Positions 1 to 64,000 of a stretch of 64,000 bases of DNA are shown here, piece by piece. The translations under genes and the position numbers were made by a program. The notes beneath the pieces were generated by a model. The model was given only the letters and a program-made list of their open reading frames with translations, was not told where the DNA came from and did not search any database. Source of the stretch: Acidimicrobiales bacterium (GTDB taxonomy: Bacteria > Actinomycetota > Acidimicrobiia > Acidimicrobiales > Acidimicrobilacustridaceae); contig JAURMR010000043.1 of the NCBI GenBank assembly GCA_030830565.1, positions 1 through 64,000 on the forward strand, in the 5' to 3' direction. Every line of letters begins with the position of its first letter. Position 1 is the first letter of the stretch.

Positions 1-756
1 AACCTCCACGGCGATACCGCTGTTACTGCCACGCAGGCCGGAACGAAGATCGGTACGACGGCGAACTATGACTCAGGCGGCAATCAGACTTCCGGCACAG
101 TTGCCGACAACGCTGCTGGCAACTTCGACAACCGGTGGCTCTGTCAATACCAACGCCCCACCGAAACCGAACCGGGCCTGCAACCCATCATCGAGATGGG
201 TGCACGTCAATACTCGCCACGCATCGGACGATTTCTTCAAACCGACCCCATCACCGGCGGATCAGCGAACGCGTATGCCTACGTTTTCGGTGACCCTGCA
301 AATGTCAATGACCTCACCGGCAAATGCCCGGAGTGTGGATTCCTTGCGCTCATCAGCGCGTACTACGCGAACGGTGATCCGATGTTCAAACCTGCCCTGG
401 CCAACACCTCCGAAATGCTGCGAGCCTTGCCCGTTAGTGAAAAGGTTCGGTCTGCGTCCGATTGGTCGTACTCCCCAATTACTCAACACCCGAGTCCAAA
501 TAGTGATGCGTATCCAGGCTGGGTGAGATTTACGGTTAAGGCCACGACGGCGGTTCTGACGGGAAGTTTGACTGTTGCAGCCTGCGCCGCAACCGCAGGG
601 ATTGGATGTCCTTTTGCGTTTGTAATGGGTGCGGTGGCTTTGGGAACGGTCAGTTATGTGATTGACAATCCCGGCAATCTCTCGTGGGGCGGGTGGATTC
701 AAAGTTTGAATCCGATGAACGCTCTATATTCCTGGACTAGATGGCCGCCATGGTGA
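1..756 (+). CDS. RHS repeat-associated core protein, C-terminal fragment
   Basis: The frame is open from the first base, so only the C-terminal 251 residues are present. The segment has the RHS core ending: an N-L-H-G-D-T start, a Y-D-S-G-G-N stretch, then GARQYSPRIGRFLQTDPI at 199-252 and a Y-V-F-G-D-P-A-N-V-N-D motif. RHS proteins are large secreted or surface shells whose variable C-terminus, after this motif, is often a toxin. Here the tail is about 150 residues, begins with a C-P-E-C pair, and contains a roughly 40-residue small-residue-rich hydrophobic stretch (about 540-663). I do not recognise a toxin family. Whether the upstream part is intact cannot be seen. Confidence 0.85.
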   Translation, partial: NLHGDTAVTATQAGTKIGTTANYDSGGNQTSGTVADNAAGNFDNRWLCQYQRPTETEPGLQPIIEMGARQYSPRIGRFLQTDPITGGSANAYAYVFGDPANVNDLTGKCPECGFLALISAYYANGDPMFKPALANTSEMLRALPVSEKVRSASDWSYSPITQHPSPNSDAYPGWVRFTVKATTAVLTGSLTVAACAATAGIGCPFAFVMGAVALGTVSYVIDNPGNLSWGGWIQSLNPMNALYSWTRWPPW

Positions 757-1142
757 CACGTCGATTTTCCTATCCGACGTGGCAAAAAATTTTGGGTACA
801 CCCCCAACGCTGCTTCTTTTCGTTGCGTCAATTGCGGGCGTGGGTGGACATGGTTGGGTTTTGAGGCTCTTTGATCTCGCGTGGGCGATTCTGTTTGCTC
901 TCTTTCTGATCTTGGCTTGGAAGGTCCGGGTCATCGTTGACGGAGACGAGGTTCGGGTGCACAACCTCTTTTCTTCGTTTCGCTTCAAGGCGTCGGAGGT
1001 TCGTCGGTTTGAGCCGAAGCCATTTGGCTCAAACGTTCTTCTTACCGATGGGTTTGATCGCAAACTGCTCGGTGTTTTCGGACGAGGTGCGGTTGGAAAC
1101 GCCGACGAATTCGAGAAGGTTCTGACGCAATTAAATGAGTGA
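741..1142 (+). CDS. Small membrane protein with bacterial PH-like domain
   Basis: A 133-residue protein overlapping the RHS frame by 16 nt, so translation is probably coupled. Two hydrophobic segments (about residues 20-35 and 42-60) are followed by a short cytoplasmic domain of beta pattern (V-I-V-D-G-D-E-V-R-V-H-N, then L-L-T-D-G-F-D-R-K-L-L-G), like the bPH_6 type of bacterial pleckstrin-homology domain common in actinobacteria. ATG 750 is an alternative start; no clear ribosome site marks either. A small membrane protein directly behind an RHS toxin tail fits an immunity role, but that is inference from position only. Confidence 0.6.
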   Translation: MAAMVTRRFSYPTWQKILGTPPTLLLFVASIAGVGGHGWVLRLFDLAWAILFALFLILAWKVRVIVDGDEVRVHNLFSSFRFKASEVRRFEPKPFGSNVLLTDGFDRKLLGVFGRGAVGNADEFEKVLTQLNE

Positions 1143-1293
1143 ATCATTGAGAAGGTTGATGCCCGCCGCGCTCGAGCTCGATGGGCTTGTTGGGAGTGGA
1201 CAGGAGTATTGCTGGGGGACTTAGTTGATTGGGGACGTTGGCCTTCGATTCCGCGTGTTCATCGACGGGAGAAGGACGAAACCTCGGGAGCCG

Positions 1294-1299
1294 TATGAT
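1294..1299 (+). promoter_or_regulatory. Candidate -10 box (TATGAT) of uvrC
   Basis: TATGAT ends 8 nt before the uvrC ATG. With this spacing transcription would begin at or next to the start codon, so the mRNA would be leaderless or nearly so. An in-frame stop (TGA at 1296-1298) rules out any earlier uvrC start. The preceding interval 1143-1293 shows nothing else recognisable. Confidence 0.45.
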
Positions 1300-1307
1300 G
1301 CTCAGCA

Positions 1308-3185
1308 ATGGTGCAGCGACCGCCGGCCGGCACGATTCCTGACGAGCCCGGCTCGTATCAATTCAAGGACATCAACGGTCGCGTCATTTATGTGGGCAAG
1401 GCCAAGAGCCTTCGGTCGCGACTGTCGAACTATTTCCAAGATCCGGTCCATCTCGCGCCCCGCACCGCCCAGATGGTGGCCACGGCCGAGACGGTCGAAT
1501 GGATTCAGGTCCGCAATGAGCTCGAAGCGCTCATGCTCGAGTACAGCCTGATCAAACAGCATGAGCCTCGGTTCAACATCGACCTTCGGGACGACAAGAG
1601 CTATCCATTCTTGGCCGTCACGGTCGACGATGAATGGCCAAGAGCCACTGTGATGCGCGGCGATAAGCGCAAGGGCACTCGATACTTCGGCCCGTATGCC
1701 GCTGCGTGGGCGATCCGCGAAACTCTCGACCAATTGTTGCGAACCTTCCCGGTACGAACCTGCTCAGACACGAAGCTGTCCCGTCACGCCAAACTTGGTC
1801 GACCATGTTTGCTGTTTCACATTGAGAAGTGCAGCGGTCCGTGTGTCGGCGAGATCACTCCGGAGAAGTACGAATCGCTGGTTCGCGATCTCATCCGGTT
1901 CCTTGATGGCGATACCGACGAAGTGATTTCTCGGCTCGAAGTCGAGATGCAGACCGCAAGCGATGAATTGGAGTTCGAGCGTGCTGCTCGGCTTCGTGAC
2001 CGTCTCGGCGCGGTGCGCAAGGTGGTCGAGCGTCAGCAAATGGTCTTGGAGAAAGACGAAGACCTCGATGTTGTGGGACTTGCTGGCGATGAACTCGAAG
2101 CATCGGTGCAGGTGTTCTTCGTCCGTCGAGGTCGCGTGGTCGGGCGTAAGGGCTACGTCCTTGATCGCAAAGAAGATCTTTCCGACGGCGAACTCATCGA
2201 CTGCATCCTCGAACGTCTCTATGGCGATCCACCTCCGCTGGGCGTGCCCAAAGAAGTACTGGTTCCGTTCGAAAGCGCGAACCCGGGACTGTACGAAGAG
2301 TTCCTAAGTTCTCAGCGCGGCTCAAAGGTCAGCATTCGGATTCCGCATCGGGGCGATAAGCGCGAACTCATGGCGACGGTGACAAAGAACGCCACCGAAG
2401 AATTCTCTCGGCACCGATTGAAGCGCGCTGCCGATCACAACAGTCGTGCGCGTGCTCTCAATGATCTGCAAGAACACTTGGGTCTGCCCGAAGCTCCATT
2501 GCGCATCGAGTGTTACGACATGAGCCACATTCAGGGCAGCGACTATGTCGGCTCGATGGTCGTCATGGAAGACGGTTTGCCCAACAAGCGCGAATACCGC
2601 CGCTTCAAAATCAAGGGCAACCAGGGCAACGATGATTTCGCGGCTATGGAAGAAGTGCTCACCCGTCGCTTAAGTGCCTATCTCGAAGAGCGCAGCAAGC
2701 CGGTTGCAGAACGATCAGGGAAGTTCGCCTATCCGCCGCAATTGCTGCTCGTCGACGGCGGCAAGGGGCAGCTCAGCGTTGCGGTGAAGGTGCTCGAGGA
2801 ACTCGGACTCGACGAAGAGATTCCCGTTGCGTCACTCGCAAAGCGTTTCGAAGAGGTGTATCTGCCGCATCGTTCCGAGCCTGTGGAAGTTCCCCGGGGG
2901 AGCGACGCGCTGTATCTGCTGCAACGCATCCGCGACGAGGCTCACCGATTCGCGGTTTCGTTCCACCGTGAACTGCGCGGCAAACGCATGACGAAGTCTG
3001 TACTCGATGACATCCCCGGTCTCGGTGAAGCGCGTCGGACGCGCTTGCTCAAAGAACTTGGGGGAGTCACTGCGGTGAAACGAGCAACTGAAGAGGAACT
3101 CAAAGCCCTTCCGTGGCTTCCCGATTCGGTTGGCCAAGCGGTTTGGGACAAGATCCATGTTCCTTCTCGTCGAGACCAGCGCTGA
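1308..3185 (+). CDS. uvrC: Excinuclease ABC subunit C (UvrC)
   Basis: UvrC makes the two incisions of nucleotide-excision repair in the cytoplasm with UvrA and UvrB. The 625 residues have the usual order: GIY-YIG nuclease (P-G-S-Y-Q-F ... VIYVGKAKSLRSRLSNYF, residues 14-45), a UVR helix pair (about 200-235, E-L-E-F-E-R-A-A-R-L-R-D), the RNase H-like half with Y-D-M-S-H-I-Q-G and LLLVDGGKGQLS, and a helix-hairpin-helix end (DDIPGLGEARRTRLLKELGG, about 565-590). Length is normal. It opens a stretch that in many actinobacteria continues with rapZ, yvcK, whiA and the glycolytic genes. Confidence 0.97.
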   Translation: MVQRPPAGTIPDEPGSYQFKDINGRVIYVGKAKSLRSRLSNYFQDPVHLAPRTAQMVATAETVEWIQVRNELEALMLEYSLIKQHEPRFNIDLRDDKSYPFLAVTVDDEWPRATVMRGDKRKGTRYFGPYAAAWAIRETLDQLLRTFPVRTCSDTKLSRHAKLGRPCLLFHIEKCSGPCVGEITPEKYESLVRDLIRFLDGDTDEVISRLEVEMQTASDELEFERAARLRDRLGAVRKVVERQQMVLEKDEDLDVVGLAGDELEASVQVFFVRRGRVVGRKGYVLDRKEDLSDGELIDCILERLYGDPPPLGVPKEVLVPFESANPGLYEEFLSSQRGSKVSIRIPHRGDKRELMATVTKNATEEFSRHRLKRAADHNSRARALNDLQEHLGLPEAPLRIECYDMSHIQGSDYVGSMVVMEDGLPNKREYRRFKIKGNQGNDDFAAMEEVLTRRLSAYLEERSKPVAERSGKFAYPPQLLLVDGGKGQLSVAVKVLEELGLDEEIPVASLAKRFEEVYLPHRSEPVEVPRGSDALYLLQRIRDEAHRFAVSFHRELRGKRMTKSVLDDIPGLGEARRTRLLKELGGVTAVKRATEEELKALPWLPDSVGQAVWDKIHVPSRRDQR

Positions 3186-3197
3186 ATCGGAGATTTC

Positions 3198-3941
3198 GTG
3201 TCTGAACCTGATGCCAATGCCCAACTATGGGAAGCCCATGCCGATTGGTGGCAGCGCGAGTTCACCGATGGTGTTGATCCCGAATACACCGAGCAAATCA
3301 TTCCGCTGATTCTCGAATGGACCGAAGGCTTCGAGCGCGTGCTCGAGGTTGGCACTGGTGAAGGTCAGGTCGCACGTGCAATTGCGGCGACGCACGGCGC
3401 GACCGTGATCGGTATTGATCCGACCGTCAACCAGATCGATGAAGCCATTCGTCGTGGCGGCGGCCCCGAGTATCGACTCGCGGGTGCCGAATCTCTTCCA
3501 TTCGACGACGCGTCGTTCGATGCAGTCGTGTGTTGTCTGGTGTTCGAACACATCGACGCTGTCGACGAAGCGCTCGCTGAAGTTGCTCGTGTGTTGCGGC
3601 CAGGTGGACGGTTCATTTTCTGCCTGAATCATCCGTTGCTGCAGACACCCGGTTCCGGCTGGATCGACGATCAGATCCTTGACCCGCCCGAGCAGTACTG
3701 GCGCATCGGTCCGTACCTCATCGAACAGGCAACCATTGAAGAGGTCGAAAAGGATGTGTTCATCCGTTTCGTGCACCGACCCCTCAGTCGCTACATCAAC
3801 GCAATGGCCGATTCGGGTCTTGCGCTGGAACGCATGATCGAACCAGCGCCGCCGCAGGGCTTCATTAATCGTGCTCCGGAATACACCGAAGTCACGACGA
3901 TCCCGCGACTTCTGACATTGGTTGCTCGTCGGTCGTCCTGA
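3198..3941 (+). CDS. Class I SAM-dependent methyltransferase
   Basis: A 247-residue protein with the Rossmann methyltransferase motifs: VLEVGTGEGQVARAIAA (motif I, about residue 49), an acidic strand end G-I-D-P-T, FDAVVCCLVFEHI (motif IV, about 110) and L-R-P-G-G-R-F. This matches the Methyltransf_11 type (UbiE-like). The GTG start follows GGAG at 3189-3192, only 12 nt after uvrC stops, so the two are probably co-transcribed. The substrate cannot be read from the sequence. Confidence 0.85.
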   Translation: MSEPDANAQLWEAHADWWQREFTDGVDPEYTEQIIPLILEWTEGFERVLEVGTGEGQVARAIAATHGATVIGIDPTVNQIDEAIRRGGGPEYRLAGAESLPFDDASFDAVVCCLVFEHIDAVDEALAEVARVLRPGGRFIFCLNHPLLQTPGSGWIDDQILDPPEQYWRIGPYLIEQATIEEVEKDVFIRFVHRPLSRYINAMADSGLALERMIEPAPPQGFINRAPEYTEVTTIPRLLTLVARRSS

Positions 3942-3953
3942 CCGACGAAACGT

Positions 3954-4523
3954 TTACGGGCGTCGGCCCATCAGGTCGAGCAGTGCCGCCTGCGCGTCGG
4001 CACTGTCGTCGAGCGTTCCGCTCGGGCCTTCGCCGAACATGCCGACCTGGCCGATGAATGGACGCATCGGTTCAATGTTGGTTGCAACAACGGCAACGAC
4101 CTCGGGATCGAGTGTTTCGTCGGCGCCAATGGCACGAGCCAAGTCCCACGAGTGCACGAGAAGGTCGCCGACACGGAAGCCAAGAAGTTGCGCGCCGGGC
4201 ATATCCATTGCCGGGTGGTGTACGACGAGTTCAAGTGCGGCGGAATCAGCAAACGCAATGGCTTGGGCGCGCATCGACTCTTGAACAGCAGCGAACGTGT
4301 CTGCGCCCACAGTTGACTCGGCGAGCACCGCAACCGCATCTTCACGCGACGCACCGCTGAGAAGAGCTGCGGCCATCAAGTTGCCGCCAATCACATGGTC
4401 GAGCAGTTGCTGAACGGTCCAGTCGCCACATGGTGTTGGCTTGCTGAGATCGTCGGCAGTGACGAGAGCGGCGACCGATTCGAAGTGGGCGGCGGCGATC
4501 GGGAGGGCGGTGATGTTGTCCAT
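3954..4523 (-). CDS. TIGR03086-type DinB-fold protein (mycothiol-dependent enzyme family)
   Basis: A 189-residue protein with the actinobacterial TIGR03086 signature: T-P-C-G-D-W-T-V-Q-Q-L-L-D-H-V-I-G-G-N (about residues 30-48) and L-L-V-H-S-W-D-L-A-R-A-I-G (about 122-135). Relatives such as mycothiol-dependent maleylpyruvate isomerase bind a metal through His residues in a four-helix bundle; His 43 and His 125 are in the expected places. Function here is unknown. It is encoded opposite to its neighbours and shares a 38-bp divergent promoter region with rapZ. Confidence 0.75.
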   Translation of the reverse strand: MDNITALPIAAAHFESVAALVTADDLSKPTPCGDWTVQQLLDHVIGGNLMAAALLSGASREDAVAVLAESTVGADTFAAVQESMRAQAIAFADSAALELVVHHPAMDMPGAQLLGFRVGDLLVHSWDLARAIGADETLDPEVVAVVATNIEPMRPFIGQVGMFGEGPSGTLDDSADAQAALLDLMGRRP

Positions 4524-4529
4524 GCCGTG

Positions 4530-4535
4530 AGGTTA
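4530..4535 (-). promoter_or_regulatory. Candidate leaderless -10 box (TAACCT) of the DinB-fold gene
   Basis: On the minus strand TAACCT ends 6 nt before the ATG at 4523, as in leaderless actinobacterial genes. It lies back to back with the rapZ -10 box in the same 38-bp gap. Confidence 0.5.
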
Positions 4536-4548
4536 GAGGTCATACGGG

Positions 4549-4554
4549 TAGCGT
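4549..4554 (+). promoter_or_regulatory. Candidate leaderless -10 box (TAGCGT) of rapZ
   Basis: TAGCGT ends 7 nt before the GTG start of rapZ. There is no ribosome-binding sequence in the gap, which fits a leaderless mRNA and supports GTG 4562 as the start. Confidence 0.5.
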
Positions 4555-4561
4555 CTGATGC

Positions 4562-5416
4562 GTGAGCGACTTCGTTGTGATCACGGGATTATCGGGAGCC
4601 GGACGGTCTCAAGCCGCGGACGTTCTCGAAGATCTCGGCTGGTACATCATCGACAATTTGCCGCCTGCGCTTATTGGGCGCGTTGCCGATTTCGCTGATG
4701 CCCCCGATGCGACCATCACCAATGTCGTCCTTGTCGTCGGTACCGGGCCGTATCACTCCGAAGCGTTACCTGCCCTCGACGCGCTGCGCCGCCAGGGCAA
4801 CCGACTTCGCATCGTGTTCCTTGAAGCGGCGACCGATGAACTCGTACGTCGGTACGAAAGCACCCGCCGCCGACATCCACTTGCCGCTGAAGACCGTTCT
4901 CTTGCGGAATCAATTCAGGAAGAACGCCGAGTTCTGCAATCGGTGAAGGCCGAAGCCGATGTCGTTATCGACACCACCGAACTCAATGTCCATCAACTTC
5001 GTGCCCGCATGCTCGACCTCTTTGCGGCCGATGCCCCTGCCGGCGGAATGCAGACCACCGTGTTGTCGTTTGGCTACAAGCACGGGCTTCCCCTCGATAC
5101 CGATCTGGTGATCGATTGCCGATTCCTCCCGAACCCGCATTGGGTCGAAGAATTGCGACCGCTCACCGGTCTCGACGAACCCGTGCGTGACTATGTCCTG
5201 TCCCAGCCGCTCACCTCCGAGTTTCTCGGGCAGATCGACGGGCTTTTGGGCACGCTGATGCCGGCCTATGTGGCCGAAGGCAAGAGCTACCTGACCGTTG
5301 CATTCGGCTGCACCGGTGGTCGCCATCGTTCGGTCGCAATCGCCGAAGCCGTGGCTGAGGCCCTCCGCGAGCGGGGATTCCACCTTCGGGTCACCCATCG
5401 CGACCTTGACCGCTGA
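4562..5416 (+). CDS. rapZ: RapZ/YvcJ-family nucleotide-binding protein
   Basis: RapZ proteins bind nucleotides and, in enterobacteria, adapt RNase E to small RNAs; the actinobacterial role is less clear. The 284 residues carry the N-terminal P-loop ITGLSGAGRSQAADVLEDLG (Arg in the usual Lys position, which I believe is common in actinobacterial members), DNLPPALIG, R-Y-E-S-T-R-R-R-H-P-L, and the C-terminal L-S-F-G-Y-K-H-G, D-C-R-F-L-P-N-P and TVAFGCTGGRHRSVAIAE motifs. The usual next genes yvcK and whiA are absent; gap follows after 144 bp. Confidence 0.95.
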   Translation: MSDFVVITGLSGAGRSQAADVLEDLGWYIIDNLPPALIGRVADFADAPDATITNVVLVVGTGPYHSEALPALDALRRQGNRLRIVFLEAATDELVRRYESTRRRHPLAAEDRSLAESIQEERRVLQSVKAEADVVIDTTELNVHQLRARMLDLFAADAPAGGMQTTVLSFGYKHGLPLDTDLVIDCRFLPNPHWVEELRPLTGLDEPVRDYVLSQPLTSEFLGQIDGLLGTLMPAYVAEGKSYLTVAFGCTGGRHRSVAIAEAVAEALRERGFHLRVTHRDLDR

Positions 5417-5430
5417 CATCATCTCGGGCG

Positions 5431-5449
5431 CCGATTCCGCGAGAATCGG
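5431..5449. terminator. Hairpin after rapZ, possible terminator
   Basis: CCGATTC (5431-5437), loop CGCGA, GAATCGG (5443-5449) form a perfect 7-bp stem 14 nt after the rapZ stop. No T run follows, so it is not a standard intrinsic terminator. Confidence 0.3.
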
Positions 5450-5518
5450 TCGTGCTGGAGTCAGACCGGCCAAACGCGTGCGCCGACTGGCGTAACGTCA
5501 GTCCATCTCGTCACTAAA

Positions 5519-5537
5519 GCCGTCGACCGTCGACGGC
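5519..5537. promoter_or_regulatory. 19-bp palindrome upstream of gap, candidate operator
   Basis: GCCGTCGAC at 5519-5527 and GTCGACGGC at 5529-5537 are perfect 9-bp arms around one base. It sits 6 bp before the gap ribosome site and about 20 bp downstream of TAACGT (5493-5498), a possible -10 box. A one-base centre suits a dimeric repressor site better than an RNA hairpin. Confidence 0.45.
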
Positions 5538-5560
5538 CAACCCAGGAGGCAGTGCCCACA

Positions 5561-6571
5561 ATGACCATCCGTGTCGGCATCAATGGCTTCGGTCGCATCG
5601 GCCGCAACTTCTTCCGGGCGGTGAGGCAGTCCGGCGCTGATGTCGAAATCGTTGCCGCCAACGATTTGGGTTCGGTGCCCGCAATGGCGCACCTCCTCAA
5701 GTACGACACGGTCATGGGTCGCCTCGACGCCACCGTCGAAGCAACTGACGACGGCATCCTCGTCGACGGCAAGCTTCTCAAGATCACCGCAATCCGTGAC
5801 CCCAAGGATCTTCCTTGGAAGGAACTCGGCGTCGACATCGTCGTCGAGTCCACTGGCTTCTTCACCGATCGCGAGAAGGCCGCTGCTCACCTCGAAGCCG
5901 GCGCCCCCTACGTCATCATTTCGGCCCCGGCCACCAACGCCGATGCCACCTTCGTTGTTGGCGTCAATGACGACACCTTCGATCCGACCAAGCACAAGGT
6001 TGTGTCCAACGCTTCGTGCACGACCAACTGCTTCGTTCCGATGATCAAGGTTCTCGACGATGCCTTCGGCGTTGAAAAGGGCCTTATGACCACCGTTCAC
6101 GCCTACACCGGCGATCAGAACCTCGTCGACGGACCGCACACCGACATGCGTCGTGCACGCGCTTCGGCCGCGAACATCACGCCGTCGTCAACCGGCGCTG
6201 CTCGCGCCACTGGCCTCGTACTCGAGGCCATGAAGGGCAAGCTCGATGGCACCGCACTTCGCGTGCCGGTTCCGGACGGCTCCATCACCGACTTCGTTGG
6301 TGTGCTCAAGCGTGACGTCACCGTCGATGAAATCAACGCAGCATTCAAGGCGGCCGCAACTTCCGGTCCGCTTTCGAAGGTGCTCGTGTTCACCGATGAA
6401 GAAATTGTTTCTTCCGACATCGTCGGTCAGCCTGCATCGTGCACGTTCGACTCGAAGCTCACCATGGCCATGGGCAACCTCGTGAAGGTGCTCGGCTGGT
6501 ACGACAACGAGTGGGGTTACTCCAACCGCCTGGTCGACCTCGTGCAGGTCATGGCCAACGCGGCGAAGTAG
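5561..6571 (+). CDS. gap: Glyceraldehyde-3-phosphate dehydrogenase, type I
   Basis: Converts glyceraldehyde-3-phosphate to 1,3-bisphosphoglycerate with NAD+ in the cytoplasm. Motifs: VGINGFGRIGRNFFRA at the N-terminus, the active site S-N-A-S-C-T-T-N-C, and Y-D-N-E-W-G-Y-S near the C-terminus. I chose ATG 5561 because AGGAGG at 5544-5549 is 11 nt upstream; the in-frame GTG at 5552 would leave only 2 nt. The protein is then 336 residues, the usual length. It heads the run gap-pgk-tpiA with 9-nt spacing to pgk. Confidence 0.97.
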   Translation: MTIRVGINGFGRIGRNFFRAVRQSGADVEIVAANDLGSVPAMAHLLKYDTVMGRLDATVEATDDGILVDGKLLKITAIRDPKDLPWKELGVDIVVESTGFFTDREKAAAHLEAGAPYVIISAPATNADATFVVGVNDDTFDPTKHKVVSNASCTTNCFVPMIKVLDDAFGVEKGLMTTVHAYTGDQNLVDGPHTDMRRARASAANITPSSTGAARATGLVLEAMKGKLDGTALRVPVPDGSITDFVGVLKRDVTVDEINAAFKAAATSGPLSKVLVFTDEEIVSSDIVGQPASCTFDSKLTMAMGNLVKVLGWYDNEWGYSNRLVDLVQVMANAAK

Positions 6572-6580
6572 TACCGCCCG

Positions 6581-7705
6581 ATGAGCGTTCCTTCGCTGGA
6601 GGACCTCGGCGACGTCAGTGGTCGCCGAGTTCTCCTTCGCGCAGATTTCAATGTGCCGATCTCCAATGGTGAGATTGTCGACGACTTCCGCATTCGTGCC
6701 GCGCTTCCCACGATCGAATACCTGACGTCTCGCGGCGCAACCGTTACCGCGTGCACGCATCTCGGTCGCCCGAAGGGTGCTCCCGATCCGAACTATTCGG
6801 TGGAGCCCGTTCGTCGTCGTCTCGCTGAACTCGCACCGGGTGTTGAACTGCTCGACAATCTGCGATTCAACCCAGGCGAGACCGCCAATGATCCTGCGTT
6901 TGTGCAGGAACTCATCGCTGGTCAGGACCTCTACGTCAATGACGCATTTGGTGCGTCGCATCGAGCGCATGCATCGATCGTTGGTCCTCCGCAGTTCCTT
7001 CCGTCGGCCGCAGGTCGTCTTCTTCAGCGTGAAGTCGACGTGTTGTTGCCGCTGCGTTCTGATCCGAAGCGTCCGTTCGTTGTGATCCTTGGTGGCTCAA
7101 AGGTGTCAGACAAACTTGGCGTGATCGACGCGTTGTCAGAAGTTGCCGACGCGCTCATCATCGGTGGCGGAATGTGTTTCACATTCCTCGCTGCACAAGG
7201 ACATCACGTTGGCGATTCGTTGCTCGAAGTTGACCAGATCGAAACTTGCAAACGATTCCTCGATTCCGACGTCACGATTCACATTCCGCACGATGTGACG
7301 GCGCTTGGCCCGGGCGGCGAAATCATGAACCCCGAAGCTGGGGGAGAGGTTCGCCAACTCGGTGCCGATGTCCCCGACGATTGGAAGGGTCTCGATATTG
7401 GTCCCGGAACGGCATCGGAATTCGCCGACATCATTGCTGAAGCAAAGACAATCTTCTGGAACGGTCCGATGGGTGTGTTCGAAGATCCGCGCTTTGCTGC
7501 AGGAACTCGCGTGATTGCCGAAGCGATGGCCGAAGCCCGTGGCTTTACCGTTGTCGGTGGCGGCGATTCTGCTGCAGCACTCGACGCGTTCGGTCTCGCC
7601 AACGAGGTCGATCACGTCTCAACCGGCGGAGGTGCGTCGCTCGAGTTGCTTGAGAATGGCGACCTTCCCGGACTCGAAGCCTTACGAGGAGCATCAAATG
7701 CCTGA
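6581..7705 (+). CDS. pgk: Phosphoglycerate kinase
   Basis: Transfers phosphate from 1,3-bisphosphoglycerate to ADP. At 374 residues it is slightly short for the family (about 390-400) but all hallmarks are present: LLRADFNVP, C-T-H-L-G-R-P-K-G, L-D-N-L-R-F-N-P-G-E, YVNDAFGASHRAHAS, VVILGGSKVSDKLGV, FWNGPMGVFE and V-V-G-G-G-D-S-A-A-A. It begins 9 nt after gap and its end overlaps the tpiA start by 8 nt, so gap-pgk-tpiA is one translationally linked operon. Confidence 0.97.
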   Translation: MSVPSLEDLGDVSGRRVLLRADFNVPISNGEIVDDFRIRAALPTIEYLTSRGATVTACTHLGRPKGAPDPNYSVEPVRRRLAELAPGVELLDNLRFNPGETANDPAFVQELIAGQDLYVNDAFGASHRAHASIVGPPQFLPSAAGRLLQREVDVLLPLRSDPKRPFVVILGGSKVSDKLGVIDALSEVADALIIGGGMCFTFLAAQGHHVGDSLLEVDQIETCKRFLDSDVTIHIPHDVTALGPGGEIMNPEAGGEVRQLGADVPDDWKGLDIGPGTASEFADIIAEAKTIFWNGPMGVFEDPRFAAGTRVIAEAMAEARGFTVVGGGDSAAALDAFGLANEVDHVSTGGGASLELLENGDLPGLEALRGASNA

Positions 7706-8474
7706 CCGCAAACCTCTCATCTCCGGTAACTGGAAGATGAACCTCAATCACTTCGAGGCAACAGCAACGCTCGACAAGTTGCGCTATCTCCTTTCGAAGG
7801 ACGATTACGAGGCCGTTGATGTGTCGGTGCACCCGCCGTTCACTGACATTCGCACCGTGCAAACCTTCCTTGAGAGCGAAAAAGTTCCGATCGCTCTTGG
7901 TGCGCAGAACTGTCATTGGGAAGCCAATGGCGCCTTCACCGGTGAAGTTGCTCCGGGAATGCTTTTCAAGCTCAACGTGTCGTACGTGATCGTCGGCCAC
8001 AGCGAGCGTCGTGAGATTTTCGGAGAGGACGACATCATCGTTGCCCGCAAGGTGAAGTCCGTTTTCGAAAACGGTATGACCCCCATCCTGTGCTGCGGCG
8101 AAACGCTTGAAGAGCGTGAAGGTGAAGCCACGCACGGAAAGATCACGGGACAGATCCACGCCGGTATCGAAGCGCTCAAGCCCGAGCAGGTGGCCTCGAT
8201 GGTCATCGCTTATGAACCCATTTGGGCCATCGGTACAGGACGTACCGCAAGCGCTGAAGACGCACAGCAGGTCTGCGGCTGGATCCGAGCCAAGGTCAAG
8301 GACATGAAGGGTGCCGATGCGGCCAAGGCCGTTCGCATTCAGTACGGCGGCTCGGTCAAGGCAGGAAATGCTGCCGAACTCATGGGTCAGCCCGATATCG
8401 ATGGTGCACTCGTTGGGGGAGCGGCCCTCGACCCCGAGGAATTCGCTCGAATCGTCCAATTCCGCCTGTCCTGA
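7698..8474 (+). CDS. tpiA: Triosephosphate isomerase
   Basis: Interconverts dihydroxyacetone phosphate and glyceraldehyde-3-phosphate. ATG 7698 is chosen because GAGGA (7686-7690) lies 7 nt upstream and the protein then starts MPDRKPLISGNWKMN, the family N-terminus; the frame is open further upstream but that part is only the shadow of pgk. Active-site residues are visible: Lys in N-W-K-M-N, His in V-G-H-S-E-R-R, Glu in AYEPIWAIGTG, and the phosphate loop Y-G-G-S-V-K. Length 258 is normal. Confidence 0.97.
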   Translation: MPDRKPLISGNWKMNLNHFEATATLDKLRYLLSKDDYEAVDVSVHPPFTDIRTVQTFLESEKVPIALGAQNCHWEANGAFTGEVAPGMLFKLNVSYVIVGHSERREIFGEDDIIVARKVKSVFENGMTPILCCGETLEEREGEATHGKITGQIHAGIEALKPEQVASMVIAYEPIWAIGTGRTASAEDAQQVCGWIRAKVKDMKGADAAKAVRIQYGGSVKAGNAAELMGQPDIDGALVGGAALDPEEFARIVQFRLS

Positions 8475-8480
8475 TAGCGT
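8475..8480 (+). promoter_or_regulatory. Candidate leaderless -10 box (TAGCGT) of secG
   Basis: TAGCGT immediately follows the tpiA stop codon and ends 7 nt before the secG GTG, so secG can be transcribed separately from the glycolytic run. Confidence 0.45.
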
Positions 8481-8487
8481 TTCGTCC

Positions 8488-8718
8488 GTGCTGATCGCAG
8501 TCCTCATCGTCCAGGTGCTCTCCGCCCTCGCTCTTATCTTCCTCGTCCTGCTTCACAGCGGCCGGGGAGGTGGCCTTTCCGACATGTTCGGCGGCGGTTT
8601 GGGCGCGTCTGCAGCTGGATCAACGGTTGTCGAGAAGAACCTCGACCGCATCACCGTTGTCGCCGCAGTTATCTTCATTTTCGCCTCTGTCGCACTCGCA
8701 CTACTGCTCGACAAGTAG
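8488..8718 (+). CDS. secG: Protein-export membrane protein SecG
   Basis: SecG is the small accessory subunit of the SecYEG translocon. GTG 8488 gives 76 residues, the usual size, with the pattern expected: a first membrane helix (residues 2-22), the conserved LLHSGRGGGLSDMFGGG cytoplasmic loop (about 23-40) and a second helix (about 53-74). Its position after tpiA is typical for actinobacteria. The longer upstream reading in the same frame belongs to tpiA shadow sequence. Confidence 0.92.
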   Translation: MLIAVLIVQVLSALALIFLVLLHSGRGGGLSDMFGGGLGASAAGSTVVEKNLDRITVVAAVIFIFASVALALLLDK

Positions 8719-8724
8719 GTCTTC

Positions 8725-9525
8725 ATGGGTCGAACCGACCCGACAGCACTTTCACTTCGGGACGTCACGCTTGTTCGTGAAGGTCGCGCGATCCTCGACA
8801 ACGTTTCGTGGGAAGTAGCGCCCAACGAACGTTGGGTCGTTCTTGGTCGCAACGGTTGCGGGAAATCGACGCTGATGAAAATCGCTTCGCTGTATCTGCA
8901 TCCGTCCTCGGGTGAGGTTGAAGTGCTCGGCGAGAAACTCGGCCGAACCGACGTGCGTTCCTTGCGCAAGCGCATCGGTGTCGCCAGTTCGGGGATGGCT
9001 GAGCAGCTTCGGTCTGATCTGGCCGCTACCGACGTAGTGATGACCGCAAAGAACGCAGCGCTGGAACCTTGGTGGCACACCTATGACGACGCCGATCGTC
9101 AACGGGCCCGCGACTGTCTCGACCGGATGGAAATCGGGCGCCTGGCCGATCGAAGCTTCGCAACGCTGTCTTCCGGTGAGAAGCAGCGAGTGCTGCTGGC
9201 TCGAACTTTGATGCCAGAGCCAGGACTATTGATTCTCGATGAACCGACCGCAGGTCTTGACTTGGCGGGCCGCGAGGACCTTGTGAGAACGCTTGGTGTT
9301 CTCGCTGCGGGGGTGGAGACGCCAGCGACAGTTCTTGTGACGCATCATGTTGAAGAAATCCCCGAAGGATTCACCCACGTTCTCATGCTTCGCGAGGGTC
9401 AGGTACTCAGTGCTGGAACACTTGATGATGTGCTCACCGAAGCGAACCTTTCCGACTGCTTTGAGATGCAACTAGGCCTCGAACGCCGTCATGGCCGCTG
9501 GTGGGCGTGGGGGACCGACCTATGA
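8725..9525 (+). CDS. ABC transporter ATP-binding protein
   Basis: A 266-residue ATPase with Walker A LGRNGCGKSTL (about residues 42-52), signature L-S-S-G-E-K-Q-R, Walker B L-L-I-L-D-E-P-T-A-G-L-D and switch His in V-T-H-H-V-E-E-I. It resembles the ModF/YbbA-like single ATPases that lack a neighbouring permease. No permease gene is adjacent: it starts 6 nt after secG, and its stop overlaps (ATGA) the start of a CNNM/CorC protein. Substrate unknown; it may serve regulation or repair rather than transport. Confidence 0.88.
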   Translation: MGRTDPTALSLRDVTLVREGRAILDNVSWEVAPNERWVVLGRNGCGKSTLMKIASLYLHPSSGEVEVLGEKLGRTDVRSLRKRIGVASSGMAEQLRSDLAATDVVMTAKNAALEPWWHTYDDADRQRARDCLDRMEIGRLADRSFATLSSGEKQRVLLARTLMPEPGLLILDEPTAGLDLAGREDLVRTLGVLAAGVETPATVLVTHHVEEIPEGFTHVLMLREGQVLSAGTLDDVLTEANLSDCFEMQLGLERRHGRWWAWGTDL

Positions 9526-10874
9526 ATCCAGCGCTTGGTCTCGTTCTCGTTTTCTTCTTGATCATTGCGAACGGCTTTTTCGTTGCAGCCGAATTCGCGC
9601 TTGTTGCGGTTGATCGAGCGAAGGTTGAAAACGATGTCGAGGCGGGCCGCCGCCGAGCTCGGGTCGCAAAGGGGCTCCTTGCCCATCTGTCATTTCATCT
9701 GTCGGGTGCGCAACTCGGTATCACGGTGACATCGCTCTTGATTGGTCTTCTCGCTGAACCGGCGATAGCGGAGCTGTTGCATCCTGCCCTTGAACCGCTG
9801 CTTGGCTCCGCCGCGGTCATCGGTGTGTCGTTGGCGATCGCGATCTTCCTCGCCACGGTCGTCCAGATGATCGTGGGTGAACTCGTGCCGAAGGGCTTGG
9901 CAATCGCTCGACCTGAGACCACCGTTTACCTGCTTGGCCCACTTGTGCGGGTGTACGGAATCATTTTTGGGCCACTCATTCGAATGCTGAATGGCGCAGC
10001 AAACCGAACGGTTCGACTGCTCGGTGTTGAGCCGACCGAAGAACTTTCTCATGTTCGAACCCTTTCGGAAATGCAGATTCTGGTGAGCGCATCGAGTCGT
10101 GGGGGAGCGATCGACGATTCCGCGTCTCAACTACTCACGAGATCAATCCGATTCGAAGGCAAGAGCGCGGAAGACGTTCTCGTTCCTCGAACTGCGGTGA
10201 CCGCGTTGCAGAGTTCCGAAACTGTCGACGCACTCGTGAATGCATCGGTCACCACAGGTCATTCACGTTTCTTGGTCTACGGCGAAGACCTTGATGACAT
10301 TGTTGGAACGGTGCACGTACGTTCCGTGCACGGCGTTCCGCGTGATTTGCGGGCGACCACGATGGTCTCGTCACTGATGCGTCCGATGCTTGAGTTGCCC
10401 GAAAGTCGGGACCTTGCGGACGTGTTGCTCGATCTTCGTCGTGAGAACACCCACATGGCAGTCGTTGTCGATGAATACGGTGGCACTGCAGGAATCATCA
10501 CGCTTGAAGACATTCTCGAAGAGATCGTTGGTGAAATCGGCGATGAGCATGATCGGCGCACCCCGTCGACTTCTGTTCCCGGCCGCCGAAACGAGTGGTC
10601 GTTGCCAGGCGGACTGCATCCCGACGAGGTTGCGGAGCAGATCGACTGCGTCATCCCCGAAGGCGAATATGAGACGTTTGCGGGCTTCCTGCTTGATCGA
10701 CTCGGACACCTTCCGCTCGTTGGTGAATCTGTTTCGTGGGAGGGCTGGACATTCGAAGTCGCCCAGATGGACCGGCGTCGCATTGCACAAGTGACGGCCC
10801 GCAGGACCGTGGACGATGTCGCCGATGACGTTCCAGCTGGTGCTGATCGGGACGACAGGCGAGGGGAGAAGTGA
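9522..10874 (+). CDS. CNNM/CorC-family protein (DUF21, CBS pair, CorC_HlyC)
   Basis: A 450-residue membrane protein of the hemolysin-C/CNNM family. Order: a DUF21 membrane domain with about four helices (FFLIIANGFFVAAEFALVAV at the start, GAQLGITVTSLLIGLLAEPA), a CBS pair (about 210-330; VPRTAVTALQSSE, AVVVDEYGGTAGIITLED), and a C-terminal CorC_HlyC domain. Relatives are linked to Mg2+ or Co2+ handling and to membrane integrity. ATG 9522 overlaps the ABC ATPase stop. The paralogue follows directly, as in the mycobacterial pair Rv1842c-Rv1841c. Confidence 0.9.
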   Translation: MNPALGLVLVFFLIIANGFFVAAEFALVAVDRAKVENDVEAGRRRARVAKGLLAHLSFHLSGAQLGITVTSLLIGLLAEPAIAELLHPALEPLLGSAAVIGVSLAIAIFLATVVQMIVGELVPKGLAIARPETTVYLLGPLVRVYGIIFGPLIRMLNGAANRTVRLLGVEPTEELSHVRTLSEMQILVSASSRGGAIDDSASQLLTRSIRFEGKSAEDVLVPRTAVTALQSSETVDALVNASVTTGHSRFLVYGEDLDDIVGTVHVRSVHGVPRDLRATTMVSSLMRPMLELPESRDLADVLLDLRRENTHMAVVVDEYGGTAGIITLEDILEEIVGEIGDEHDRRTPSTSVPGRRNEWSLPGGLHPDEVAEQIDCVIPEGEYETFAGFLLDRLGHLPLVGESVSWEGWTFEVAQMDRRRIAQVTARRTVDDVADDVPAGADRDDRRGEK

Positions 10875-10875
10875 C

Positions 10876-11904
10876 ATGTGGCCTTTCGTCGTAATCATCG
10901 TCCTTCTCGCCGTGAATGGATTCTTTGTCGCTCTCGAGTTCGCACTCGTTGGGTCGCGTCGAAGCCGACTCGAACCGCTTGCCGAAAACGGTGATCGCTC
11001 AGCGATTCGAGCGCTGGCGGCGATGAAGGAATTGAGCATTCAGCTCGCAGGTGCGCAGTTGGGCATCACCATTGCATCGCTTGTGTTGGGTCTTGCCGGT
11101 GAACCTGCGATCGCACAGGTCATTGAGTCCACCGCGCATCACGTGTCATGGATCCCTGAAGGTTGGGTACATCCCATTGCTGCAGTGCTGGGACTTCTCA
11201 TCATCGTGTTTGCACACATGGTGCTGGGCGAAATGGTGCCGAAGAATCTGACGCTTACGCATCCAGAGGCAGTGCTGAAGATTGTGAGCGGCCCGAACCG
11301 TCTCTATCTCTTTGTTGCGAGGCCGCTCGTTATCGTTCTTAATTGGTTCGGCAATATTGGCGTCCGAATGTTTGGCGTTGAACCAAAGGATGAACTTTCC
11401 GATACGCATTCGGCTCAAGAACTGGCCGTACTAGTTGCCGTTTCTCAAGAGGAAGGGGCGATCCCTGACTTTTCGGCGGAACTCCTGTCTGGCGTTCTTG
11501 ATTTCGGACAGCGCACGGTTGCTTCTGTGATGGTGAGCCGAGAATCGATTGCAGCGGTTTCGGTCGAGGCGACGCCGCGCGAGGTGGAAGATGCCGTGCA
11601 GGAACTTGGGCACACGCGCTTGCTGGTAGTGGGCGACGGAGGCATCGACGACGTTCGCGGATTTCTCCACGCGAAAGACCTGTTGACCATTCCCGATGCG
11701 GAAATCGACAACCCACTCCCGCCGCGACTCGTGCGGCCAGCGCTTGAGTCCGTGTGTGGTCAGGAACTCGAAGAGTTGCTGAAAAAGATGCAATCAACTC
11801 GGGTTCACTTCGCGACGGTGTACAACGACGACGAATCAACCGCCGGCATTGTCACACTCGATGATTTGTTGGAAGAACTGCTTAGCGACCTAACCGACGA
11901 TTAG
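10876..11904 (+). CDS. CNNM/CorC-family protein lacking CorC_HlyC domain
   Basis: Paralogue of the preceding gene, 342 residues. It has the DUF21 membrane domain (VNGFFVALEFALVGSRRSRL, GAQLGITIASLVLGLAGEPA) and a CBS pair (about 200-335, ending with T-A-G-I-V-T-L-D-D-L-L-E-E-L), but ends there without the CorC_HlyC domain. ATG 10876 is preceded by GGGGAGAA (10863-10870), one base after the upstream stop, so the two are coupled and may form a heteromer. An in-frame extension upstream only reads through the previous gene. Confidence 0.88.
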   Translation: MWPFVVIIVLLAVNGFFVALEFALVGSRRSRLEPLAENGDRSAIRALAAMKELSIQLAGAQLGITIASLVLGLAGEPAIAQVIESTAHHVSWIPEGWVHPIAAVLGLLIIVFAHMVLGEMVPKNLTLTHPEAVLKIVSGPNRLYLFVARPLVIVLNWFGNIGVRMFGVEPKDELSDTHSAQELAVLVAVSQEEGAIPDFSAELLSGVLDFGQRTVASVMVSRESIAAVSVEATPREVEDAVQELGHTRLLVVGDGGIDDVRGFLHAKDLLTIPDAEIDNPLPPRLVRPALESVCGQELEELLKKMQSTRVHFATVYNDDESTAGIVTLDDLLEELLSDLTDD

Positions 11905-12668
11905 GCGCCGGTGGCGTGGTAGCCGCCATCGACATGCACAATTTCTGCAGTTGTCTGTGGGAACCAGTCTGACAGCAAAGCAACGCAAGCTTTCGCCACG
12001 GCGCTTGAGTTGCGGACGTCCCAGCCGAGAGGTGCGCGTTCGTCCCACACGTCTTCGAATTTCGAGAAGCCTGGAATCGAGCGGGCCGCAATGGTCTTGA
12101 TGGGACCGGCAGCAACAAGGTTGACGCGAATTTGCTGTGGCCCGAGATAGCGAGCGAGATATCGAGAGGTTGATTCGAGCGCCGACTTCGCAACGCCCAT
12201 CCAGTCATAAGAAGGCCAAGAAACGGTGTTGTCGAAATCGAGACCAACGATGGAGCCACCTTCGCGCATGAGCGGAGCGACGACATCGGCAAGGGCCTTC
12301 AACGAGTACGCCGAAATGTTCATGGCCACCGAAACGTCATCCCATGTGGCATCCATGAATGTGCCACCAAGGCAGACCGGTGGGGCGAAGCCAATCGAAT
12401 GAAGTGCTCCGTCCACCCGACCCCACTTCTTTTCAAGATGCTCGCGAGCGGCGTCGAGGTGTGCGGGGACGGAGACATCGAGTTCGATGACCTCTGGTTC
12501 CACTTCCAGCTTCTTCGCTGCCTTCATGGTGTGCTTCATGCCATTACCCACACCGGTGAGAACGATCTCGGCTCCTTCCTGCTGGGCAAGACGGGCAACG
12601 CCAAAGCCAAGCGAGGAGTCGTTGAGCACTCCGGTCATCAGCAGTCGCTTACCTTCAAGCAGTCCCAT
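11901..12668 (-). CDS. fabI: Enoyl-[acyl-carrier-protein] reductase, InhA type
   Basis: NADH-dependent reductase of the last step of the fatty-acid elongation cycle. The 255 residues show the FabI dinucleotide motif (MTGVLNDSSLGFGVARLAQQ), LHSIGFAP, and the active-site stretch F-D-N-T-V-S-W-P-S-Y-D-W-M-G-V-A-K that is closest to mycobacterial InhA (Tyr-x6-Lys). The C-terminus H-V-D-G-G-Y-H-A-T-G-A is typical. GGAGGA lies 3 nt before the ATG. Its end overlaps the convergent CNNM gene by 4 bp. No fabG precedes it. Confidence 0.95.
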   Translation of the reverse strand: MGLLEGKRLLMTGVLNDSSLGFGVARLAQQEGAEIVLTGVGNGMKHTMKAAKKLEVEPEVIELDVSVPAHLDAAREHLEKKWGRVDGALHSIGFAPPVCLGGTFMDATWDDVSVAMNISAYSLKALADVVAPLMREGGSIVGLDFDNTVSWPSYDWMGVAKSALESTSRYLARYLGPQQIRVNLVAAGPIKTIAARSIPGFSKFEDVWDERAPLGWDVRNSSAVAKACVALLSDWFPQTTAEIVHVDGGYHATGA

Positions 12669-12696
12669 GGTTCCTCCGATCGCGGTTACGGCTGAG

Positions 12697-12702
12697 ACGT
12701 TA
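12697..12702 (-). promoter_or_regulatory. Candidate -10 box (TAACGT) of fabI
   Basis: On the minus strand TAACGT is 28 nt before the fabI ATG, leaving a short leader with the GGAGGA ribosome site (12672-12677). Confidence 0.4.
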
Positions 12703-12756
12703 CGTTGCTGAACCCATCATTCGGGGGAGCAGCACCTAGGGCACAGATTGGTCCGC

Positions 12757-12762
12757 TACGGT
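12757..12762 (+). promoter_or_regulatory. Candidate leaderless -10 box (TACGGT) of npdG
   Basis: TACGGT ends 7 nt before the npdG ATG. The 101-bp fabI-npdG gap thus holds divergent promoters. Confidence 0.45.
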
Positions 12763-12769
12763 TCGCCGC

Positions 12770-13438
12770 ATGCAGATCGGAATCGTGGGCGCCACTGGCC
12801 CAGCAGGAAGTGCCCTCGGAATCAGACTCGCAGCGGCAGGTCATCAGGTCATCCTGGGCTCTCGCAGCGAAGAACGGGCGGCCGAGGTGGTCGCCGGCAT
12901 TCATGCCGATTGGCCTGACCGCAACCTCGCCATCACCGCTGCCGACAACGCCGGGGCTGCGTCCGCTCAGCTCATCGTGATTGCGACTCCTTGGGACGCT
13001 GCGTGGACGACTGCGAAGTCCGTCTCTGATCTCCTCGAAGGCAAGATCGTCATTTGTATGGCAAACGCGCTTATTCGTGTGGGTCATGAGTTCCAACCGC
13101 TTGTACCGCCTAGTGGTTCGGTTGCGGCAAGTGTTCAAGCCGCGGTACCTCGTTCACTTGTCGTGGGGGCGCTTCACCATGTGCCGGCCAAGGAACTCGC
13201 CGATCTCAATCACCCGATCGAGTCCGACGTGTTGGTGTGCTCCGACCATCCGGTGGCGAAGCGTGTGTCGATGGATCTCATTAATGAGATGCCCAATATG
13301 CGAGCACTTGATGCAGGCGACCTCACGCAAGCTGCGCCTATCGAAGCGTTTACTGCGGTATTGCTGGAACTCAACCTGAAATACAAGACGCGCGTTGCGG
13401 TGAAGTTCACCGGAATCGATCCTGAAAAGCTTCGATAA
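12770..13438 (+). CDS. npdG: NADPH-dependent F420 reductase
   Basis: Moves hydride between NADP(H) and the deazaflavin coenzyme F420. The 222 residues begin with the N-terminal Rossmann motif IGIVGATGPAGSALGIRLA, then V-I-L-G-S-R-S for the NADPH 2'-phosphate, and have the family features I-V-I-A-T-P-W-D-A, V-C-S-D-H-P-V-A-K and the C-terminal L-N-L-K-Y-K-T-R. This is the TIGR01915 type. It implies that the organism makes or uses F420, as many actinobacteria do. mshC begins 2 nt after its stop. Confidence 0.9.
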   Translation: MQIGIVGATGPAGSALGIRLAAAGHQVILGSRSEERAAEVVAGIHADWPDRNLAITAADNAGAASAQLIVIATPWDAAWTTAKSVSDLLEGKIVICMANALIRVGHEFQPLVPPSGSVAASVQAAVPRSLVVGALHHVPAKELADLNHPIESDVLVCSDHPVAKRVSMDLINEMPNMRALDAGDLTQAAPIEAFTAVLLELNLKYKTRVAVKFTGIDPEKLR

Positions 13439-13440
13439 CC

Positions 13441-14610
13441 ATGGCGACTCCGGCTGGTCCGATGCATCTCTATGACACCGCCCGTCGCGAGGTCGTTGCG
13501 TTTGAGCCGGGCCCGATCGTGCTCATGTACACGTGCGGCATTACGCCATACGACGCGACGCACCTTGGCCATGCCGCCACCTACGTCACCTACGACGTGT
13601 TGCAGCGGCGACTTCGTGACCTTGGACATGAAACGCGCTGTGTTCGCAATGTCACCGATGTCGATGACGACCTGCTGCGTAAAGCGCGTGAACTTGGCGT
13701 GCACTATCTCGATCTCGCTGCAGCTGAAACCGCTCGGTTCGATGCCGATATGGAAGCGCTTAATGTTGTCGAATGCTGGAGTGAGCCACGCGCAACCTCT
13801 GCTATCGCCGACATTCGCGGATTCATCGGCATGGTTCTTGATCAGGGCCATGCTTACGAAAGCGGCGGCTCTGTTTATTTCGATGTGAGTTCGTTTGATC
13901 GCTTCGGTCAGGTGTCGCATTACGACCGGGAACAAATGATCGAATTGGCTCGTCAGCACGGCGGCAATCCCGATGATCCCAACAAGCGCGATCCGCTTGA
14001 CTTCGTCTTGTGGCAGCCGTCGGCGCCCGACGAACCAAGTTGGGAATCGCTTTGGGGTCCTGGCCGTCCCGGTTGGCATATTGAATGCTCGGCGCTTGCA
14101 CTTCGAGAACTCGACACCACGATCGATCTTCATGGTGGTGGCTCCGACCTCGTCTTCCCGCATCACGAATGTGAAGCAGCGCAGAGCGAGGCTGCAACCG
14201 GTCAGCCGTTCGTTCGCCACTGGATGCATCAGGCGATGGTGCGCATGGACGGCGAGAAGATGTCGAAGTCGCTCGGCAACCTCGTCTTCATTAGCGAATT
14301 GCGAAAGACCTGGGATGTCCGTGCCATTCGTCTGGCGATTGTTTCGCACCATTACCGCGACTCATGGGAATGGCATGACGAGATCATGCCGATCGCAGCA
14401 GCTCGCCTTGAGTTGTGGCTTGCATCGACGCTGGCGCCCGGAGCAGTCGACAGCCAGACGGCACTCGACGAGGTCCGTGCCCGTCTCGACGACGATCTCG
14501 ATACGCCCGGAGCTGTCGAAGCAATCGATCGCGCTGTGGAACGAGGAGAGGGTGTTGCATCGGCAGCCGAACTCCTGGGAGTGTTCCTCGTGGGCGAGCC
14601 TCAGCGCTGA
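13441..14610 (+). CDS. mshC: Cysteine:1D-myo-inosityl glucosaminyl ligase (MshC-like)
   Basis: MshC joins cysteine to GlcN-Ins in mycothiol synthesis and derives from cysteinyl-tRNA synthetase. At 389 residues it is shorter than CysS and lacks the C-terminal anticodon part. Signatures: YTCGITPYDATHLGHAATYV (residues 30-49; Cys 32 and HIGH-like HLGH), W-H-I-E-C-S, GGGSDLVFPHHE, and KMSKS-type G-E-K-M-S-K-S. The T-P-Y-D-A-T stretch favours MshC over CysS (usually T-V-Y-D). A CysS paralogue is the alternative. It predicts mycothiol as the main thiol. Confidence 0.87.
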   Translation: MATPAGPMHLYDTARREVVAFEPGPIVLMYTCGITPYDATHLGHAATYVTYDVLQRRLRDLGHETRCVRNVTDVDDDLLRKARELGVHYLDLAAAETARFDADMEALNVVECWSEPRATSAIADIRGFIGMVLDQGHAYESGGSVYFDVSSFDRFGQVSHYDREQMIELARQHGGNPDDPNKRDPLDFVLWQPSAPDEPSWESLWGPGRPGWHIECSALALRELDTTIDLHGGGSDLVFPHHECEAAQSEAATGQPFVRHWMHQAMVRMDGEKMSKSLGNLVFISELRKTWDVRAIRLAIVSHHYRDSWEWHDEIMPIAAARLELWLASTLAPGAVDSQTALDEVRARLDDDLDTPGAVEAIDRAVERGEGVASAAELLGVFLVGEPQR

Positions 14611-14647
14611 TCTTCGAACTGCTTCCGGGGCGCGAGAGCACCTCGGG

Positions 14648-14653
14648 TACGCT
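14648..14653 (+). promoter_or_regulatory. Candidate leaderless -10 box (TACGCT) of thrS
   Basis: TACGCT ends 7 nt before the thrS ATG, so there is no room for a leader or a T-box element. Confidence 0.5.
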
Positions 14654-14660
14654 CGCAGTC

Positions 14661-16610
14661 ATGTCTGACGAGATCACGATCACCCTCCCTGATGGTTCCG
14701 AGCGTTCTGTTCCCGCCGGTACAACCGTCGCTGGGTTGGCCTCGTCGATCGGATCACGGCTCGCCAAGGCCGCCGTCATTGGTGCAGTCAATGGCACCGA
14801 ACGAGACCTGGTGTGGCCGCTCGAAAGCGGCGATGAGGTTGCGATCATTACTGAGACCGACGAACGTGGCCTTTTCACCATCCGTCACTCAACCGCCCAT
14901 GTGCTCGCTCAGGCTGTGCTTGACCTCTTCCCGGGTGCCACCTTCGCAATCGGTCCTCCCATCGAGAACGGTTTCTATTACGACTTCGAACTTCCCGATG
15001 GCGGAACGTTCACGCCTGATGATCTCGATCGTCTTGACAAGCGCATGCGAGAAATCATCGCCGAAAAGCAGCCGTTCATTCGCGACGAAATCCCCGAAGA
15101 TGCCGCGCTTGAGCTGTTCAGCGGTCATAAGTACAAGTGCGAAATCATTCGTGGTGCAGCCGATGATCCGACGTCGGCAACCGAGTCGGGTCTTGTGCGC
15201 ACCTACGAGAATCCGCCGCGATTCATTGACCTCTGTCGCGGACCACACGTCCCCGACACCGGTCGTCTCGGACATTTCAAACTCATGCGAGTTGCCGGCG
15301 CGTATTGGCGAGGCGATGAACGCAATCCAATGCTTCAGCGCATCTACGGCACCGCATGGGCATCGAAAAAGGATCTTGAGACCTATCTCAAACGTCTCGA
15401 AGAAGCCGCTGAACGCGATCACCGCAAGCTTGCGACCGAACTCGACCTTCTGAGTTTCCCGTCTGAACTGGGTGGCGGTCTTGCGGTGTGGCATCCCAAG
15501 GGTGCGATTGTTCGCAAGCTCATGGAGGACTACAGCCGCGATCGTCACGAAAAGGGTGGCTATCAGTTCGTCGTGACTCCTCATCTCGCGAACGCGAATC
15601 TCTTTGAGACATCAGGCCATCTCGACTTCTACAAAGACGGCATGTACCCGCCGATGGAGATGGACAACGGTTCGTACTACCCGAAGCCCATGAACTGCCC
15701 GATGCATTGTCTGATTTTCCGCAGTCGCCAGCGCAGTTATCGCGAACTGCCGCTGCGCCTGTTCGAACTCGGCACGGTGTACCGCTATGAACGTGCGGGA
15801 ACGCTGCATGGGCTCATGCGTATTCGTGGCTTCACGCAGGACGACAGCCACATCTATTGCACTGAAGAAGAACTGCAGGATGAAATCGCCTCGCTGCTTG
15901 ATTTCGTGATGAGTGTTTTGCGTGCGTTCGGCTTTACCGAGTTCACCGCCAACCTGTCCACAAAGGATCCAGAGAAGCACGTCGGAAGCGATGAGATCTG
16001 GGACAAGGCCACCGGAGCGTTGAAGAACGCACTTGAGAAATACGGCCTTGAGTATTCGGTCAAGGAAGGCGACGCGGCGTTCTACGGACCAAAGATCGAT
16101 ATCGATATCAAAGACGCAATCGGTCGCACCTGGCAGCTGAGCACGATCCAGTGCGATTTCAATCTTCCCGAACGCTTCGATCTCGAATATGTCTCGGACG
16201 ATGGTTCGCGTAAGCGCCCCATCATGTTGCACCGAGCGTTGTTCGGCTCGATTGAACGCTTCTTTGGCGTGTTGCTCGAGCACTACGCCGGCGCATTCCC
16301 TGCATGGCTCGCTCCAGTGCAGGTGAGGATTCTCCCTGTACGCGACGATCACGATGCGCATGCGAATTTGCTGGTGGCCAGTCTTCGTGCTCGTGGTTAT
16401 CGCGCTGATATGGTGGAAGCCGACGAACCTCTGGGTGGCCGCATTCGTAAAGCGAAACTCGAGAAACTTCCGTATGTGCTCGTGATTGGCGACGACGATG
16501 TCGCCCACTCAACCGTCGGAGTGAATCCTCGAGGGGGAGAGGTCGAGCGCAACATTGCCTTCGAAGCGTTCGTTGAGCGTCTCGCCGCCGACGTTGCTGC
16601 TCATTCCTAG
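14661..16610 (+). CDS. thrS: Threonine--tRNA ligase
   Basis: Charges tRNA-Thr. ATG 14661 gives 649 residues, the normal full length; the open frame before it is mshC shadow. Domains in order: TGS (1-62, ITLPDGSERSVPAGTT), second additional/editing domain with the H-S-T-A-H-V motif (about 74) and C-R-G-P-H (about 195), class II catalytic core (about 245-545; motif 2 YRYERAGTLHGLMRIRGFTQDD, zinc ligand Cys in P-M-N-C-P-M-H), and the anticodon-binding domain (about 550-645). The HIT gene begins 3 nt later. Confidence 0.97.
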   Translation: MSDEITITLPDGSERSVPAGTTVAGLASSIGSRLAKAAVIGAVNGTERDLVWPLESGDEVAIITETDERGLFTIRHSTAHVLAQAVLDLFPGATFAIGPPIENGFYYDFELPDGGTFTPDDLDRLDKRMREIIAEKQPFIRDEIPEDAALELFSGHKYKCEIIRGAADDPTSATESGLVRTYENPPRFIDLCRGPHVPDTGRLGHFKLMRVAGAYWRGDERNPMLQRIYGTAWASKKDLETYLKRLEEAAERDHRKLATELDLLSFPSELGGGLAVWHPKGAIVRKLMEDYSRDRHEKGGYQFVVTPHLANANLFETSGHLDFYKDGMYPPMEMDNGSYYPKPMNCPMHCLIFRSRQRSYRELPLRLFELGTVYRYERAGTLHGLMRIRGFTQDDSHIYCTEEELQDEIASLLDFVMSVLRAFGFTEFTANLSTKDPEKHVGSDEIWDKATGALKNALEKYGLEYSVKEGDAAFYGPKIDIDIKDAIGRTWQLSTIQCDFNLPERFDLEYVSDDGSRKRPIMLHRALFGSIERFFGVLLEHYAGAFPAWLAPVQVRILPVRDDHDAHANLLVASLRARGYRADMVEADEPLGGRIRKAKLEKLPYVLVIGDDDVAHSTVGVNPRGGEVERNIAFEAFVERLAADVAAHS

Positions 16611-16613
16611 ACC

Positions 16614-17138
16614 ATGTCCGACGCGCCGCATCTCGATCATCTCTGGGCGGGATGGCGGTTGTCGTACATCACCGCGGTAACTCGGCCGGAAGACACGTCA
16701 CTTGATCCGGACGAAAACGGATCCTTGTTTGAACGTGTTCTTGCGCTTTCCGATGACGAAGGAATGGTTGTTCATCGAGGCCCGGCGTGTTCAGTGCTTT
16801 TGAACGCGTATCCGTACACAAGTGGTCACCTTCTCGTGGTGCCAAATCGCGCTGTTGCTGAACTCGAAGGTCTCACTGACGAGGAACTCGTCGAGATGTC
16901 TCGTCTTTCTCGAGACGCAGTCGTTGCGCTGAAAGCTGCATATCGATGCGACGGAGTCAATGTTGGACTGAACCTTGGTCGCGCTGCGGGAGCAGGTGTT
17001 CCCGATCACCTTCACACTCATGTACTTCCTCGCTGGGACGCGGATAGCAACTTCATGACTGCTGTTGCACTGGCGCGGGTGTTGCCTGAGCCTCTTGATG
17101 CAACGCTCAAGAAAGTTCGAGCGGCCTGGCCTGGTTAA
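16614..17138 (+). CDS. HIT-domain protein (AP4A phosphorylase/hydrolase-like)
   Basis: A 174-residue histidine-triad protein. The triad is D-H-L-H-T-H-V-L-P (about residues 124-132), preceded by L-L-N-A-Y-P-Y-T-S-G-H-L-L-V-V-P. Homologues such as mycobacterial Rv2613c cleave diadenosine tetraphosphate. It sits exactly where Rv2613c does, between thrS and the pgsA-patA-pimA genes, though here four genes are inserted before pgsA. A nested inverted repeat follows the stop codon. Confidence 0.9.
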   Translation: MSDAPHLDHLWAGWRLSYITAVTRPEDTSLDPDENGSLFERVLALSDDEGMVVHRGPACSVLLNAYPYTSGHLLVVPNRAVAELEGLTDEELVEMSRLSRDAVVALKAAYRCDGVNVGLNLGRAAGAGVPDHLHTHVLPRWDADSNFMTAVALARVLPEPLDATLKKVRAAWPG

Positions 17139-17139
17139 C

Positions 17140-17206
17140 CGCCTCAAAAGGGTGGCTTTCGTCACAGTTGGAGGGCGAAAGCCCCATAACGTGAGGTCTT
17201 GAGGCG
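17140..17206. promoter_or_regulatory. Nested inverted repeat between HIT gene and SCO1 gene
   Basis: Outer arms CGCCTCAA (17140-17147) and TTGAGGCG (17199-17206) enclose inner arms GGCTTTCG (17154-17161) and CGAAAGCC (17176-17183). All 16 pairs are perfect Watson-Crick. It begins right after the HIT stop. No T run follows, so a Rho-independent terminator is not clear; a leader RNA element or operator for the copper genes is equally possible. Confidence 0.45.
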
Positions 17207-17259
17207 CGAAATTTCCGGATCGGGAACGAATTGGGCGTGAAAAGCGACAGAGTGTGTCT

Positions 17260-17925
17260 ATGCGTCGTTCTCTTTTCGCTGGGTGTGTGTTGTCGATCGT
17301 GCTCCTCTTGACGGTGAGTGCATGTTCGTCAGGATCGTCGACATCCTCCACAAGTACATCGGAACTGTCTGCGCCCCGTGGCTACAAGCCAACGCCAGTG
17401 CGCAAGACCGACACCGTTTCGCTACCTGACTATGCGACCGATCCGAATGGTGCGCAGTTCGCGTTCAAAGCGTCACCGGGCGACCTTCTGGTTGTGTTCT
17501 TCGGCTATCTCACCTGTCCCGACATTTGCCCGGTCACGATGGCGGATATCGCTGCAGGTCTCGAGGAGGTCGGCGCCGAAATTGCTGGTCACGTCGAAAT
17601 CGCTTTTGCAACCGTTGATATCGAACGTGATACGGGCCCTCGGATACTCGACTACCTCACACATTTCTTTCCGAACTCAAAAGTGCACGCGCTGCGCGCA
17701 ACCGATTCGTTTCAGTTGTATGGCGTGACCTACCAGTTCGGTGCGCAATGGCAAGTTGACCCTCATGAACCGGGTGCAACGACCTACGGAGTTGCCCATT
17801 CGGGATTGACGTATGTCGTTGACGATAAAGGTCAACTGGTGTGGGAATTGCCCTTTGGTACGACAGGGCCCGAAGTTGCTGCCACACTCAATGCGTTGAT
17901 GGACACGGTGTATCCGAAGTCCTAA
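17260..17925 (+). CDS. SCO1/SenC-family copper lipoprotein
   Basis: SCO proteins carry copper to the CuA site of cytochrome c oxidase on the outer membrane face. From ATG 17260 there are 221 residues: signal peptide with lipobox T-V-S-A-C (Cys 22), a Ser/Thr linker, then the thioredoxin-like fold with the copper ligands C-P-D-I-C (Cys 86 and 90) and the distal His in G-V-A-H-S-G. GTG 17254 is an in-frame alternative two codons earlier. The next gene encodes a PCuAC lipoprotein, its usual partner. Confidence 0.9.
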   Translation: MRRSLFAGCVLSIVLLLTVSACSSGSSTSSTSTSELSAPRGYKPTPVRKTDTVSLPDYATDPNGAQFAFKASPGDLLVVFFGYLTCPDICPVTMADIAAGLEEVGAEIAGHVEIAFATVDIERDTGPRILDYLTHFFPNSKVHALRATDSFQLYGVTYQFGAQWQVDPHEPGATTYGVAHSGLTYVVDDKGQLVWELPFGTTGPEVAATLNALMDTVYPKS

Positions 17926-17957
17926 CTCTGGAAGTTCCAGTACAGACAGTCACTACA

Positions 17958-17966
17958 CCCCCCCCC
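17958..17966 (+). repeat. Run of nine C in the leader of the PCuAC gene
   Basis: Nine consecutive C end 3 nt before GGAG (17970-17973), the ribosome site of the following gene. Such a tract can slip and change expression; it may equally be static. Confidence 0.6.
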
Positions 17967-17978
17967 GATGGAGACACG

Positions 17979-18533
17979 ATGAACCCCCGCTTACTTTCAC
18001 GCCCAATGGCGCTTGTTGCCCTGACCCTGATTGCAGGTTTGGCACTTGCCGCCTCGGCTTGTTCAAGTTCGGGATCGTCTTCATCCACGTTTACGAGCAA
18101 GAACATTGTGGTGAGCAACGTGTGGGCTCGTGAGTCGGCCGGTTCGACCGACACCGGTGCGGTCTACCTCACGATTGAAAATAATTCGGCAACAGTCGAC
18201 AAACTGTTTTCGGCATCGGTGCCCCAATCTTTTGCGAAGAGCGCGTCGATCCACGAAATGGTGATGGCCGCCGGATCTACCGCAACGACGATGGCCATGG
18301 AGTCAGCGAGTTCGACCACGATGGGCTCAGATTCCTCCTCAATGATGTCGATGAAGGAAGTTGCCTCGGTTGCCATTCCGGCCAACGGCACTGTCACCTT
18401 TGAGCCAGGCGGCTACCACATCACACTGACCGGCTTGGCTGCGCCGCTGAAGGTGGGACAGAAGTTCGATATCAATCTCGGTTTCCTCAACGGCGGTGTG
18501 ATGAAAGTGACCGCCACGGTCAAGGCTCCCTGA
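17979..18533 (+). CDS. PCuAC copper chaperone lipoprotein
   Basis: A 184-residue lipoprotein (lipobox A-S-A-C, Cys 28) with a PCuAC domain (formerly DUF461). The domain starts at N-V-W-A-R-E-S and has the copper-site pieces I-H-E-M and G-G-Y-H-I-T-L-T-G-L. A Ser/Met-rich insert lies between them (about residues 100-125, M-A-M-E, S-S-M-M-S-M), which may add copper ligands. PCuAC delivers Cu(I) to oxidase together with SCO. ATG 17979 has GGAG 5 nt upstream. Confidence 0.88.
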   Translation: MNPRLLSRPMALVALTLIAGLALAASACSSSGSSSSTFTSKNIVVSNVWARESAGSTDTGAVYLTIENNSATVDKLFSASVPQSFAKSASIHEMVMAAGSTATTMAMESASSTTMGSDSSSMMSMKEVASVAIPANGTVTFEPGGYHITLTGLAAPLKVGQKFDINLGFLNGGVMKVTATVKAP

Positions 18534-18565
18534 TCATGGGTGTGCGGCCGTGGCCCACAGGGGGC

Positions 18566-18571
18566 TACGGT
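18566..18571 (+). promoter_or_regulatory. Candidate -10 box (TACGGT), near-leaderless
   Basis: TACGGT ends 8 nt before the ATG of the following hypothetical membrane-protein gene. Confidence 0.4.
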
Positions 18572-18579
18572 CGCACCCG

Positions 18580-19122
18580 ATGTCTGACATGAACGACGAC
18601 GCCGAATCCGCTTCGACAGCACCACTGAACGATGCCGAGATTCGAGACGCGCTGCCCGAAGATCTCAACGCGGCGGGCTTCGTCGGCCCCTACCTCTTTC
18701 CGAACAACAACCGCCGTCGGGTTCCCGCCTACCTCTACTGGGCAATTTCGGCGGTCTGCATTCTGATCTGGGTGCTTCGACGCGGAAGCGATCCGGTACT
18801 CATCAACCAAGGCGTGCTCATTGCAGCGATCGTGCTCGCCCTCATCGGGTTGTACAGCTTCGTTTCTGGTTGGAATCTGAAGATTGATGAAAGCGATGCT
18901 CTCGTTGCTGCAACCAAGCAAGTCGGATTTCCTGTTGGTCACGCATCGGCGCAAATGGGCTGGCGCGGACTACTCAGCCGTCCCACATGGCGAATCTTGC
19001 TGTATTCCGCCGATGATCCGCCCGAAAAGCGCGGACTCGTGTTGGTCGATGGCGTCGACGGTTCAATCGTCGAATGGTTCGTTGAAGACAATCCTGAGAA
19101 CTGGGAAGAACTCGAGTCCTAA
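18580..19122 (+). CDS. Hypothetical two-helix membrane protein
   Basis: A 180-residue protein I do not recognise. An acidic N-terminal stretch (about 35 residues) is followed by P-Y-L-F-P-N-N-N-R-R-R, two membrane helices (about 48-64 and 73-93, ending F-V-S-G-W-N-L), and a soluble C-terminal domain of about 85 residues with W-R-I-L-L-Y-S-A-D-D-P-P and an acidic end. A conserved housekeeping-like gene of this class is plausible because it sits inside an otherwise conserved block, but no function can be assigned. Confidence 0.75.
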   Translation: MSDMNDDAESASTAPLNDAEIRDALPEDLNAAGFVGPYLFPNNNRRRVPAYLYWAISAVCILIWVLRRGSDPVLINQGVLIAAIVLALIGLYSFVSGWNLKIDESDALVAATKQVGFPVGHASAQMGWRGLLSRPTWRILLYSADDPPEKRGLVLVDGVDGSIVEWFVEDNPENWEELES

Positions 19123-19152
19123 CACGCTTGAGGGTTGTCGTTGTCGCTTCCG

Positions 19153-19641
19153 CTAGTCGAGCGAAGCGATGATTTTCTCAACCTTCGCGAGCGCATCGAC
19201 TCCAACGGCGACCGCTTCGCGCAGAAGGTCAAGCGCGCTCACGCTGACGTCACCCACCGTGCCCGTGCGTGACCAGTCATGGCCCTTGATCGACTCTGCC
19301 AATGCGGCAGTCGAACCGACCCGGTCGGAGAATTGTTCCAAGACCGCTTCGGTGGGCTCATTCGTCGAGATCTCGATGGAGCGAAGTTGGCGATTCGTGA
19401 CCGCAGGATGCAGCGCCGGAGTGTCGAGGATCGTGACGTCACGCAGACCTTTCTCGAGTACTGCGAGAGTTGCGGCAGCCCCAAGGAGTACCTCAACGGC
19501 GGAGACCCCGTCACGACTTAACTGATGGGCCCTTGCTTCGGTGCTTTCGTCGAAGACACCAAGCGCAGCGGTGACCCGGCGGGGGAGGGATCGCAAGGCA
19601 ACAACGGCATCGGCGGGCATCAGCGTCGAGTACTCGGTCAT
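19153..19641 (-). CDS. Hypothetical helical protein, possibly DinB-like
   Basis: A 162-residue, mostly helical protein with no cysteine. It begins MTEYSTLMPADAVVALRSLP and has H-D-W-S-R-T-G, a phrase seen in DinB/mycothiol-transferase proteins, and an L-D-L-L-R-E-A-V-A-V-G-V-D-A helix; this resemblance is weak. It is encoded opposite to the surrounding genes and shares a 57-bp divergent promoter gap with pgsA. Function unknown. Confidence 0.65.
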   Translation of the reverse strand: MTEYSTLMPADAVVALRSLPRRVTAALGVFDESTEARAHQLSRDGVSAVEVLLGAAATLAVLEKGLRDVTILDTPALHPAVTNRQLRSIEISTNEPTEAVLEQFSDRVGSTAALAESIKGHDWSRTGTVGDVSVSALDLLREAVAVGVDALAKVEKIIASLD

Positions 19642-19647
19642 TGGTGC

Positions 19648-19653
19648 ACCTTA
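19648..19653 (-). promoter_or_regulatory. Candidate leaderless -10 box (TAAGGT)
   Basis: On the minus strand TAAGGT ends 6 nt before the ATG at 19641 of the hypothetical helical protein. No ribosome site lies in between. Confidence 0.45.
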
Positions 19654-19686
19654 GGGGCGTGCCGGAGCCAGTCAATGCCTCACTGC

Positions 19687-19692
19687 TAGCCT
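19687..19692 (+). promoter_or_regulatory. Candidate leaderless -10 box (TAGCCT) of pgsA
   Basis: TAGCCT ends 6 nt before the GTG start of the pgsA gene, divergent from TAAGGT 33 bp away. Confidence 0.45.
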
Positions 19693-19698
19693 GTTCCT

Positions 19699-20391
19699 GT
19701 GCTTGATGGACGCTGGCGAACCAACATAGAAAAAGGCCTGAAGCCGGTTGGGGCGAAGCTGCTCAAGTTTGGATTCACCGCCGATCGCCTGACGGCTCTT
19801 GGCGTGGTCATGTCAGCCTGTGCCGCAGTTGCGATCGCCGCTGGTTTCCTCCCGCTGGGCCTTCTCCTCCTCGTTCTCACGGGTCTGCCCGATGCCCTCG
19901 ACGGCGCAGTTGCGAAAGCCGCAGGAACCGCCGGACCTCGCGGAGCGTTTTTCGATTCGGTTGCCGATCGTGTTTCTGACACCATGCTCCTCGGTGGCGT
20001 GGCCTGGTATCTCGCCGACACCCATGGGGGCCTCCTGCCGCTGCTCCCCATGGCCGTGCTTGGCGCATCGCTCATCATCTCTTACGAGCGAGCAAAAGCC
20101 GAAGCTCTTGGGTTCAACGCCAAGGGCGGCGTTATGGAGCGCGCCGAGCGCGTGATCCTGCTTGGTCTTGGTTTGCTCTTCCCGGTTCTGCTGATCCCAG
20201 TGCTTTGGATCATGCTTGTCCTTACGATTGTCACTGCCGTCCAACGTTTCGTGAAGGTATGGCGCCAGGCATCGCAGGAACGCCCGGTTGTCGTCCCAAC
20301 TCGTCGTGCGTCTCGCCGCCGTGCCACCCGCGCCACTCGCGCCGGGTCGTCTCAGTGGCGTCAGAACCTTCAGGCGCGTCGACGCCGTTAG
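19699..20391 (+). CDS. pgsA: CDP-alcohol phosphatidyltransferase (phosphatidylinositol phosphate synthase)
   Basis: By context this is the actinobacterial enzyme that makes phosphatidylinositol phosphate from CDP-diacylglycerol and inositol phosphate, the first step of PIM synthesis. The 230 residues have five to six membrane helices and the catalytic motif D-A-L-D-G-A-V-A-K ... G-A-F-F-D-S-V-A-D (about residues 65-91). The usual Arg after D-G-x-x-A is Lys here. The last 35 residues are strongly basic and cytoplasmic. patA starts 6 nt later. Confidence 0.9.
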   Translation: MLDGRWRTNIEKGLKPVGAKLLKFGFTADRLTALGVVMSACAAVAIAAGFLPLGLLLLVLTGLPDALDGAVAKAAGTAGPRGAFFDSVADRVSDTMLLGGVAWYLADTHGGLLPLLPMAVLGASLIISYERAKAEALGFNAKGGVMERAERVILLGLGLLFPVLLIPVLWIMLVLTIVTAVQRFVKVWRQASQERPVVVPTRRASRRRATRATRAGSSQWRQNLQARRRR

Positions 20392-20397
20392 GCGCGC

Positions 20398-21354
20398 ATG
20401 GCGCTTGATCCGGTCACCGCTGCCTATCGCGCGGGTGCAGCATTCTCGCGGTCTGTTCCGCGTCCCGTTGCTGAACTCACGGCAAAGGGCTTAAGTCGAC
20501 TGGCAGCGTCGGTCTCAAAAGAGCGACGCATGCTGGTCGCTCGTCATCTTCGACGTGCTGATCCCACGCTCGAAGGCAAAGCCCTTGACCGCGCAGTCGA
20601 CGCAACGTTCGACAGTTACGCGCGGTACTGGATCGATTCATTTCGTCTACCGCAACTGTCGCCTCAAGAGGTCGACTTCGGTTTTTCGCTCGACAATTTT
20701 GCCCACATCGCAGATGCGCGCGCTGCCGGTAAGGGCGCAATCGTCGTTCTCCCGCACCTCGGTGGATGGGAATGGGCTGGTTTCTGGATGACGCAAGTGA
20801 TGAAAGTTCCTGTCACCGTTGCTGTCGAACCAGTTGAGCCCCCAGCGTTATTCGAATTCTTTGCGGAGTTTCGCCGCAAACTTGGGATGAACATTGTCCC
20901 GCTAGGTCCTGACGCTGGTCGCGAGATTTTGCAGGCCCTCAAAGCGAACCACATCGTGTGTTTGCTTGCCGATCGCGACATTGTTGGCGATGGCATTGAA
21001 CTTGAATTCTTTGGCGAGACGACAACGATTCCCGCTGGTCCTGCCACATTGGCGTTGCGCACAGGTGCTGCATTGATTCCCGGTGCGGTCTACTTTGAAG
21101 GTCGAACCGGTCATCTCGCAGTCGTCCAACCGCCAATGGAAGTTGTCCGCGAGGGACGCCTTCGTGACGATGTTCGGAGAGTGACGATTGAACTGGCAGG
21201 TCATCTCGAGGGCCTGATTCGTCGGGCACCGCAGCAATGGCATCTTCAGCAACCGAATTGGCCGAGTGACTACGCCGAGCTCGAGCGAATCGGAAAACCT
21301 CATCCTCGCCCGCAACATGGCCCAGCATCACTTTCCGCGAGCGGTGGCAACTGA
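20398..21354 (+). CDS. patA: PIM acyltransferase (LPLAT/HtrB family)
   Basis: A 318-residue member of the lipid A/PIM acyltransferase family, which acylates the mannose of PIM1 or PIM2 at the inner face of the membrane. The catalytic H-x4-E is P-H-L-G-G-W-E (His 120, Glu 125), with further family parts L-L-A-D-R-D, F-F-G-E-T-T-T-I-P-A-G-P-A and W-H-L-Q-Q-P-N-W-P. Order pgsA-patA-pimA matches mycobacteria, which is why I name it patA. It ends 1 nt before the pimA start. Confidence 0.87.
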   Translation: MALDPVTAAYRAGAAFSRSVPRPVAELTAKGLSRLAASVSKERRMLVARHLRRADPTLEGKALDRAVDATFDSYARYWIDSFRLPQLSPQEVDFGFSLDNFAHIADARAAGKGAIVVLPHLGGWEWAGFWMTQVMKVPVTVAVEPVEPPALFEFFAEFRRKLGMNIVPLGPDAGREILQALKANHIVCLLADRDIVGDGIELEFFGETTTIPAGPATLALRTGAALIPGAVYFEGRTGHLAVVQPPMEVVREGRLRDDVRRVTIELAGHLEGLIRRAPQQWHLQQPNWPSDYAELERIGKPHPRPQHGPASLSASGGN

Positions 21355-21355
21355 C

Positions 21356-22432
21356 ATGCGCATCGGGATCGTTTGCCCTTACAGCCTCACGCTTCCAGGC
21401 GGTGTTCAGGGCCAGGTGTTGTCGCTTGCACGAGCACTTCGGGCAAGAGGACACGATGTTCGCGTACTCGGGCCCTGCGACGGCCCGCCACCCGATGCCG
21501 GAGTCACGCCACTTGGCGACAGCCTTCCAACTGCAGCCAATGGTTCGGTTGCGCCAATCGCACCGGATCCCTCTGCGCAACTACGGACAATTCGTGCACT
21601 GCGCGACGAACGCTTCGATGTCGTGAATGTTCATGAGCCACTTGCTCCGGGTGTCACGAACACCGCTCTGTTGTTTAAATCGCAGCCGATTGTCGGAACG
21701 TTCCACGCTGCGGGGGAGAGTGCCGCGTATCGCTGGCTTCAACCAGTTGTCCGATGGCTGGCGCGCAAGATCGATGTGCGCTGCGCAGTTTCGGCCGACG
21801 CACGTGACATGGCGATCGAAGCGGTCGGCGGTTCCTACGAGCTTCTTTTCAACGGCGTCGATCTCGCTGACTATGCAGGTGAAGCAATTCAGAAGTCCGA
21901 ACCTCGGACGATTTTCTTCCTTGGTCGCCATGAGCCTCGTAAGGGTCTGGCAGTTTTGCTCGAAGCAATGGGGGAACTTCCCGCTGGTGTTCGACTGGTG
22001 GTGGCCAGCGATGGGCCAGAGACGGAAGAGCTTCGGCGTCGAGTGGCTGGCGATACACGTATTGAATGGTTGGGTCGCATTTCTGAAGCGGAGAAGATCC
22101 AACGACTTCGCCGCGCCGACGTTTTCTGCGCTCCCTCGCTTGGTGGAGAGTCCTTCGGAGTGGTGTTGCTCGAAGCAATGGCAGCGAAAACGGCAGTCGT
22201 TGCGAGCGATCTTCCTGGTTACGCGAACGTTGCTCGTGCAGATCGTGACGCTCTTCTTGTTCCGCCTGGCGATCCAGCAGCGCTCGCTGGGGCACTGCGC
22301 CGGGTCCTCGACGAAGACCCGCTGCGTGATTCGCTGGTTAGCTCTGGTTCTGGGCGTGCCGAGGGTTTTTCAATGGATCACCTCGCTGAACGCTACGAAG
22401 AGATCTTCGAGCGTGTGGCACTTCGCCGGTAG
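21356..22432 (+). CDS. pimA: Phosphatidylinositol alpha-mannosyltransferase (GT4)
   Basis: PimA transfers the first mannose from GDP-mannose to phosphatidylinositol at the cytoplasmic membrane face. ATG 21356 gives 358 residues starting MRIGIVCPYSLTLPGGVQGQ, the PimA N-terminus with its glycine-rich loop. The C-terminal Rossmann half has G-R-H-E-P-R-K-G and the GT4 motif APSLGGESFGVVLLEAMAA. The frame is open for 30 more codons upstream, but that is inside patA and lacks the family start. Confidence 0.93.
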   Translation: MRIGIVCPYSLTLPGGVQGQVLSLARALRARGHDVRVLGPCDGPPPDAGVTPLGDSLPTAANGSVAPIAPDPSAQLRTIRALRDERFDVVNVHEPLAPGVTNTALLFKSQPIVGTFHAAGESAAYRWLQPVVRWLARKIDVRCAVSADARDMAIEAVGGSYELLFNGVDLADYAGEAIQKSEPRTIFFLGRHEPRKGLAVLLEAMGELPAGVRLVVASDGPETEELRRRVAGDTRIEWLGRISEAEKIQRLRRADVFCAPSLGGESFGVVLLEAMAAKTAVVASDLPGYANVARADRDALLVPPGDPAALAGALRRVLDEDPLRDSLVSSGSGRAEGFSMDHLAERYEEIFERVALRR

Positions 22433-22468
22433 TATCGCTTCGTCCTCTTCCCCGATCGAAGGCTTCGT

Positions 22469-23236
22469 GTGACTTCCACTCTTGAGCAAGCGTCGCCTCG
22501 GTCCACCAGTTACGGACTCGCTGCCGCTCTGCCCCTTGCCCTCGGTGGCCTGATCATCACCGCAGTGCTGACTGTTGTGGTCGGAGTCATCGGGCTGATC
22601 GTCGGTTTGGCCATCACCGTGGTTGCTGTTGTGGTCCGAATGCGGACCTTTGCTTCCGGAATCGACGACGCGATCCTCGGACAGCTTGGCGCTCGACCGG
22701 CTGACGGTCCCGAGGCGGCCGGGCTTCGCAATTTGGCGGAAGGACTTTCGGCAACAGCTGGCGTGCCACTCCCGCAGTTACTCATTCTTGAGACGCCATC
22801 GGTGAACCTTCTTGTAGTCGGTACCGATGCCGAGCACGCTGCGATCATCGCCACTTCTGGGTTGCTTTCGGAACTCAGTCGCGTCGAACTCGAAGGCGTG
22901 GTTGCTCGGGCATTTGTGCAGCTACGTCAAGGCGATGTTTTCTCCGCAACGATGGGTGTTCGACTCGAGGCTGCACCGGCAACGCGAATCTTTGCGTCGG
23001 TGCTTGGTCATAGCTCGAACCTTGATGATCCCGATCGTGATGTTCTTCTCGATCGCGCAGCGGTGATGTTGACTCGCTACCCACCGGGCCTGATTGGGGC
23101 GCTCGGTGTGTGCGCACGAGTTGGATCCATGGTTTCTGCTGGTTCGCCCGCACTGCGTCGTCTTTGGTTGGTTGATCCGCTGACTGCAGATGTTGATGCC
23201 CTTACTCACCGAATGGAAGCACTTCGACTGTTATGA
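22469..23236 (+). CDS. M48/HtpX-like membrane protein without the zinc motif
   Basis: A 255-residue protein with two membrane helices (about 17-34 and 36-56) and a domain resembling HtpX-type M48 peptidases: L-L-S-E-L-S-R-V-E-L-E-G-V-V-A at 132-146, followed by R-A-F-V-Q-L-R-Q-G-D-V where HtpX has H-E-L-S-H-x-R-x-x-D. All three residues of the HExxH zinc site (147, 148, 151) are replaced, so it is predicted to be proteolytically inactive. It lies between pimA and a DUF3048 gene; its stop overlaps the next start (ATGA). Confidence 0.72.
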   Translation: MTSTLEQASPRSTSYGLAAALPLALGGLIITAVLTVVVGVIGLIVGLAITVVAVVVRMRTFASGIDDAILGQLGARPADGPEAAGLRNLAEGLSATAGVPLPQLLILETPSVNLLVVGTDAEHAAIIATSGLLSELSRVELEGVVARAFVQLRQGDVFSATMGVRLEAAPATRIFASVLGHSSNLDDPDRDVLLDRAAVMLTRYPPGLIGALGVCARVGSMVSAGSPALRRLWLVDPLTADVDALTHRMEALRLL

Positions 23237-24429
23237 GCCGGAAGAAACTGTGGTTGATCATTGGCGGGGCAGTCGGTGTCGTGGTTCTCGCCGGGGGAGC
23301 AGTATTCGCGCTGACCCGTTCCGATTCCAACAACGAAGCAGCGCCGGAAGTCACCACCTCGACAACAACGACAACTGTTCCGCTGCCGGTTTGGCCTCTC
23401 ACTGGACTTCCCGATGCAAAGGCGAATGGACCTGCGCACCCGGCGATTGTCGTGAAGATGGACAACAGTCCTGACGCTCGTCCGCAGACCGGCATCAATG
23501 AAGCCGACGTTGTCTATGAACTTCTTGTCGAAGGCATCACTCGATATGCCCTTGTGTATCACTCGAACCTTGTCGATCCGGTTGGTCCGGTGCGTTCGGC
23601 GCGCTCGAGCGATATCAATCTCGTCGCCGACCTTTCAACACCGTTGTTCGCGTGGTCAGGCGCAAATGGTGGTGTCATCGGCGAAGTTGCGGCTGCGGCT
23701 CGCAAGGGCATTCTCATTGACGCGTCCTATGACTCTGCGTCACCGGCCTATTACCGATCGAACGATCGTCAGGCTCCGCACAATTTGTATGTTCATCTTC
23801 CACAACTTCTTGAACTGAAGGCACCTGCGAATCCCACGAACCCGGCTCCGATTTTCGACTTCCGTAAAGTGACAACAACGCCATCAACGACAACGACGTC
23901 TTCGTCGACGACAACCTCAAAGAAGTCATCGTCGACCACCACGACCGTTGCGCCAACGACGACTACCACGGTGCTTCCGGGTTCTCCCGCTCCAGGCTTC
24001 ACCCTTGATTTCGGCGGCGTCGCGGTTGACTACGTGTGGAACCCGACAACGAAGGGTTGGTCGCGCCTTCAGGTTGATCAGACTCATCCTCGGGCCAAGA
24101 GCGCGACTCTCGACACCTCCGGTGTTCAGGTGTCGCCGGCCAATGTGATTGTTCAATTCATCGACTACGGCACAAGCCCGTCCGACAGTCGTTCTCCAAT
24201 GGCCCTCACGGTCGGTTCGGGCAAGGTGCTTGTCTTCACCGACGGTCGTCTGATCGCCGGCAACTGGTCACGTCCCAGTGCCGAGAAGCCGACGACGTAC
24301 ACCGCAAACGACGGCACCCCGATCCTCCTGACGCCTGGTCGCACATGGGTGGCGTTACCCCGAGCAGGTTCGGCCATCTCTATGTTGGATCAGCCGACGG
24401 CCGACGCGTATCTCGCCATCAAGGGTTAA
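23233..24429 (+). CDS. DUF3048 (YerB-like) membrane-anchored exported protein
   Basis: A 398-residue protein with one N-terminal membrane helix (about 6-26) and no lipobox. The DUF3048 domain starts with W-P-L-T-G-L-P and has AIVVKMDNSPDARPQTGINE, A-D-V-V-Y-E-L-L-V-E-G, and V-G-P-V-R-S-A-R. A Ser/Thr-rich insert of about 38 residues (23865-23980) splits it, likely a flexible, possibly glycosylated linker. The C-terminal half has F-I-D-Y-G and G-R-T-W-V. Function of the family is unknown; it acts outside the membrane. Confidence 0.88.
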   Translation: MSRKKLWLIIGGAVGVVVLAGGAVFALTRSDSNNEAAPEVTTSTTTTTVPLPVWPLTGLPDAKANGPAHPAIVVKMDNSPDARPQTGINEADVVYELLVEGITRYALVYHSNLVDPVGPVRSARSSDINLVADLSTPLFAWSGANGGVIGEVAAAARKGILIDASYDSASPAYYRSNDRQAPHNLYVHLPQLLELKAPANPTNPAPIFDFRKVTTTPSTTTTSSSTTTSKKSSSTTTTVAPTTTTTVLPGSPAPGFTLDFGGVAVDYVWNPTTKGWSRLQVDQTHPRAKSATLDTSGVQVSPANVIVQFIDYGTSPSDSRSPMALTVGSGKVLVFTDGRLIAGNWSRPSAEKPTTYTANDGTPILLTPGRTWVALPRAGSAISMLDQPTADAYLAIKG

Positions 24430-24446
24430 GCCGGTCCGACTTCGTT

Positions 24447-24465
24447 CGGGCGGGGTCCCCGCCCG
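24447..24465. promoter_or_regulatory. 19-bp palindrome abutting the pdxS -10 box
   Basis: CGGGCGGGG (24447-24455), one T, CCCCGCCCG (24457-24465) are perfect 9-bp arms. It occupies the promoter spacer directly before TAGACT, where a bound regulator would block RNA polymerase. It could alternatively be the terminator stem of the DUF3048 gene, but no T run follows. Confidence 0.45.
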
Positions 24466-24471
24466 TAGACT
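24466..24471 (+). promoter_or_regulatory. Candidate leaderless -10 box (TAGACT) of pdxS
   Basis: TAGACT ends 6 nt before the pdxS ATG, with no ribosome site between. Confidence 0.5.
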
Positions 24472-24477
24472 GAATAC

Positions 24478-25383
24478 ATGGCTGATCTGACCAACGGGAT
24501 TGTCTCCCGCTCGACCGGTACCGACCTCGTTAAGCGTGGACTCGCTGACATGCTCAAGGGCGGCGTCATCATGGACGTTGTCGATCCGGCACAGGCCAAG
24601 ATCGCCGAAGATGCCGGAGCTGTCGCAGTTATGGCGCTCGAGCGAGTGCCCTCCGACATCCGTCGCGACGGTGGCGTAGCTCGTATGAGCGACCCGGAGA
24701 TGATCCAAGGCATTCAGGAAGTCGTCAGCATTCCGGTGATGGCCAAGGCCCGTATCGGCCACATCGCTGAAGCGCAGATCCTTCAGGCTCTTCAGGTCGA
24801 CTACATCGATGAGTCCGAAGTTCTTACGCCGGCCGACGAAGCCCACCACATCGACAAGTGGGCTTTCGATGTTCCGTTTGTCTGTGGTGCAACCAATCTT
24901 GGGGAAGCACTTCGCCGCATTTCTGAAGGCGCATGCTTGATCCGCTCGAAGGGTGAAGCCGGCACCGGCAACGTTGTCGAAGCAGTGCGTCACCTTCGTT
25001 CGATTCTTGGCGACATCCGCAAGATCACCACTGCCGATCAGGCGGAACTGTTCGACTGGGCCAAGCGTCTTCAGGCTCCGCTTCCGCTTGTGCAGGAAAT
25101 CGCCGAGACCGGAACGCTTCCCGTCCCAATGTTCTGTGCCGGCGGCATCGCCACGCCGGCTGATGCATCCCTCGTGATGCAACTTGGTGCACAGGCCGTA
25201 TTCGTTGGTTCGGGCATCTTCAAGAGCTCCGATCCTTCACACATGGCCAAGGCCATTGTTGAGGCCACCGCCAATTACCTCGACCCCGACATCCTCGTGA
25301 AGGTCAGTCGTGGTCTTGGCGATGCAATGCCTGGTCTCGAAATTGGCTCGCTTGAAACCAAACTTTCTGAGCGGGGTTGGTGA
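24478..25383 (+). CDS. pdxS: Pyridoxal 5'-phosphate synthase, PdxS subunit
   Basis: PdxS builds pyridoxal phosphate from ribose-5-phosphate, glyceraldehyde-3-phosphate and ammonia supplied by PdxT. The 301-residue TIM barrel is very conserved: [64 protein letters not shown] and the phosphate loop F-V-G-S-G-I-F-K-S. It pairs with pdxT 53 nt downstream, as in mycobacteria. Confidence 0.98.
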
Positions 25384-25436
25384 GCCGCACTGCGGTGAAC
25401 CATTTCTGATGTCTGCTCGTGGATCGGAGCCCCCAG

Positions 25437-26024
25437 GTGGCTCTTCCCCGTATCGGAGTGCTCGCGCTTCAAGGCGCAGTTGATCTTCACGTCCACGCGC
25501 TTGAACGACTCGGTGTTGAAACCGTTGAGGTCCGTCGAGCTGAACATTTGGCTCTCGTCGACGGGTTAGTTCTGCCCGGTGGCGAATCCAGCACGATTTC
25601 AAAACTCCTCGTCATCAATGAACTCTTTGATCCGTTAGCAGAACGGCTGGCTGCCGGTATGCCTGCGTTCGGAACCTGTGCGGGGATGATCATGCTTTCG
25701 TCGGAAATTCTCGACGGACGTGAAGACCAGTTGTCGTTCAGTGCGATCGACATCTCGGTGCGTCGCAACGCGTTCGGTCGCCAGATCGATTCCTTTGAGA
25801 CGGACCTCGAAGTCATCGGTTTGGCCGAGGCTCCCGTGCACGCAGTGTTTATCCGTGCACCAGTTGTTGAACGTGTGGGTCCGGGCGTTGAGATTCTTGC
25901 TGCGGTTGACGAAGGTCGACCGGTGGCGTGCCGTCAGGGCCAGGTCCTTGTGACCTCGTTCCACCCAGAATTGTCACCAGATCTTCGACTCCATGAACTA
26001 TTCATCAAGGGGATGGCAGCATGA
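25437..26024 (+). CDS. pdxT: Pyridoxal 5'-phosphate synthase glutaminase, PdxT subunit
   Basis: Glutaminase that feeds ammonia to PdxS. I chose GTG 25437 because GGAG (25426-25429) is 7 nt upstream and the protein then begins [15 protein letters not shown], matching the family; GTG 25419 adds six residues. The 195 residues contain the oxyanion loop L-P-G-G-E-S-S-T, the nucleophile in F-G-T-C-A-G-M (Cys 81) and the His-Glu of S-F-H-P-E-L. yebC follows after 40 nt. Confidence 0.94.
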
Positions 26025-26064
26025 CTGCGCTCCTCGCTATTTCTGAACCGTAAGAGAGGCACCA

Positions 26065-26814
26065 ATGTCTGGACATTCCAAATGGGCGACGATCAAGCAC
26101 AAGAAAGGCGCAGCTGATCAAAAGCGCGCCAAGGTGTTCGCCAAGTTGATCCGCCAGGTTGAGGTCGCCGCTCGTGAAGGCGGCGGCGATCCTGCAATGA
26201 ACCCAGCGCTTCGCACGATGTTCCAGAAGGCGCGCGACAACTCGGTTCCGATCGACACCATCGAACGCGCGATCAAGCGCGGTACTGGTGAACTCGAGGG
26301 CGTCACCTACGAGCAAATTACCTACGAGGGGTACGCGCCCCACGGCGTCGCGATCCTCATCGATGTGCTCACTGACAATCGCAATCGTTCGGGCAGCGAA
26401 GTCCGTACTGCGCTCAAGAAGACTGGCGGTTCGCTTGCTGAACCCGGCGCCGTGTCGTGGCAGTTCGAACGCAAGGGCGTCATCATCCTTCCCCGTGCAG
26501 CTGAAGAAGACGACATCATGATGGCGGCACTCGACGCTGGTCTTGAAGACCTCGCCGACGAGGGCGATACGTGGAAACTCCAGTGCGCTCCGACGGACCT
26601 TGCTGCTGTTCGCACCGCACTCGAAGAGGCCGGTATCGCGATTGAGTCCGCCGATTCCACAATGGTGTCCACCACTACGGTGATGCTTGACACCGCCGAA
26701 GCGGCCAAGGCCGTGCTCCGCGTGATCGATGCACTTGAAGACGATGATGACGTCCAAGACGTCTACGCAAACTTCGACATTCCCGACGAGATCATGGGCT
26801 CCATCGATCTCTGA
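26065..26814 (+). CDS. yebC: YebC/PmpR-family regulatory protein
   Basis: A 249-residue YebC/TACO1-type protein. Family members have been described as DNA-binding regulators and more recently as ribosome-associated factors. It opens with the hallmark MSGHSKWATIKHKKGAADQK and continues with G-G-G-D-P-A-M-N-P-A-L-R and Y-E-G-Y-A-P-H-G-V-A. AGAGAGG upstream (26052-26058) is the ribosome site. In many genomes ruvCAB follows; here it does not, and a peroxiredoxin comes next. Confidence 0.96.
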   Translation: MSGHSKWATIKHKKGAADQKRAKVFAKLIRQVEVAAREGGGDPAMNPALRTMFQKARDNSVPIDTIERAIKRGTGELEGVTYEQITYEGYAPHGVAILIDVLTDNRNRSGSEVRTALKKTGGSLAEPGAVSWQFERKGVIILPRAAEEDDIMMAALDAGLEDLADEGDTWKLQCAPTDLAAVRTALEEAGIAIESADSTMVSTTTVMLDTAEAAKAVLRVIDALEDDDDVQDVYANFDIPDEIMGSIDL

Positions 26815-26893
26815 TCGTTGTGGCTTCACATTGGTTTTCGCTCGCTCTAACCCGCTTGTGAATTCAGCGACAGAATGTTGAGCTCTGCTCGCC

Positions 26894-26899
26894 TAAGGT
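26894..26899 (+). promoter_or_regulatory. Candidate -10 box (TAAGGT) of the peroxiredoxin gene
   Basis: TAAGGT lies 39 nt before the peroxiredoxin ATG; GGAGGGG at 26922-26928 is its ribosome site. No convincing -35 box. Confidence 0.35.
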
Positions 26900-26938
26900 T
26901 GGAGCGCTTGTCGGCGTCGCACGGAGGGGCTTCTTGTC

Positions 26939-27409
26939 ATGATCGAAGTGGGAGATATCGCACCCAACTTCGCGCTTGAGGGGATTACGGGTGACGGTGC
27001 CGAGCAGAAGCGGTTCTCGCTTGCCGACTACCGGGGGAGCCCGGTCGTTCTTGTCTTTTACCCTGCCGACAATTCGCCGATCTGCACTGCGCAATTGCGT
27101 TCCTATACCGATGACATGTCGGCGTTTGAATCGGTGGATGCACAAGTTCTCGCATTGAGCCCGCAGTCTTTGGCCGGCCACACGGAATTTGCCAAGCGCA
27201 ATGGCGGATTCGGCTTTCCACTTCTTTCCGATGTCGATAGGAAAGTTGCGAAGGACTTCGACATCCTCGGCCCTCTTGGTTTTTATCGACGTTCAGTTTT
27301 CGTGATCGACGCAAAGGGAATTATTCGTTGGGCTCGCCGAGCTGCGGCGGGACTTACCTTCCGCCCGGTCAACGAGATCGTCGAGGCGGTGCGCTCGATC
27401 GGGGAGTGA
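26939..27409 (+). CDS. Peroxiredoxin (AhpC/TSA, Bcp-like)
   Basis: A 156-residue thiol peroxidase of the cytoplasm. The peroxidatic site is P-A-D-N-S-P-I-C-T with Cys 49; Ser replaces the more common Thr of the P-x3-T-x2-C motif, which some relatives tolerate. No second cysteine is present, so it would be a 1-Cys enzyme needing an external thiol such as mycothiol or thioredoxin. The end R-W-A-R-R-A-A-A-G-L-T-F-R-P resembles the AhpE-like group. It overlaps the convergent rsgA end by 41 bp. Confidence 0.9.
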   Translation: MIEVGDIAPNFALEGITGDGAEQKRFSLADYRGSPVVLVFYPADNSPICTAQLRSYTDDMSAFESVDAQVLALSPQSLAGHTEFAKRNGGFGFPLLSDVDRKVAKDFDILGPLGFYRRSVFVIDAKGIIRWARRAAAGLTFRPVNEIVEAVRSIGE

Positions 27410-28367
27410 CTGGTTCAGTCGCATCCGTTTCGGCGTCAAGCCGACGCCATGCGTCAACTCGTTCGGCGAGAAGAGACCCATCGGCGAGTGCCGCCGCAAC
27501 CGCGCAACCGGGTTGGCCCTCGTGCTGGCAGTCAGCGAATCGGCACGTAGAGGCAATCTCATCGACATCGGCAAATGTTTCGGCAACTCCGTCGTTGTCA
27601 GCAACAAGTCCAACGGCGCGAATGCCGGGTGTGTCGATAAGAACTCCGCCGCCTGGAAGTAGGTGAAGCTCTCGAGTCGTCGTGGTGTGGCGACCCTTAC
27701 TATCGCCCTCGCGTACGTCGCCGGTTTGCGCGACATCGTCGCCAATGAGCGCGTTCACGATGCTCGATTTTCCGGCCCCGGATTCACCAAGCAATGTCAC
27801 CGTGTCGTTACCGATGACTGATCGGAGTTCATCGATGCCGATTCCTTCTTTTACCGACGTCACGATGACATCGATGCCGGGGTGCGCAGCACGGACTTCG
27901 TCAGCGGCACGCTGAGGATCGACGACTTCACCTGAATCGCGCGACGCCTTCGTGAGCACAACAACAGGTTCGGCGCCAGCATCTCGACTGATCGCTGTTC
28001 CTCGTTGAATGCGACCGTCTTTTACTGGTCGGTCAAGGCCACAAACAAGAAGCACCTTGTCAACGTTTGCCGCAAGTTGTTGTTCGCCGTCACCATGGGC
28101 ATTTCGGCGACGCAAAAGTGAACGCCGCGGAAGCACGGCGACGGCTTCGCCGTTCTTGACCGCCACCCAGTCGCCGACGGTCGGCTGCGGGTCGAGACGA
28201 ATGGTGAGCATCACCGTTTCGGTTCGATCGGGTAACGCCAGTACGAGAGCAACACCGTGATGTTGGAGCACGCGCCCTGGATCTGCACCGTGCACTGTTG
28301 CAACCAGAGTCTTTGCCCATCCTGGATCCCAGCCAAGCGGAATCAAAGAGTCAAGTGAAGTGCTCAC
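27369..28367 (-). CDS. rsgA: Ribosome small-subunit GTPase RsgA
   Basis: Circularly permuted GTPase that checks late 30S maturation. GTG 28367 gives 332 residues and starts 4 nt after the upstream SRPBCC gene stops; the frame is open further but that lies inside that gene. Order: OB fold, permuted G4 (V-V-L-T-K-A-S), P-loop LGESGAGKSSIVNALIG, switch region G-R-H-T-T-T-T-R, D-T-P-G, and a zinc knuckle C-R-F-A-D-C-Q-H-E-G-Q-P-G-C. A 40-residue disordered Pro/Thr tail ends the protein. Confidence 0.93.
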   Translation of the reverse strand: MSTSLDSLIPLGWDPGWAKTLVATVHGADPGRVLQHHGVALVLALPDRTETVMLTIRLDPQPTVGDWVAVKNGEAVAVLPRRSLLRRRNAHGDGEQQLAANVDKVLLVCGLDRPVKDGRIQRGTAISRDAGAEPVVVLTKASRDSGEVVDPQRAADEVRAAHPGIDVIVTSVKEGIGIDELRSVIGNDTVTLLGESGAGKSSIVNALIGDDVAQTGDVREGDSKGRHTTTTRELHLLPGGGVLIDTPGIRAVGLVADNDGVAETFADVDEIASTCRFADCQHEGQPGCAVAAALADGSLLAERVDAWRRLDAETDATEPVTPRSSAPPRRSR

Positions 28368-28371
28368 GAGT

Positions 28372-28827
28372 TCAAGATTCCGGCACGTTCCCAGTGGTGA
28401 TGTAGGAATCAAGACGCTCGAGGGTCTTTTCCATCGAAGCAAGATTCTTCGTGGGGATGTCTTGTCGCTGAAGAAGCCAGGGAAGCGGGCTCGGTCGCCA
28501 ATCAAACGTTTCAGTGACCTTTGTTCCGCCTTCGACTGGTTCGAGTTCGTAGCGCCAGATGTGCTGACCTATATGACGCCAACCGATCTGCTTTCCTTCT
28601 TCGAACTCCACAACCTTGTTTCGCATGGTGGCGTGAAAGCTCATTTGCATGCCGAACTTCGCACCGAGAAACAAGCGCGGAGGATTGCTCTTTGCGCCAA
28701 CAAGTGTCCCAGAACCATCGATGATCGAATGGCGAGCGGGATCAGCAAGAACTTCGAAGATCGCCTCAGGTGGCGCCGCGATGACCCGGGTTGTTGAGAC
28801 GTGACGGTCTGCCTTAGGAGTGAGCAT
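28372..28827 (-). CDS. SRPBCC (START/polyketide cyclase-like) protein
   Basis: A 151-residue single-domain protein of the SRPBCC fold, a helix-grip cavity for hydrophobic ligands. It starts V-S-T-T-R-V-I-A-A-P-P-E-A-I-F-E-V-L-A-D-P after nine residues and has the typical F-E-E-G-K-Q-I-G-W-R and T-K-V-T-E-T-F-D-W strands. Ligand unknown. It lies between the TIGR01777 epimerase and rsgA on the minus strand with 12- and 4-nt gaps, so the three form one operon. Confidence 0.82.
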   Translation of the reverse strand: MLTPKADRHVSTTRVIAAPPEAIFEVLADPARHSIIDGSGTLVGAKSNPPRLFLGAKFGMQMSFHATMRNKVVEFEEGKQIGWRHIGQHIWRYELEPVEGGTKVTETFDWRPSPLPWLLQRQDIPTKNLASMEKTLERLDSYITTGNVPES

Positions 28828-28839
28828 CTGGTCAGTCTC

Positions 28840-29751
28840 TCAGGCCGCTGTCTTCGAAGTGAGCACAGCTTTCAGCCCGGCCTCAATTGTGGGATGGGCA
28901 AATGAGTAGCCACTGTCTTCAAGGACGCTTGGAAGCACACGGGTGCTCGTGAAGAGCAGGGCATCAGCGAGTTCTCCGCCGAGCAAGAGTTTGGGTCCGA
29001 ATGAGGGGACTGGCGCCAAGGTCGGACGGTGCATTGCTTCGCCAAGGGCCTTGGTGAACTCGCGGTTGGTCACAGGGCTGGGGGCGGTGGCATTGACGGG
29101 ACCGCTGATGTCGTGATCAATCAGCCAGCGGATTGCTCCGATTTCATCGGCCATCGAAATCCAACTCCACCACTGCTTGCCCGAACCCATACGACCGCCG
29201 AGACCAAAGCGGAAAAGGGGAAGCATCTTGGCAAGTGCCCCGCCGTCGGCGGTGAGGACGATGCCGGTGCGCAGGAACGGCACGCGGATGCCAGCGTCGA
29301 TCGCAGGAGTAGCAGCTGCTTCCCAGTCGACACACACCTTGGCGAGGAAATCGTTACCCGCGGGTGCGGTTTCATCGACGGCGGTGTCGCCGGTGTCGCC
29401 GTAGAAGCCAATCGCCGATCCGCTGACCATCACTGCTGGCGGGGCATCGAGTGAGGCAAGAGTGCTCGCCAGAAGGGCAGTTCCCTTCGTACGGCTTTCG
29501 AGGATTTCGCGTTTGTAGGAATCGGACCAACGCTTGTCGCCAATGCCGGCGCCAGCAAGATGCACAACGGCGTCAACGCCTTCGAACTTGGCGGCTTCAA
29601 TTGTTCCGTTGGCGGGATTCCACTCGATCGATTCCGTTGCGCCTGATGATGGGCGACGCACGACGGGCACGACCTGGTGTCCGTCGTTCGTGAGCGATGT
29701 TGCGAGTGAGCGGCCGATAAGGCCTGATGCTCCGGTGATGGCGATCTTCAC
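28840..29751 (-). CDS. TIGR01777-family NAD-dependent epimerase-like protein
   Basis: A 303-residue short-chain dehydrogenase/epimerase-fold protein. GTG 29751 is chosen because GGAG is 5 nt upstream and the product then begins V-K-I-A-I-T-G-A-S-G-L-I-G, the nucleotide-binding motif. Family features: HLAGAGIGDKRWSDSYKREI, S-G-S-A-I-G-F-Y-G, R-T-G-I-V-L, WSWISMADEIGAIRWLID and the C-terminal DUF1731 piece. E. coli YfcH is a relative; the substrate is unknown. It leads the minus-strand operon. Confidence 0.9.
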   Translation of the reverse strand: MKIAITGASGLIGRSLATSLTNDGHQVVPVVRRPSSGATESIEWNPANGTIEAAKFEGVDAVVHLAGAGIGDKRWSDSYKREILESRTKGTALLASTLASLDAPPAVMVSGSAIGFYGDTGDTAVDETAPAGNDFLAKVCVDWEAAATPAIDAGIRVPFLRTGIVLTADGGALAKMLPLFRFGLGGRMGSGKQWWSWISMADEIGAIRWLIDHDISGPVNATAPSPVTNREFTKALGEAMHRPTLAPVPSFGPKLLLGGELADALLFTSTRVLPSVLEDSGYSFAHPTIEAGLKAVLTSKTAA

Positions 29752-29855
29752 GGGTACTCCTGAAAGTGGGGGGTCGGTGAGGTGTAACACCGTCGACTGC
29801 GTTCCTATGCCAACCGGAGGCAAGTTTGCGGTTCGGGAGCTTGGCCCGGCCCCGA

Positions 29856-29861
29856 TACGCT
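29856..29861 (+). promoter_or_regulatory. Candidate -10 box (TACGCT) of a small membrane-peptide gene
   Basis: TACGCT ends 9 nt before the ATG at 29871, with GGAGG (29863-29867) between. Same TANNNT pattern as other starts in the window. Confidence 0.4.
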
Positions 29862-29870
29862 CGGAGGCTC

Positions 29871-29963
29871 ATGAGCACCCGGAAACTGATCCTTCTCTCA
29901 CTGGCCTGTGGTCTGGCGATCTTGGCTGCGGCAGCAGCCCAGTTGTTCCTCGCAACCCGCTAG
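29871..29963 (+). CDS. Predicted 30-residue single-helix membrane peptide
   Basis: The frame encodes M-S-T-R-K-L-I-L-L-S-L-A-C-G-L-A-I-L-A-A, then A-A-A-Q-L-F-L-A-T-R and a stop. It is one membrane helix (about residues 6-27) with positive ends (R4-K5 and R30). A TANNNT box and GGAGG precede it. It occupies the only gap above 300 bp in the window (29752-30063). The rest of that gap shows only the promoters of the flanking genes. No homologue is claimed. Confidence 0.5.
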   Translation: MSTRKLILLSLACGLAILAAAAAQLFLATR

Positions 29964-30051
29964 GAGTGCAGATTTGTTGCGGGAGTTTGCATCTTCCGTG
30001 AACGGCTTGTGAACCGGGCCTGTTTTCGGTGACAGCAAAGAATTGTGGTCG

Positions 30052-30057
30052 TAGGTT
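30052..30057 (+). promoter_or_regulatory. Candidate leaderless -10 box (TAGGTT) of the ATP-grasp operon
   Basis: TAGGTT ends 6 nt before the GTG at 30064; no ribosome site lies in between. Confidence 0.5.
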
Positions 30058-30063
30058 CGCTCC

Positions 30064-31587
30064 GTGGCCAGCGAACTGTTCAACGACTATGACACCGAAG
30101 GCTTCTTTGACGAGGTCTTCGAGGCGACCGGAGCCCCTCGTCAGCACTACTCGGCGTTATTGAAGCGGCTCTCGTATTTCAGTGCTGAGGAGTTGGCCCG
30201 ACGCGAGCGACGCCGCGACGCTGACTTCCGGAACCAGGGCATCACCTTCACGGTCTACGGCGAAGACGAAGGCATTGAGCGAACCTTCCCGATGGACCTC
30301 ATGCCGCGCGTCATCACGGCTGAAGAGTGGTCGCATATTGAGGCTGGCCTTGAACAGCGAGTCACGGTTTTGAATCGATTCCTTGATGATCTTTACGTAG
30401 GTGAACGAGCGGCCATTCACGATGGCGTTATCCCTTGGTGGGTTGTGACGTCCTCCGACGGTTTTTCACGAGAAGCATTCGGAATTCCAATGCCCCTCGG
30501 CGCCCGCTGTCTTGTCGCTGGCATCGATCTCGTCCGTGACGGAAATGGCGTTTATCGAGTGCTCGAAGACAATCTCCGCAGTCCCAGCGGTATTTCTTAT
30601 GTCGTGGAAAATCGTGTCGCAATGACTCGTCTGCTGCCACAGATGTTTGCTGATACGCCTGTCCGACCAGTTGACCACTACGGTCGCTCGTTGCTTGGCG
30701 CACTCAATCGAGTTGCTCCAGCTTCAGCTAGCGACAATCCAACTGTCGTGGTGCTTACGCCTGGCGTTTTTAATTCTGCATATTTTGAGCATGTCTTCTT
30801 GGCAGCGCATATGGGTGTCGAACTTGTGGAAGGGCGGGACCTCGTCGTTGACGATCAGGTCGTCTACATGCGCACGACGAAAGGTTTGAAGCGAGTCGAT
30901 GTCATCTACCGCCGAATCGACGATGCATTTCTTGATCCGGTGGTGTTTCGCCCAGACTCATCTCTTGGTGTGCCGGGACTGATGTCGGCGGCTCGATCCG
31001 GTTCGGTCACCATTGTGAATGCAGTTGGTAACGGCGTTGCTGATGACAAAGCTGTTTACGCGTACGTTCCGGCCCTGACTCGTTACTACCTCGACGAGGA
31101 ACCGATTCTCCCGAATGTCGAGACGTATTTGTTGTGGGATCCTGACCAGCTCGCGTCGGTACTCAATCGACTTGACCAATTGGTGATTAAGCCGGTGGCG
31201 GAAGCGGGCGGCTACGGGATCACCATCGGGCCGGCAGCATCCGACGAAGACCTCGCGAAATGTCGCGCAGACATCATTGCCGACCCGCGAAATTGGATTG
31301 CTCAGGAGCTTATTTCGCTTTCTCGTCACCCAACGCTTATTGATGACCATGCTGAAGGCCGTCATGTCGACCTTCGACCTTTTGTTCTCACGAGTGATGT
31401 TGTCGAAGTGATTCCAGGGGGCCTCACTCGTGTTGCGATGAAGAAGGGTTCGCTGGTCGTGAATTCGTCGCAGGGCGGCGGTTCGAAAGATACGTGGGTC
31501 CTCGCTCCAACTCGCGAGGACCTCGAAGCTGAAGTAGCAACGGGATCAAGCGAAGCTCGTCCGGGTTCGGCAGAGGTGTCGGCCTGA
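30064..31587 (+). CDS. Circularly permuted type 2 ATP-grasp protein
   Basis: A 507-residue protein of the COG2308 (DUF404/DUF407) family. Features: F-P-M-D-L-M-P-R-V-I near residue 78, G-I-D-L-V-R-D-G-N-G, VLEDNLRSPSGISYVVENR, V-Y-R-R-I-D-D, G-G-Y-G-I-T-I-G, W-I-A-Q-E-L-I-S-L-S-R-H and D-L-R-P-F-V. ATP-grasp enzymes ligate carboxylates to amines, so a peptide-bond-type ligation is expected. It heads the conserved trio with an alpha-E protein and a transglutaminase (mycobacterial Rv2411c-Rv2410c-Rv2409c). The substrate is not known. Confidence 0.92.
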   Translation: MASELFNDYDTEGFFDEVFEATGAPRQHYSALLKRLSYFSAEELARRERRRDADFRNQGITFTVYGEDEGIERTFPMDLMPRVITAEEWSHIEAGLEQRVTVLNRFLDDLYVGERAAIHDGVIPWWVVTSSDGFSREAFGIPMPLGARCLVAGIDLVRDGNGVYRVLEDNLRSPSGISYVVENRVAMTRLLPQMFADTPVRPVDHYGRSLLGALNRVAPASASDNPTVVVLTPGVFNSAYFEHVFLAAHMGVELVEGRDLVVDDQVVYMRTTKGLKRVDVIYRRIDDAFLDPVVFRPDSSLGVPGLMSAARSGSVTIVNAVGNGVADDKAVYAYVPALTRYYLDEEPILPNVETYLLWDPDQLASVLNRLDQLVIKPVAEAGGYGITIGPAASDEDLAKCRADIIADPRNWIAQELISLSRHPTLIDDHAEGRHVDLRPFVLTSDVVEVIPGGLTRVAMKKGSLVVNSSQGGGSKDTWVLAPTREDLEAEVATGSSEARPGSAEVSA

Positions 31588-32555
31588 TGCTTGCTCGCGA
31601 TGCAGAGAACCTCTTTTGGGCAGGGCGTTACCTCGAAAGGGCCGAAGACACCGCTCGTCTGCTCGACGTGACCTACCACGGCCTACTTGAAGCGAACGCT
31701 GCCGAGCAGCGTGCTGCTTGGTCGAGCGCACTTGAAGCCGTTGGCCTGCGAGACGCATTCGAAAAATCCGGTCGATCGCTTACCGCCGCGAATGTTTCCG
31801 AGTTCCTCGTCCGCGATGGAGAAAATCCGGGTTCCATTGTTTCGGCTGTAGAGGCGGCACGTGAAAACGTTCGGACAGTTCGTGAGTCGCTTTCGACGGA
31901 ATGTTGGGAAGCAATTAACTCGTTTTGCTTGTCGATGCGTTCACGGAATCTTGAAATAGAAATTGAACAACAACCACATGAGCTCTACGGATTCATTCGT
32001 CGGCAATGTCAGACCGTCGCAGGTGTAGCGAGTGAAACCCTCGCCCGCGATGACGGGTGGCGGTTCCTGCGCCTCGGGTGGAACTTGGAGCGCGCTGAAT
32101 GGACTTGTCGTTTGCTCCGAGTCCGTCAAGTCCATCTTGAGGCGCCGGGTTTCCATGAATGGGTAGGAACATTGCGATCCGCCTCCGCGCTTGAGGCCTA
32201 TCGGCGAACCTCACGCGGTTCGATGGATCCGGCTGATGTCATCGAGTTTCTTTTATTGTCTGATTCATTCCCACGAAGTGTGTTCTTTGCGATTCGCTCG
32301 GCCGAGACGTCTTTGCGGGAACTTGGTACGGGCGATGAGCCAAGTCAGCCATTGCGTCTGGTCGGCCGACTGCGTGCGGAATTGGAATTTGCTGATCCGA
32401 GAGAACTTCTGACAGGAGATTTCGAAGGTGAGTTGACTCGCATCGAGCGTTCAATTCGTGGCGTATGCAGCGCCGTCGGTGTCCAGTACTTCATCAATAT
32501 TCATGATGTTGATCTGCACATGTTGCAGGTCTTTCCTGGAGCAGGTGTGGAATGA
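31587..32555 (+). CDS. Alpha-E domain-containing protein (DUF403)
   Basis: A 322-residue, mainly helical protein of COG2307. It begins MLARDAENLFWAGRYLERAE, the family hallmark, and contains W-R-F-L-R-L-G-W-N-L-E-R-A-E-W-T-C and FLLLSDSFPRSVFFAIRS. Its ATG shares one base with the upstream stop (TGATG), and its own end overlaps the transglutaminase start by 4 nt, so the three proteins are made together. In other genomes it is fused or adjacent to the ATP-grasp partner. Biochemical role unknown. Confidence 0.92.
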   Translation: MLARDAENLFWAGRYLERAEDTARLLDVTYHGLLEANAAEQRAAWSSALEAVGLRDAFEKSGRSLTAANVSEFLVRDGENPGSIVSAVEAARENVRTVRESLSTECWEAINSFCLSMRSRNLEIEIEQQPHELYGFIRRQCQTVAGVASETLARDDGWRFLRLGWNLERAEWTCRLLRVRQVHLEAPGFHEWVGTLRSASALEAYRRTSRGSMDPADVIEFLLLSDSFPRSVFFAIRSAETSLRELGTGDEPSQPLRLVGRLRAELEFADPRELLTGDFEGELTRIERSIRGVCSAVGVQYFINIHDVDLHMLQVFPGAGVE

Positions 32556-33484
32556 GGCTCGACATTCGCTACCGGACGACATTCATCTATGACGATGTCG
32601 TGACTGAATCTCAGAACGAACTTCGAGCATGCCCGATAGCAGACGAGTATCAGGACCTGATTCGCTATCGAGTGTCGGTACTTCCTTCGACAAAGGTCTC
32701 GTCGTACACCGACTACTGGGGCACTCGAGTGGACACATTCGGCCATCGCAGCCCACACGTTGGCTTGGAAGTGTTGGCTGAAGCCACCGTTGACACAAAA
32801 CCACGGCCTCAACCAGCTGGGGCCTGCCGGCCGGACTCTCTTCTTGCCCCTGACTTCCTTGATCTCCACGGGGAGTACCTCGAACGCACTCCGCATTGCG
32901 ATTGGGGAAAGGCTGTTGCTGACCTCGCGGAGGAGCATGTCGCTCAGACCGGTCCCGATGTCGTTGGACGTGTCCTTGCGCTCCATCGTTTAGTCGGTAC
33001 GAGGGTGGAGTATCGCAAGGGCTACACCCAGGTGGGGGAGCCTGTTGATGAAGTTCTCTCCCATGGATACGGCGTGTGTCAGGACTTCGCCCACTTAGCG
33101 GTGTCGTTTTGCCGCAGCCAAGGCATCCCAGCGCGTTATGTGTCTGGATACCTCTTTACGAGGGATGAAACCGTCCTCGACGATGCTGAACTGGATGACG
33201 ACGAGCCTGTTCGGGTCCAAACCCACGCATGGTTTGAAGCTGCGGTTCCTGGCTGGGGATGGTTTGGACTCGACCCGACCAACCAACAGGCAGTTGGTCA
33301 ACGTCACGTGAAAATCGGACATGGCCGCGACTACGACGATGTTCAGCCCCTCCGCGGTGTGTTCTCTGGGGCGGCCGGAGCCATGGTTACCCCCGACGTC
33401 GAGATCCGACGTCTCGCCATGGCAGAGGTGGGATCGCCTGCCCTTCCCGGCCGGCTCCTTCAGCAGCACCAGCAACAGCAGTGA
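32552..33484 (+). CDS. Transglutaminase-like protein
   Basis: A 310-residue COG1305 protein with an N-terminal beta domain (Y-R-T-T-F-I-Y-D-D-V-V-T-E-S-Q-N-E-L-R) and the papain-like transglutaminase core: Cys in HGYGVCQDFAHLAVSFCRS (about 173), His in T-H-A-W-F-E-A-A-V-P-G, Asp in G-L-D-P-T-N. No signal peptide is seen, so a cytoplasmic role such as amide cleavage or transfer is likely. Third member of the ATP-grasp/alpha-E operon. It ends in a Gln-rich tail. Confidence 0.93.
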   Translation: MRLDIRYRTTFIYDDVVTESQNELRACPIADEYQDLIRYRVSVLPSTKVSSYTDYWGTRVDTFGHRSPHVGLEVLAEATVDTKPRPQPAGACRPDSLLAPDFLDLHGEYLERTPHCDWGKAVADLAEEHVAQTGPDVVGRVLALHRLVGTRVEYRKGYTQVGEPVDEVLSHGYGVCQDFAHLAVSFCRSQGIPARYVSGYLFTRDETVLDDAELDDDEPVRVQTHAWFEAAVPGWGWFGLDPTNQQAVGQRHVKIGHGRDYDDVQPLRGVFSGAAGAMVTPDVEIRRLAMAEVGSPALPGRLLQQHQQQQ

Positions 33485-33514
33485 GCATCGGTCAGGTGCC
33501 GGGCCCGACACCGG

Positions 33515-33520
33515 TAGGCT
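33515..33520 (+). promoter_or_regulatory. Candidate -10 box (TAGGCT) of lpdA
   Basis: TAGGCT lies 34 nt before the lpdA ATG, giving a short leader that carries the GAGGTGG ribosome site (33543-33549). Confidence 0.35.
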
Positions 33521-33554
33521 CAGGCTCCCCGTAGTCGCGATAGAGGTGGTCCGA

Positions 33555-34958
33555 ATGGCCGAAAACTTCGACGTCGTCATCATTGGTGGCGGTCCCGGCG
33601 GTTATGCCGCAGCGCTGTATGGAGCGTCGGCAGGCCTGAACATCGCCCTGATCGAGAAGAACCGCATCGGCGGTACCTGCCTCAATGTCGGCTGCATCCC
33701 TGCCAAAGAACTTCTTGAGACGGCATCGATCCGCCGAGCCATCGAAAGCGCAGCGGCTTTTGGTCTGACCACCTCGGAGCCAGAACTCGACTTTTCGGTG
33801 ACCCAAGCGCGCAAGCAGGGCGTGATTGACGGTCTTATCGGTGGCCTCACTGGCCTTCTGAAGAAGCGCAAAGTCACCGTCTATGACGGTATCGGCACGC
33901 TTCATGCTGGTCATGTGGTGAAGGTATCCGGCGGGTCCTCGGGCGACGTCGAACTTCACGGCACCCACGTGATCCTCGCTTCAGGTTCGGTGCCTCGCAC
34001 GATTCCCGGTTTCGATGTTGACGGCGTCACCGTTCTGACCTCTGACGAACTCCTTTCGCTTCAGAAATTGCCGGCTACCGCTGTTGTTATCGGTGGCGGA
34101 GCAATTGGCTGTGAGTTTGCTTCGATGATGTCCGACCTCGGAACCGAGGTCACGATCCTTGAAGCGCTCCCGCAGATCCTTCCTGGTTGCGACGAAGACA
34201 TCACTCGCGTGGTATTGAAGTCATTCAAGGATCGCAACATCACGGTTCGTACCGGCGTTTCGGTGAATGGCCACGACATCAAGTTCGGCGGCGGCACCAC
34301 GGTGAAGTTCGGTGAAGGCGAAACTATTGATGTCGACATGGTTGTCGTTTCGGTTGGTCGTCGTCCTCTTTCAGAAAATCTTGGACTTGATGGCACCGCT
34401 GTCGCAGTGAGCGATCGCGGCCATGTCGTTGTCGATTCACATTGCCGCACTGGCGAACCCGGTGTGTGGGCAGTCGGCGACCTCATCGCAACACCGGCGC
34501 TTGCGCACATCGGATTCGCTGAAGGAATGCTCGCGATCCGCGACATGCTCGGCGAAGACCCAATGCCGATCGATTACACCAAGGTTCCCTGGTGCATTTA
34601 CTGCCACCCCGAGGTCAGTTTCGTTGGCCACACCGAGAAGTCGGCCAAAGAAGCTGGTTTCGACGTCATCGTGAGCAAACACCGCTACTCAGGTAACGGA
34701 CGTGCGCTCATCCTCGGCGAACCCGAGGGCATGGTGAAAATCATCGCCGAAAAGCGTTCCGATGGAACCGGCGGTCGGTTGCTCGGAGTACACATGGTTG
34801 GCCCGTGGGTCACCGAACAACTTGGTCAGGCCTATCTCGCAGTGAACTGGGAAGCCGACGTCGATGACGTTGCCGCTTTCATCCAACCGCACCCCACGCT
34901 GAGCGAACTGTTTGGCGAGAGCGTTCTCGCTCTCACTGGCCGCTCACTTCACGGCTGA
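33555..34958 (+). CDS. lpdA: Dihydrolipoyl dehydrogenase (E3)
   Basis: FAD enzyme that reoxidises lipoamide of 2-oxo acid dehydrogenase complexes. ATG 33555 gives 467 residues starting M-A-E-N-F-D-V-V-I-I-G-G-G-P-G-G. The redox disulfide is G-G-T-C-L-N-V-G-C-I-P-A-K (Cys 42, Cys 47); a second nucleotide motif is V-I-G-G-G-A-I-G-C-E-F-A; the active-site pair is in Q-P-H-P-T-L-S-E. An earlier in-frame start lies inside the transglutaminase gene and lacks support. The E2 gene follows after 15 nt. Confidence 0.96.
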   Translation: MAENFDVVIIGGGPGGYAAALYGASAGLNIALIEKNRIGGTCLNVGCIPAKELLETASIRRAIESAAAFGLTTSEPELDFSVTQARKQGVIDGLIGGLTGLLKKRKVTVYDGIGTLHAGHVVKVSGGSSGDVELHGTHVILASGSVPRTIPGFDVDGVTVLTSDELLSLQKLPATAVVIGGGAIGCEFASMMSDLGTEVTILEALPQILPGCDEDITRVVLKSFKDRNITVRTGVSVNGHDIKFGGGTTVKFGEGETIDVDMVVVSVGRRPLSENLGLDGTAVAVSDRGHVVVDSHCRTGEPGVWAVGDLIATPALAHIGFAEGMLAIRDMLGEDPMPIDYTKVPWCIYCHPEVSFVGHTEKSAKEAGFDVIVSKHRYSGNGRALILGEPEGMVKIIAEKRSDGTGGRLLGVHMVGPWVTEQLGQAYLAVNWEADVDDVAAFIQPHPTLSELFGESVLALTGRSLHG

Positions 34959-34973
34959 ATCCCGGAGGATTCC

Positions 34974-36347
34974 ATGGCAGAGATTCAACTTCCGCAACTT
35001 GGTGAGTCCGTCACTGAAGGAACCATCACAAAGTGGTTCAAGGCTGTTGGTGATTCCGTTGCAGAGGACGAGGTCTTGTTTGAGGTTTCGACCGACAAAG
35101 TCGACTCCGAAGTTCCGTCACCTGTAGGTGGTGTGCTCACCGAGATTCGTGTTGCCGAGGGCGATACGGTCGATGTTGGCACCATCATTGCTGTCGTTGG
35201 CGATGGAGCGGCTGCTCCTGCGCCTGCTCCAGCAGCGGCTGCTCCTGCTCCTGCTCCCGAACCCGAGCCTGCGCCAACCCCCGTCGTTGAAGCGGCTCCC
35301 GCTCCGGCACCCGCTCCCGCTCCTGTAGCGGCTGCACCAGCACCAGCGCCGGCACCAGCACCAGCGCCGGCACCTGCGGCTGCAGCGCCATCGCCCAGCA
35401 CCGCCGGACAGGTGTTGTCGCCCATCGTTCGTCGCCTCATCACTGACTACGGACTCGATGCGTCTCGCATCAAGGGAACGGGCCCGGACGGACGCATTAC
35501 TCGTGCCGATGTCGAAGGAGCGATCCGCTCAGGCGTTGCGTCGTCCTCAACCGGCACTGCACAGGCGTCGGTTCCCGTCGCTGCGGCCACAACCGGCGGT
35601 CAGCGTCGCGCTACTCCGGCACCTCGCTCTGGCACTGGCGACACCGTTGAATCGCTGAACAACATTCGCCGCCGTACCGGCGAGCACATGGTGATGTCGA
35701 AGCAGGTTTCGCCGCACGCCTACACAATCGTTGAAGTCGATTACGAAAATGTCGAACGCGTCCGCCGCGCTCATCGCGATGAGTTCCGTGCAGCCGAAGG
35801 TTTCGGCCTGAACTATCTGCCTTTTATTTCGCGAGCAGTCATTGATGCGCTTCGTAATTACCCGCATATGAACGCGTCGGTTGGCGACGGTGAACTCATC
35901 GTTCATAACTATGTGAATCTCGCCATTGCGGTCGACCTCGACTTCACGGGTCTACTTGCTCCAGTCATTCACGAAGCCGACGACAAGCGACTTCGTGCAA
36001 TCGCTCGCGACATCAACGATCTCGCCGCTCGTGCTCGTTCCAAGCAGTTGTCAGCAGACGACATCTCGGGTGGAACGTTCACGCTTTCCAATTCGGGCTC
36101 GTTCGGAAGTCACCTTGTGTTGCCGATCATTAATCAGCCACAGGTCGCGATCATCTCCACCGATGGCGTGCATCGCAAGCCAGTTGTCGTCAATGGAACC
36201 GACGGAAGCGAATCGATCGCCATTCATTCGGTTGGCATGCTCGCAATGAGCTGGGACCACCGTGCATTCGACGGTGCCTACGCCGCAGCATTCCTGCGTG
36301 ACGTCAAGGAAATCATCGAGACCCGCGATTGGGAGGCGGAGCTCTAA
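34974..36347 (+). CDS. sucB: 2-oxo acid dehydrogenase E2 (dihydrolipoyl acyltransferase)
   Basis: Core enzyme of a pyruvate or 2-oxoglutarate dehydrogenase complex. Order in 457 residues: one lipoyl domain (1-78, lipoyl-Lys 42 in V-S-T-D-K-V-D-S-E), a long Ala-Pro linker (about 82-140), the E3/E1-binding domain (about 144-180, I-V-R-R-L-I-T-D-Y-G-L-D), a second linker, and the trimeric acyltransferase domain with S-W-D-H-R-A-F-D-G-A (catalytic His). E1 is not in this window, so pyruvate versus 2-oxoglutarate cannot be decided; sucB is the usual actinobacterial name. Confidence 0.9.
   Translation: MAEIQLPQLGESVTEGTITKWFKAVGDSVAEDEVLFEVSTDKVDSEVPSPVGGVLTEIRVAEGDTVDVGTIIAVVGDGAAAPAPAPAAAAPAPAPEPEPAPTPVVEAAPAPAPAPAPVAAAPAPAPAPAPAPAPAAAAPSPSTAGQVLSPIVRRLITDYGLDASRIKGTGPDGRITRADVEGAIRSGVASSSTGTAQASVPVAAATTGGQRRATPAPRSGTGDTVESLNNIRRRTGEHMVMSKQVSPHAYTIVEVDYENVERVRRAHRDEFRAAEGFGLNYLPFISRAVIDALRNYPHMNASVGDGELIVHNYVNLAIAVDLDFTGLLAPVIHEADDKRLRAIARDINDLAARARSKQLSADDISGGTFTLSNSGSFGSHLVLPIINQPQVAIISTDGVHRKPVVVNGTDGSESIAIHSVGMLAMSWDHRAFDGAYAAAFLRDVKEIIETRDWEAEL
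35210..35395 (+). repeat. Ala-Pro coding repeat (E2 interdomain linker)
   Basis: Imperfect GCTCCTGCN / GCACCAGCN repeats code for (Ala-Pro)n with a few Glu and Val. Such extended linkers let the lipoyl domain swing between active sites. The antisense reading is an artefactual Gly-Ala frame. Confidence 0.85.
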
Positions 36348-36349
36348 TC

Positions 36350-38074
36350 ATGGCGACGGCCGGGGCTACCCCCACCGTCGGTATGTCATCTTTGCGCGTC
36401 CGCTGGCTCGGAGTCGTTCCCTATGGGGAAGCCTCCGATCTCCAGCACGCGCTCTTCGAGCACGGCACCGATGATTGGTTGCTGCTTCTTGAACACCCTC
36501 ACGTCTACACACTTGGTGCAAACGCTGACCCTCGCAATGTGCTGGTAGATCCGCAAACTGTCGGCGCGGAATGTCTGCGCACCGACCGTGGCGGAGATGT
36601 GACCTATCACGGGCCCGGCCAACTCGTTGGGTATCCCGTGATGTCGGTTCCCGGCAAGCGCGGTGGAGGGATGGCCGACACTGTCGCGTATGTGCGGTCG
36701 GTCGAGGAACTCGTAATCGGTGCGCTGAAGAATCTGGGGCTCGCCGACGTCGGACGGCTTGAGCAGTACCCAGGTGTTTGGGTTGCCCCTGAATCGGAAA
36801 CGCCAAGAAAGATCGCTGCAATCGGGGTTCGACTCACCCGCGGACGTTCGATGCACGGTTTCGCAATCAATGTCGACCCAGACATGTCGATGTTCACGCA
36901 TATCGTCCCCTGCGGCATCGCCGATAAATCTGTGACCTCGCTTGCACAAGAGGGCATCGACGCTTCGATGGCCGACGTGGTCGACGCGGTCGTCGCACAA
37001 GCAACTGCATTGTGGGCCTCAGATCGCGCTGTCGATCGGGCCGATATCGTCCGTCGCTCGACTGACGGCGATGACGATCTTTCTCCGTTCAGTCGTGGTG
37101 CTGGTGCTGGGCTGCCTGTGAAGACGGGAGCCGATCATCGTGCAGGACCGTCGTTACGTCTCAAGGGCCGATTGGCCGAAGCCGGAGTCGCTGACGGCAT
37201 CGATGTGATGGAACGCAAGCCCGAATGGATGCGTGCCAAAGTGAATATCGGCGGGAAACCGCTTGAGTTGAAGAAGACCTTGCGCGACCTTCAACTCGTC
37301 ACGGTGTGTGAGGAGGCGGGTTGCCCCAATCTTTCTGAGTGTTGGTCTGATGGCACTGCGACGTTCATGATTAATGGCGAACGCTGCACTCGAAAGTGCG
37401 GGTTCTGTTTGGTCGATACCCGGCTGCCTGAACCACTCGATCCTCAGGAGCCTGCACGAGTTGCCGAAGCCGTTGCTCGGATGGCGTTGGACTTTGCTGT
37501 TGTCACAACTGTGGCCCGGGATGATCTTGCCGACGAGGGCGCCGGGGCAATGGCTGACACCGTTCGAGCGATTCGCGATCGGGTGCCTGGCACACAGGTT
37601 GAGGTATTGATTTCCGACTGTCGCGGAAAGGCCGCCGCGCTTGACCTCATTTTCGAGAGCCGCCCGGATGTTTTGAATCACAACGTTGAAACAGTTCCGC
37701 GATTACAGCGCGCCGTTCGTCCATCGGCTGGCTACGCCCGCTCTCTTGCCGTGTTGGCTCGAGCAAAACGTGCAGGCCTGTTGACAAAGTCAGGGCTCGT
37801 CGTAGGTATGGGCGAAACCGATGACGAGATCGCGACAGTGTTGGCCGATCTTGCCGGTATCGGAGTCTCTATTGTCACGATCGGCCAGTACCTGCGTCCG
37901 ACCTCGACACATTTGCCCGTTGACCGTTGGGTGACTCCGGAGCAGTTCGCGTCCTATGCGGCCTTGGGTCACAGCTTGGGTATTGATCATGTCGAATCAA
38001 GCCCATTGACCCGCTCAAGTTTTCATGCAAAGCAAGCGGCTGCCGTAAGTGCTGTTCCTGTCACGCTGCGTTAA
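36350..38074 (+). CDS. lipB-lipA: LipB-LipA fusion: octanoyltransferase and lipoyl synthase in one chain
   Basis: One uninterrupted 574-residue frame carries both steps of lipoate synthesis. Residues about 15-225 are LipB: R-G-G-D-V-T-Y-H-G-P-G-Q-L (80-92), acyl Lys 154 in R-K-I-A-A-I-G-V-R, nucleophile Cys 188 in H-I-V-P-C-G-I. Residues about 226-284 are a low-complexity linker. About 285-574 is LipA: auxiliary-cluster Cys 320/325/331, radical-SAM C-x3-C-x2-C at 346/350/353, R-S-S-F-H-A near the end. lipB and lipA are normally separate genes. It begins 2 nt after E2, its substrate protein. An internal start near 37204 could also yield free LipA. Confidence 0.93.
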   Translation: MATAGATPTVGMSSLRVRWLGVVPYGEASDLQHALFEHGTDDWLLLLEHPHVYTLGANADPRNVLVDPQTVGAECLRTDRGGDVTYHGPGQLVGYPVMSVPGKRGGGMADTVAYVRSVEELVIGALKNLGLADVGRLEQYPGVWVAPESETPRKIAAIGVRLTRGRSMHGFAINVDPDMSMFTHIVPCGIADKSVTSLAQEGIDASMADVVDAVVAQATALWASDRAVDRADIVRRSTDGDDDLSPFSRGAGAGLPVKTGADHRAGPSLRLKGRLAEAGVADGIDVMERKPEWMRAKVNIGGKPLELKKTLRDLQLVTVCEEAGCPNLSECWSDGTATFMINGERCTRKCGFCLVDTRLPEPLDPQEPARVAEAVARMALDFAVVTTVARDDLADEGAGAMADTVRAIRDRVPGTQVEVLISDCRGKAAALDLIFESRPDVLNHNVETVPRLQRAVRPSAGYARSLAVLARAKRAGLLTKSGLVVGMGETDDEIATVLADLAGIGVSIVTIGQYLRPTSTHLPVDRWVTPEQFASYAALGHSLGIDHVESSPLTRSSFHAKQAAAVSAVPVTLR

Positions 38075-38136
38075 GCGAGGCAAGAACTTCCCTTTGATGC
38101 GGGGCTTAATGCGGATTTGTGCGCCGACGATCAGGG

Positions 38137-38142
38137 TAGGGT
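38137..38142 (+). promoter_or_regulatory. Candidate -10 box (TAGGGT) of the glycosyltransferase pair
   Basis: TAGGGT lies 30 nt before the GTG at 38173; GAGGGG at 38162-38167 is the ribosome site. Confidence 0.35.
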
Positions 38143-38172
38143 CAGAGGCCACTGATGGGTTGAGGGGACCGT

Positions 38173-40302
38173 GTGCTGGATAAGTCCGAGTACTTCGATA
38201 GCTCCTACTACGGACAACAAGTTCAGGGGTTGCAGGCAACACCGCCGAAGGACCTCGTGAGTCATTACGAGTCGGTCGGTTGGCGGTTCGGCCTCGATCC
38301 GCATCCGTTGTTTTCGACAAATGGCTACCTTTCCGAGAATCCAGACGTATGGAAAGCGGGAGTGAATCCTCTTGTCCATTATGAAAAGTGGGGGCGAAGC
38401 GAGCTACGGACTGTCATTTCTGTTGCCGAGTATGAAGGTAGGCATCATTCGAAGAAGATCATTCGCCGCGTGGGATTACTCGACCTTGCGCACTACCAAT
38501 CGCAGGTGCCTGGCGAACATTTCGATGATGTCCTGAGTGCTCTTGATCACTATCTCGAAACTGGTTGGCGAATCGGGTTGGATCCTCATCCAACGTTCTC
38601 CACTGCTGGCTACCTGCACGACAATCCCGATGTTGCACCAGGCCAAAGCGATCCGTTGACACACTTCGTGCATCACGGCTTTCTCGAAGGAAGACCGCCT
38701 GTAGATCCCGTTGCGTTTTCCCGGCCCGGGTACCGCGCTCCGGATTCGCCGTCGGTTGCAGCCATTCGAGAATCTCTCACTTTGTATCTACGTCACCTAG
38801 GTATCGATTTCGACTCTCAAGACTTAGATCTTGCCGGTGATGTTTCTTGCCAGCAGGGGGACCTGGATTGGTTTGACGCGGATTTTTACCTTCGCATGTA
38901 TGCCGACGTCGACGCGGCGGGAATTTCCGCCCTCGCCCACTTCGTGAGTGATGGCCACCGGGAAGGCCGATTTCCGAACGCGGCAACTGCGGATGCGTTT
39001 TCGCTACGGACTGACACGAAGCGCGTCCTTATGGCGAGATCGGTACCTGTCCAAGTTTGCGATCAGGATGCCGACGGGGTTGTCGATCGTCGAACCGGAT
39101 CTTCGGTCATCTCAGAACTTCTTGAACGTGGACTACTCGCAAACGGGAAAGTCATCGTCGCCTTCGCGCACGACGATTATGCCGAACATATCGGAGGCAT
39201 CCAGATCGTTTCGGCGCGCGAGGAGGTGATATTCCGAGAACTTGGCGACTCGTACATCTCGATCTTTCCGTCTCGTGAATCGATCGCCTTGAGCGCCTCA
39301 ACTCCGGAGGAGTTCCTTGTCCGGTGTCGTGTCGGCGGCGAACTCCTCGATGGCGCATTTCCGCTCGTCGATTTTGCTGATGCGTTTGCGGGCTGGTCTG
39401 CTGAGCGGAGCGTTGTTGTCGTAATGCACTCAGTTCTCGGCCACTCGCCTGAAGCAATTATGAAGTCGATGGAACGACTTCAACCCTTGTCAGCGTTCTG
39501 GTGGATCCACGATTTTTCAATCCACTGCCAGAATTATCGACTCACGCGGAACGGCGTGAATTGGTGCGGTGATCCAGCGCCCGACAGCCAGTCATGTCAA
39601 TTGTGTTCGTACGGTCTCGTTCGTCGGAAACATATCGATCGAATTCGATCGCTCATTGACGGTGTCGATTGGGTTTTCGTCGCTCCCTCTGAGGTCGCGG
39701 CCGAACAATCAGTAGGTGGCCATACGCCGTTACCTCGACGCCCTTTGGTGATTCCACATGGCTCGATTTGGCGAGACGGGGCTACGCGAGATCCTTGCAA
39801 CGCGAACGAAAAGGTGCGCCTCGCTTTTGTGGGACAACCGTCCCCGACCAAAGGATGGGATCGATTCCTTTCACTTCTTTCTCAAAGTGGGCAGTACGCG
39901 GACAGCTTCGAATATTTTCACTTAGGAACTGGCGAGCAATCTGTGCCTGGACTTAGTTTTTTCGAACTCAAGCCAGAGCCGGGCGGCCGTTCCGCTGCGA
40001 CACAAAAACTTCTTCAACATCGCATTGACGCAGTAGTGAATTTCGTCGACGGGAAAGAAACCTTCAACTTTGTGACGTTCGAGGCAATGGCCGCCGGATG
40101 CTGCATCGTTACCTCCCCACGATCGGGGAACGTTGTTGCCGCAGCATCTGCAGAAAATCTCCTGATTGAACGCGAGGATGACTTCGCCAATCTTGACTAC
40201 TTGGCGTTGAGAGATGAGATACGACGGAAACGCCGAAACGATATTGGCGAATTCCGCTTGACGGGTTTGACCCCGTCACTGCTATCGGAGACAACGTTTT
40301 GA
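38173..40302 (+). CDS. Glycosyltransferase with N-terminal FDxxYY/NPDV repeats
   Basis: A 709-residue protein in two halves. The first about 280 residues hold repeats of the type F-D-S-S-Y-Y, H-Y-x-x-x-G-W-R-x-G-L-D-P-H-P-x-F-S-T-x-G-Y-L-x-x-N-P-D-V, seen in polysaccharide glycosyltransferases; clear units lie near residues 8-65, 90-165 and 235-270. The second half (about 330-700) is a GT4-like fold: H-I-G-G-I-Q, I-P-H-G-S-I-W, FVGQPSPTKGWDRFL, and F-V-T-F-E-A-M-A-A-G. No signal or membrane helix. Likely builds a surface glycan. Confidence 0.8.
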   Translation: MLDKSEYFDSSYYGQQVQGLQATPPKDLVSHYESVGWRFGLDPHPLFSTNGYLSENPDVWKAGVNPLVHYEKWGRSELRTVISVAEYEGRHHSKKIIRRVGLLDLAHYQSQVPGEHFDDVLSALDHYLETGWRIGLDPHPTFSTAGYLHDNPDVAPGQSDPLTHFVHHGFLEGRPPVDPVAFSRPGYRAPDSPSVAAIRESLTLYLRHLGIDFDSQDLDLAGDVSCQQGDLDWFDADFYLRMYADVDAAGISALAHFVSDGHREGRFPNAATADAFSLRTDTKRVLMARSVPVQVCDQDADGVVDRRTGSSVISELLERGLLANGKVIVAFAHDDYAEHIGGIQIVSAREEVIFRELGDSYISIFPSRESIALSASTPEEFLVRCRVGGELLDGAFPLVDFADAFAGWSAERSVVVVMHSVLGHSPEAIMKSMERLQPLSAFWWIHDFSIHCQNYRLTRNGVNWCGDPAPDSQSCQLCSYGLVRRKHIDRIRSLIDGVDWVFVAPSEVAAEQSVGGHTPLPRRPLVIPHGSIWRDGATRDPCNANEKVRLAFVGQPSPTKGWDRFLSLLSQSGQYADSFEYFHLGTGEQSVPGLSFFELKPEPGGRSAATQKLLQHRIDAVVNFVDGKETFNFVTFEAMAAGCCIVTSPRSGNVVAAASAENLLIEREDDFANLDYLALRDEIRRKRRNDIGEFRLTGLTPSLLSETTF

Positions 40303-41312
40303 CATTCGAAATCTTCACTTCCGCGAATCTTGCGTATCTTCCGCAGGCTTTAGTGCTCGCCGAGTCGGTTCGACGGCATGCTCCTGAAGCCCGGCTCACT
40401 CTTGTGCTCGTTGACGCTCTCCCCTCAAGTGGGTCCACGAATGCCCGGTGGTTAGAAGATGGCTTGTTCGATGATGTTGTCACGGCAGAGGAACTCATCG
40501 GTTCTGACCATGAGTCCTGGATGTTCGGTTACGACGTGGTGGAAGCCTGTACGGCGGTAAAAGGCCGCGCTCTCGTTCGACTACTCGACCGTGGGAATTC
40601 CGTTCTGTACCTCGACCCCGATACGGCGCTGTTTGGATCTTTGGCCGAAGTGCAAGATGCGCTTGACAGTTGCTCTGTATTGCTGACGCCACACCAACTT
40701 GAGCCGGTGGCCCCTGATGGCCCAGCTGTAGAGGAAGAAATCTGCACGCTGGCGCATGGGACGTACAACTTCGGAATGTTCGGAGCGAGTCCGAGCGAGG
40801 AAGGCCGCAAATTCGCCGAGTGGTGGTCGAGCCGCCTCGAACAACTATGTGTCGACGATATTGGACGAGGCCTCTTTGTCGATCAGCGTTGGGGAGACCT
40901 CGTTCCGTCATTCTTCCCAAACTTTTCGATCCTTCGGCATGCAGGTGTCAACTTCGCGTCCTGGAATCTTCACCAGCGACATCTTTCGGTCGACGACCGC
41001 GGCGATTACTGGGTGAATGACGATCCGCTCGTGATGTACCACTTCACGAAGGCGCTCGGAATCGGATTCGAAGTGTCGAAAATGAAGATGATGCAGAACC
41101 CGTTGGTGGCGGATCTCTGGCGCTGGTATCTCGAGCGTATTGAGTACTTCAAGAAGGGCCTTGAACCGACAAGGTGGTCCTACGGCTTTTACCGAGATGG
41201 TGCTGCCATTCCTAAATCTGATCGCGTGACCTATCGGGAAATTGAACCGATTGATCGACCGCAAGATCCCTTTTCGGGTGCGTGGCGCCTTTCCGGCAGG
41301 ACATCTGGCTAA
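40299..41312 (+). CDS. Glycosyltransferase with DxD motif (GT8-like)
   Basis: A 337-residue cytoplasmic enzyme. TTG 40299 overlaps the upstream stop by 4 nt (TTGA) and has GGAG 8 nt before it. Features: I-F-T-S-A-N-L-A-Y-L-P-Q-A near the N-terminus, S-V-L-Y-L-D-P-D-T-A-L-F (metal-binding DxD, about residue 107), H-G-T-Y-N-F-G-M-F-G, W-G-D-L-V-P and M-Y-H-F-T-K. It resembles GT-A enzymes acting on nucleotide sugars. Coupled to the preceding glycosyltransferase, so they probably act on the same glycan. Confidence 0.78.
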   Translation: MTFEIFTSANLAYLPQALVLAESVRRHAPEARLTLVLVDALPSSGSTNARWLEDGLFDDVVTAEELIGSDHESWMFGYDVVEACTAVKGRALVRLLDRGNSVLYLDPDTALFGSLAEVQDALDSCSVLLTPHQLEPVAPDGPAVEEEICTLAHGTYNFGMFGASPSEEGRKFAEWWSSRLEQLCVDDIGRGLFVDQRWGDLVPSFFPNFSILRHAGVNFASWNLHQRHLSVDDRGDYWVNDDPLVMYHFTKALGIGFEVSKMKMMQNPLVADLWRWYLERIEYFKKGLEPTRWSYGFYRDGAAIPKSDRVTYREIEPIDRPQDPFSGAWRLSGRTSG

Positions 41313-41374
41313 CGCTTGAACACTGCTTTTCTCCACCGGGTGATCTCGGTGATCCAGGCCGATACGATCACCTC

Positions 41375-42481
41375 GTGCTTGGTCAACGCATCGACAGAGT
41401 CCGATCGGCGATGGCTGAGCAAGGTGTCGACGTGTGCTTGCTCTCCGTTGGGCCCGACCTTCCGTGGCTCACTGGTTACGAGGCGATGCCGCTCGAACGA
41501 CTCACGATGCTCGTTGTGCCGCGCGATGCGCACGCGACATTGGTCGTGCCTGAGCTTGAACGCCCGCGAGTTCGTCCCCGCGATGACATCTTCGCAATTC
41601 GATCGTGGGGCGAGACCGAAGATCCGATCGCGATCGTCGCCAATCTCATTGGCACAGCCTCACAAGCTGCCATTGGCGAACGCACGTGGGCCCGGTTCCT
41701 CGTCGAACTTCAGAACGCACGACCTGATCTTGTCTTTGAGACAACAGCTTCGGTCATCGGTCCGTTGCGAGCAGTAAAGGATCAATCAGAAGTACAGGCC
41801 CTTCGGCGAGCAGCCGACGCGGTGGATCGCATCGCAGCTCAATTGCAGGCTGGAGATATTCCCCTCATCGGTCGGACCGAAGCTGAGGTCTCTGCGGACA
41901 TTGGCCGACGGATCCTTGCTGAAGGTCACCATCGAGTGAACTTTGCGATCGTCGCAGCCGGCGAGAATGCTGCGAGTCCTCATCATGAACCCGGATCTCG
42001 AGTCATCCAGCCGAATGAGGTTGTTCTCTGCGACTTTGGGGGAACGATGGCCGATGACGACGGTGTCGGCTATTGCTCAGATATCACTCGCTGCGTTGTC
42101 ACGGGTTCGCCGTCTTCTCGGATGACCGAGGTGTACGAGGTTCTTCAGTTCGCAGAGGCTGCAGGACGTGCTGCTGGTGGGCCAGGGGTTCCCGCTGAGG
42201 ATGTTGATTCGGCAACTCGAACGATTATCGATGCAGCGGGTTTCGGTCAATGGTTCATGCATCGCACCGGGCACGGCATTGGTGTCGAGGAACATGAGGA
42301 CCCCTACATCGTGTTGGGGAACAGTCTTCCCTTGCAGGTGGGCAACGCCTATTCAGTTGAACCCGGCATCTACCTGCCCGACGAGTTCGGTTTCAGGCTC
42401 GAGGACATCCTCGTCGTCACCGAGACAGGTTCTGAATCGATCACCAATGCGAATCGGTCATTGCTCTCGGTCGAAGCATGA
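41375..42481 (+). CDS. M24 family Xaa-Pro peptidase
   Basis: Metallopeptidase removing residues before proline. From GTG 41375 there are 368 residues: creatinase-like N-terminal domain (R-V-R-S-A-M-A-E-Q-G-V-D-V-C-L-L-S-V-G-P-D) and pita-bread domain with metal ligands in L-C-D-F-G-G-T, Y-C-S-D-I-T-R, RTGHGIGVEEHEDPYI, S-V-E-P-G-I-Y and F-R-L-E-D-I. The start is uncertain: the frame is open back to 41282 inside the previous gene and no clear ribosome site marks either. A membrane protein gene follows. Confidence 0.9.
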   Translation: MLGQRIDRVRSAMAEQGVDVCLLSVGPDLPWLTGYEAMPLERLTMLVVPRDAHATLVVPELERPRVRPRDDIFAIRSWGETEDPIAIVANLIGTASQAAIGERTWARFLVELQNARPDLVFETTASVIGPLRAVKDQSEVQALRRAADAVDRIAAQLQAGDIPLIGRTEAEVSADIGRRILAEGHHRVNFAIVAAGENAASPHHEPGSRVIQPNEVVLCDFGGTMADDDGVGYCSDITRCVVTGSPSSRMTEVYEVLQFAEAAGRAAGGPGVPAEDVDSATRTIIDAAGFGQWFMHRTGHGIGVEEHEDPYIVLGNSLPLQVGNAYSVEPGIYLPDEFGFRLEDILVVTETGSESITNANRSLLSVEA

Positions 42482-42496
42482 CAAAGTGACGGTCCG

Positions 42497-43360
42497 ATGA
42501 TTGATTTCGACGCCGCTTCGCTCTTGCTCCAGTGGGCAGCAGGTGGCCTTCTCTTCCTTTGGGTGACAACTCGGCGCCGTGAAGTCTCGCTTGGCTACGG
42601 CTGGCTCATGCGAGGCACCTACCTCCTCATGGCTGGGGGAGCGGCGTATATCGGCATCTTTGTCATTGAGCCCATGGCGGTTCGCGACATTGCCTCAATT
42701 TGTGTCGTACTTACTTCGGGCTACGCGCTCGCGTCATCGATTATTCGACGCAAGGCCGGCGTAGCGGGGCAAGTTGCACTTGCCGAGGCGCGTACCGAAC
42801 GTGTGGCGGCAATGACTGGCATCGAACGTGAAGCCGCCGCAAAGGACGTATCTGTTCGCGAGTTCGATCCCCGGCTCGATCTCATTGCGCCGATTTTCGG
42901 ATTCATCGGGGTTATCGCCGCCGGTTTAGAGGCCGGTGGTCCGGCGTGGCTTGCGGTTTCTCGATTCGTCGTCGGAGCGCTTTTCTTAGGCGCGGTGACC
43001 GACGCGATGTTGCTTGGCCACTGGTATCTCGTGCAGCCCGGTCTGGCCCGTGGCGCGTTGTTGGAACTTGTCTACTGGACAGGCTGGCTGTGGGTGCCTG
43101 AAGTGATTTTGCTGCTGGTTCCCACCGGAATGATTTCGGCAATCAACGGAACCATTGACGATGGTTACAACGGTCTGCTCACTTGGTTCTGGGTGATGTG
43201 TGTGGTCACCACGATCGGTCTAATCATCACCACGCGCCTTGCGTTGAAAGAGCGCTCGTACTCGGCGGTAATGGCGGCCACCGGGTTGCTGTATCTCGCG
43301 ATTCTCACTGCGTTTGGTATCGACCTCGTTGCGCGAGCGTTGCTTTCGTCAGGTACGTAA
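42497..43360 (+). CDS. Hypothetical polytopic membrane protein
   Basis: A 287-residue protein with about eight predicted membrane helices (near residues 6-24, 34-56, 65-84, 127-147, 152-177, 187-214, 224-247, 255-281). A soluble loop between helices 3 and 4 (about 85-126) is charged. I recognise no family. Possible metal- or haem-ligand His occurs in M-L-L-G-H-W-Y-L-V-Q-P. It starts 15 nt after the M24 peptidase stop, so they may be co-transcribed, and converges on metH with a 3-bp gap. Confidence 0.75.
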   Translation: MIDFDAASLLLQWAAGGLLFLWVTTRRREVSLGYGWLMRGTYLLMAGGAAYIGIFVIEPMAVRDIASICVVLTSGYALASSIIRRKAGVAGQVALAEARTERVAAMTGIEREAAAKDVSVREFDPRLDLIAPIFGFIGVIAAGLEAGGPAWLAVSRFVVGALFLGAVTDAMLLGHWYLVQPGLARGALLELVYWTGWLWVPEVILLLVPTGMISAINGTIDDGYNGLLTWFWVMCVVTTIGLIITTRLALKERSYSAVMAATGLLYLAILTAFGIDLVARALLSSGT

Positions 43361-43363
43361 TGC

Positions 43364-46300
43364 TCAGCGGGCGACGAAGTACTTGGCCTGCGGGTGATGA
43401 CAGATCAGCGCTGAGGTCGTTTGTTCCGGCTGATACTGGAACCCAGTGTCTTCGTTGACTTCAATGCCAATGCGTCCTGCGTCGAGGATCTGTGCAACTC
43501 GTTCGTTGTCCTCAAGGTCAGGACACGCGGGGTAACCCCACGAATAGCGACCGCCGCGGTACTGCTGGCGGAAGAGTCCGGCGAGTGATGGACCGTCATC
43601 CTCTGAGAAGCCCCAGTCTTCACGCATGCGTCGATGCCAGTACTCGGCAAGAGCTTCGGCCATTTCGACGCCGAGACCATGCACCATCAGGTACTCCTGA
43701 TAGCGGTTCTCTTCGAAGAGCTTTGCTGCGATATCGCTTACACGTTGTCCCATCGTGACGATGTGGAATGCCGCGTAGTCCACCTCGCCCGAGTCGATAG
43801 GACGGAAGAAGTCGGCGATGCACATGAACGGCGCAGATTGCTGACGCGGGTAATTGAATCGGGTGAGTTCTTCTGAACGAGTTGCGTCGGTCCAAACCAC
43901 GAGATCATCACCATCGCTATTGACTGCGAAGTAGCCGTAGACAACCTGAGGAATCAGCATGTCTGCGGCTTTGGCTTCAGCGAGTTGCGCACGAAGCATT
44001 GAGCGAATTCGGTTCTTGAACTCTTCGTCCGTTTCGGTGACACCGTCGATCGTTTCAGGACGGAACTGCCACTGATTACGGAACAGCGCGGTTTCGTTGA
44101 TGTACGCGGCGATGTCGTCGATCGGGATCCCCTTGACGACCTTGGTGCCAAGGAACGGGGGAGTGAAGACCTCGTTATCGGTCGCGACATCGGGGGAGCG
44201 GGAAGGGAGATCTTCGGCTGGCGTAACAGCTTTCGTTCCTGAACGGGCTGGGACGGTGCTTTCGCTGGGGACGCGACCCCAATCGGCATCGTCGGCCTCG
44301 TTGCCGCGCTTGATATCCCCAAGGCGATCCATGACACGAAGACCTTCAAATGCGTCCTTGCCATAGAACAAGCGGCCTTCGTACACCTCGCGCAGATCGC
44401 GTTCGACATAGCTGCGTGTGAGTGCTGCACCGCCGAGAAGAACCGGGATATCGGAAAGGTTGCGAGTGTTCAGTTCCTCGAGGTTCTCTCGCATGATGAG
44501 TGTGGACTTCACGAGGAGGCCGCTCATCCCGATGGCGTCAGCTTTGACTTCAACGGCCTTCTCAATCATCTCGGCAATCGAAATCTTGATTCCGAGGTTG
44601 ATGACCTCGTAGCCATTGTTGGTGAGGATGATGTCGACAAGGTTCTTACCGATGTCATGAACATCCCCCTTGACGGTGGCGAGAACAATTCGTCCCTTGC
44701 CTCCATCGTCGGCCTTCTCCATGAACTGTTCAAGATGAGCAACGGCGGTCTTCATCGTTTCTGCGCTTTGCAGAACGAAGGGGAGCTGCATCTCACCAGA
44801 GGCGAAAAGATCACCCACAACTTTCATTCCAGCAAGGAGGACGTCGTTAATGATGAAAAGTGGTTCAAGTCCGTCGGCGCGTGCTCGATCAAGATCATCT
44901 TCAAGCCCTTCGCGCTCGCCATCGATGATTCGTTGACTCAGGATTCTCTCGATGGTCCAGTCGCTGCGGTCTTCGCGCACAACCTCGGTGGTCTGCACGT
45001 CAGCGAAGATGTCAAGAAGTTTGGTGAGCGGGTCATAACCATCTCGACGGCGGTCGTAAATGAGGTCGAGGCTCACTTCGCGCTGCTCATCGGGAATCTT
45101 GTTGAGCGGCATTATGCGTGCGGCATGCACAATCGCTGAGTCCAGACCGGCGTTCACGCATTCAGCGAGAAACACTGAATTGAGAACATGACGGGCTGCA
45201 GGCTTCAGTCCAAATGAAACGTTCGAGACGCCGAGTGTTGTGTAGACGCCAGGAAGTTCTGACTTGATCCGACGAATTGCTTCGATGGTTGCAATGGCGT
45301 CGCCGCGCAGATCGTCATCGCCTGTTGAAAGTGGGAACGTCAGTGCATCGAAAACCAGATCGCCCGGTTCGAGCCCATAGCGATTGACGGCCAGATCGTG
45401 GATTCGGTGCGCAATACGCAACTTCCATTCGATATCCCGGGCCTGGCCTTCTTCATCGATGAGAAGGCAGATAACGGCGGCGCCATACTCGGCAGCCAAC
45501 TTCATGACGCGATCGAGTCGGCTTCCTTCGGCCTCGCCATCTTCGAGATTGGCGGAGTTGAGGATGGCGCGACCACCGAGCCACGAAAGACCGGCTTCCA
45601 TCACCTCGGGTTCGGTGGAGTCGAGTACAAGCGGAACGCTTGATTGCGTTGCAAGCAATTTGGCGAGCTCATCCATGTCGTTTGTGCCGTCACGTCCGAC
45701 ATAGTCGACGCAAAGGTCAAGGACATGAGCGCCTTCGCGAACCTGATCCTTCGCCATCTGCACACAGGTGTCGAGGTCGGCCTCGAGAAGCGCTTCGCGG
45801 AACTTCTTCGAACCATTCGCGTTGGTTCGCTCGCCGATAATCATGAACGAAGTGTCTTGTTCGAACGGAACGAGTGAATAGATCGAGGTAGCCCCAGCCT
45901 CGTGCATTGGTTCTCGAGGTGCAGGTGTGAGGTCCTTGCATCGTTCGACGACTGCAGCAAGGTGCTCCGGCGTTGTTCCGCAGCAGCCGCCAATGATGTT
46001 CACACCAAGTTCGGTGACGAATCGCTCGTGGTGCTCGGCCAGACCTTCCGGAGAAAGGTCGTAATGCATATGGCCGTCGACAACGCTTGGCAGACCAGCA
46101 TTGGGGATACACGAAATGGGCATGCGTGCATGGGCGGCCAGGTGGCGAAGGTGTTCACCCATTTCGACCGGTCCGGTTGCGCAATTGATGCCAATGACAT
46201 CGGGATGAAGCGGATCAATGGCCGCAAGTGCTGCAGCGATTTCAGTACCGGGCAGCATTCGGCCAGTGAGTTCCATCGTGACCTGCACCTGAAGCGGAAG

Positions 46301-46852
46301 TTCTTTTCCTTCGGCTCGCATGGCGCGTCGGGCACCATTCATGGCCGCCTTCACCGTGAGGAGGTCGAACATCGTTTCGATGATGAGCAGATCAACGCCG
46401 CCTTCGATCAGGGCGCGACTCTGTGCTTCGTAATGGTCACGAAGTTCGGCGTAACGAATTTGCCCGAGTGATGGAAAGCGCGTGCCTGGACCGATCGAAC
46501 CGGCAACCCATCGAGGTCGGTCGGGGGTAGAAAAGTCGTTGGCGACACCTCGAGCGAGTCGAGCGGCCGCCACATTGAGTTCGTGAACTCGGTCGGCGAT
46601 GTCGTATTCGCCAAGGGGGATGGCGAATGCGCCGAAGGTGTCAGTTTCGATGACGTCACAGCCAACCTCGAGGTACCGGGCATGCACGTCAGCAATCACG
46701 TCAGGGCGGGTGACGACCAAGAGTTCGTTGCAGCCTTCGAGGTCGGGGCCGCCGAAGTCGTCGGCGGTGACGCCGCTGGTTTGGATGCAGGTGCCCATAC
46801 CGCCGTCGAAAATAACGACACGTTCATGGATTGCTTCGAGAAAAGTACTCAC
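43364..46852 (-). CDS. metH: Cobalamin-dependent methionine synthase
   Basis: Makes methionine from homocysteine and methyl-tetrahydrofolate. GTG 46852 has GGAG about 8 nt upstream and gives 1162 residues; a TTG 20 codons earlier lacks a ribosome site. Modules in order: homocysteine-binding barrel (I-F-D-G-G-M-G-T, zinc ligands in G-I-N-C-A-T-G-P and G-G-C-C-G-T-T-P), folate-binding barrel (F-M-I-I-G-E-R-T-N-A-N-G), cobalamin cap and binding domain (G-D-V-H-D-I-G-K-N), and the reactivation domain (Y-S-W-G-Y-P-A-C-P). A 90-residue insert rich in Pro/Ser (about 44150-44280) separates the last two. Divergent from pduO. Confidence 0.97.
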   Translation of the reverse strand: MSTFLEAIHERVVIFDGGMGTCIQTSGVTADDFGGPDLEGCNELLVVTRPDVIADVHARYLEVGCDVIETDTFGAFAIPLGEYDIADRVHELNVAAARLARGVANDFSTPDRPRWVAGSIGPGTRFPSLGQIRYAELRDHYEAQSRALIEGGVDLLIIETMFDLLTVKAAMNGARRAMRAEGKELPLQVQVTMELTGRMLPGTEIAAALAAIDPLHPDVIGINCATGPVEMGEHLRHLAAHARMPISCIPNAGLPSVVDGHMHYDLSPEGLAEHHERFVTELGVNIIGGCCGTTPEHLAAVVERCKDLTPAPREPMHEAGATSIYSLVPFEQDTSFMIIGERTNANGSKKFREALLEADLDTCVQMAKDQVREGAHVLDLCVDYVGRDGTNDMDELAKLLATQSSVPLVLDSTEPEVMEAGLSWLGGRAILNSANLEDGEAEGSRLDRVMKLAAEYGAAVICLLIDEEGQARDIEWKLRIAHRIHDLAVNRYGLEPGDLVFDALTFPLSTGDDDLRGDAIATIEAIRRIKSELPGVYTTLGVSNVSFGLKPAARHVLNSVFLAECVNAGLDSAIVHAARIMPLNKIPDEQREVSLDLIYDRRRDGYDPLTKLLDIFADVQTTEVVREDRSDWTIERILSQRIIDGEREGLEDDLDRARADGLEPLFIINDVLLAGMKVVGDLFASGEMQLPFVLQSAETMKTAVAHLEQFMEKADDGGKGRIVLATVKGDVHDIGKNLVDIILTNNGYEVINLGIKISIAEMIEKAVEVKADAIGMSGLLVKSTLIMRENLEELNTRNLSDIPVLLGGAALTRSYVERDLREVYEGRLFYGKDAFEGLRVMDRLGDIKRGNEADDADWGRVPSESTVPARSGTKAVTPAEDLPSRSPDVATDNEVFTPPFLGTKVVKGIPIDDIAAYINETALFRNQWQFRPETIDGVTETDEEFKNRIRSMLRAQLAEAKAADMLIPQVVYGYFAVNSDGDDLVVWTDATRSEELTRFNYPRQQSAPFMCIADFFRPIDSGEVDYAAFHIVTMGQRVSDIAAKLFEENRYQEYLMVHGLGVEMAEALAEYWHRRMREDWGFSEDDGPSLAGLFRQQYRGGRYSWGYPACPDLEDNERVAQILDAGRIGIEVNEDTGFQYQPEQTTSALICHHPQAKYFVAR

Positions 46853-46905
46853 CGTGGATCTCCTGGCGATGGTCCGGGCGCGGAACGAGGATCGGATGTG
46901 ATCTC

Positions 46906-46951
46906 GCCGCAAGCCGGGGCATCACGCCCTACCCATCAGGTCAGCTTCGGC
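46906..46951 (-). promoter_or_regulatory. Possible structured leader of metH
   Basis: On the minus strand GCCG-A-AGC (46951-46944) can pair with GCT-TG-CGGC (46914-46906), enclosing GGGC-GTGAT-GCCC. It is about 55 nt before the metH GTG. It does not match the cobalamin, SAM-I, SAM-IV or SAH riboswitch consensus that I know, so it is only a candidate. Confidence 0.2.
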
Positions 46952-47017
46952 CCTCACACGGTAGCAGAGAGGCGTTCGAATCCGACGCTGGAAGCGGGTT
47001 CTCGAGTGTGCGGCCTC

Positions 47018-47023
47018 TAGGCT
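47018..47023 (+). promoter_or_regulatory. Candidate leaderless -10 box (TAGGCT) of pduO
   Basis: TAGGCT ends 7 nt before the GTG start of the adenosyltransferase gene. Confidence 0.5.
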
Positions 47024-47030
47024 GATTCAC

Positions 47031-47567
47031 GTGAAGATTTACACGCGCAAAGGCGACGACGGCACAACCGGACTTCTCTACGGAGGTCGGGTTGCAAAAG
47101 ATTCCGCGGCGCCCACCGCGTACGGCACGGTCGATGAGCTCCAGTCATTTCTCGGCCTCGCACGGGCCGAGGCCGACGCGGAACTTGGTGACATCCTCGT
47201 GCACCTAGAACGTGACCTTTGGGTTCTGATGGGTGAGCTGGCTGCCGACCCGGGAAGTCGCGAAAAGCTCACTGCCGGCGCGACTTTGGTCACCGATGAC
47301 ATGATCACTCACCTCGAAGAACTGATCGATGCAACCAGCGCCAAGTTCGATCCGCCGACCGAGTTTGTCGTTCCGGGACAGAACCGCATCGGGGCCCTAC
47401 TTGATGTCGCTCGAACCGTCGCTCGGCGCGCAGAACGGGACAGCCTCGCTGCAGCCGGTCCGGGAAGTGCTGTCGTTCCCTATCTCAACCGACTTTCCGA
47501 TTTGCTCTGGACCTTGGCGCGTTGGCAAGAAGGAACCTCGTTGCCGACTCGTTCGGTGCAGCCGTAA
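47031..47567 (+). CDS. pduO: PduO-type cob(I)alamin adenosyltransferase
   Basis: Transfers the adenosyl group of ATP to cobalamin. The 178-residue helical-bundle protein has the ATP motif K-I-Y-T-R-K-G-D-D-G-T-T-G-L-L at the N-terminus, Y-G-T-V-D-E-L-Q-S, P-G-Q-N-R-I-G-A-L-L-D and A-R-R-A-E-R-D-S-L (normally C-R-R-A-E-R). It faces metH across 178 bp, so the divergent region joins two cobalamin-linked genes. No cobalamin riboswitch is visible. Confidence 0.94.
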   Translation: MKIYTRKGDDGTTGLLYGGRVAKDSAAPTAYGTVDELQSFLGLARAEADAELGDILVHLERDLWVLMGELAADPGSREKLTAGATLVTDDMITHLEELIDATSAKFDPPTEFVVPGQNRIGALLDVARTVARRAERDSLAAAGPGSAVVPYLNRLSDLLWTLARWQEGTSLPTRSVQP

Positions 47568-47602
47568 TCCAATCGTTTATCGCATCGAACTTTGAGGTCG
47601 TC

Positions 47603-49075
47603 ATGTCGCTGAAGATTTCTCCTGCTCGTGCCCTTCCGGCAGCGCTTGACGTAGTCGTCGTCGCGGTTGCTTCGGACAAGAGTTCTGATCGTGTGCTGAA
47701 GGCCCGTGGGCTTCCAGTCGCTGCCCTTCGCACTCAAGGATTCACTGGTGCTGCAGATCAGGTGGCATACGTTTCTGACCCATCGGGTCGATCCGTCATT
47801 GCGATCGGTGTTGGTGCTTCGAAGTCGATTGACGACAATCGACTTCGCCGACTCGGCGCACAGGCTGTTCGCGCAAGTTCGCGCTCAAAGCGCGCCGGTG
47901 TCGATGTACTCGATCTCATCGAAGGTCGGACTGCAGCAGAACGGGCGAGCGCGGTTCGCTCACTTGCCGAAGGTCTCGTTCTCGGTTCCTATCGTTTCAC
48001 TGAGTACCGCTCCGACCCGAAGCCGGTTGCCCTCGTTGCCATCACGGTTGCTGGGGTGAGCGGAAAGTCCTCGACGGAAGCGTTTTCGACCGGAGTGAAA
48101 ATCGGTGAAGCTCAAAACTTTGCCCGTGACTTGGTGAATCGTCCCGGTGGAGATCTGACTCCAGCGGCTCTCGCTCAAGAGGCGGTCAAGCTTGCTCGCA
48201 GAGAACGACTCACGATCGAAGTCTTGAATCTTGCGCAGATTCGTCGTCAGAAATTGGGTGGTCTTCTCGGGGTGAATCGTGGGTCCACACACGAGCCTCG
48301 GTTTGTGAAGATCACCTATGCGCCGCGTTCGCCGAAGGGGACGCTTGCACTCGTGGGCAAGGGCATCACGTTTGATTCGGGTGGTCTTTCCATTAAGACC
48401 GGCGAAGGCATGATGACCATGAAGATGGATATGGGTGGAGCAGCGGCGGTCCTCGGCTGTTTTGCTGCTCTTCGTTCGGTTGCTCCGACGTGCAAGGTCG
48501 TGGGTTACATCCCGATGACCGACAACATGAGCGATGGTGACGCCACACGTCCAGGTGACGTCCTCACGATCCGTAACGGCACAACTGTTGAGGTTCTCAA
48601 CACTGACGCTGAAGGACGCCTCATCCTCGCCGATGCGCTCTCGCTGGCAACCGAAGATGCACCTGACGCAATCGTGGATCTTGCGACACTTACCGGTGCG
48701 GTTGAAATTGCGCTTGGTGGTCGGATCGCTGCAGTCATGTCCAATAACGACGCGTGGCTTGACGATGTTGAGGAAGCTGCTGCGTCAGCTGGCGAACGTA
48801 TGTGGGCGCTTCCGTTGCCCTCTGATTATCGACCCTTCCTCGATTCCGATGTCGCCGACCTTCGAAACATTTCGAAGTCGCGCGGTGGCGGAACCATCAC
48901 CGCAGGGCTCTTTTTGCAAGAGTTTGTCGGCAACGACATCCCGTGGGCCCATATCGATATCGCTGGTACGGCGTGGTCCGATGCAGATGATGCGGAAACC
49001 ACCAAGGGCGGCACGGGCTATGGAGTCCGAACCTTGCTTGAGTTGGCCCGAACCTTTACGCCGCGTCGCCGTTAA
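47603..49075 (+). CDS. pepA: Leucyl aminopeptidase (M17)
   Basis: Two-metal cytoplasmic aminopeptidase. ATG 47603 gives 490 residues. The N-terminal non-catalytic domain ends near residue 165; the catalytic domain has LVGKGITFDSGGLSIKTGEG (metal-binding Lys and Asp), M-K-M-D-M-G-G-A, the family signature N-T-D-A-E-G-R-L and L-A-T-L-T-G-A. The frame is open 27 codons further upstream inside pduO but without family similarity. It ends overlapping the convergent hypothetical gene by 20 bp. Confidence 0.95.
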   Translation: MSLKISPARALPAALDVVVVAVASDKSSDRVLKARGLPVAALRTQGFTGAADQVAYVSDPSGRSVIAIGVGASKSIDDNRLRRLGAQAVRASSRSKRAGVDVLDLIEGRTAAERASAVRSLAEGLVLGSYRFTEYRSDPKPVALVAITVAGVSGKSSTEAFSTGVKIGEAQNFARDLVNRPGGDLTPAALAQEAVKLARRERLTIEVLNLAQIRRQKLGGLLGVNRGSTHEPRFVKITYAPRSPKGTLALVGKGITFDSGGLSIKTGEGMMTMKMDMGGAAAVLGCFAALRSVAPTCKVVGYIPMTDNMSDGDATRPGDVLTIRNGTTVEVLNTDAEGRLILADALSLATEDAPDAIVDLATLTGAVEIALGGRIAAVMSNNDAWLDDVEEAAASAGERMWALPLPSDYRPFLDSDVADLRNISKSRGGGTITAGLFLQEFVGNDIPWAHIDIAGTAWSDADDAETTKGGTGYGVRTLLELARTFTPRRR

Positions 49076-49709
49076 TTTCTTCCGCTCGCACTGCATCGTA
49101 CCCAGGTCCGATGTGTGAATGATGGGCGAGTGCCCACCGAAGCGCGTCGTGAGCGAGCGCTGGATGAAATCGCCAGCGGTGGAGTTGCCGTTCAGTACTT
49201 TGAGTGTCTTCGCCGAGCTGGAGCATTGAGAGTGCGAGAGAACGCGCTCGGGCTTGCATTTGTTCAAATGCGGGAGTTCCCTGCGGGCGACTGAGCCACT
49301 GTTCATGTTCCGCTCGGAGCGAACGGGGAAGTCGTTCAGTTTGCGCGCGTGTAAGGGGAGCAAGGCGTCGGCGAACGGAAATGGATGAAGTTCCGTGCAT
49401 GCGTGCGGCTCCGAAACGGCAGCAGCGTTCGAACGTGCGCAGGAGTGGAGCGTTGCGTCCGCCGCGCATACCGACCCCAAGGGACTGGGCGGTGTCGACA
49501 AGGTCGAGGTCGAATCCTTGAGGGTGACGGTCAAGTCCGTCAGCAATGCGGCGAAGCAGCCACACCGATGAGGGTCCAAGGATCGGCAACCAAAACTTTT
49601 CGACATAGGCCGATCTGGGGTCATGGCCCAGTTGATCGATAACAGGATCAGACCATGTGTCGACCGCGAACGTCATTGCCGGCGGAACTGAATCGCTGAT
49701 GATTGTCAC
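49056..49709 (-). CDS. Hypothetical protein, strongly expressed start signal
   Basis: A 217-residue soluble protein I do not recognise. It begins M-T-I-I-S-D-S-V-P-P-A-M-T-F, contains W-S-D-P-V-I-D-Q-L-G-H-D-P-R-S-A-Y-V-E-K-F-W-L-P-I-L-G-P-S-S, and a helical, Arg-rich C-terminal half ending L-A-H-H-S-H-I-G-P-G-Y. An excellent ribosome site, AGGAGGAG, stands 2 nt before the GTG at 49709. It is convergent with pepA. The gene looks real because of its ribosome site and clean reading, but its function is unknown. Confidence 0.75.
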   Translation of the reverse strand: MTIISDSVPPAMTFAVDTWSDPVIDQLGHDPRSAYVEKFWLPILGPSSVWLLRRIADGLDRHPQGFDLDLVDTAQSLGVGMRGGRNAPLLRTFERCCRFGAARMHGTSSISVRRRLAPLTRAQTERLPRSLRAEHEQWLSRPQGTPAFEQMQARARSLALSMLQLGEDTQSTERQLHRWRFHPALAHDALRWALAHHSHIGPGYDAVRAEEINGDAA

Positions 49710-49734
49710 TTCTCCTCCTGAGAACCTCGCTGAG

Positions 49735-49754
49735 CATCACGTCGTTTCGTGATG
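49735..49754. promoter_or_regulatory. Hairpin or palindrome upstream of the 217-residue hypothetical gene
   Basis: CATCACG (49735-49741) and CGTGATG (49748-49754) are perfect 7-bp arms around 6 nt. It lies just before the ribosome site of the minus-strand gene starting at 49709. Could be an operator, a leader hairpin, or a terminator stem; no T run is present on either side. A second palindrome, ACACCT-TG-AGGTGT, is at 49813-49826. Confidence 0.35.
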
Positions 49755-49834
49755 TTTCGGTGACTGTCGTCTCAGAGCGCGCCAAGGTCAACGGGCCAGA
49801 TGGACTGTTTTCACACCTTGAGGTGTCGAACGGC

Positions 49835-50236
49835 TCAGGAAGCGGACGAATCGCTTCCGCGGTCGTTGTCGTCAGCAGAACTATCGAACTTTTGCTGTAG
49901 TTCCGTCACGCGCAACCTCAAAAGTGCGAGTTGTTCGGCGAGTTCTCGCGTTCGGTTTTCAGAACGCGTGAGCTCATAGGAGAAATGCACCACGATCAAG
50001 AGCAAGAGAGCGAGGCCGAGAAGGATGAGCAGCGTTGGTTGGTACCAAATACCAAGGCGCTCTGCGGTCCAGTCGAGAAGACCCGGAACGGCGGCGATCA
50101 CAACCATTACGGCACCCAAGCTGAGCCACAGGAGTGAATATTTCGCTTTCAAGTGACGTCGACGAACGAGTACGACAATGCCGATAATGGCAAGCGCGAC
50201 AAGAAAGGCGAGTGTGATGTGAGCGCGAAGGCTCAT
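49835..50236 (-). CDS. DUF2304 membrane protein
   Basis: A 133-residue protein with three membrane helices (about 6-23, 33-52, 68-88), then a coiled-coil-like stretch R-T-R-E-L-A-E-Q-L-A-L-L-R-L-R-V and an acidic Ser/Asp tail. The Y-S-L-L-W-L and R-R-R-H-L-K-A-K parts match DUF2304. This family is often paired with a GT2 glycosyltransferase, as here (4-nt overlap), where it probably helps anchor or serve the lipid-linked sugar step. Confidence 0.85.
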   Translation of the reverse strand: MSLRAHITLAFLVALAIIGIVVLVRRRHLKAKYSLLWLSLGAVMVVIAAVPGLLDWTAERLGIWYQPTLLILLGLALLLLIVVHFSYELTRSENRTRELAEQLALLRLRVTELQQKFDSSADDNDRGSDSSAS

Positions 50237-50970
50237 GGCGTTGCCGCCTTCGGATTGGGACCACGGCGCGGGGTATTTGCGAGAGACACCAGAACGCGCA
50301 GGTAGTGATACACGAGGCGGAAACTTCTGTTCGATGCCTGGCCGCCAGCGCGCTCGCGCATGGAGACAGGAACCTCACGAACATCAAATCCGGCTCGACA
50401 CGCAAGAACGAGTGCCTCGGCTGAGTCCATGTATTCGATCGGATAATCCGTTGCGAACATCGCAAGCATTTCGCTGTCGAAAGATCGGAAACCTGAGGAA
50501 GTGTCGGTGAACTTTTGACCGGCGAGATGTTGGATTGACCAACGCAAAATTCCCATAGCGAACCCGCGGCTTCGGCCGACGTGATAGTCGCCGACTCCGG
50601 CAAAGCGCGATCCGATGACCATGTCGGCTCCCTCATCAAGCGGAGCGAGGATCGCTGCGATCTGCGATGCATCGTGTTGGCCATCCGCATCGAACTGAAT
50701 GGCGCGGCCGTAGCCGCGTTCAACAGCAAATCGGAAACCGGTTCGAAGGGCGCCGCCGATTCCGAGATTGAACGGAAGGCGAACGCAGATCGCGCCATGA
50801 GCCTCCGCAAGGTCGGCGGTGTTATCCGTTGAGCCGTCATCGATCACGACGACGTCGTAGTCCGGAACCGTGTGCTTCAATTCGGCAAGGGTCGACGGAA
50901 GGGTCTCGTGTTCATTGAACGCGGGAATGATGACGAGCACAGAGTTGCGATTGTCGGCCCTGTCCTGCAT
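50233..50970 (-). CDS. GT2-family glycosyltransferase (dolichol-phosphate-mannose-synthase-like)
   Basis: A 245-residue enzyme starting at ATG 50970; the open frame before it has no similarity. The GT-A fold is clear: V-L-V-I-I-P-A-F-N-E-H-E-T-L, V-V-V-I-D-D-G-S-T-D-N-T, F-D-A-D-G-Q-H-D (metal-binding DxD) and G-S-R-F-A. Such enzymes load mannose or glucose onto polyprenyl phosphate. With the DUF2304 gene behind it, it likely forms a membrane complex. Divergent from the sirtuin gene, 76 bp apart. Confidence 0.9.
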   Translation of the reverse strand: MQDRADNRNSVLVIIPAFNEHETLPSTLAELKHTVPDYDVVVIDDGSTDNTADLAEAHGAICVRLPFNLGIGGALRTGFRFAVERGYGRAIQFDADGQHDASQIAAILAPLDEGADMVIGSRFAGVGDYHVGRSRGFAMGILRWSIQHLAGQKFTDTSSGFRSFDSEMLAMFATDYPIEYMDSAEALVLACRAGFDVREVPVSMRERAGGQASNRSFRLVYHYLRVLVSLANTPRRGPNPKAATP

Positions 50971-51046
50971 TGGTCCGCAGGCTACTCCAGTCCGTTTTCC
51001 TGCCTTGGCTCTCTGTTGCGAGCGGTTGGTGGGCCAGAATTGGCAG

Positions 51047-51817
51047 ATGGCAGTCTCCGCAGAAAAGATCGATGCGCACGCTCTTGAGGCCGCTCGTCGC
51101 GTCATCAGTGAATCGGCCACCGTTGCTGTTCTCACTGGCGCTGGAATTAGCACTGACTCAGGAATCCCCGATTTCCGCGGTCCGAATGGTGTTTGGACAA
51201 GAAATCCTGACGCCGAGAAGCGATCAACGATTCAGCACTACTTGGCCGATCCTCAAGTGCGGCGCGACGCGTGGCAGATTCGGCTCGATTCGGACATGTT
51301 CACTGCGTCGCCCAACGACGGCCATCGAGCGCTTGTTGGTCTGGAGCAGTCGGGGCGGCTTCACACCCTGGTTACCCAGAACATTGATGGGCTGCATGTC
51401 ATCGCCGGAAGTTCACCCGACAAAGTGGTGGAAATTCATGGCACGGTGCACCGGTGGGAATGTGTCGATTGTGGAGCGCGCGGCCCGATGGACGAAGCCC
51501 TTGACCGTGTTCGAGCGGGGGACCCTGACCCGGCATGTCCCATCTGTGGCGGAATTATGAAGTCCGCCACGATTATGTTTGGCCAATCGCTAGTGACCGC
51601 TGATCTCATGAGGGCGGAACTCGCAGCAACCGAAGCCGATGTGCTGCTCGCTGTTGGCACGAGTCTGACGGTGTACCCAATTGCCGCGATGGTACAGATC
51701 GCTCTCGAGGCTGGCCGCTCCGTTGTAATCGTGAACGCACAATCAACGCCGTTTGACCCTCAGGCGACAGTGGTGGTGCAAGGGTCGGCTTCGGAGATTC
51801 TTCCCGCCATTCTTTGA
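51047..51817 (+). CDS. cobB: Sirtuin-type NAD-dependent protein deacylase
   Basis: Removes acyl groups from lysines using NAD+. The 256 residues have G-A-G-I-S-T-D-S-G-I-P-D-F-R (31-44), T-Q-N-I-D-G-L-H (110-117), catalytic His 131 in V-E-I-H-G-T-V, and zinc Cys 139, 142, 164 and 167 (C-V-D-C, C-P-I-C). Ends with V-N-A-Q-S-T-P. ATG 51047 fits; the frame is open further upstream without similarity. Names cobB/npdA are used for this family. Confidence 0.93.
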   Translation: MAVSAEKIDAHALEAARRVISESATVAVLTGAGISTDSGIPDFRGPNGVWTRNPDAEKRSTIQHYLADPQVRRDAWQIRLDSDMFTASPNDGHRALVGLEQSGRLHTLVTQNIDGLHVIAGSSPDKVVEIHGTVHRWECVDCGARGPMDEALDRVRAGDPDPACPICGGIMKSATIMFGQSLVTADLMRAELAATEADVLLAVGTSLTVYPIAAMVQIALEAGRSVVIVNAQSTPFDPQATVVVQGSASEILPAIL

Positions 51818-51854
51818 TCTCCCTGCGAGGGTGGCAGAAAGCCGACCTAATCGG

Positions 51855-51860
51855 TAGGGT
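51855..51860 (+). promoter_or_regulatory. Candidate -10 box (TAGGGT) of the rhodanese-MoeB gene
   Basis: TAGGGT is 52 nt before the ATG at 51913 and overlaps a small inverted repeat CCTA-ATCGG-TAGG (51846-51858). The leader has AGAGG at 51901-51905. Confidence 0.3.
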
Positions 51861-51912
51861 TTTACTCCCAAGCACCCAATGTGCATGCTCCCCCGAGTAG
51901 TAGAGGCAGACC

Positions 51913-53091
51913 ATGGCGACTTTCCGAGACCTTCTCTCGCAGACCAAAAGCCAGATAACCGAGATCGAACCAGCCGAGGCTGAGGCACTACGCGCCCAAC
52001 CCACCACCGTGTTTCTTGATGTTCGCGAGCCCGATGAGTTCGAACAGGGCGCCATCCCCAACGCGGTGTACATCCCTCGTGGCCACCTCGAGGCACAGGT
52101 GGAAAGTCGCATTCCCGATCGGAACTCGAAGGTCGTCGTGTTCTGCGCCGGCGGCGTTCGTTCCGCCTTTGCCGCCAAGACTCTTGGCGAGCTTGGATAC
52201 ACCGATGTCCTTTCAATGAATGGCGGCTTCAATGCCTGGAAAGATCAGGGTCGCGATTGGTCGGCGCCGCGCACACTTTCAGCAGAACAGCGCAATCGTT
52301 ATCAGCGCCATCTTCTCCTTCCCGAGGTGGGTGAAGAAGGGCAGCTGAAGCTTCTTGATGCAAAGGTGCTTCTTCTTGGTGCTGGAGGCCTTGGTTCACC
52401 TTCGGCGCTCTATCTCGCCGCTGCCGGCGTTGGAACAATTGGAATTATCGACATGGATGTCGTCGATGAATCCAACCTTCAGCGCCAGATCATTCACAAC
52501 ATTGAGCGTGTTGGAATGCGCAAGGTCGAGTCGGCGGCCAAGACGCTGCAGTTGCTGAACCCTGAAGTCAACGTCATCACTCACGACATGCGTCTCGACG
52601 CATCGAACGTTGTTGAACTGCTTTCGCAGTATGACCTCGTGGTCGATGGCGCAGACAACTTCCCGAGCCGTTACCTCCTTAATGACGCGTCGCTGAAGAC
52701 GGGAACACCGGTTGTGCACGGTTCGATTTTCCGTTTCGAAGGTCAAGTCACGGTGTTCCTTCCTCACGATGGCCCTTGCTACCGCTGCTTCTTGCCTGAG
52801 CCGCCACCGCCGGAACTTGCTCCCTCGTGTGCCGAAGCTGGTGTGCTGGGTGTTCTGCCGGGCATCGTTGGCTCAATTCAGGCGATCGAGGCGATCAAGC
52901 TCCTGCTTGGTCTTGGTGATTCCCTGTCTGGCCGTTTGATGGCCTATGACAGCCTCGAGCAGTCGTTCATGACCTACAAGATCCGTCGTGATCCGAAGTG
53001 CCCGGCGTGCTCTATCGAGCCACAAGAAATCGTGATTGCTGAGTACGACCAGTACTGCACCCCGCACGCACCGCATTTCGCTTCTCGATAG
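51913..53091 (+). CDS. moeB: Rhodanese-ThiF fusion, MoeB/MoeZ-like sulfur-carrier adenylyltransferase
   Basis: Activates the C-terminus of a sulfur-carrier protein and supplies sulfur. In 392 residues the rhodanese domain comes first (about 15-118; F-L-D-V-R-E-P-D-E-F, active Cys 78 in V-V-F-C-A-G-G-V-R-S) and the ThiF/MoeB adenylyltransferase second (about 125-390; LLLGAGGLGSPSALYLAAAG, D-G-A-D-N-F-P-S-R-Y, zinc C-Y-R-C and C-P-A-C). In mycobacterial MoeZ and eukaryotic MOCS3 the rhodanese is C-terminal, so the order is reversed. The partner carrier protein is not in the window. Confidence 0.9.
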   Translation: MATFRDLLSQTKSQITEIEPAEAEALRAQPTTVFLDVREPDEFEQGAIPNAVYIPRGHLEAQVESRIPDRNSKVVVFCAGGVRSAFAAKTLGELGYTDVLSMNGGFNAWKDQGRDWSAPRTLSAEQRNRYQRHLLLPEVGEEGQLKLLDAKVLLLGAGGLGSPSALYLAAAGVGTIGIIDMDVVDESNLQRQIIHNIERVGMRKVESAAKTLQLLNPEVNVITHDMRLDASNVVELLSQYDLVVDGADNFPSRYLLNDASLKTGTPVVHGSIFRFEGQVTVFLPHDGPCYRCFLPEPPPPELAPSCAEAGVLGVLPGIVGSIQAIEAIKLLLGLGDSLSGRLMAYDSLEQSFMTYKIRRDPKCPACSIEPQEIVIAEYDQYCTPHAPHFASR

Positions 53092-53167
53092 CTGCGTTTC
53101 CGTCGCATCGTGGTCATCGCCGCAGACTTGGCGGTGCGAAGCGGTGTTCGGCGGAGGGTTGCTCGCA

Positions 53168-53182
53168 AATTGCTTCGCAATT
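53168..53182. terminator. Hairpin in the moeB-flippase gap
   Basis: AATTGC-TTC-GCAATT forms a perfect 6-bp stem 77 nt after the moeB stop. A T run (ATTTTTC) occurs only about 20 nt later, so terminator function is doubtful. The rest of the 156-bp gap shows nothing recognised. Confidence 0.25.
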
Positions 53183-53247
53183 AGGAATAGTCGGAAACCT
53201 ATTTTTCATTCCCACTGTCGCTCTGTCAGGGGCTTGGGCATGCGAAC

Positions 53248-54585
53248 ATGGTTCGGATGAAGAAGAAGATCACCGCAGGAGCGGCAAAAGTTAAAAGTGC
53301 CGTGCCCGGTGGAGCAGCCTCAATTGGCCTCGGCATCGCGATCGCCTCAATTGCGTCGTACATCTTTGTTGTCATCACGCTGAACACACTCGACAGTGGA
53401 GCGAAAGCGGCGTTCTCTGCGTTTTGGGCTGTCATTTTCGTGGTCGGCCCGGGTTTTTTCCTTCCTATGGAGCAGGAAGTCGGGAGAGCCGTCGCCCACC
53501 GACGAGCGCAAGGCGACGGAAGCCGTCCACTTGTGGCGAAGGCGTTCAAACTGGGAGCGGGGCTGACGGTCCTTTTGATCATTGCGACGATTGCGCTTTC
53601 GCCGCTGCTTTCGAAAGAGATCTATGACGGAGACGAGTTCTTCACCGTTGCTCTTGCTGTGAGTTTGGTGTCGTTCTTCCTCTTGCACCTTTCAAGAGGA
53701 GTCCTTGCCGGTGAAGGTCGATTCCGTCCCTACGCTGAGATCATCGCTATTGACGCAGTCGTGCGGTTGGTCATGGCGATCGGACTCGTCCTGGCTGGTG
53801 TGACCTCTGCGGGAATCTTTGCGCTGTGTATTGGTTTGGCACCTTTGGTCGCTCTGCCGTTTGCCCTTCGTGGACAACGTCAGATTCTTCAACCGGGAAC
53901 CGACGCACCATTCGTCGAACTTTCGAAGAATCTGGGCTGGTTGCTCGCCGGCTCGGTTTTCATGCAGGCCCTCGCGTACTCGCCTCTGCTCGGCGTGAAC
54001 CTTCTCGGAGGTCCCGAAGACGAATTGATTGTCGCTGGGTTTGCCTCAGCATTCTTTATCGCTCGACTTCCCATTTTGGCCTTCGGTGCGATTCAAGGAG
54101 TTCTCCTGCCCAAACTCGCCGGCTTGGCGGGCAGCGGGCAGAAGGACGAGTTTAAAAGTGGACTTGAAAAGTTGCTCGCCCTCGTTGTGGGCATCGCGAT
54201 TCTCGGTACCGTTGGTGCGTTTGTACTTGGCCCAACCGTCGGCAAAATTCTCTTCAAAGATTTCACCATGAGCGCAAACGGACTCGCGTTACTCGCAGCC
54301 GGCAGCGGCGTGTTCATCATTGCGCTTACTCTCGCGCAGGCACTCATGGCTCTTGGCGGTCATCGAATGACTGCAATTGCATGGTGTCTCGGTCTGCTCA
54401 CCGCAATCGGATGCATGGCACTGATTGGCGGACTTGAGGCTCGTGTGGACTTCGGCTTCCTTATCGGTTCCGCTCTTGTAACGGTTGTCATGTTTGTCGC
54501 CGTTCTTCGCCGCCGTTCGCAAATGGACGATGTCGGCGTTGGTGCACTTGTGGAAGCGATTGAACACGAACCGATTGATATCTGA
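53248..54585 (+). CDS. Polysaccharide flippase-like membrane protein
   Basis: A 445-residue protein with about 12 membrane helices of the MOP/flippase type (Wzx-like). It starts with a basic N-terminus, then I-G-L-G-I-A-I-A-S-I-A-S-Y-I-F-V, F-L-P-M-E-Q-E-V-G-R-A-V-A-H-R-R (a loop common in actinobacterial members), H-L-S-R-G-V-L-A-G-E-G-R-F-R and ends with an acidic tail. It would flip lipid-linked glycans across the membrane. The following methyltransferase shares one base (TGATG), so they are coupled. Confidence 0.8.
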   Translation: MVRMKKKITAGAAKVKSAVPGGAASIGLGIAIASIASYIFVVITLNTLDSGAKAAFSAFWAVIFVVGPGFFLPMEQEVGRAVAHRRAQGDGSRPLVAKAFKLGAGLTVLLIIATIALSPLLSKEIYDGDEFFTVALAVSLVSFFLLHLSRGVLAGEGRFRPYAEIIAIDAVVRLVMAIGLVLAGVTSAGIFALCIGLAPLVALPFALRGQRQILQPGTDAPFVELSKNLGWLLAGSVFMQALAYSPLLGVNLLGGPEDELIVAGFASAFFIARLPILAFGAIQGVLLPKLAGLAGSGQKDEFKSGLEKLLALVVGIAILGTVGAFVLGPTVGKILFKDFTMSANGLALLAAGSGVFIIALTLAQALMALGGHRMTAIAWCLGLLTAIGCMALIGGLEARVDFGFLIGSALVTVVMFVAVLRRRSQMDDVGVGALVEAIEHEPIDI

Positions 54586-55181
54586 TGAACGCCGATACCT
54601 CAGGGGAGTGGTACACCGACCGGCTCCAGCGAATCTCCGGACGAGGCTGGAAGCGGTTCGTGCCTGATCCCTACCGTTGGAATCTGCGTCGATTGAATCT
54701 CGGTCGCACTCTCGATATCGGCTGCGGGATCGGTCGTTGTCTCGCGTTTCTCGACGGCAACGGTGTCGGTGTCGATCACAACGAAAAGTCCGTTGAGGTC
54801 TGTCGCTCACGAGGGCTCGAGGCCTACACCCCATCTGAGTTCCAGAAGATCGACGCGGGCGTGTTCGACTCGATCCTGCTCTCACATGTTCTTGAGCACA
54901 CGACGGAGGAGGAGGGGACCGAACTCATTCAGTCCTACCTTCCGTTTTTAAAGCCTGGCGGAAGGTTGTTGCTCGTCACCCCGCAGATGGCCGGACAGCG
55001 ATCGGATCCCACGCATGTGCGGTTCCTCGATCGGGCAGCACTCCACCATCAAATCGTTGACCTTGGCGGAACAGATATCCAGACCCGCTCATTCCCGTTT
55101 CCTGCCGTTGTTGGCAAGGTGTTTCGATACAACGAGTCTCACGCCATCGGATCATTTGTTGGTGCCGTTTCAACTGATTGA
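54585..55181 (+). CDS. SAM-dependent methyltransferase
   Basis: A 198-residue class I enzyme with L-D-I-G-C-G-I-G-R-C-L (motif I, about residue 43), V-G-V-D-H-N-E-K-S-V-E, S-I-L-L-S-H-V-L-E-H-T (motif IV) and L-K-P-G-G-R-L-L-L-V-T-P-Q. Y-R-W-N-L-R-R-L-N-L near residue 30 is typical of methyltransferases in cell-surface glycan clusters. Coupled to the flippase-like gene, so its substrate is probably a glycan or lipid carrier. Confidence 0.82.
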   Translation: MNADTSGEWYTDRLQRISGRGWKRFVPDPYRWNLRRLNLGRTLDIGCGIGRCLAFLDGNGVGVDHNEKSVEVCRSRGLEAYTPSEFQKIDAGVFDSILLSHVLEHTTEEEGTELIQSYLPFLKPGGRLLLVTPQMAGQRSDPTHVRFLDRAALHHQIVDLGGTDIQTRSFPFPAVVGKVFRYNESHAIGSFVGAVSTD

Positions 55182-55261
55182 TCGGCAGTTACACTGAAAT
55201 CTGGGCGGAGAAGCACGTTTCACGCGTGCGTTCTGTTTTGTGCGTTCTGTTCGAGGTGTGC

Positions 55262-57535
55262 ATGTCCGTCCCGAAAAACTTCCCGCAGCTGAAGCTCCGC
55301 CGATCTTTTTGGCGTGCGAGCGCAGTGCTTGGGTTTTTCGTAGCGGTCGCAATCGGACTGACTGGGTGTCTCCCCGGCGTGGTTGCTTCGCCAACATCTG
55401 GGCTCAGCTACGGCAAGGGCCCGCTTGATGCGATCCGCGATGCGGCGGACCGCACCACGACCTCGGGCCCGTATTCGCAGTGTGGGCTGACATCGATCGA
55501 GTTGGCCGTAATGATGATGGTGCCGACCTATTTCGAAGCAGGTGGTTCTGTCCCTTCACCTATGACTCTGTCTCGTTTCGACAATGTCGGCGTCTGGTCG
55601 GTGAATGCGAATCTTTTCGCTTTTGGCCAGACATCGGGGCCGTACGTCAATGCGTTCTTCAGCCCCGGTATCGGTTTATGGCAGTTTGACTCTGCAGGAG
55701 GCTGGGATCTCACTGCAGCTGACGCGATCGATGTCGTGACTGCGTCGAACGCCGCAGCGACGTATATCGCTTCCAAATGGTGCGATGCATCGCGCGACCC
55801 TTATTGGAATGCGAATCCGCAACGCCGTCGGGCCTATGCCTGGGGTGCTTGGTACGGGTGTCGGGCTTCGACGACATCGGCCCCCTGTGAGGATCGCTAT
55901 CAGCAGCTCGTTCTCGAAGGCGCTATCAACTCTGCGCAGGACGTTGGCGTGGACACAACCGGCGGAATGTCGTTACGAAATTGCGATGTCGTGGGTCTCG
56001 GAACGAATCTTCCCTGCTGGTATGTGAACCCGGCGAACGCGCAGGGTTCACGATGGTGGACTGGGGGCACGTACGACCCTGCCAATCCAAATGGTCCAAC
56101 TCCGCTCCCGAAACCGTTTTACGTGGTGCGTGCAAACGGTCGTGAATACCGCATTTGGTTGAAGGCCGATACTGGTTACGACATTGGAATTACGGCGTCG
56201 CATCCAGTTCGAACGAACGCGCGAACTTCAATCGTTTGGGAACGGCAGGCCAGTCTCTGTGACAAAACAGTCTCGCGAGGCGAGTGTGCAGGAGGGCCAC
56301 CCATCGGTGTCCTTGATTCTGTCATTGCGAGTTCCTCGGGTGCAGGCAACGTTCGTGTCACAGGTTGGGCTTGGGATCGCGACACGGCTGGTCAAGTCCC
56401 GATCCACGTCTATGTCGGTGCTATTGGACACGCAGTAACAACTGGTGGATCCCGTGGGGATGTCGCTGCCGCGTATCCGGGAGCTCCGGGTAACACCGGT
56501 TTCGACGTGACATTGCCGGCTGGTATTGGTCCGCAACGCGTTTGTGCCTTCGCCATTGATGTCGGTGGAGTGCTCGGCAATCCGTCACTGGGATGTCGCG
56601 ATGTCGTCATCACCACAACACCCCGTGGAACATTTGATTCTGTTGCGGCTCGACCTGGTGCAATTGATATTTCGGGATGGTCAGTCATTCCTGGCGACCC
56701 TTCGAGCCTCGCAATCGTTTCGGTCGACGGCGTCGTGAAATCGCGTTTGGCCAGAACGGTGAATCGTCCCGATGTTCAGGCCGGAATCGCTGGCGTTGAA
56801 CTCGCTACCGGATTTACTGGATCAATTGAAGTGACCGGCGGTCGCCATGTTGTTTGTCTCACGACCGGTTCGTTACCCATCGGTTCACTGGGTTGTCGGG
56901 TGGTCGAATCGCCAGGAGGCTCACCGTTTGGTGCGCTTGACGTCGTTTCCTCGCGACTTGGTGGTGTGCGTGTCGTCGGTTGGGCGGTCGATCCCGATGT
57001 TGTGAGTCCCAGCACGATTCATGTCTATGTAAATGGTGTCGGGTATTCACTCACGGCAAACGCGAATCGACCCGACATTGGTGGTGGGCTACCTGCCTAC
57101 GGTCCGGCCCATGGTTTCTCGGCGGATTTGCCGGCGCCGGGTGGTTCAGTGAACGTCTGTGCCTACGCCATCAACGTTGGCATCGGTTCACACTCGCTTC
57201 TCGGATGTCGAACGACCACGGTGCCGACTGGTTCACCGTTTGGTGTGATCGACACGCTTGTCCGCTCCGGTAACTCGGTGACGGGCTCGGGATGGGTGAT
57301 TGATCCCGATACCGCAGCATCAATCCCGGTCCATGTGTATGTGAACGGCGCTGGCTACGCAGTGGTTGCGAATGGCAACCGTCCCGATGTGGCCGGTGGC
57401 CTGCCTGCCTATGGCCCTGCACACGGCTATTCGTTCTCTTTTCCCGTGGCATCGGGGTCGGCGACGGTCTGCATTTACGGCATTGAGAGCGCAGGTTCGG
57501 GAGGCAATGTGCTGCTTGGTTGTCGGACGATCTGA
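55262..57535 (+). CDS. Exported lipoprotein with lysozyme-like head and four ~100-residue repeats
   Basis: From ATG 55262 there are 757 residues: signal peptide with lipobox L-T-G-C (Cys 36), an N-terminal domain (about 60-330) with T-Y-F-E-A-G-G, G-I-G-L-W-Q-F-D-S-A-G-G-W-D and A-A-T-Y-I-A-S-K-W-C that resembles lysozyme/transglycosylase folds, with Glu as possible acid, and four C-terminal repeats. Repeat cores are G-W-A-x-D-P-D, I-H-V-Y-V-N-G, A-N-x-N-R-P-D, Y-G-P-A-H-G and L-G-C-R. The same repeats are in the GH25 protein two genes on. Enzymatic activity is inference. Confidence 0.75.
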   Translation: MSVPKNFPQLKLRRSFWRASAVLGFFVAVAIGLTGCLPGVVASPTSGLSYGKGPLDAIRDAADRTTTSGPYSQCGLTSIELAVMMMVPTYFEAGGSVPSPMTLSRFDNVGVWSVNANLFAFGQTSGPYVNAFFSPGIGLWQFDSAGGWDLTAADAIDVVTASNAAATYIASKWCDASRDPYWNANPQRRRAYAWGAWYGCRASTTSAPCEDRYQQLVLEGAINSAQDVGVDTTGGMSLRNCDVVGLGTNLPCWYVNPANAQGSRWWTGGTYDPANPNGPTPLPKPFYVVRANGREYRIWLKADTGYDIGITASHPVRTNARTSIVWERQASLCDKTVSRGECAGGPPIGVLDSVIASSSGAGNVRVTGWAWDRDTAGQVPIHVYVGAIGHAVTTGGSRGDVAAAYPGAPGNTGFDVTLPAGIGPQRVCAFAIDVGGVLGNPSLGCRDVVITTTPRGTFDSVAARPGAIDISGWSVIPGDPSSLAIVSVDGVVKSRLARTVNRPDVQAGIAGVELATGFTGSIEVTGGRHVVCLTTGSLPIGSLGCRVVESPGGSPFGALDVVSSRLGGVRVVGWAVDPDVVSPSTIHVYVNGVGYSLTANANRPDIGGGLPAYGPAHGFSADLPAPGGSVNVCAYAINVGIGSHSLLGCRTTTVPTGSPFGVIDTLVRSGNSVTGSGWVIDPDTAASIPVHVYVNGAGYAVVANGNRPDVAGGLPAYGPAHGYSFSFPVASGSATVCIYGIESAGSGGNVLLGCRTI
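56299..57532 (+). repeat. Four ~100-residue coding repeats in the lipoprotein gene
   Basis: Units begin near 56299, 56622, 56917 and 57230, each about 300 bp. Units 3 and 4 are the most alike; unit 2 is divergent. Each unit holds two Cys (V-C-x-Y-x-I-x and L-G-C-R) that may form a disulfide. Confidence 0.85.
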
Positions 57536-57616
57536 GGCCGTCCTGGGGTAGATCACGCAGTCTTCGCCGCCCTACCAAAGGGGTGTCCGAAGGCGGCCCC
57601 TGCTAGAAACATCGCT

Positions 57617-58711
57617 GTGAAGGGACTCATTCTCTCCGGCGGCGCCGGCACACGATTACGGCCAATTACCCATACCAGCGCCAAGCAGCTGGTCCCGGTG
57701 GCCAACAAGCCCATTCTGTTTTTCGGAATCGAAGACATGGTCGAAGCCGGGATCACTGAAATCGGTATCGTCACAGGCGACACCGGTCCCGAAATCCAAG
57801 CGGCCGTCGGCGACGGTTCCCGCTGGGGGGCCAAGGTCACCTACATCCCGCAAGATGCTCCGCTCGGCCTGGCTCATTGCGTTCTGATTGCTCAAGAGTT
57901 CCTCGGTGACGACGACTTTGTGATGTACCTCGGCGACAATTTGCTTCGCCAAGGCATCGCGGAATTCGTCGAAAGCTTTGAAGCCGATCACGCGGAATCG
58001 CGCGCCGGCGATGCGCAGGTTCCGTCAGCGCAGATCCTGTTGGCCCGTGTCCCAGATCCTCAGCGCTTCGGTGTGGCCGAGATCGGTGCTGACGGGGAAG
58101 TTACGCAACTTGTCGAAAAGCCCCTCGAACCAAAGTCCGATCTCGCGCTTGTAGGCGTGTACCTGTTTGATCGCCACATCCACGATGCTGTTGCTGCGAT
58201 CGAGCCGTCACCACGAGGCGAACTTGAAATAACTGACGCAATCCAGTGGCTTATCGACAATGGACATCGAGTTCGTCACGAGGTTCTTGACGGTTGGTGG
58301 AAGGACACCGGCAAACTCGAACCACTCCTTGAGGGAAATCGACTTGTTCTCGACATGCTCAACGCGTCGAATTCCGGAACTGTCGATACCACCTCGGTTC
58401 TCGAAGGAATTGTTGTGATCGAGGCTGGTGCAGAAGTCATTAACTCGACATTGCGTGGACCTGTGATTATCGGTGAAGGCGCGCGAATTGTTGACAGCAC
58501 GATTGGCCCGTACGCGTCGATTTACTTCGACTGTGAAATCGTCGATAGCGAAATTGAAAATTCCGTGATTCTTGAACAATCGCGAATCACCGGGATTCAT
58601 TCGATTGCAGATTCCTTGGTGGGTAAGCAGGTTGAAGTACGTCGATCGCAGCGCGAACCGCATGCCAATCGCTTGATGATCGGTGATCATTCGGTTGTAG
58701 AACTCGACTGA
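57617..58711 (+). CDS. rmlA: Glucose-1-phosphate thymidylyltransferase, long form (StrD/RmlA type)
   Basis: First step to dTDP-L-rhamnose: glucose-1-phosphate plus dTTP to dTDP-glucose. The 364 residues exceed the ~290 of short RmlA because a left-handed beta-helix (about 245-364; hexad repeats such as V-I-E-A-G-A, I-I-G-E-G-A-R-I) is added, as in StrD-type enzymes. Nucleotidyl core: L-S-G-G-A-G-T-R-L-R-P-I-T, K-Q-L-V-P-V-A-N-K-P, Y-L-G-D-N, V-E-K-P. GTG start. The rest of the pathway (rmlC, rmlB, rmlD) lies after the GH25 gene. Confidence 0.9.
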   Translation: MKGLILSGGAGTRLRPITHTSAKQLVPVANKPILFFGIEDMVEAGITEIGIVTGDTGPEIQAAVGDGSRWGAKVTYIPQDAPLGLAHCVLIAQEFLGDDDFVMYLGDNLLRQGIAEFVESFEADHAESRAGDAQVPSAQILLARVPDPQRFGVAEIGADGEVTQLVEKPLEPKSDLALVGVYLFDRHIHDAVAAIEPSPRGELEITDAIQWLIDNGHRVRHEVLDGWWKDTGKLEPLLEGNRLVLDMLNASNSGTVDTTSVLEGIVVIEAGAEVINSTLRGPVIIGEGARIVDSTIGPYASIYFDCEIVDSEIENSVILEQSRITGIHSIADSLVGKQVEVRRSQREPHANRLMIGDHSVVELD

Positions 58712-58774
58712 AGTCGTCGATTCGCTGGATTTCCTTGATGGACAGGGGAGAATGCAGGCGACGTCAAAATTCGG

Positions 58775-61282
58775 GTGAGGCTGAATAGACTTTTCGTTCG
58801 ATCTCTGAACGGAGTCGGGTTGACGTCATTCCCCCTCACCAACGAATGTGCTGTTGTGCGCGACCAAGCGCCTCGTTCGTCGCGGGTGGTGCCCCGTGTT
58901 GTTCGAGTCGCACTTTTCATCGCTGCGTTTCTTGGCTTGTCGGTCGTCACGTCGTTTGTTGCATCAGCGCTCACCGCTTCTCCAGCGAACGCTCTCCTCC
59001 GCGGAATTGATGTTGCGAGTTGGCAACATGCAGGAACCACAGGATCGACATGTGGTCGACCAATCGATTGGGTACAGGTTCGCAACTCGGGTATCTCGTT
59101 TGCGTATGTGAAATCGACGCAGGCAACGAATTACACAAATCCGTGCTTTGCGCAGGATTGGTCGGGCATTGCTGCCGCAGGCTTACTTCGCGGCTCTTAC
59201 CACTATGCCAAGCCGGCACTTCCGATCAGCACGGCGGTCGATCAGGCCAGGTATTTCGTGTCGCGCGCTGGATCGATGACTGGTCCCGGAGATTTGCCCG
59301 GAATGCTTGATCTTGAAGAAACAGGTGGACTCAACGCTCCCGAGTTATCGGACTGGACACGAGCGTTTATGAACGAGGTGACATTGCTCACTGGGAAGAA
59401 GCCAGTGCTCTACATGGGCGCGTTTTTCTTTCCAGGAACAATTGCTCCTGATATTTCAGCGAATTATCGCCTTTGGCTTCCGAGCTACATGTGTCAGAGC
59501 AACACCGGTGAACGCCTGTGCAACCCCTACACCGATACGCGTCAGCCCCGCCTCCCCACGGGCTGGTCATCGTGGACCTGGTGGCAGTTCTCAAGTATTG
59601 AGAACGTTCCCGGCATCTACGCGAACTCCTCTGGTGGCGAACTCGACAACGTCGATATGAATTTCTTCTGCTGCGACCTTGCGTCGTTGCAGGCCCTCGC
59701 AGGAAGTGGCGGTGGCGCAGGATCGCCATTTGGAACCCTTCACTCAATCTCGGTGCCAGAGCCGACGTACGCGAACGTCTTCGGATGGGCGATTGATCCC
59801 GATACACGTGAACCCATCAAGGTGCACGTGTATGTCGATAGCCAGGGTTATGAAGTCACGGCGGGTGGCACATTCCCCGGGCTCGCCACCGCCTATCCAG
59901 GATTTGGCGGCGACCACGCGTTCTTCACCGTGGTGCCGGTTCCGCTCGGAGCCAAACAGGTCTGCGCGTATGGAATCAACGTGGGCTCTGGAGTGCACTC
60001 GCTTCTCGGCTGCAAGTCCTTGGGCGGCGATCCCTTTGGTGTCATTGATACGGCGCGTGCTGCCGGCCCAGGTCGTATCGAAGTTTCGGGATGGGCGATC
60101 GATCCCAACGGCACAACCCCGACGCAGGTTGTTGCGCGTGTAAATGGTGTCGACACCGTCGTGACCGCGAATCAAAACCGTCCTGATCTTGGCAATCCCA
60201 GTGGCTTAGGGAATCTGCATGGCTACACCGCAAGCGTTCAGGTGCCTACGGGCGGCAATATCCAAGTGTGTGTGAGCGCAACGAACTCAATCGGACCGGG
60301 CAGCTCGGCCTCTCTTGGGTGTCGAACGGTTGCCATGCCGGGTGGTTCGCCGATCGGGGTCGTCGATACCGCAGTCGGTGGCATGGGTTCGTTGTCAGTC
60401 ACTGGTTGGGTTGTCGATCCCGATACCTCCGCATCGATAGACGTGCACGTGTATGTCGACGGCGTTGGACGCGTGGCGCTTCGTGCCGACGGAACCCGTA
60501 ACGACGTAGCTGCGGGATTCCCCGGCTACGGGGCCGCACGCGGTTACAGCGGAAACGTGTCCGTCCGAGGTGGTCCGCACAGTGTCTGCGTATATGCCAT
60601 CAATGTTGGTGTCGGCACGAACGTATTGCTGGGTTGTCGAAACGTGCAGGTCACCGGTGGTGCACCATTTGGTGCGTTGGATACAGCGACGTTCACGAAC
60701 GGAGCGATTCAGGTCACTGGCTGGGCCGTTGATCCCGATACCGCTGCATCGATTCCGGTGCATGTGTACCTCGATGGTCAGGGCTTCGCCTTTACTGCGA
60801 ATGGGAATCGGCCCGATATCGGCGGGGGTTTACCTGCCTACGGCGCAGCACACGGATTTAGTGGACCACTTCCTGCACCCGACGGCCCTCACAATGTGTG
60901 CGCCTACGCCATTGATGTTGTCGGGGGAGATGGAAATCGTCTTCTCGGATGCAAGACCGTCAACGTGCCGATGGGAAATCCGATTGGATCAATCGACGGT
61001 GCATCGGTTGCGAATGGAACGGTGTACGCGAATGGTTGGGCAATCGACCCGAACACGGCCTCACCCGACATCGTCCATGTCTATGTGAACGGTTATGGAT
61101 TTGCGGTCTCGGCAAATCAAAGTCGTCCTGATCTGGGAAATCCGTGGGGCCTCGGCTCTGACCACGGTTGGAACTTCGCCACGCCTCGAATCGGCAATGG
61201 CGTCCAACGTGTCTGCGTCTATGCGCTGAATATCGCTGGATCAGGCTCCCATCAGCTTTTGGGCTGCCGGGACGTTTCCTAG
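58775..61282 (+). CDS. Exported GH25 lysozyme with five ~100-residue repeats
   Basis: An 835-residue exported protein inserted between rmlA and rmlC. A long N-terminus precedes the membrane/signal segment (about 43-68, then A-S-P-A-N-A); in-frame TTG 58820, with GGAG just upstream, is an alternative start. GH25 muramidase domain (about 75-310): R-G-I-D-V-A-S-W-Q, F-A-Y-V-K-S-T, G-S-Y-H-Y-A-K, catalytic D-L-E-E at 179-182. Five repeats follow (about 315-835) of the same type as in the lipoprotein upstream. It should cut peptidoglycan glycan strands; the repeats may bind wall polymers. Confidence 0.88.
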   Translation: MRLNRLFVRSLNGVGLTSFPLTNECAVVRDQAPRSSRVVPRVVRVALFIAAFLGLSVVTSFVASALTASPANALLRGIDVASWQHAGTTGSTCGRPIDWVQVRNSGISFAYVKSTQATNYTNPCFAQDWSGIAAAGLLRGSYHYAKPALPISTAVDQARYFVSRAGSMTGPGDLPGMLDLEETGGLNAPELSDWTRAFMNEVTLLTGKKPVLYMGAFFFPGTIAPDISANYRLWLPSYMCQSNTGERLCNPYTDTRQPRLPTGWSSWTWWQFSSIENVPGIYANSSGGELDNVDMNFFCCDLASLQALAGSGGGAGSPFGTLHSISVPEPTYANVFGWAIDPDTREPIKVHVYVDSQGYEVTAGGTFPGLATAYPGFGGDHAFFTVVPVPLGAKQVCAYGINVGSGVHSLLGCKSLGGDPFGVIDTARAAGPGRIEVSGWAIDPNGTTPTQVVARVNGVDTVVTANQNRPDLGNPSGLGNLHGYTASVQVPTGGNIQVCVSATNSIGPGSSASLGCRTVAMPGGSPIGVVDTAVGGMGSLSVTGWVVDPDTSASIDVHVYVDGVGRVALRADGTRNDVAAGFPGYGAARGYSGNVSVRGGPHSVCVYAINVGVGTNVLLGCRNVQVTGGAPFGALDTATFTNGAIQVTGWAVDPDTAASIPVHVYLDGQGFAFTANGNRPDIGGGLPAYGAAHGFSGPLPAPDGPHNVCAYAIDVVGGDGNRLLGCKTVNVPMGNPIGSIDGASVANGTVYANGWAIDPNTASPDIVHVYVNGYGFAVSANQSRPDLGNPWGLGSDHGWNFATPRIGNGVQRVCVYALNIAGSGSHQLLGCRDVS
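59719..61279 (+). repeat. Five ~100-residue coding repeats in the GH25 gene
   Basis: Units begin near 59719, 60026, 60341, 60659 and 60975. Unit 4 is closest to units 3 and 4 of the lipoprotein gene (shared G-L-P-A-Y-G-x-A-H-G and A-N-G-N-R-P-D), suggesting exchange between the two genes. Confidence 0.85.
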
Positions 61283-61301
61283 GAGTCGTTGGGCCGTCGG
61301 C

Positions 61302-61307
61302 TAGTTT
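61302..61307 (+). promoter_or_regulatory. Candidate -10 box (TAGTTT) of rmlCBD
   Basis: TAGTTT is 40 nt before the rmlC ATG. It would let rmlC-rmlB-rmlD be expressed apart from the GH25 gene. Confidence 0.3.
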
Positions 61308-61347
61308 GATCTGACCATTCGGCGACCACGGAAGGCCCCGCCCCCAC

Positions 61348-61914
61348 ATGGCAACGATCACCGAATCTGACCTCATTCGCGGCGTCTACGTGGTGGATCC
61401 CGACATCCATGGTGACGAGCGAGGGTTCTTCGTCGAGACCTATCGCCGTGAGTGGTTCCCACAGGGCCGAGAAATGCTCCAGGGCAATCGCGGCGATCGC
61501 CAAGCCGGCGCCGTGGTCGGACTTCACTACCACCTGCATCAGGCCGACTATTGGTATGTGCCCTATGGGACGGCACGAGTTGTACTTCACGACCTGCGCA
61601 CCGAATCGCCCACCGATGGATCGACACAGTGGCTTGATCTCGGTCGTCAGGCAGACGGAACCCATAGCCATCGCGGAGTCTTCATTCCGCCGGGCGTGGC
61701 GCATGGATTCGCAGCACTGACCGATATGACGATCACCTACCTCGTCGACAACTACTACAACCCGGCCGACGAACTGGGCGTGGCGTGGGACGACCCCGCC
61801 ATCGCCGCCGACTGGGGAGTGTCCGATCCGATTCTTTCGGATCGTGATCGCAAGAATCCGGCACGGGCTGACATCGAATCGCAGTGGCAGCCGCACTGGC
61901 GTCTGCGTCCTTGA
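61348..61914 (+). CDS. rmlC: dTDP-4-dehydrorhamnose 3,5-epimerase
   Basis: Third enzyme of dTDP-L-rhamnose synthesis. The 188-residue cupin has D-E-R-G-F-F-V-E-T-Y-R, Q-G-N-R-G-D-R-Q-A-G-A-V-V-G-L-H-Y-H (active His), H-S-H-R-G-V-F-I-P-P-G-V-A-H-G-F and V-D-N-Y-Y-N-P. The Q-A-D-Y-W-Y-V segment stands in place of the usual Q-A-K-L-V-R-V. rmlB follows 10 nt after its stop. Confidence 0.92.
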   Translation: MATITESDLIRGVYVVDPDIHGDERGFFVETYRREWFPQGREMLQGNRGDRQAGAVVGLHYHLHQADYWYVPYGTARVVLHDLRTESPTDGSTQWLDLGRQADGTHSHRGVFIPPGVAHGFAALTDMTITYLVDNYYNPADELGVAWDDPAIAADWGVSDPILSDRDRKNPARADIESQWQPHWRLRP

Positions 61915-61924
61915 GAGGTATTCC

Positions 61925-62881
61925 ATGAAACTGTTCATCACCGGAGGAGCCGGATTCATCGGCTCCAATTATGTGCGCCACGTTCTCGCTACATCTGACG
62001 ACGAAGTCACGGTGTTCGATGCGCTGACCTATGCAGGCAACCTTTCAAGCCTCGCCGATGTCGCGAACGATGCTCGGTACTCGTTTGTGCAAGGTGATAT
62101 CTGCGACCGTGACGCCGTCGCCGCAGCAATGACGGGCCACGACATGGTTGTCCACTTCGCCGCTGAAAGTCATGTCGATCGATCAATCGTTGATCCCGAC
62201 ACGTTTGTGCGCACGAACTGCCTCGGAACCAATGTCATGTGCGATGTCGCGCGCAACACCGGAGTCGAGCGTTTCCTCCATATCTCGACTGATGAGGTGT
62301 ACGGCTCGATCGACGACGGTTCATTCGTTGAAACGGATCGCCTTGGGCCCCGTTCTCCGTATTCATCCTCGAAAGCCGGATCGGATCTGATTGCGCTCTC
62401 GTATCAGGAGACCTACGGACTGCCAGTTATCGTCACGCGATCATCGAACAACTTCGGTCCATTTCAGTTCCCTGAAAAAGTCATTCCGTTGTTTGTTACC
62501 AACTTGCTTGATGGCAAGAAGGTTCCGCTGTACGGCGACGGTCTCAATGTCCGCGACTGGATCCATGTTCTTGATAACTGTGCTGGCGTTGACACTGTTC
62601 TTCGCACGGGCACAATCGGCGAGATCTACAACATTGGTGGTGGCAACGAAACCACCAATCGTGAACTTACGTCGATGGTCCTTTCGAACATGGGCGTCGG
62701 TGAAGAAATGGTCGAGTACGTGCAAGACCGTCTCGGCCACGACCGTCGCTATTCGATCGATTGTTCGAAGGCCAACGCTCTTGGTTGGAAGCCCTCTCGT
62801 GATCTTGATGTTGCGATCGCTGAAACCGTCGAGTGGTACCGGGCCAATCGTGCCTGGTGGGAACCGCTGAAGGCTCGCTGA
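61925..62881 (+). CDS. rmlB: dTDP-glucose 4,6-dehydratase
   Basis: Second enzyme of the pathway: dTDP-glucose to dTDP-4-keto-6-deoxyglucose. ATG 61925 (AGAGG 5 nt upstream) gives 318 residues. Motifs: F-I-T-G-G-A-G-F-I-G-S-N-Y-V, D-A-L-T-Y-A-G-N, F-A-A-E-S-H-V-D-R-S-I, S-T-D-E-V-Y-G (Thr-Asp-Glu catalytic trio), Y-S-S-S-K-A (Tyr-x3-Lys), R-S-S-N-N-F-G-P-F-Q-F-P-E-K. Starts 10 nt after rmlC and ends 1 nt before rmlD. Confidence 0.95.
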   Translation: MKLFITGGAGFIGSNYVRHVLATSDDEVTVFDALTYAGNLSSLADVANDARYSFVQGDICDRDAVAAAMTGHDMVVHFAAESHVDRSIVDPDTFVRTNCLGTNVMCDVARNTGVERFLHISTDEVYGSIDDGSFVETDRLGPRSPYSSSKAGSDLIALSYQETYGLPVIVTRSSNNFGPFQFPEKVIPLFVTNLLDGKKVPLYGDGLNVRDWIHVLDNCAGVDTVLRTGTIGEIYNIGGGNETTNRELTSMVLSNMGVGEEMVEYVQDRLGHDRRYSIDCSKANALGWKPSRDLDVAIAETVEWYRANRAWWEPLKAR

Positions 62882-62882
62882 G

Positions 62883-63737
62883 GTGCGAGTACTGATCACT
62901 GGTGCCGGTGGCCAGGTTGGCCACGAACTCGTGAGCGTTTTTGGTGCCGGTGGCCACGAGGTCGCTGGTTTTGATCATGCGAGCCTCGACATCACAAGCC
63001 GCGATGCGGTTCACGCAGCGATCGTCGAATTTCACCCGGATGCAATTGTGCATTCGGCAGCGTGGACAGCAGTTGATGCATGTGAGGCCGATCCCGATCG
63101 GGCCTATGCGGTGAATGCAATGGGAACCCGCTTCATCGCTGAGTCGGCTCGACTCGTGGACGCCGCGGTGCACTACATCTCCACCGATTACGTCTTCGAC
63201 GGCACCAAAGAATCGGCCTATGTCGAATGGGACCAAACAAATCCTCAATCGGTCTATGGCGCTTCGAAGCTTGCCGGTGAGCATGAACTCGGTGAGAACT
63301 CGTCGATCATTCGTACTTCATGGGTATGCGGTTTCCACGGGCCAAACATGGTGAAGACCATCCTTCGTATCGCAGCAGAACACGAGACGCTGTCGTTTGT
63401 TGATGATCAGCGCGGGTGTCCCACATTTGCTGACGACCTTGCTGCGATGATCGCTCAACTCGTAGTTGAGCGGCGGACAGGTATTTTCCATGTGACCAAC
63501 GCTGGCCCAGTCAGTTGGTATGAATTTGCGCGCGAGGTTCTCCTGGCAAGCGGGCAGGACCCTGACCGTGTGCTGCCAGTCGCTACTGCGGATCTTCAAC
63601 CGCCGCGTCCGGCGCCCCGTCCTGCAAATTCGGTACTTGACCACGCTGCACTTCGTTTGTCAGGTATCGACACTATGGCCGATTTCCGCGATCCATTGCG
63701 TCGTTTAGTGGCAGCGCTTGGCGAGGTGACGAACTAA
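62883..63737 (+). CDS. rmlD: dTDP-4-dehydrorhamnose reductase
   Basis: Last enzyme, reducing the 4-keto sugar to dTDP-L-rhamnose with NADPH. The 284-residue protein begins at GTG 62883 with V-L-I-T-G-A-G-G-Q-V-G-H-E-L and shows L-D-I-T, V-H-S-A-A-W-T-A-V-D-A-C-E, S-T-D-Y-V-F-D-G, Y-G-A-S-K-L-A-G-E and R-T-S-W-V. The stop of rmlB nearly touches its start, so rmlCBD is one unit. Confidence 0.95.
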   Translation: MRVLITGAGGQVGHELVSVFGAGGHEVAGFDHASLDITSRDAVHAAIVEFHPDAIVHSAAWTAVDACEADPDRAYAVNAMGTRFIAESARLVDAAVHYISTDYVFDGTKESAYVEWDQTNPQSVYGASKLAGEHELGENSSIIRTSWVCGFHGPNMVKTILRIAAEHETLSFVDDQRGCPTFADDLAAMIAQLVVERRTGIFHVTNAGPVSWYEFAREVLLASGQDPDRVLPVATADLQPPRPAPRPANSVLDHAALRLSGIDTMADFRDPLRRLVAALGEVTN

Positions 63738-63754
63738 CGCAGTGTGTTCGCTGG

Positions 63755-64000
63755 CTAGCGACGTGCCAGCCACATACCTGACATCAGCGGTGGAATGACA
63801 ACCGGTTGACCGCTCCATGGCATTTCCGGAACGCCCAGCTCGGGGCATGGAGTGAGACGTTCGATTGATGAGAAGCCGCTTGCCAGAACGGTCCGCTCAA
63901 AATCTTCGGCACCCCAGGTTCGGAAGGCAATAGTGAGTCCATCTCCTCCATGGATCTCGGGGTCAGGGTCAACGTGTGATGCACCGGTCGAATCGGTCCA
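63755..64000 (-). CDS. C-terminal fragment, possibly a methyltransferase
   Basis: Reading in from the window edge on the minus strand, 81 residues are open down to a TAG at 63755-63757. They include L-T-I-A-F-R-T-W-G-A-E-D-F-E-R-T-V-L-A-S-G-F and end L-M-S-G-M-W-L-A-R-R. The pattern S-G-F-x-x-I-E-R ending W-L-A-R-R is typical of methyltransferase C-termini, but this is weak. It converges on rmlD, 17 bp apart. The start lies beyond the window. Confidence 0.5.
   Translation of the reverse strand, partial: WTDSTGASHVDPDPEIHGGDGLTIAFRTWGAEDFERTVLASGFSSIERLTPCPELGVPEMPWSGQPVVIPPLMSGMWLARR

Follow-up and report, generated by a model that had tools for sequence, protein, structure and literature searches.

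A LipB-LipA gene fusion conserved across the sampled Acidimicrobiia encodes a probable bifunctional lipoylation enzyme

Gene content and domain make-up of the locus

We analyzed a window of 64,000 nucleotides, meaning the whole stretch of DNA considered here (contig JAURMR010000043.1 of assembly GCA_030830565.1, from an Acidimicrobiales bacterium). Within this window, a single reading frame joins an octanoyltransferase (LipB) to a lipoyl synthase (LipA) behind genes for a dihydrolipoyl dehydrogenase (E3) and a dihydrolipoyl acyltransferase (E2; Table 1). The fused frame runs from an ATG at 36350 to a TAA at 38072-38074 with no internal stop over its 574 codons, and its product has a calculated mass of 61.0 kDa. 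The E2 frame ends at 36347, which bears out the 2-nt gap between E2 and the fusion described in the first-pass annotation. The start of E3 was set at the methionine of MAENFDVV; the mechanical open reading frame starts at 33321. A single lipoyl domain occupies residues 3-74 of the E2 protein, which also contains a Pro/Ala-rich linker and scores 416.8 bits with TIGR02927 (SucB_Actino), slightly below the cut-off of 423.45. It is a likely substrate of the fusion.

Table 1. Features of the E3-E2-lipB-lipA locus, in window coordinates.
Feature	Position	Strand	Evidence
Dihydrolipoyl dehydrogenase (E3)	33555..34958	+	TIGR01350, 468.6 bits, above cut-off
E2 dihydrolipoyl acyltransferase	34974..36347	+	Pfam Biotin_lipoyl, E3_binding, 2-oxoacid_dh
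LipB-LipA fusion gene	36350..38074	+	574 aa; one frame, both families, conserved in relatives
LipB octanoyltransferase part	36389..37054	+	Residues ~14-235; LplA-B_cat 25-217; match to 1w66
LipB catalytic Lys154 codon	36809..36811	+	K in 115/115 aligned proteins
LipB catalytic Cys188 codon	36911..36913	+	C in 115/115 aligned proteins
Fusion-specific spacer	37055..37150	+	Residues ~236-267; borders drawn visually from a comparison with separate LipB and LipA genes
Spacer motif DLSPFSRGAGAG	37076..37111	+	Residues 243-254; DNA pattern matched once in window
LipA lipoyl synthase part	37151..38050	+	Residues ~268-567, N-terminal extension 268-287 included; TIGR00510
Auxiliary [4Fe-4S] cluster motif CEEAGCPNLSEC	37307..37342	+	Residues 320-331; three C in 115/115
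Radical-SAM cluster motif CTRKCGFC	37385..37408	+	Residues 346-353; three C in 115/115
C-terminal RSSFHA	38012..38029	+	Residues 555-560; R555 and S556 in 115/115, S557 in 114/115

Both halves are complete by profile and by residue, as had been claimed from the first reading of the sequence (Lys 154 and Cys 188 for LipB, both cysteine triads for LipA). The Pfam models LplA-B_cat (residues 25-217), LIAS_N (288-325), and Radical_SAM (344-500) each match the fusion protein above cut-off, as do the NCBIfam models for LipB (TIGR00214, 139.6 bits against a cut-off of 83.55) and LipA (TIGR00510, 343.4 bits against 310.25). Residue conservation was assessed over 115 proteins. These derive from 157 loci scored as fused, which fell to 136 unique ones once 21 same-protein duplicates were removed, and then to 115 after exclusion of 21 that were truncated at a contig end or for which the rule used to pick starts did not work; an alignment of 104 of the 112 X-free proteins (A1) served for summary use only. 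The Cys-Lys pair, which is described as the catalytic center of LipB in the available text of PMC9307952, is invariant across all 115. So are the auxiliary-cluster triad (C320/C325/C331 in the window protein) and the radical-SAM triad (C346/C350/C353), and the sole exception to the C-terminal RSS is one undetermined residue (X) at S557. The roles of the triads and of RSS are those that we assume for LipA in general, the serine of RSSFHA presumably being a ligand of the auxiliary cluster.

The Mycobacterium tuberculosis proteins are the nearest solved structures by fold and the best sequence match for each half. LipB (1w66) matches residues 11-220 of the fusion by sequence. In the fold search it is 42% identical, with a target TM of 0.87, and LipA (5exi/5exk) is 50-52% identical over the aligned part, with a target TM of 0.94 for 5exk. 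The two folds are the same in both organisms, but in M. tuberculosis LipB and LipA are separate proteins, whereas the window encodes one protein with an extra spacer motif.

The association with E2 extends across the class. Among the 132 unique class loci with at least 600 nt of upstream sequence, E2 lies within 100 nt upstream of the fusion in 120 (overlapping it in 60, depending on the choice of start) and farther away in 2; none was found in the remaining 10, of which 7 have E3 upstream. The fusion may be the last gene of the conserved cluster, as far as the short flanks allow a judgment. The gene that follows the fusion in the window (38173-40302) was matched in 13 loci only, all from the window's genus. 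At the other end, the first 13 codons of the fusion (36350-36388) have a within-genus pS of 0.144 over few sites, compared with ~0.5 elsewhere, perhaps because of the translation start or coupling to E2.

Distribution and origin of the fusion

The fusion is conserved class-wide in the genomes sampled. Our class sample comprised 149 genomes of at least 90% completeness (the window's own genome excepted), with class judged from record titles. Proteins with both domains, which the first-pass annotation had proposed searching for in Acidimicrobiia, were found in every matched genome (142 of 149), and the two halves share a frame in all 142. A single alignment covers both halves in 112; the match is split or cut in the other 30, and here too the halves share a frame in each, as seen in the DNA itself for 29 and from equal open frames for one (G027). 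Contig ends cut the fusion in five genomes (G097, G123, G129, G145, and G149). A second set of 61 relatives, including the own genome and sharing 15 genomes with the class sample, gave matches in 55: 43 in a single alignment, 9 as two alignments with equal open frames, and 3 cut by a contig end with the junction covered, these last 12 judged mostly from the match table. The 7 class genomes (91-96% complete) and 6 relatives without a match are taken as gaps. The own genome (2.0 Mb, 71% complete) has the fusion as its single match.

A stop or frameshift in the linker, once raised as a concern, is unlikely, since the halves are in frame or spanned across the junction in 55 of 55 matched relatives and 142 of 142 matched class genomes. 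In-frame stops had been flagged in 11 genomes (G029, G047, G061, G064, G076, G081, G093, G136, G158, G164, and G180). On reading these and G070, we found one open frame holding both halves in each, with the flagged stop at the end of LipA or out of frame. The window's genome is itself a 71% complete bin, which would allow for an assembly or annotation artefact, but the probability of this is negligible given the same arrangement in every matched class genome, single-contig ones and an isolate included. That isolate, Ferrithrix thermotolerans DSM 19514, was among the best 80 of 449 loci in a search of genome contigs; all 80 were fused, in a selection biased to the query. Many of these records are titled Acidimicrobiia, Acidimicrobiales, Microthrixaceae, or Ilumatobacteraceae, and the ill-fitting titles (Bifidobacterium breve, Acidobacteria, and Thermoanaerobacterales) look like mislabelled bins.

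Two class genomes call for comment. In G149 (6% contamination), the LipA contig starts inside the gene, with only a LipB-like tail before LipA, and a different contig carries a lone LipB that ends in a stop of its own (L205, G149:C255); G149 thus likely carries the fusion, seen only in part. In G105, the fusion (L173) occurs alongside unfused lipB and lipA genes on a contig of 5 kb (L174, G105:C83), and we suspect contamination or extra copies.

Outside the class, none of the 38 loci read as DNA in our phylum sample was fused. These came from 35 of the 112 matched outside genomes, three genomes being counted twice; both genes were present and apart in 28 loci, and LipA stood without a nearby LipB in 10. 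For the other outside genomes, we relied on the lengths of the LipA open frames in the match list, which fall short of what a fusion would need (one of 494 aa, in G308, is borderline), and a few, such as G243, G247, G289, G312, and G321, gave weak or partial matches only. Apparent fusions in G227 and G298 were rejected on account of stops between the halves. A plasmid search returned 215 records, all below 60% identity, and among the 30 listed, those with both halves annotated (H3 and H8) have separate genes by annotation. In the genomes examined, the fusion sets the class apart from the rest of the phylum.

In the separate-gene lineages, many loci, though not all, have lipB and lipA side by side with only a short gap. 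Some Actinomycetota (L181 and L183-L186) have the order E3, E2, lipB, lipA, the same genes in the same order as in the window with E2 upstream, and others have E2, lipB, lipA. These clusters differ from ours in that a stop codon and a short gap divide lipB from lipA, or the two lie in different frames. Trees made by a quick method on a chosen subset of rows, with L174 among the separate ones, each place a single change between separate and fused forms: one with support 85 for LipA (76 rows, 47 fused and 29 separate) and one with support 96 for LipB (66 rows, 47 fused and 19 separate). This is consistent with a single fusion inside an older E3-E2-lipB-lipA operon, the simplest account being one fusion through loss of the stop between neighbors. 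The adjacent genes would have been joined once in the ancestral operon, and the joined form then fixed in Acidimicrobiia.

The connector between the two enzymes

The connector had been described as a linker of ~60 residues (~231-287). A connector does exist, but only residues ~236-267 lack a counterpart in the separate genes that we read. The first part of the linker (up to ~235, 'ERxDVxW') is predicted partly as a strand continuing LipB. The last part (~268-287, 'RLxxRLAEAGV') is predicted to be partly helical, and it looks like the N-terminal extension that separate LipA proteins have in some relatives ('REQIQRAGV' in L181, L183, and L184). In most members, the middle segment carries DLSxFSRGxGxG. 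The span equivalent to residues 222-289 ranges from 30 to 173 residues, with a median of 58. In one locus (L175, G132:C138), more than 150 residues with degenerate REHDRA/READGV-like repeats separate LipB from LipA.

Among eight genomes of the window's genus, the linker has a dN/dS of 0.053, close to that of LipB (0.059; LipA, 0.038), with no gaps and at a synonymous divergence of ~0.9. This indicates that the frame is translated through the linker. AlphaFold2 models the window protein with a pLDDT of 85.9 and a pTM of 0.89, residues 231-270 lying at 51-69 in blocks of ten, and the Ferrithrix fusion, which is without the motif, with a pLDDT of 89.4 and a pTM of 0.90, residues 217-241 lying below 50. 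A high pTM combined with a disordered tether suggests that the predicted domains themselves prefer one arrangement. The connector is conserved yet apparently flexible.

A probable two-step lipoylation enzyme and the alternatives

From the domain content and conserved residues, it is very probable that the gene encodes a bifunctional LipB-LipA lipoylation enzyme. The class-wide frame, the purifying selection on the linker, the invariant active sites, and the lack of a conserved internal start together support a natural bifunctional protein well. We infer that the cell contains a single polypeptide with both activities and that hand-over between them occurs by proximity. The available text of PMC9307952 and PMC12246082 describes how LipB forms an octanoyl thioester and then transfers the chain to the lipoyl lysine, and how LipA inserts sulfur. 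In the fusion, the LipB half would take octanoate from acyl carrier protein through its Cys-Lys center and load it onto the lysine of a lipoyl domain (of E2 or GcvH), and the LipA half would then use radical-SAM chemistry to insert two sulfur atoms into that chain, with the tether holding its active site near the just-octanoylated carrier. Direct hand-over of the octanoylated domain to the radical-SAM site, as first suggested from the sequence alone, is plausible. The likely benefit would lie not in a closed tunnel but in a higher local concentration and a fixed 1:1 stoichiometry: the carrier must leave LipB and turn before LipA acts, so proximity transfer would be likelier than a sealed channel, and the 30- to 173-residue span argues against a finely tuned one. 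In the human LIAS-H protein complex, the octanoyl chain links the H protein to the LIAS cluster in catalysis, according to the available text of PMC12246082. A real rate benefit from tethering is possible, though we hold it slightly more doubtful than probable.

The fusion could instead be neutral, a stop having been lost once and harmlessly in a gene whose re-splitting would need several changes, with no kinetic benefit at all. The short gaps between neighboring lipB and lipA in many separate-gene loci, the single change on each of the two trees, and the highly variable length of the linker would fit such a history. Gene fusions are also reported to be commoner than fissions in the available text of PMC3917532, so the lack of re-splitting is weak evidence for a benefit. 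However, a useless spacer should drift, and selection within the genus constrains the linker about as strongly as LipB; the high pTM of both models further suggests a definite placement of the domains. On balance, we consider a neutral fusion rather unlikely. The near-LipB dN/dS of the linker would also suit a docking role for the spacer, in which DLSxFSRGxGxG recruits E2 or GcvH, acyl carrier protein, or a carrier of Fe-S clusters that restores the auxiliary cluster, making the fusion a small lipoylation station. Of the 136 unique linkers, 98 contain the pattern L[STA]xF[STA]R, whereas shuffles that preserve composition, though not relatedness, give a mean of 0.1. Outside the class, neither this pattern nor F[ST]RG was found in the separate genes (28 LipB tails and 38 LipA heads). 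Low predicted order, which the spacer shows in our models, is common in short binding motifs, but a low pLDDT can also reflect too few sequences. Furthermore, 38 of the 136 linkers lack the motif, including those of Ferrithrix and of four genera in the same family as the window, and any partner is a candidate only. A docking peptide is thus unlikely in our judgment, and decidedly improbable is its fullest form, a class-defining station in which fixed domains and a disordered DLSxFSRGxGxG peptide would catch the carrier or Fe-S donor and complete both steps without full release.

A further reading is that the gene yields the full-length fusion and also a separate LipA from a start inside the linker. 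In-frame start-like codons are common there (a mean of 3.05 per linker, with at least one in 110 of 115 genes), and the window gene has an ATG at codon 287, right before the LipA core. Such a codon is accompanied by an upstream match of at least 4 bases in 67 of 115 linkers, which by our estimate is about the background rate for three tries; the Shine-Dalgarno comparison is weak in any case, because even the assumed gene start has at least 4 matching bases in only 40 of 115. Against this reading, no conserved internal LipA start was found at any linker position among the 115 genes. At any given codon position across residues 226-290, at most 42 of them have a start-like codon, GTG use in the linker resembles overall valine codon use, ATG is missing from the linker in 71, and 5 have no start-like codon at all. 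A second product of this kind is very improbable, and we retain the single bifunctional protein as the preferred reading.

The chemistry of this protein is known and its architecture is unusual. The NCBIfam family NF053790 (LplA_LipA_fuse, bifunctional lipoate-protein ligase/lipoyl synthase) likewise places an attachment enzyme N-terminal to LipA, judging by its name and matched positions, but its attachment half is LplA, whereas ours is LipB. The window fusion scores 345.2 bits against that family's cut-off of 800 and matches model positions 330-605 only, which correspond to the LipA part. Gene fusions in lipoate assembly also include the ligases Lpl(AB) and Lpl(BA), which join LplA and LplB as two parts of one ligase, whereas the window fusion joins two consecutive pathway steps; LplA and LplB are the partners in the fusions mentioned in the available text of a survey of lipoate assembly across GTDB (PMC10332631). 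Escherichia coli K-12 has the same two functions in separate lipA and lipB genes with ybeF between them. In a literature search that took in few subscription journals, no publication was found to mention a LipB-LipA fusion. Such proteins are presumably listed as multifunctional fusions in automatic database entries, and we would guess that annotation with one name per gene may record just one of the two functions. Separate proteins make it hard to test whether LipB and LipA cooperate on a single carrier, and the natural fusion offers a ready system. It may also help in vitro work on lipoyl synthase, which is limited by loss of the auxiliary cluster.

The complete genome G062 has one GcvH and no LplA/LipB-like protein besides the fusion, so there the fusion presumably serves E2 and GcvH alike. 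Of the 12 fusion-carrying genomes tested (own included), 11 have at least one further LplA/LipB-like protein, usually a weak match, and these proteins might contribute to the first step. A search of the 71% complete own genome gave no GcvH; a genome of the same genus has one. The own genome encodes a second, weak LplA/LipB-like protein of 220 aa (G000:C35:143450-143920; locus L178:1867-2529, + strand), which scores 54.6 bits with PF21948 and far below the named ligase cut-offs. PF21948 has further matches in 10 of the 11 other fusion-carrying genomes tested. In G073 (C1:993926-1092626 and 1171166), we observed four GcvH-like and five LplA/LipB-like matches, some of them adjacent (around 1089676-1092626), a set that may represent the lipoate-binding-protein sulfur-oxidation system (sHdr/LbpA).
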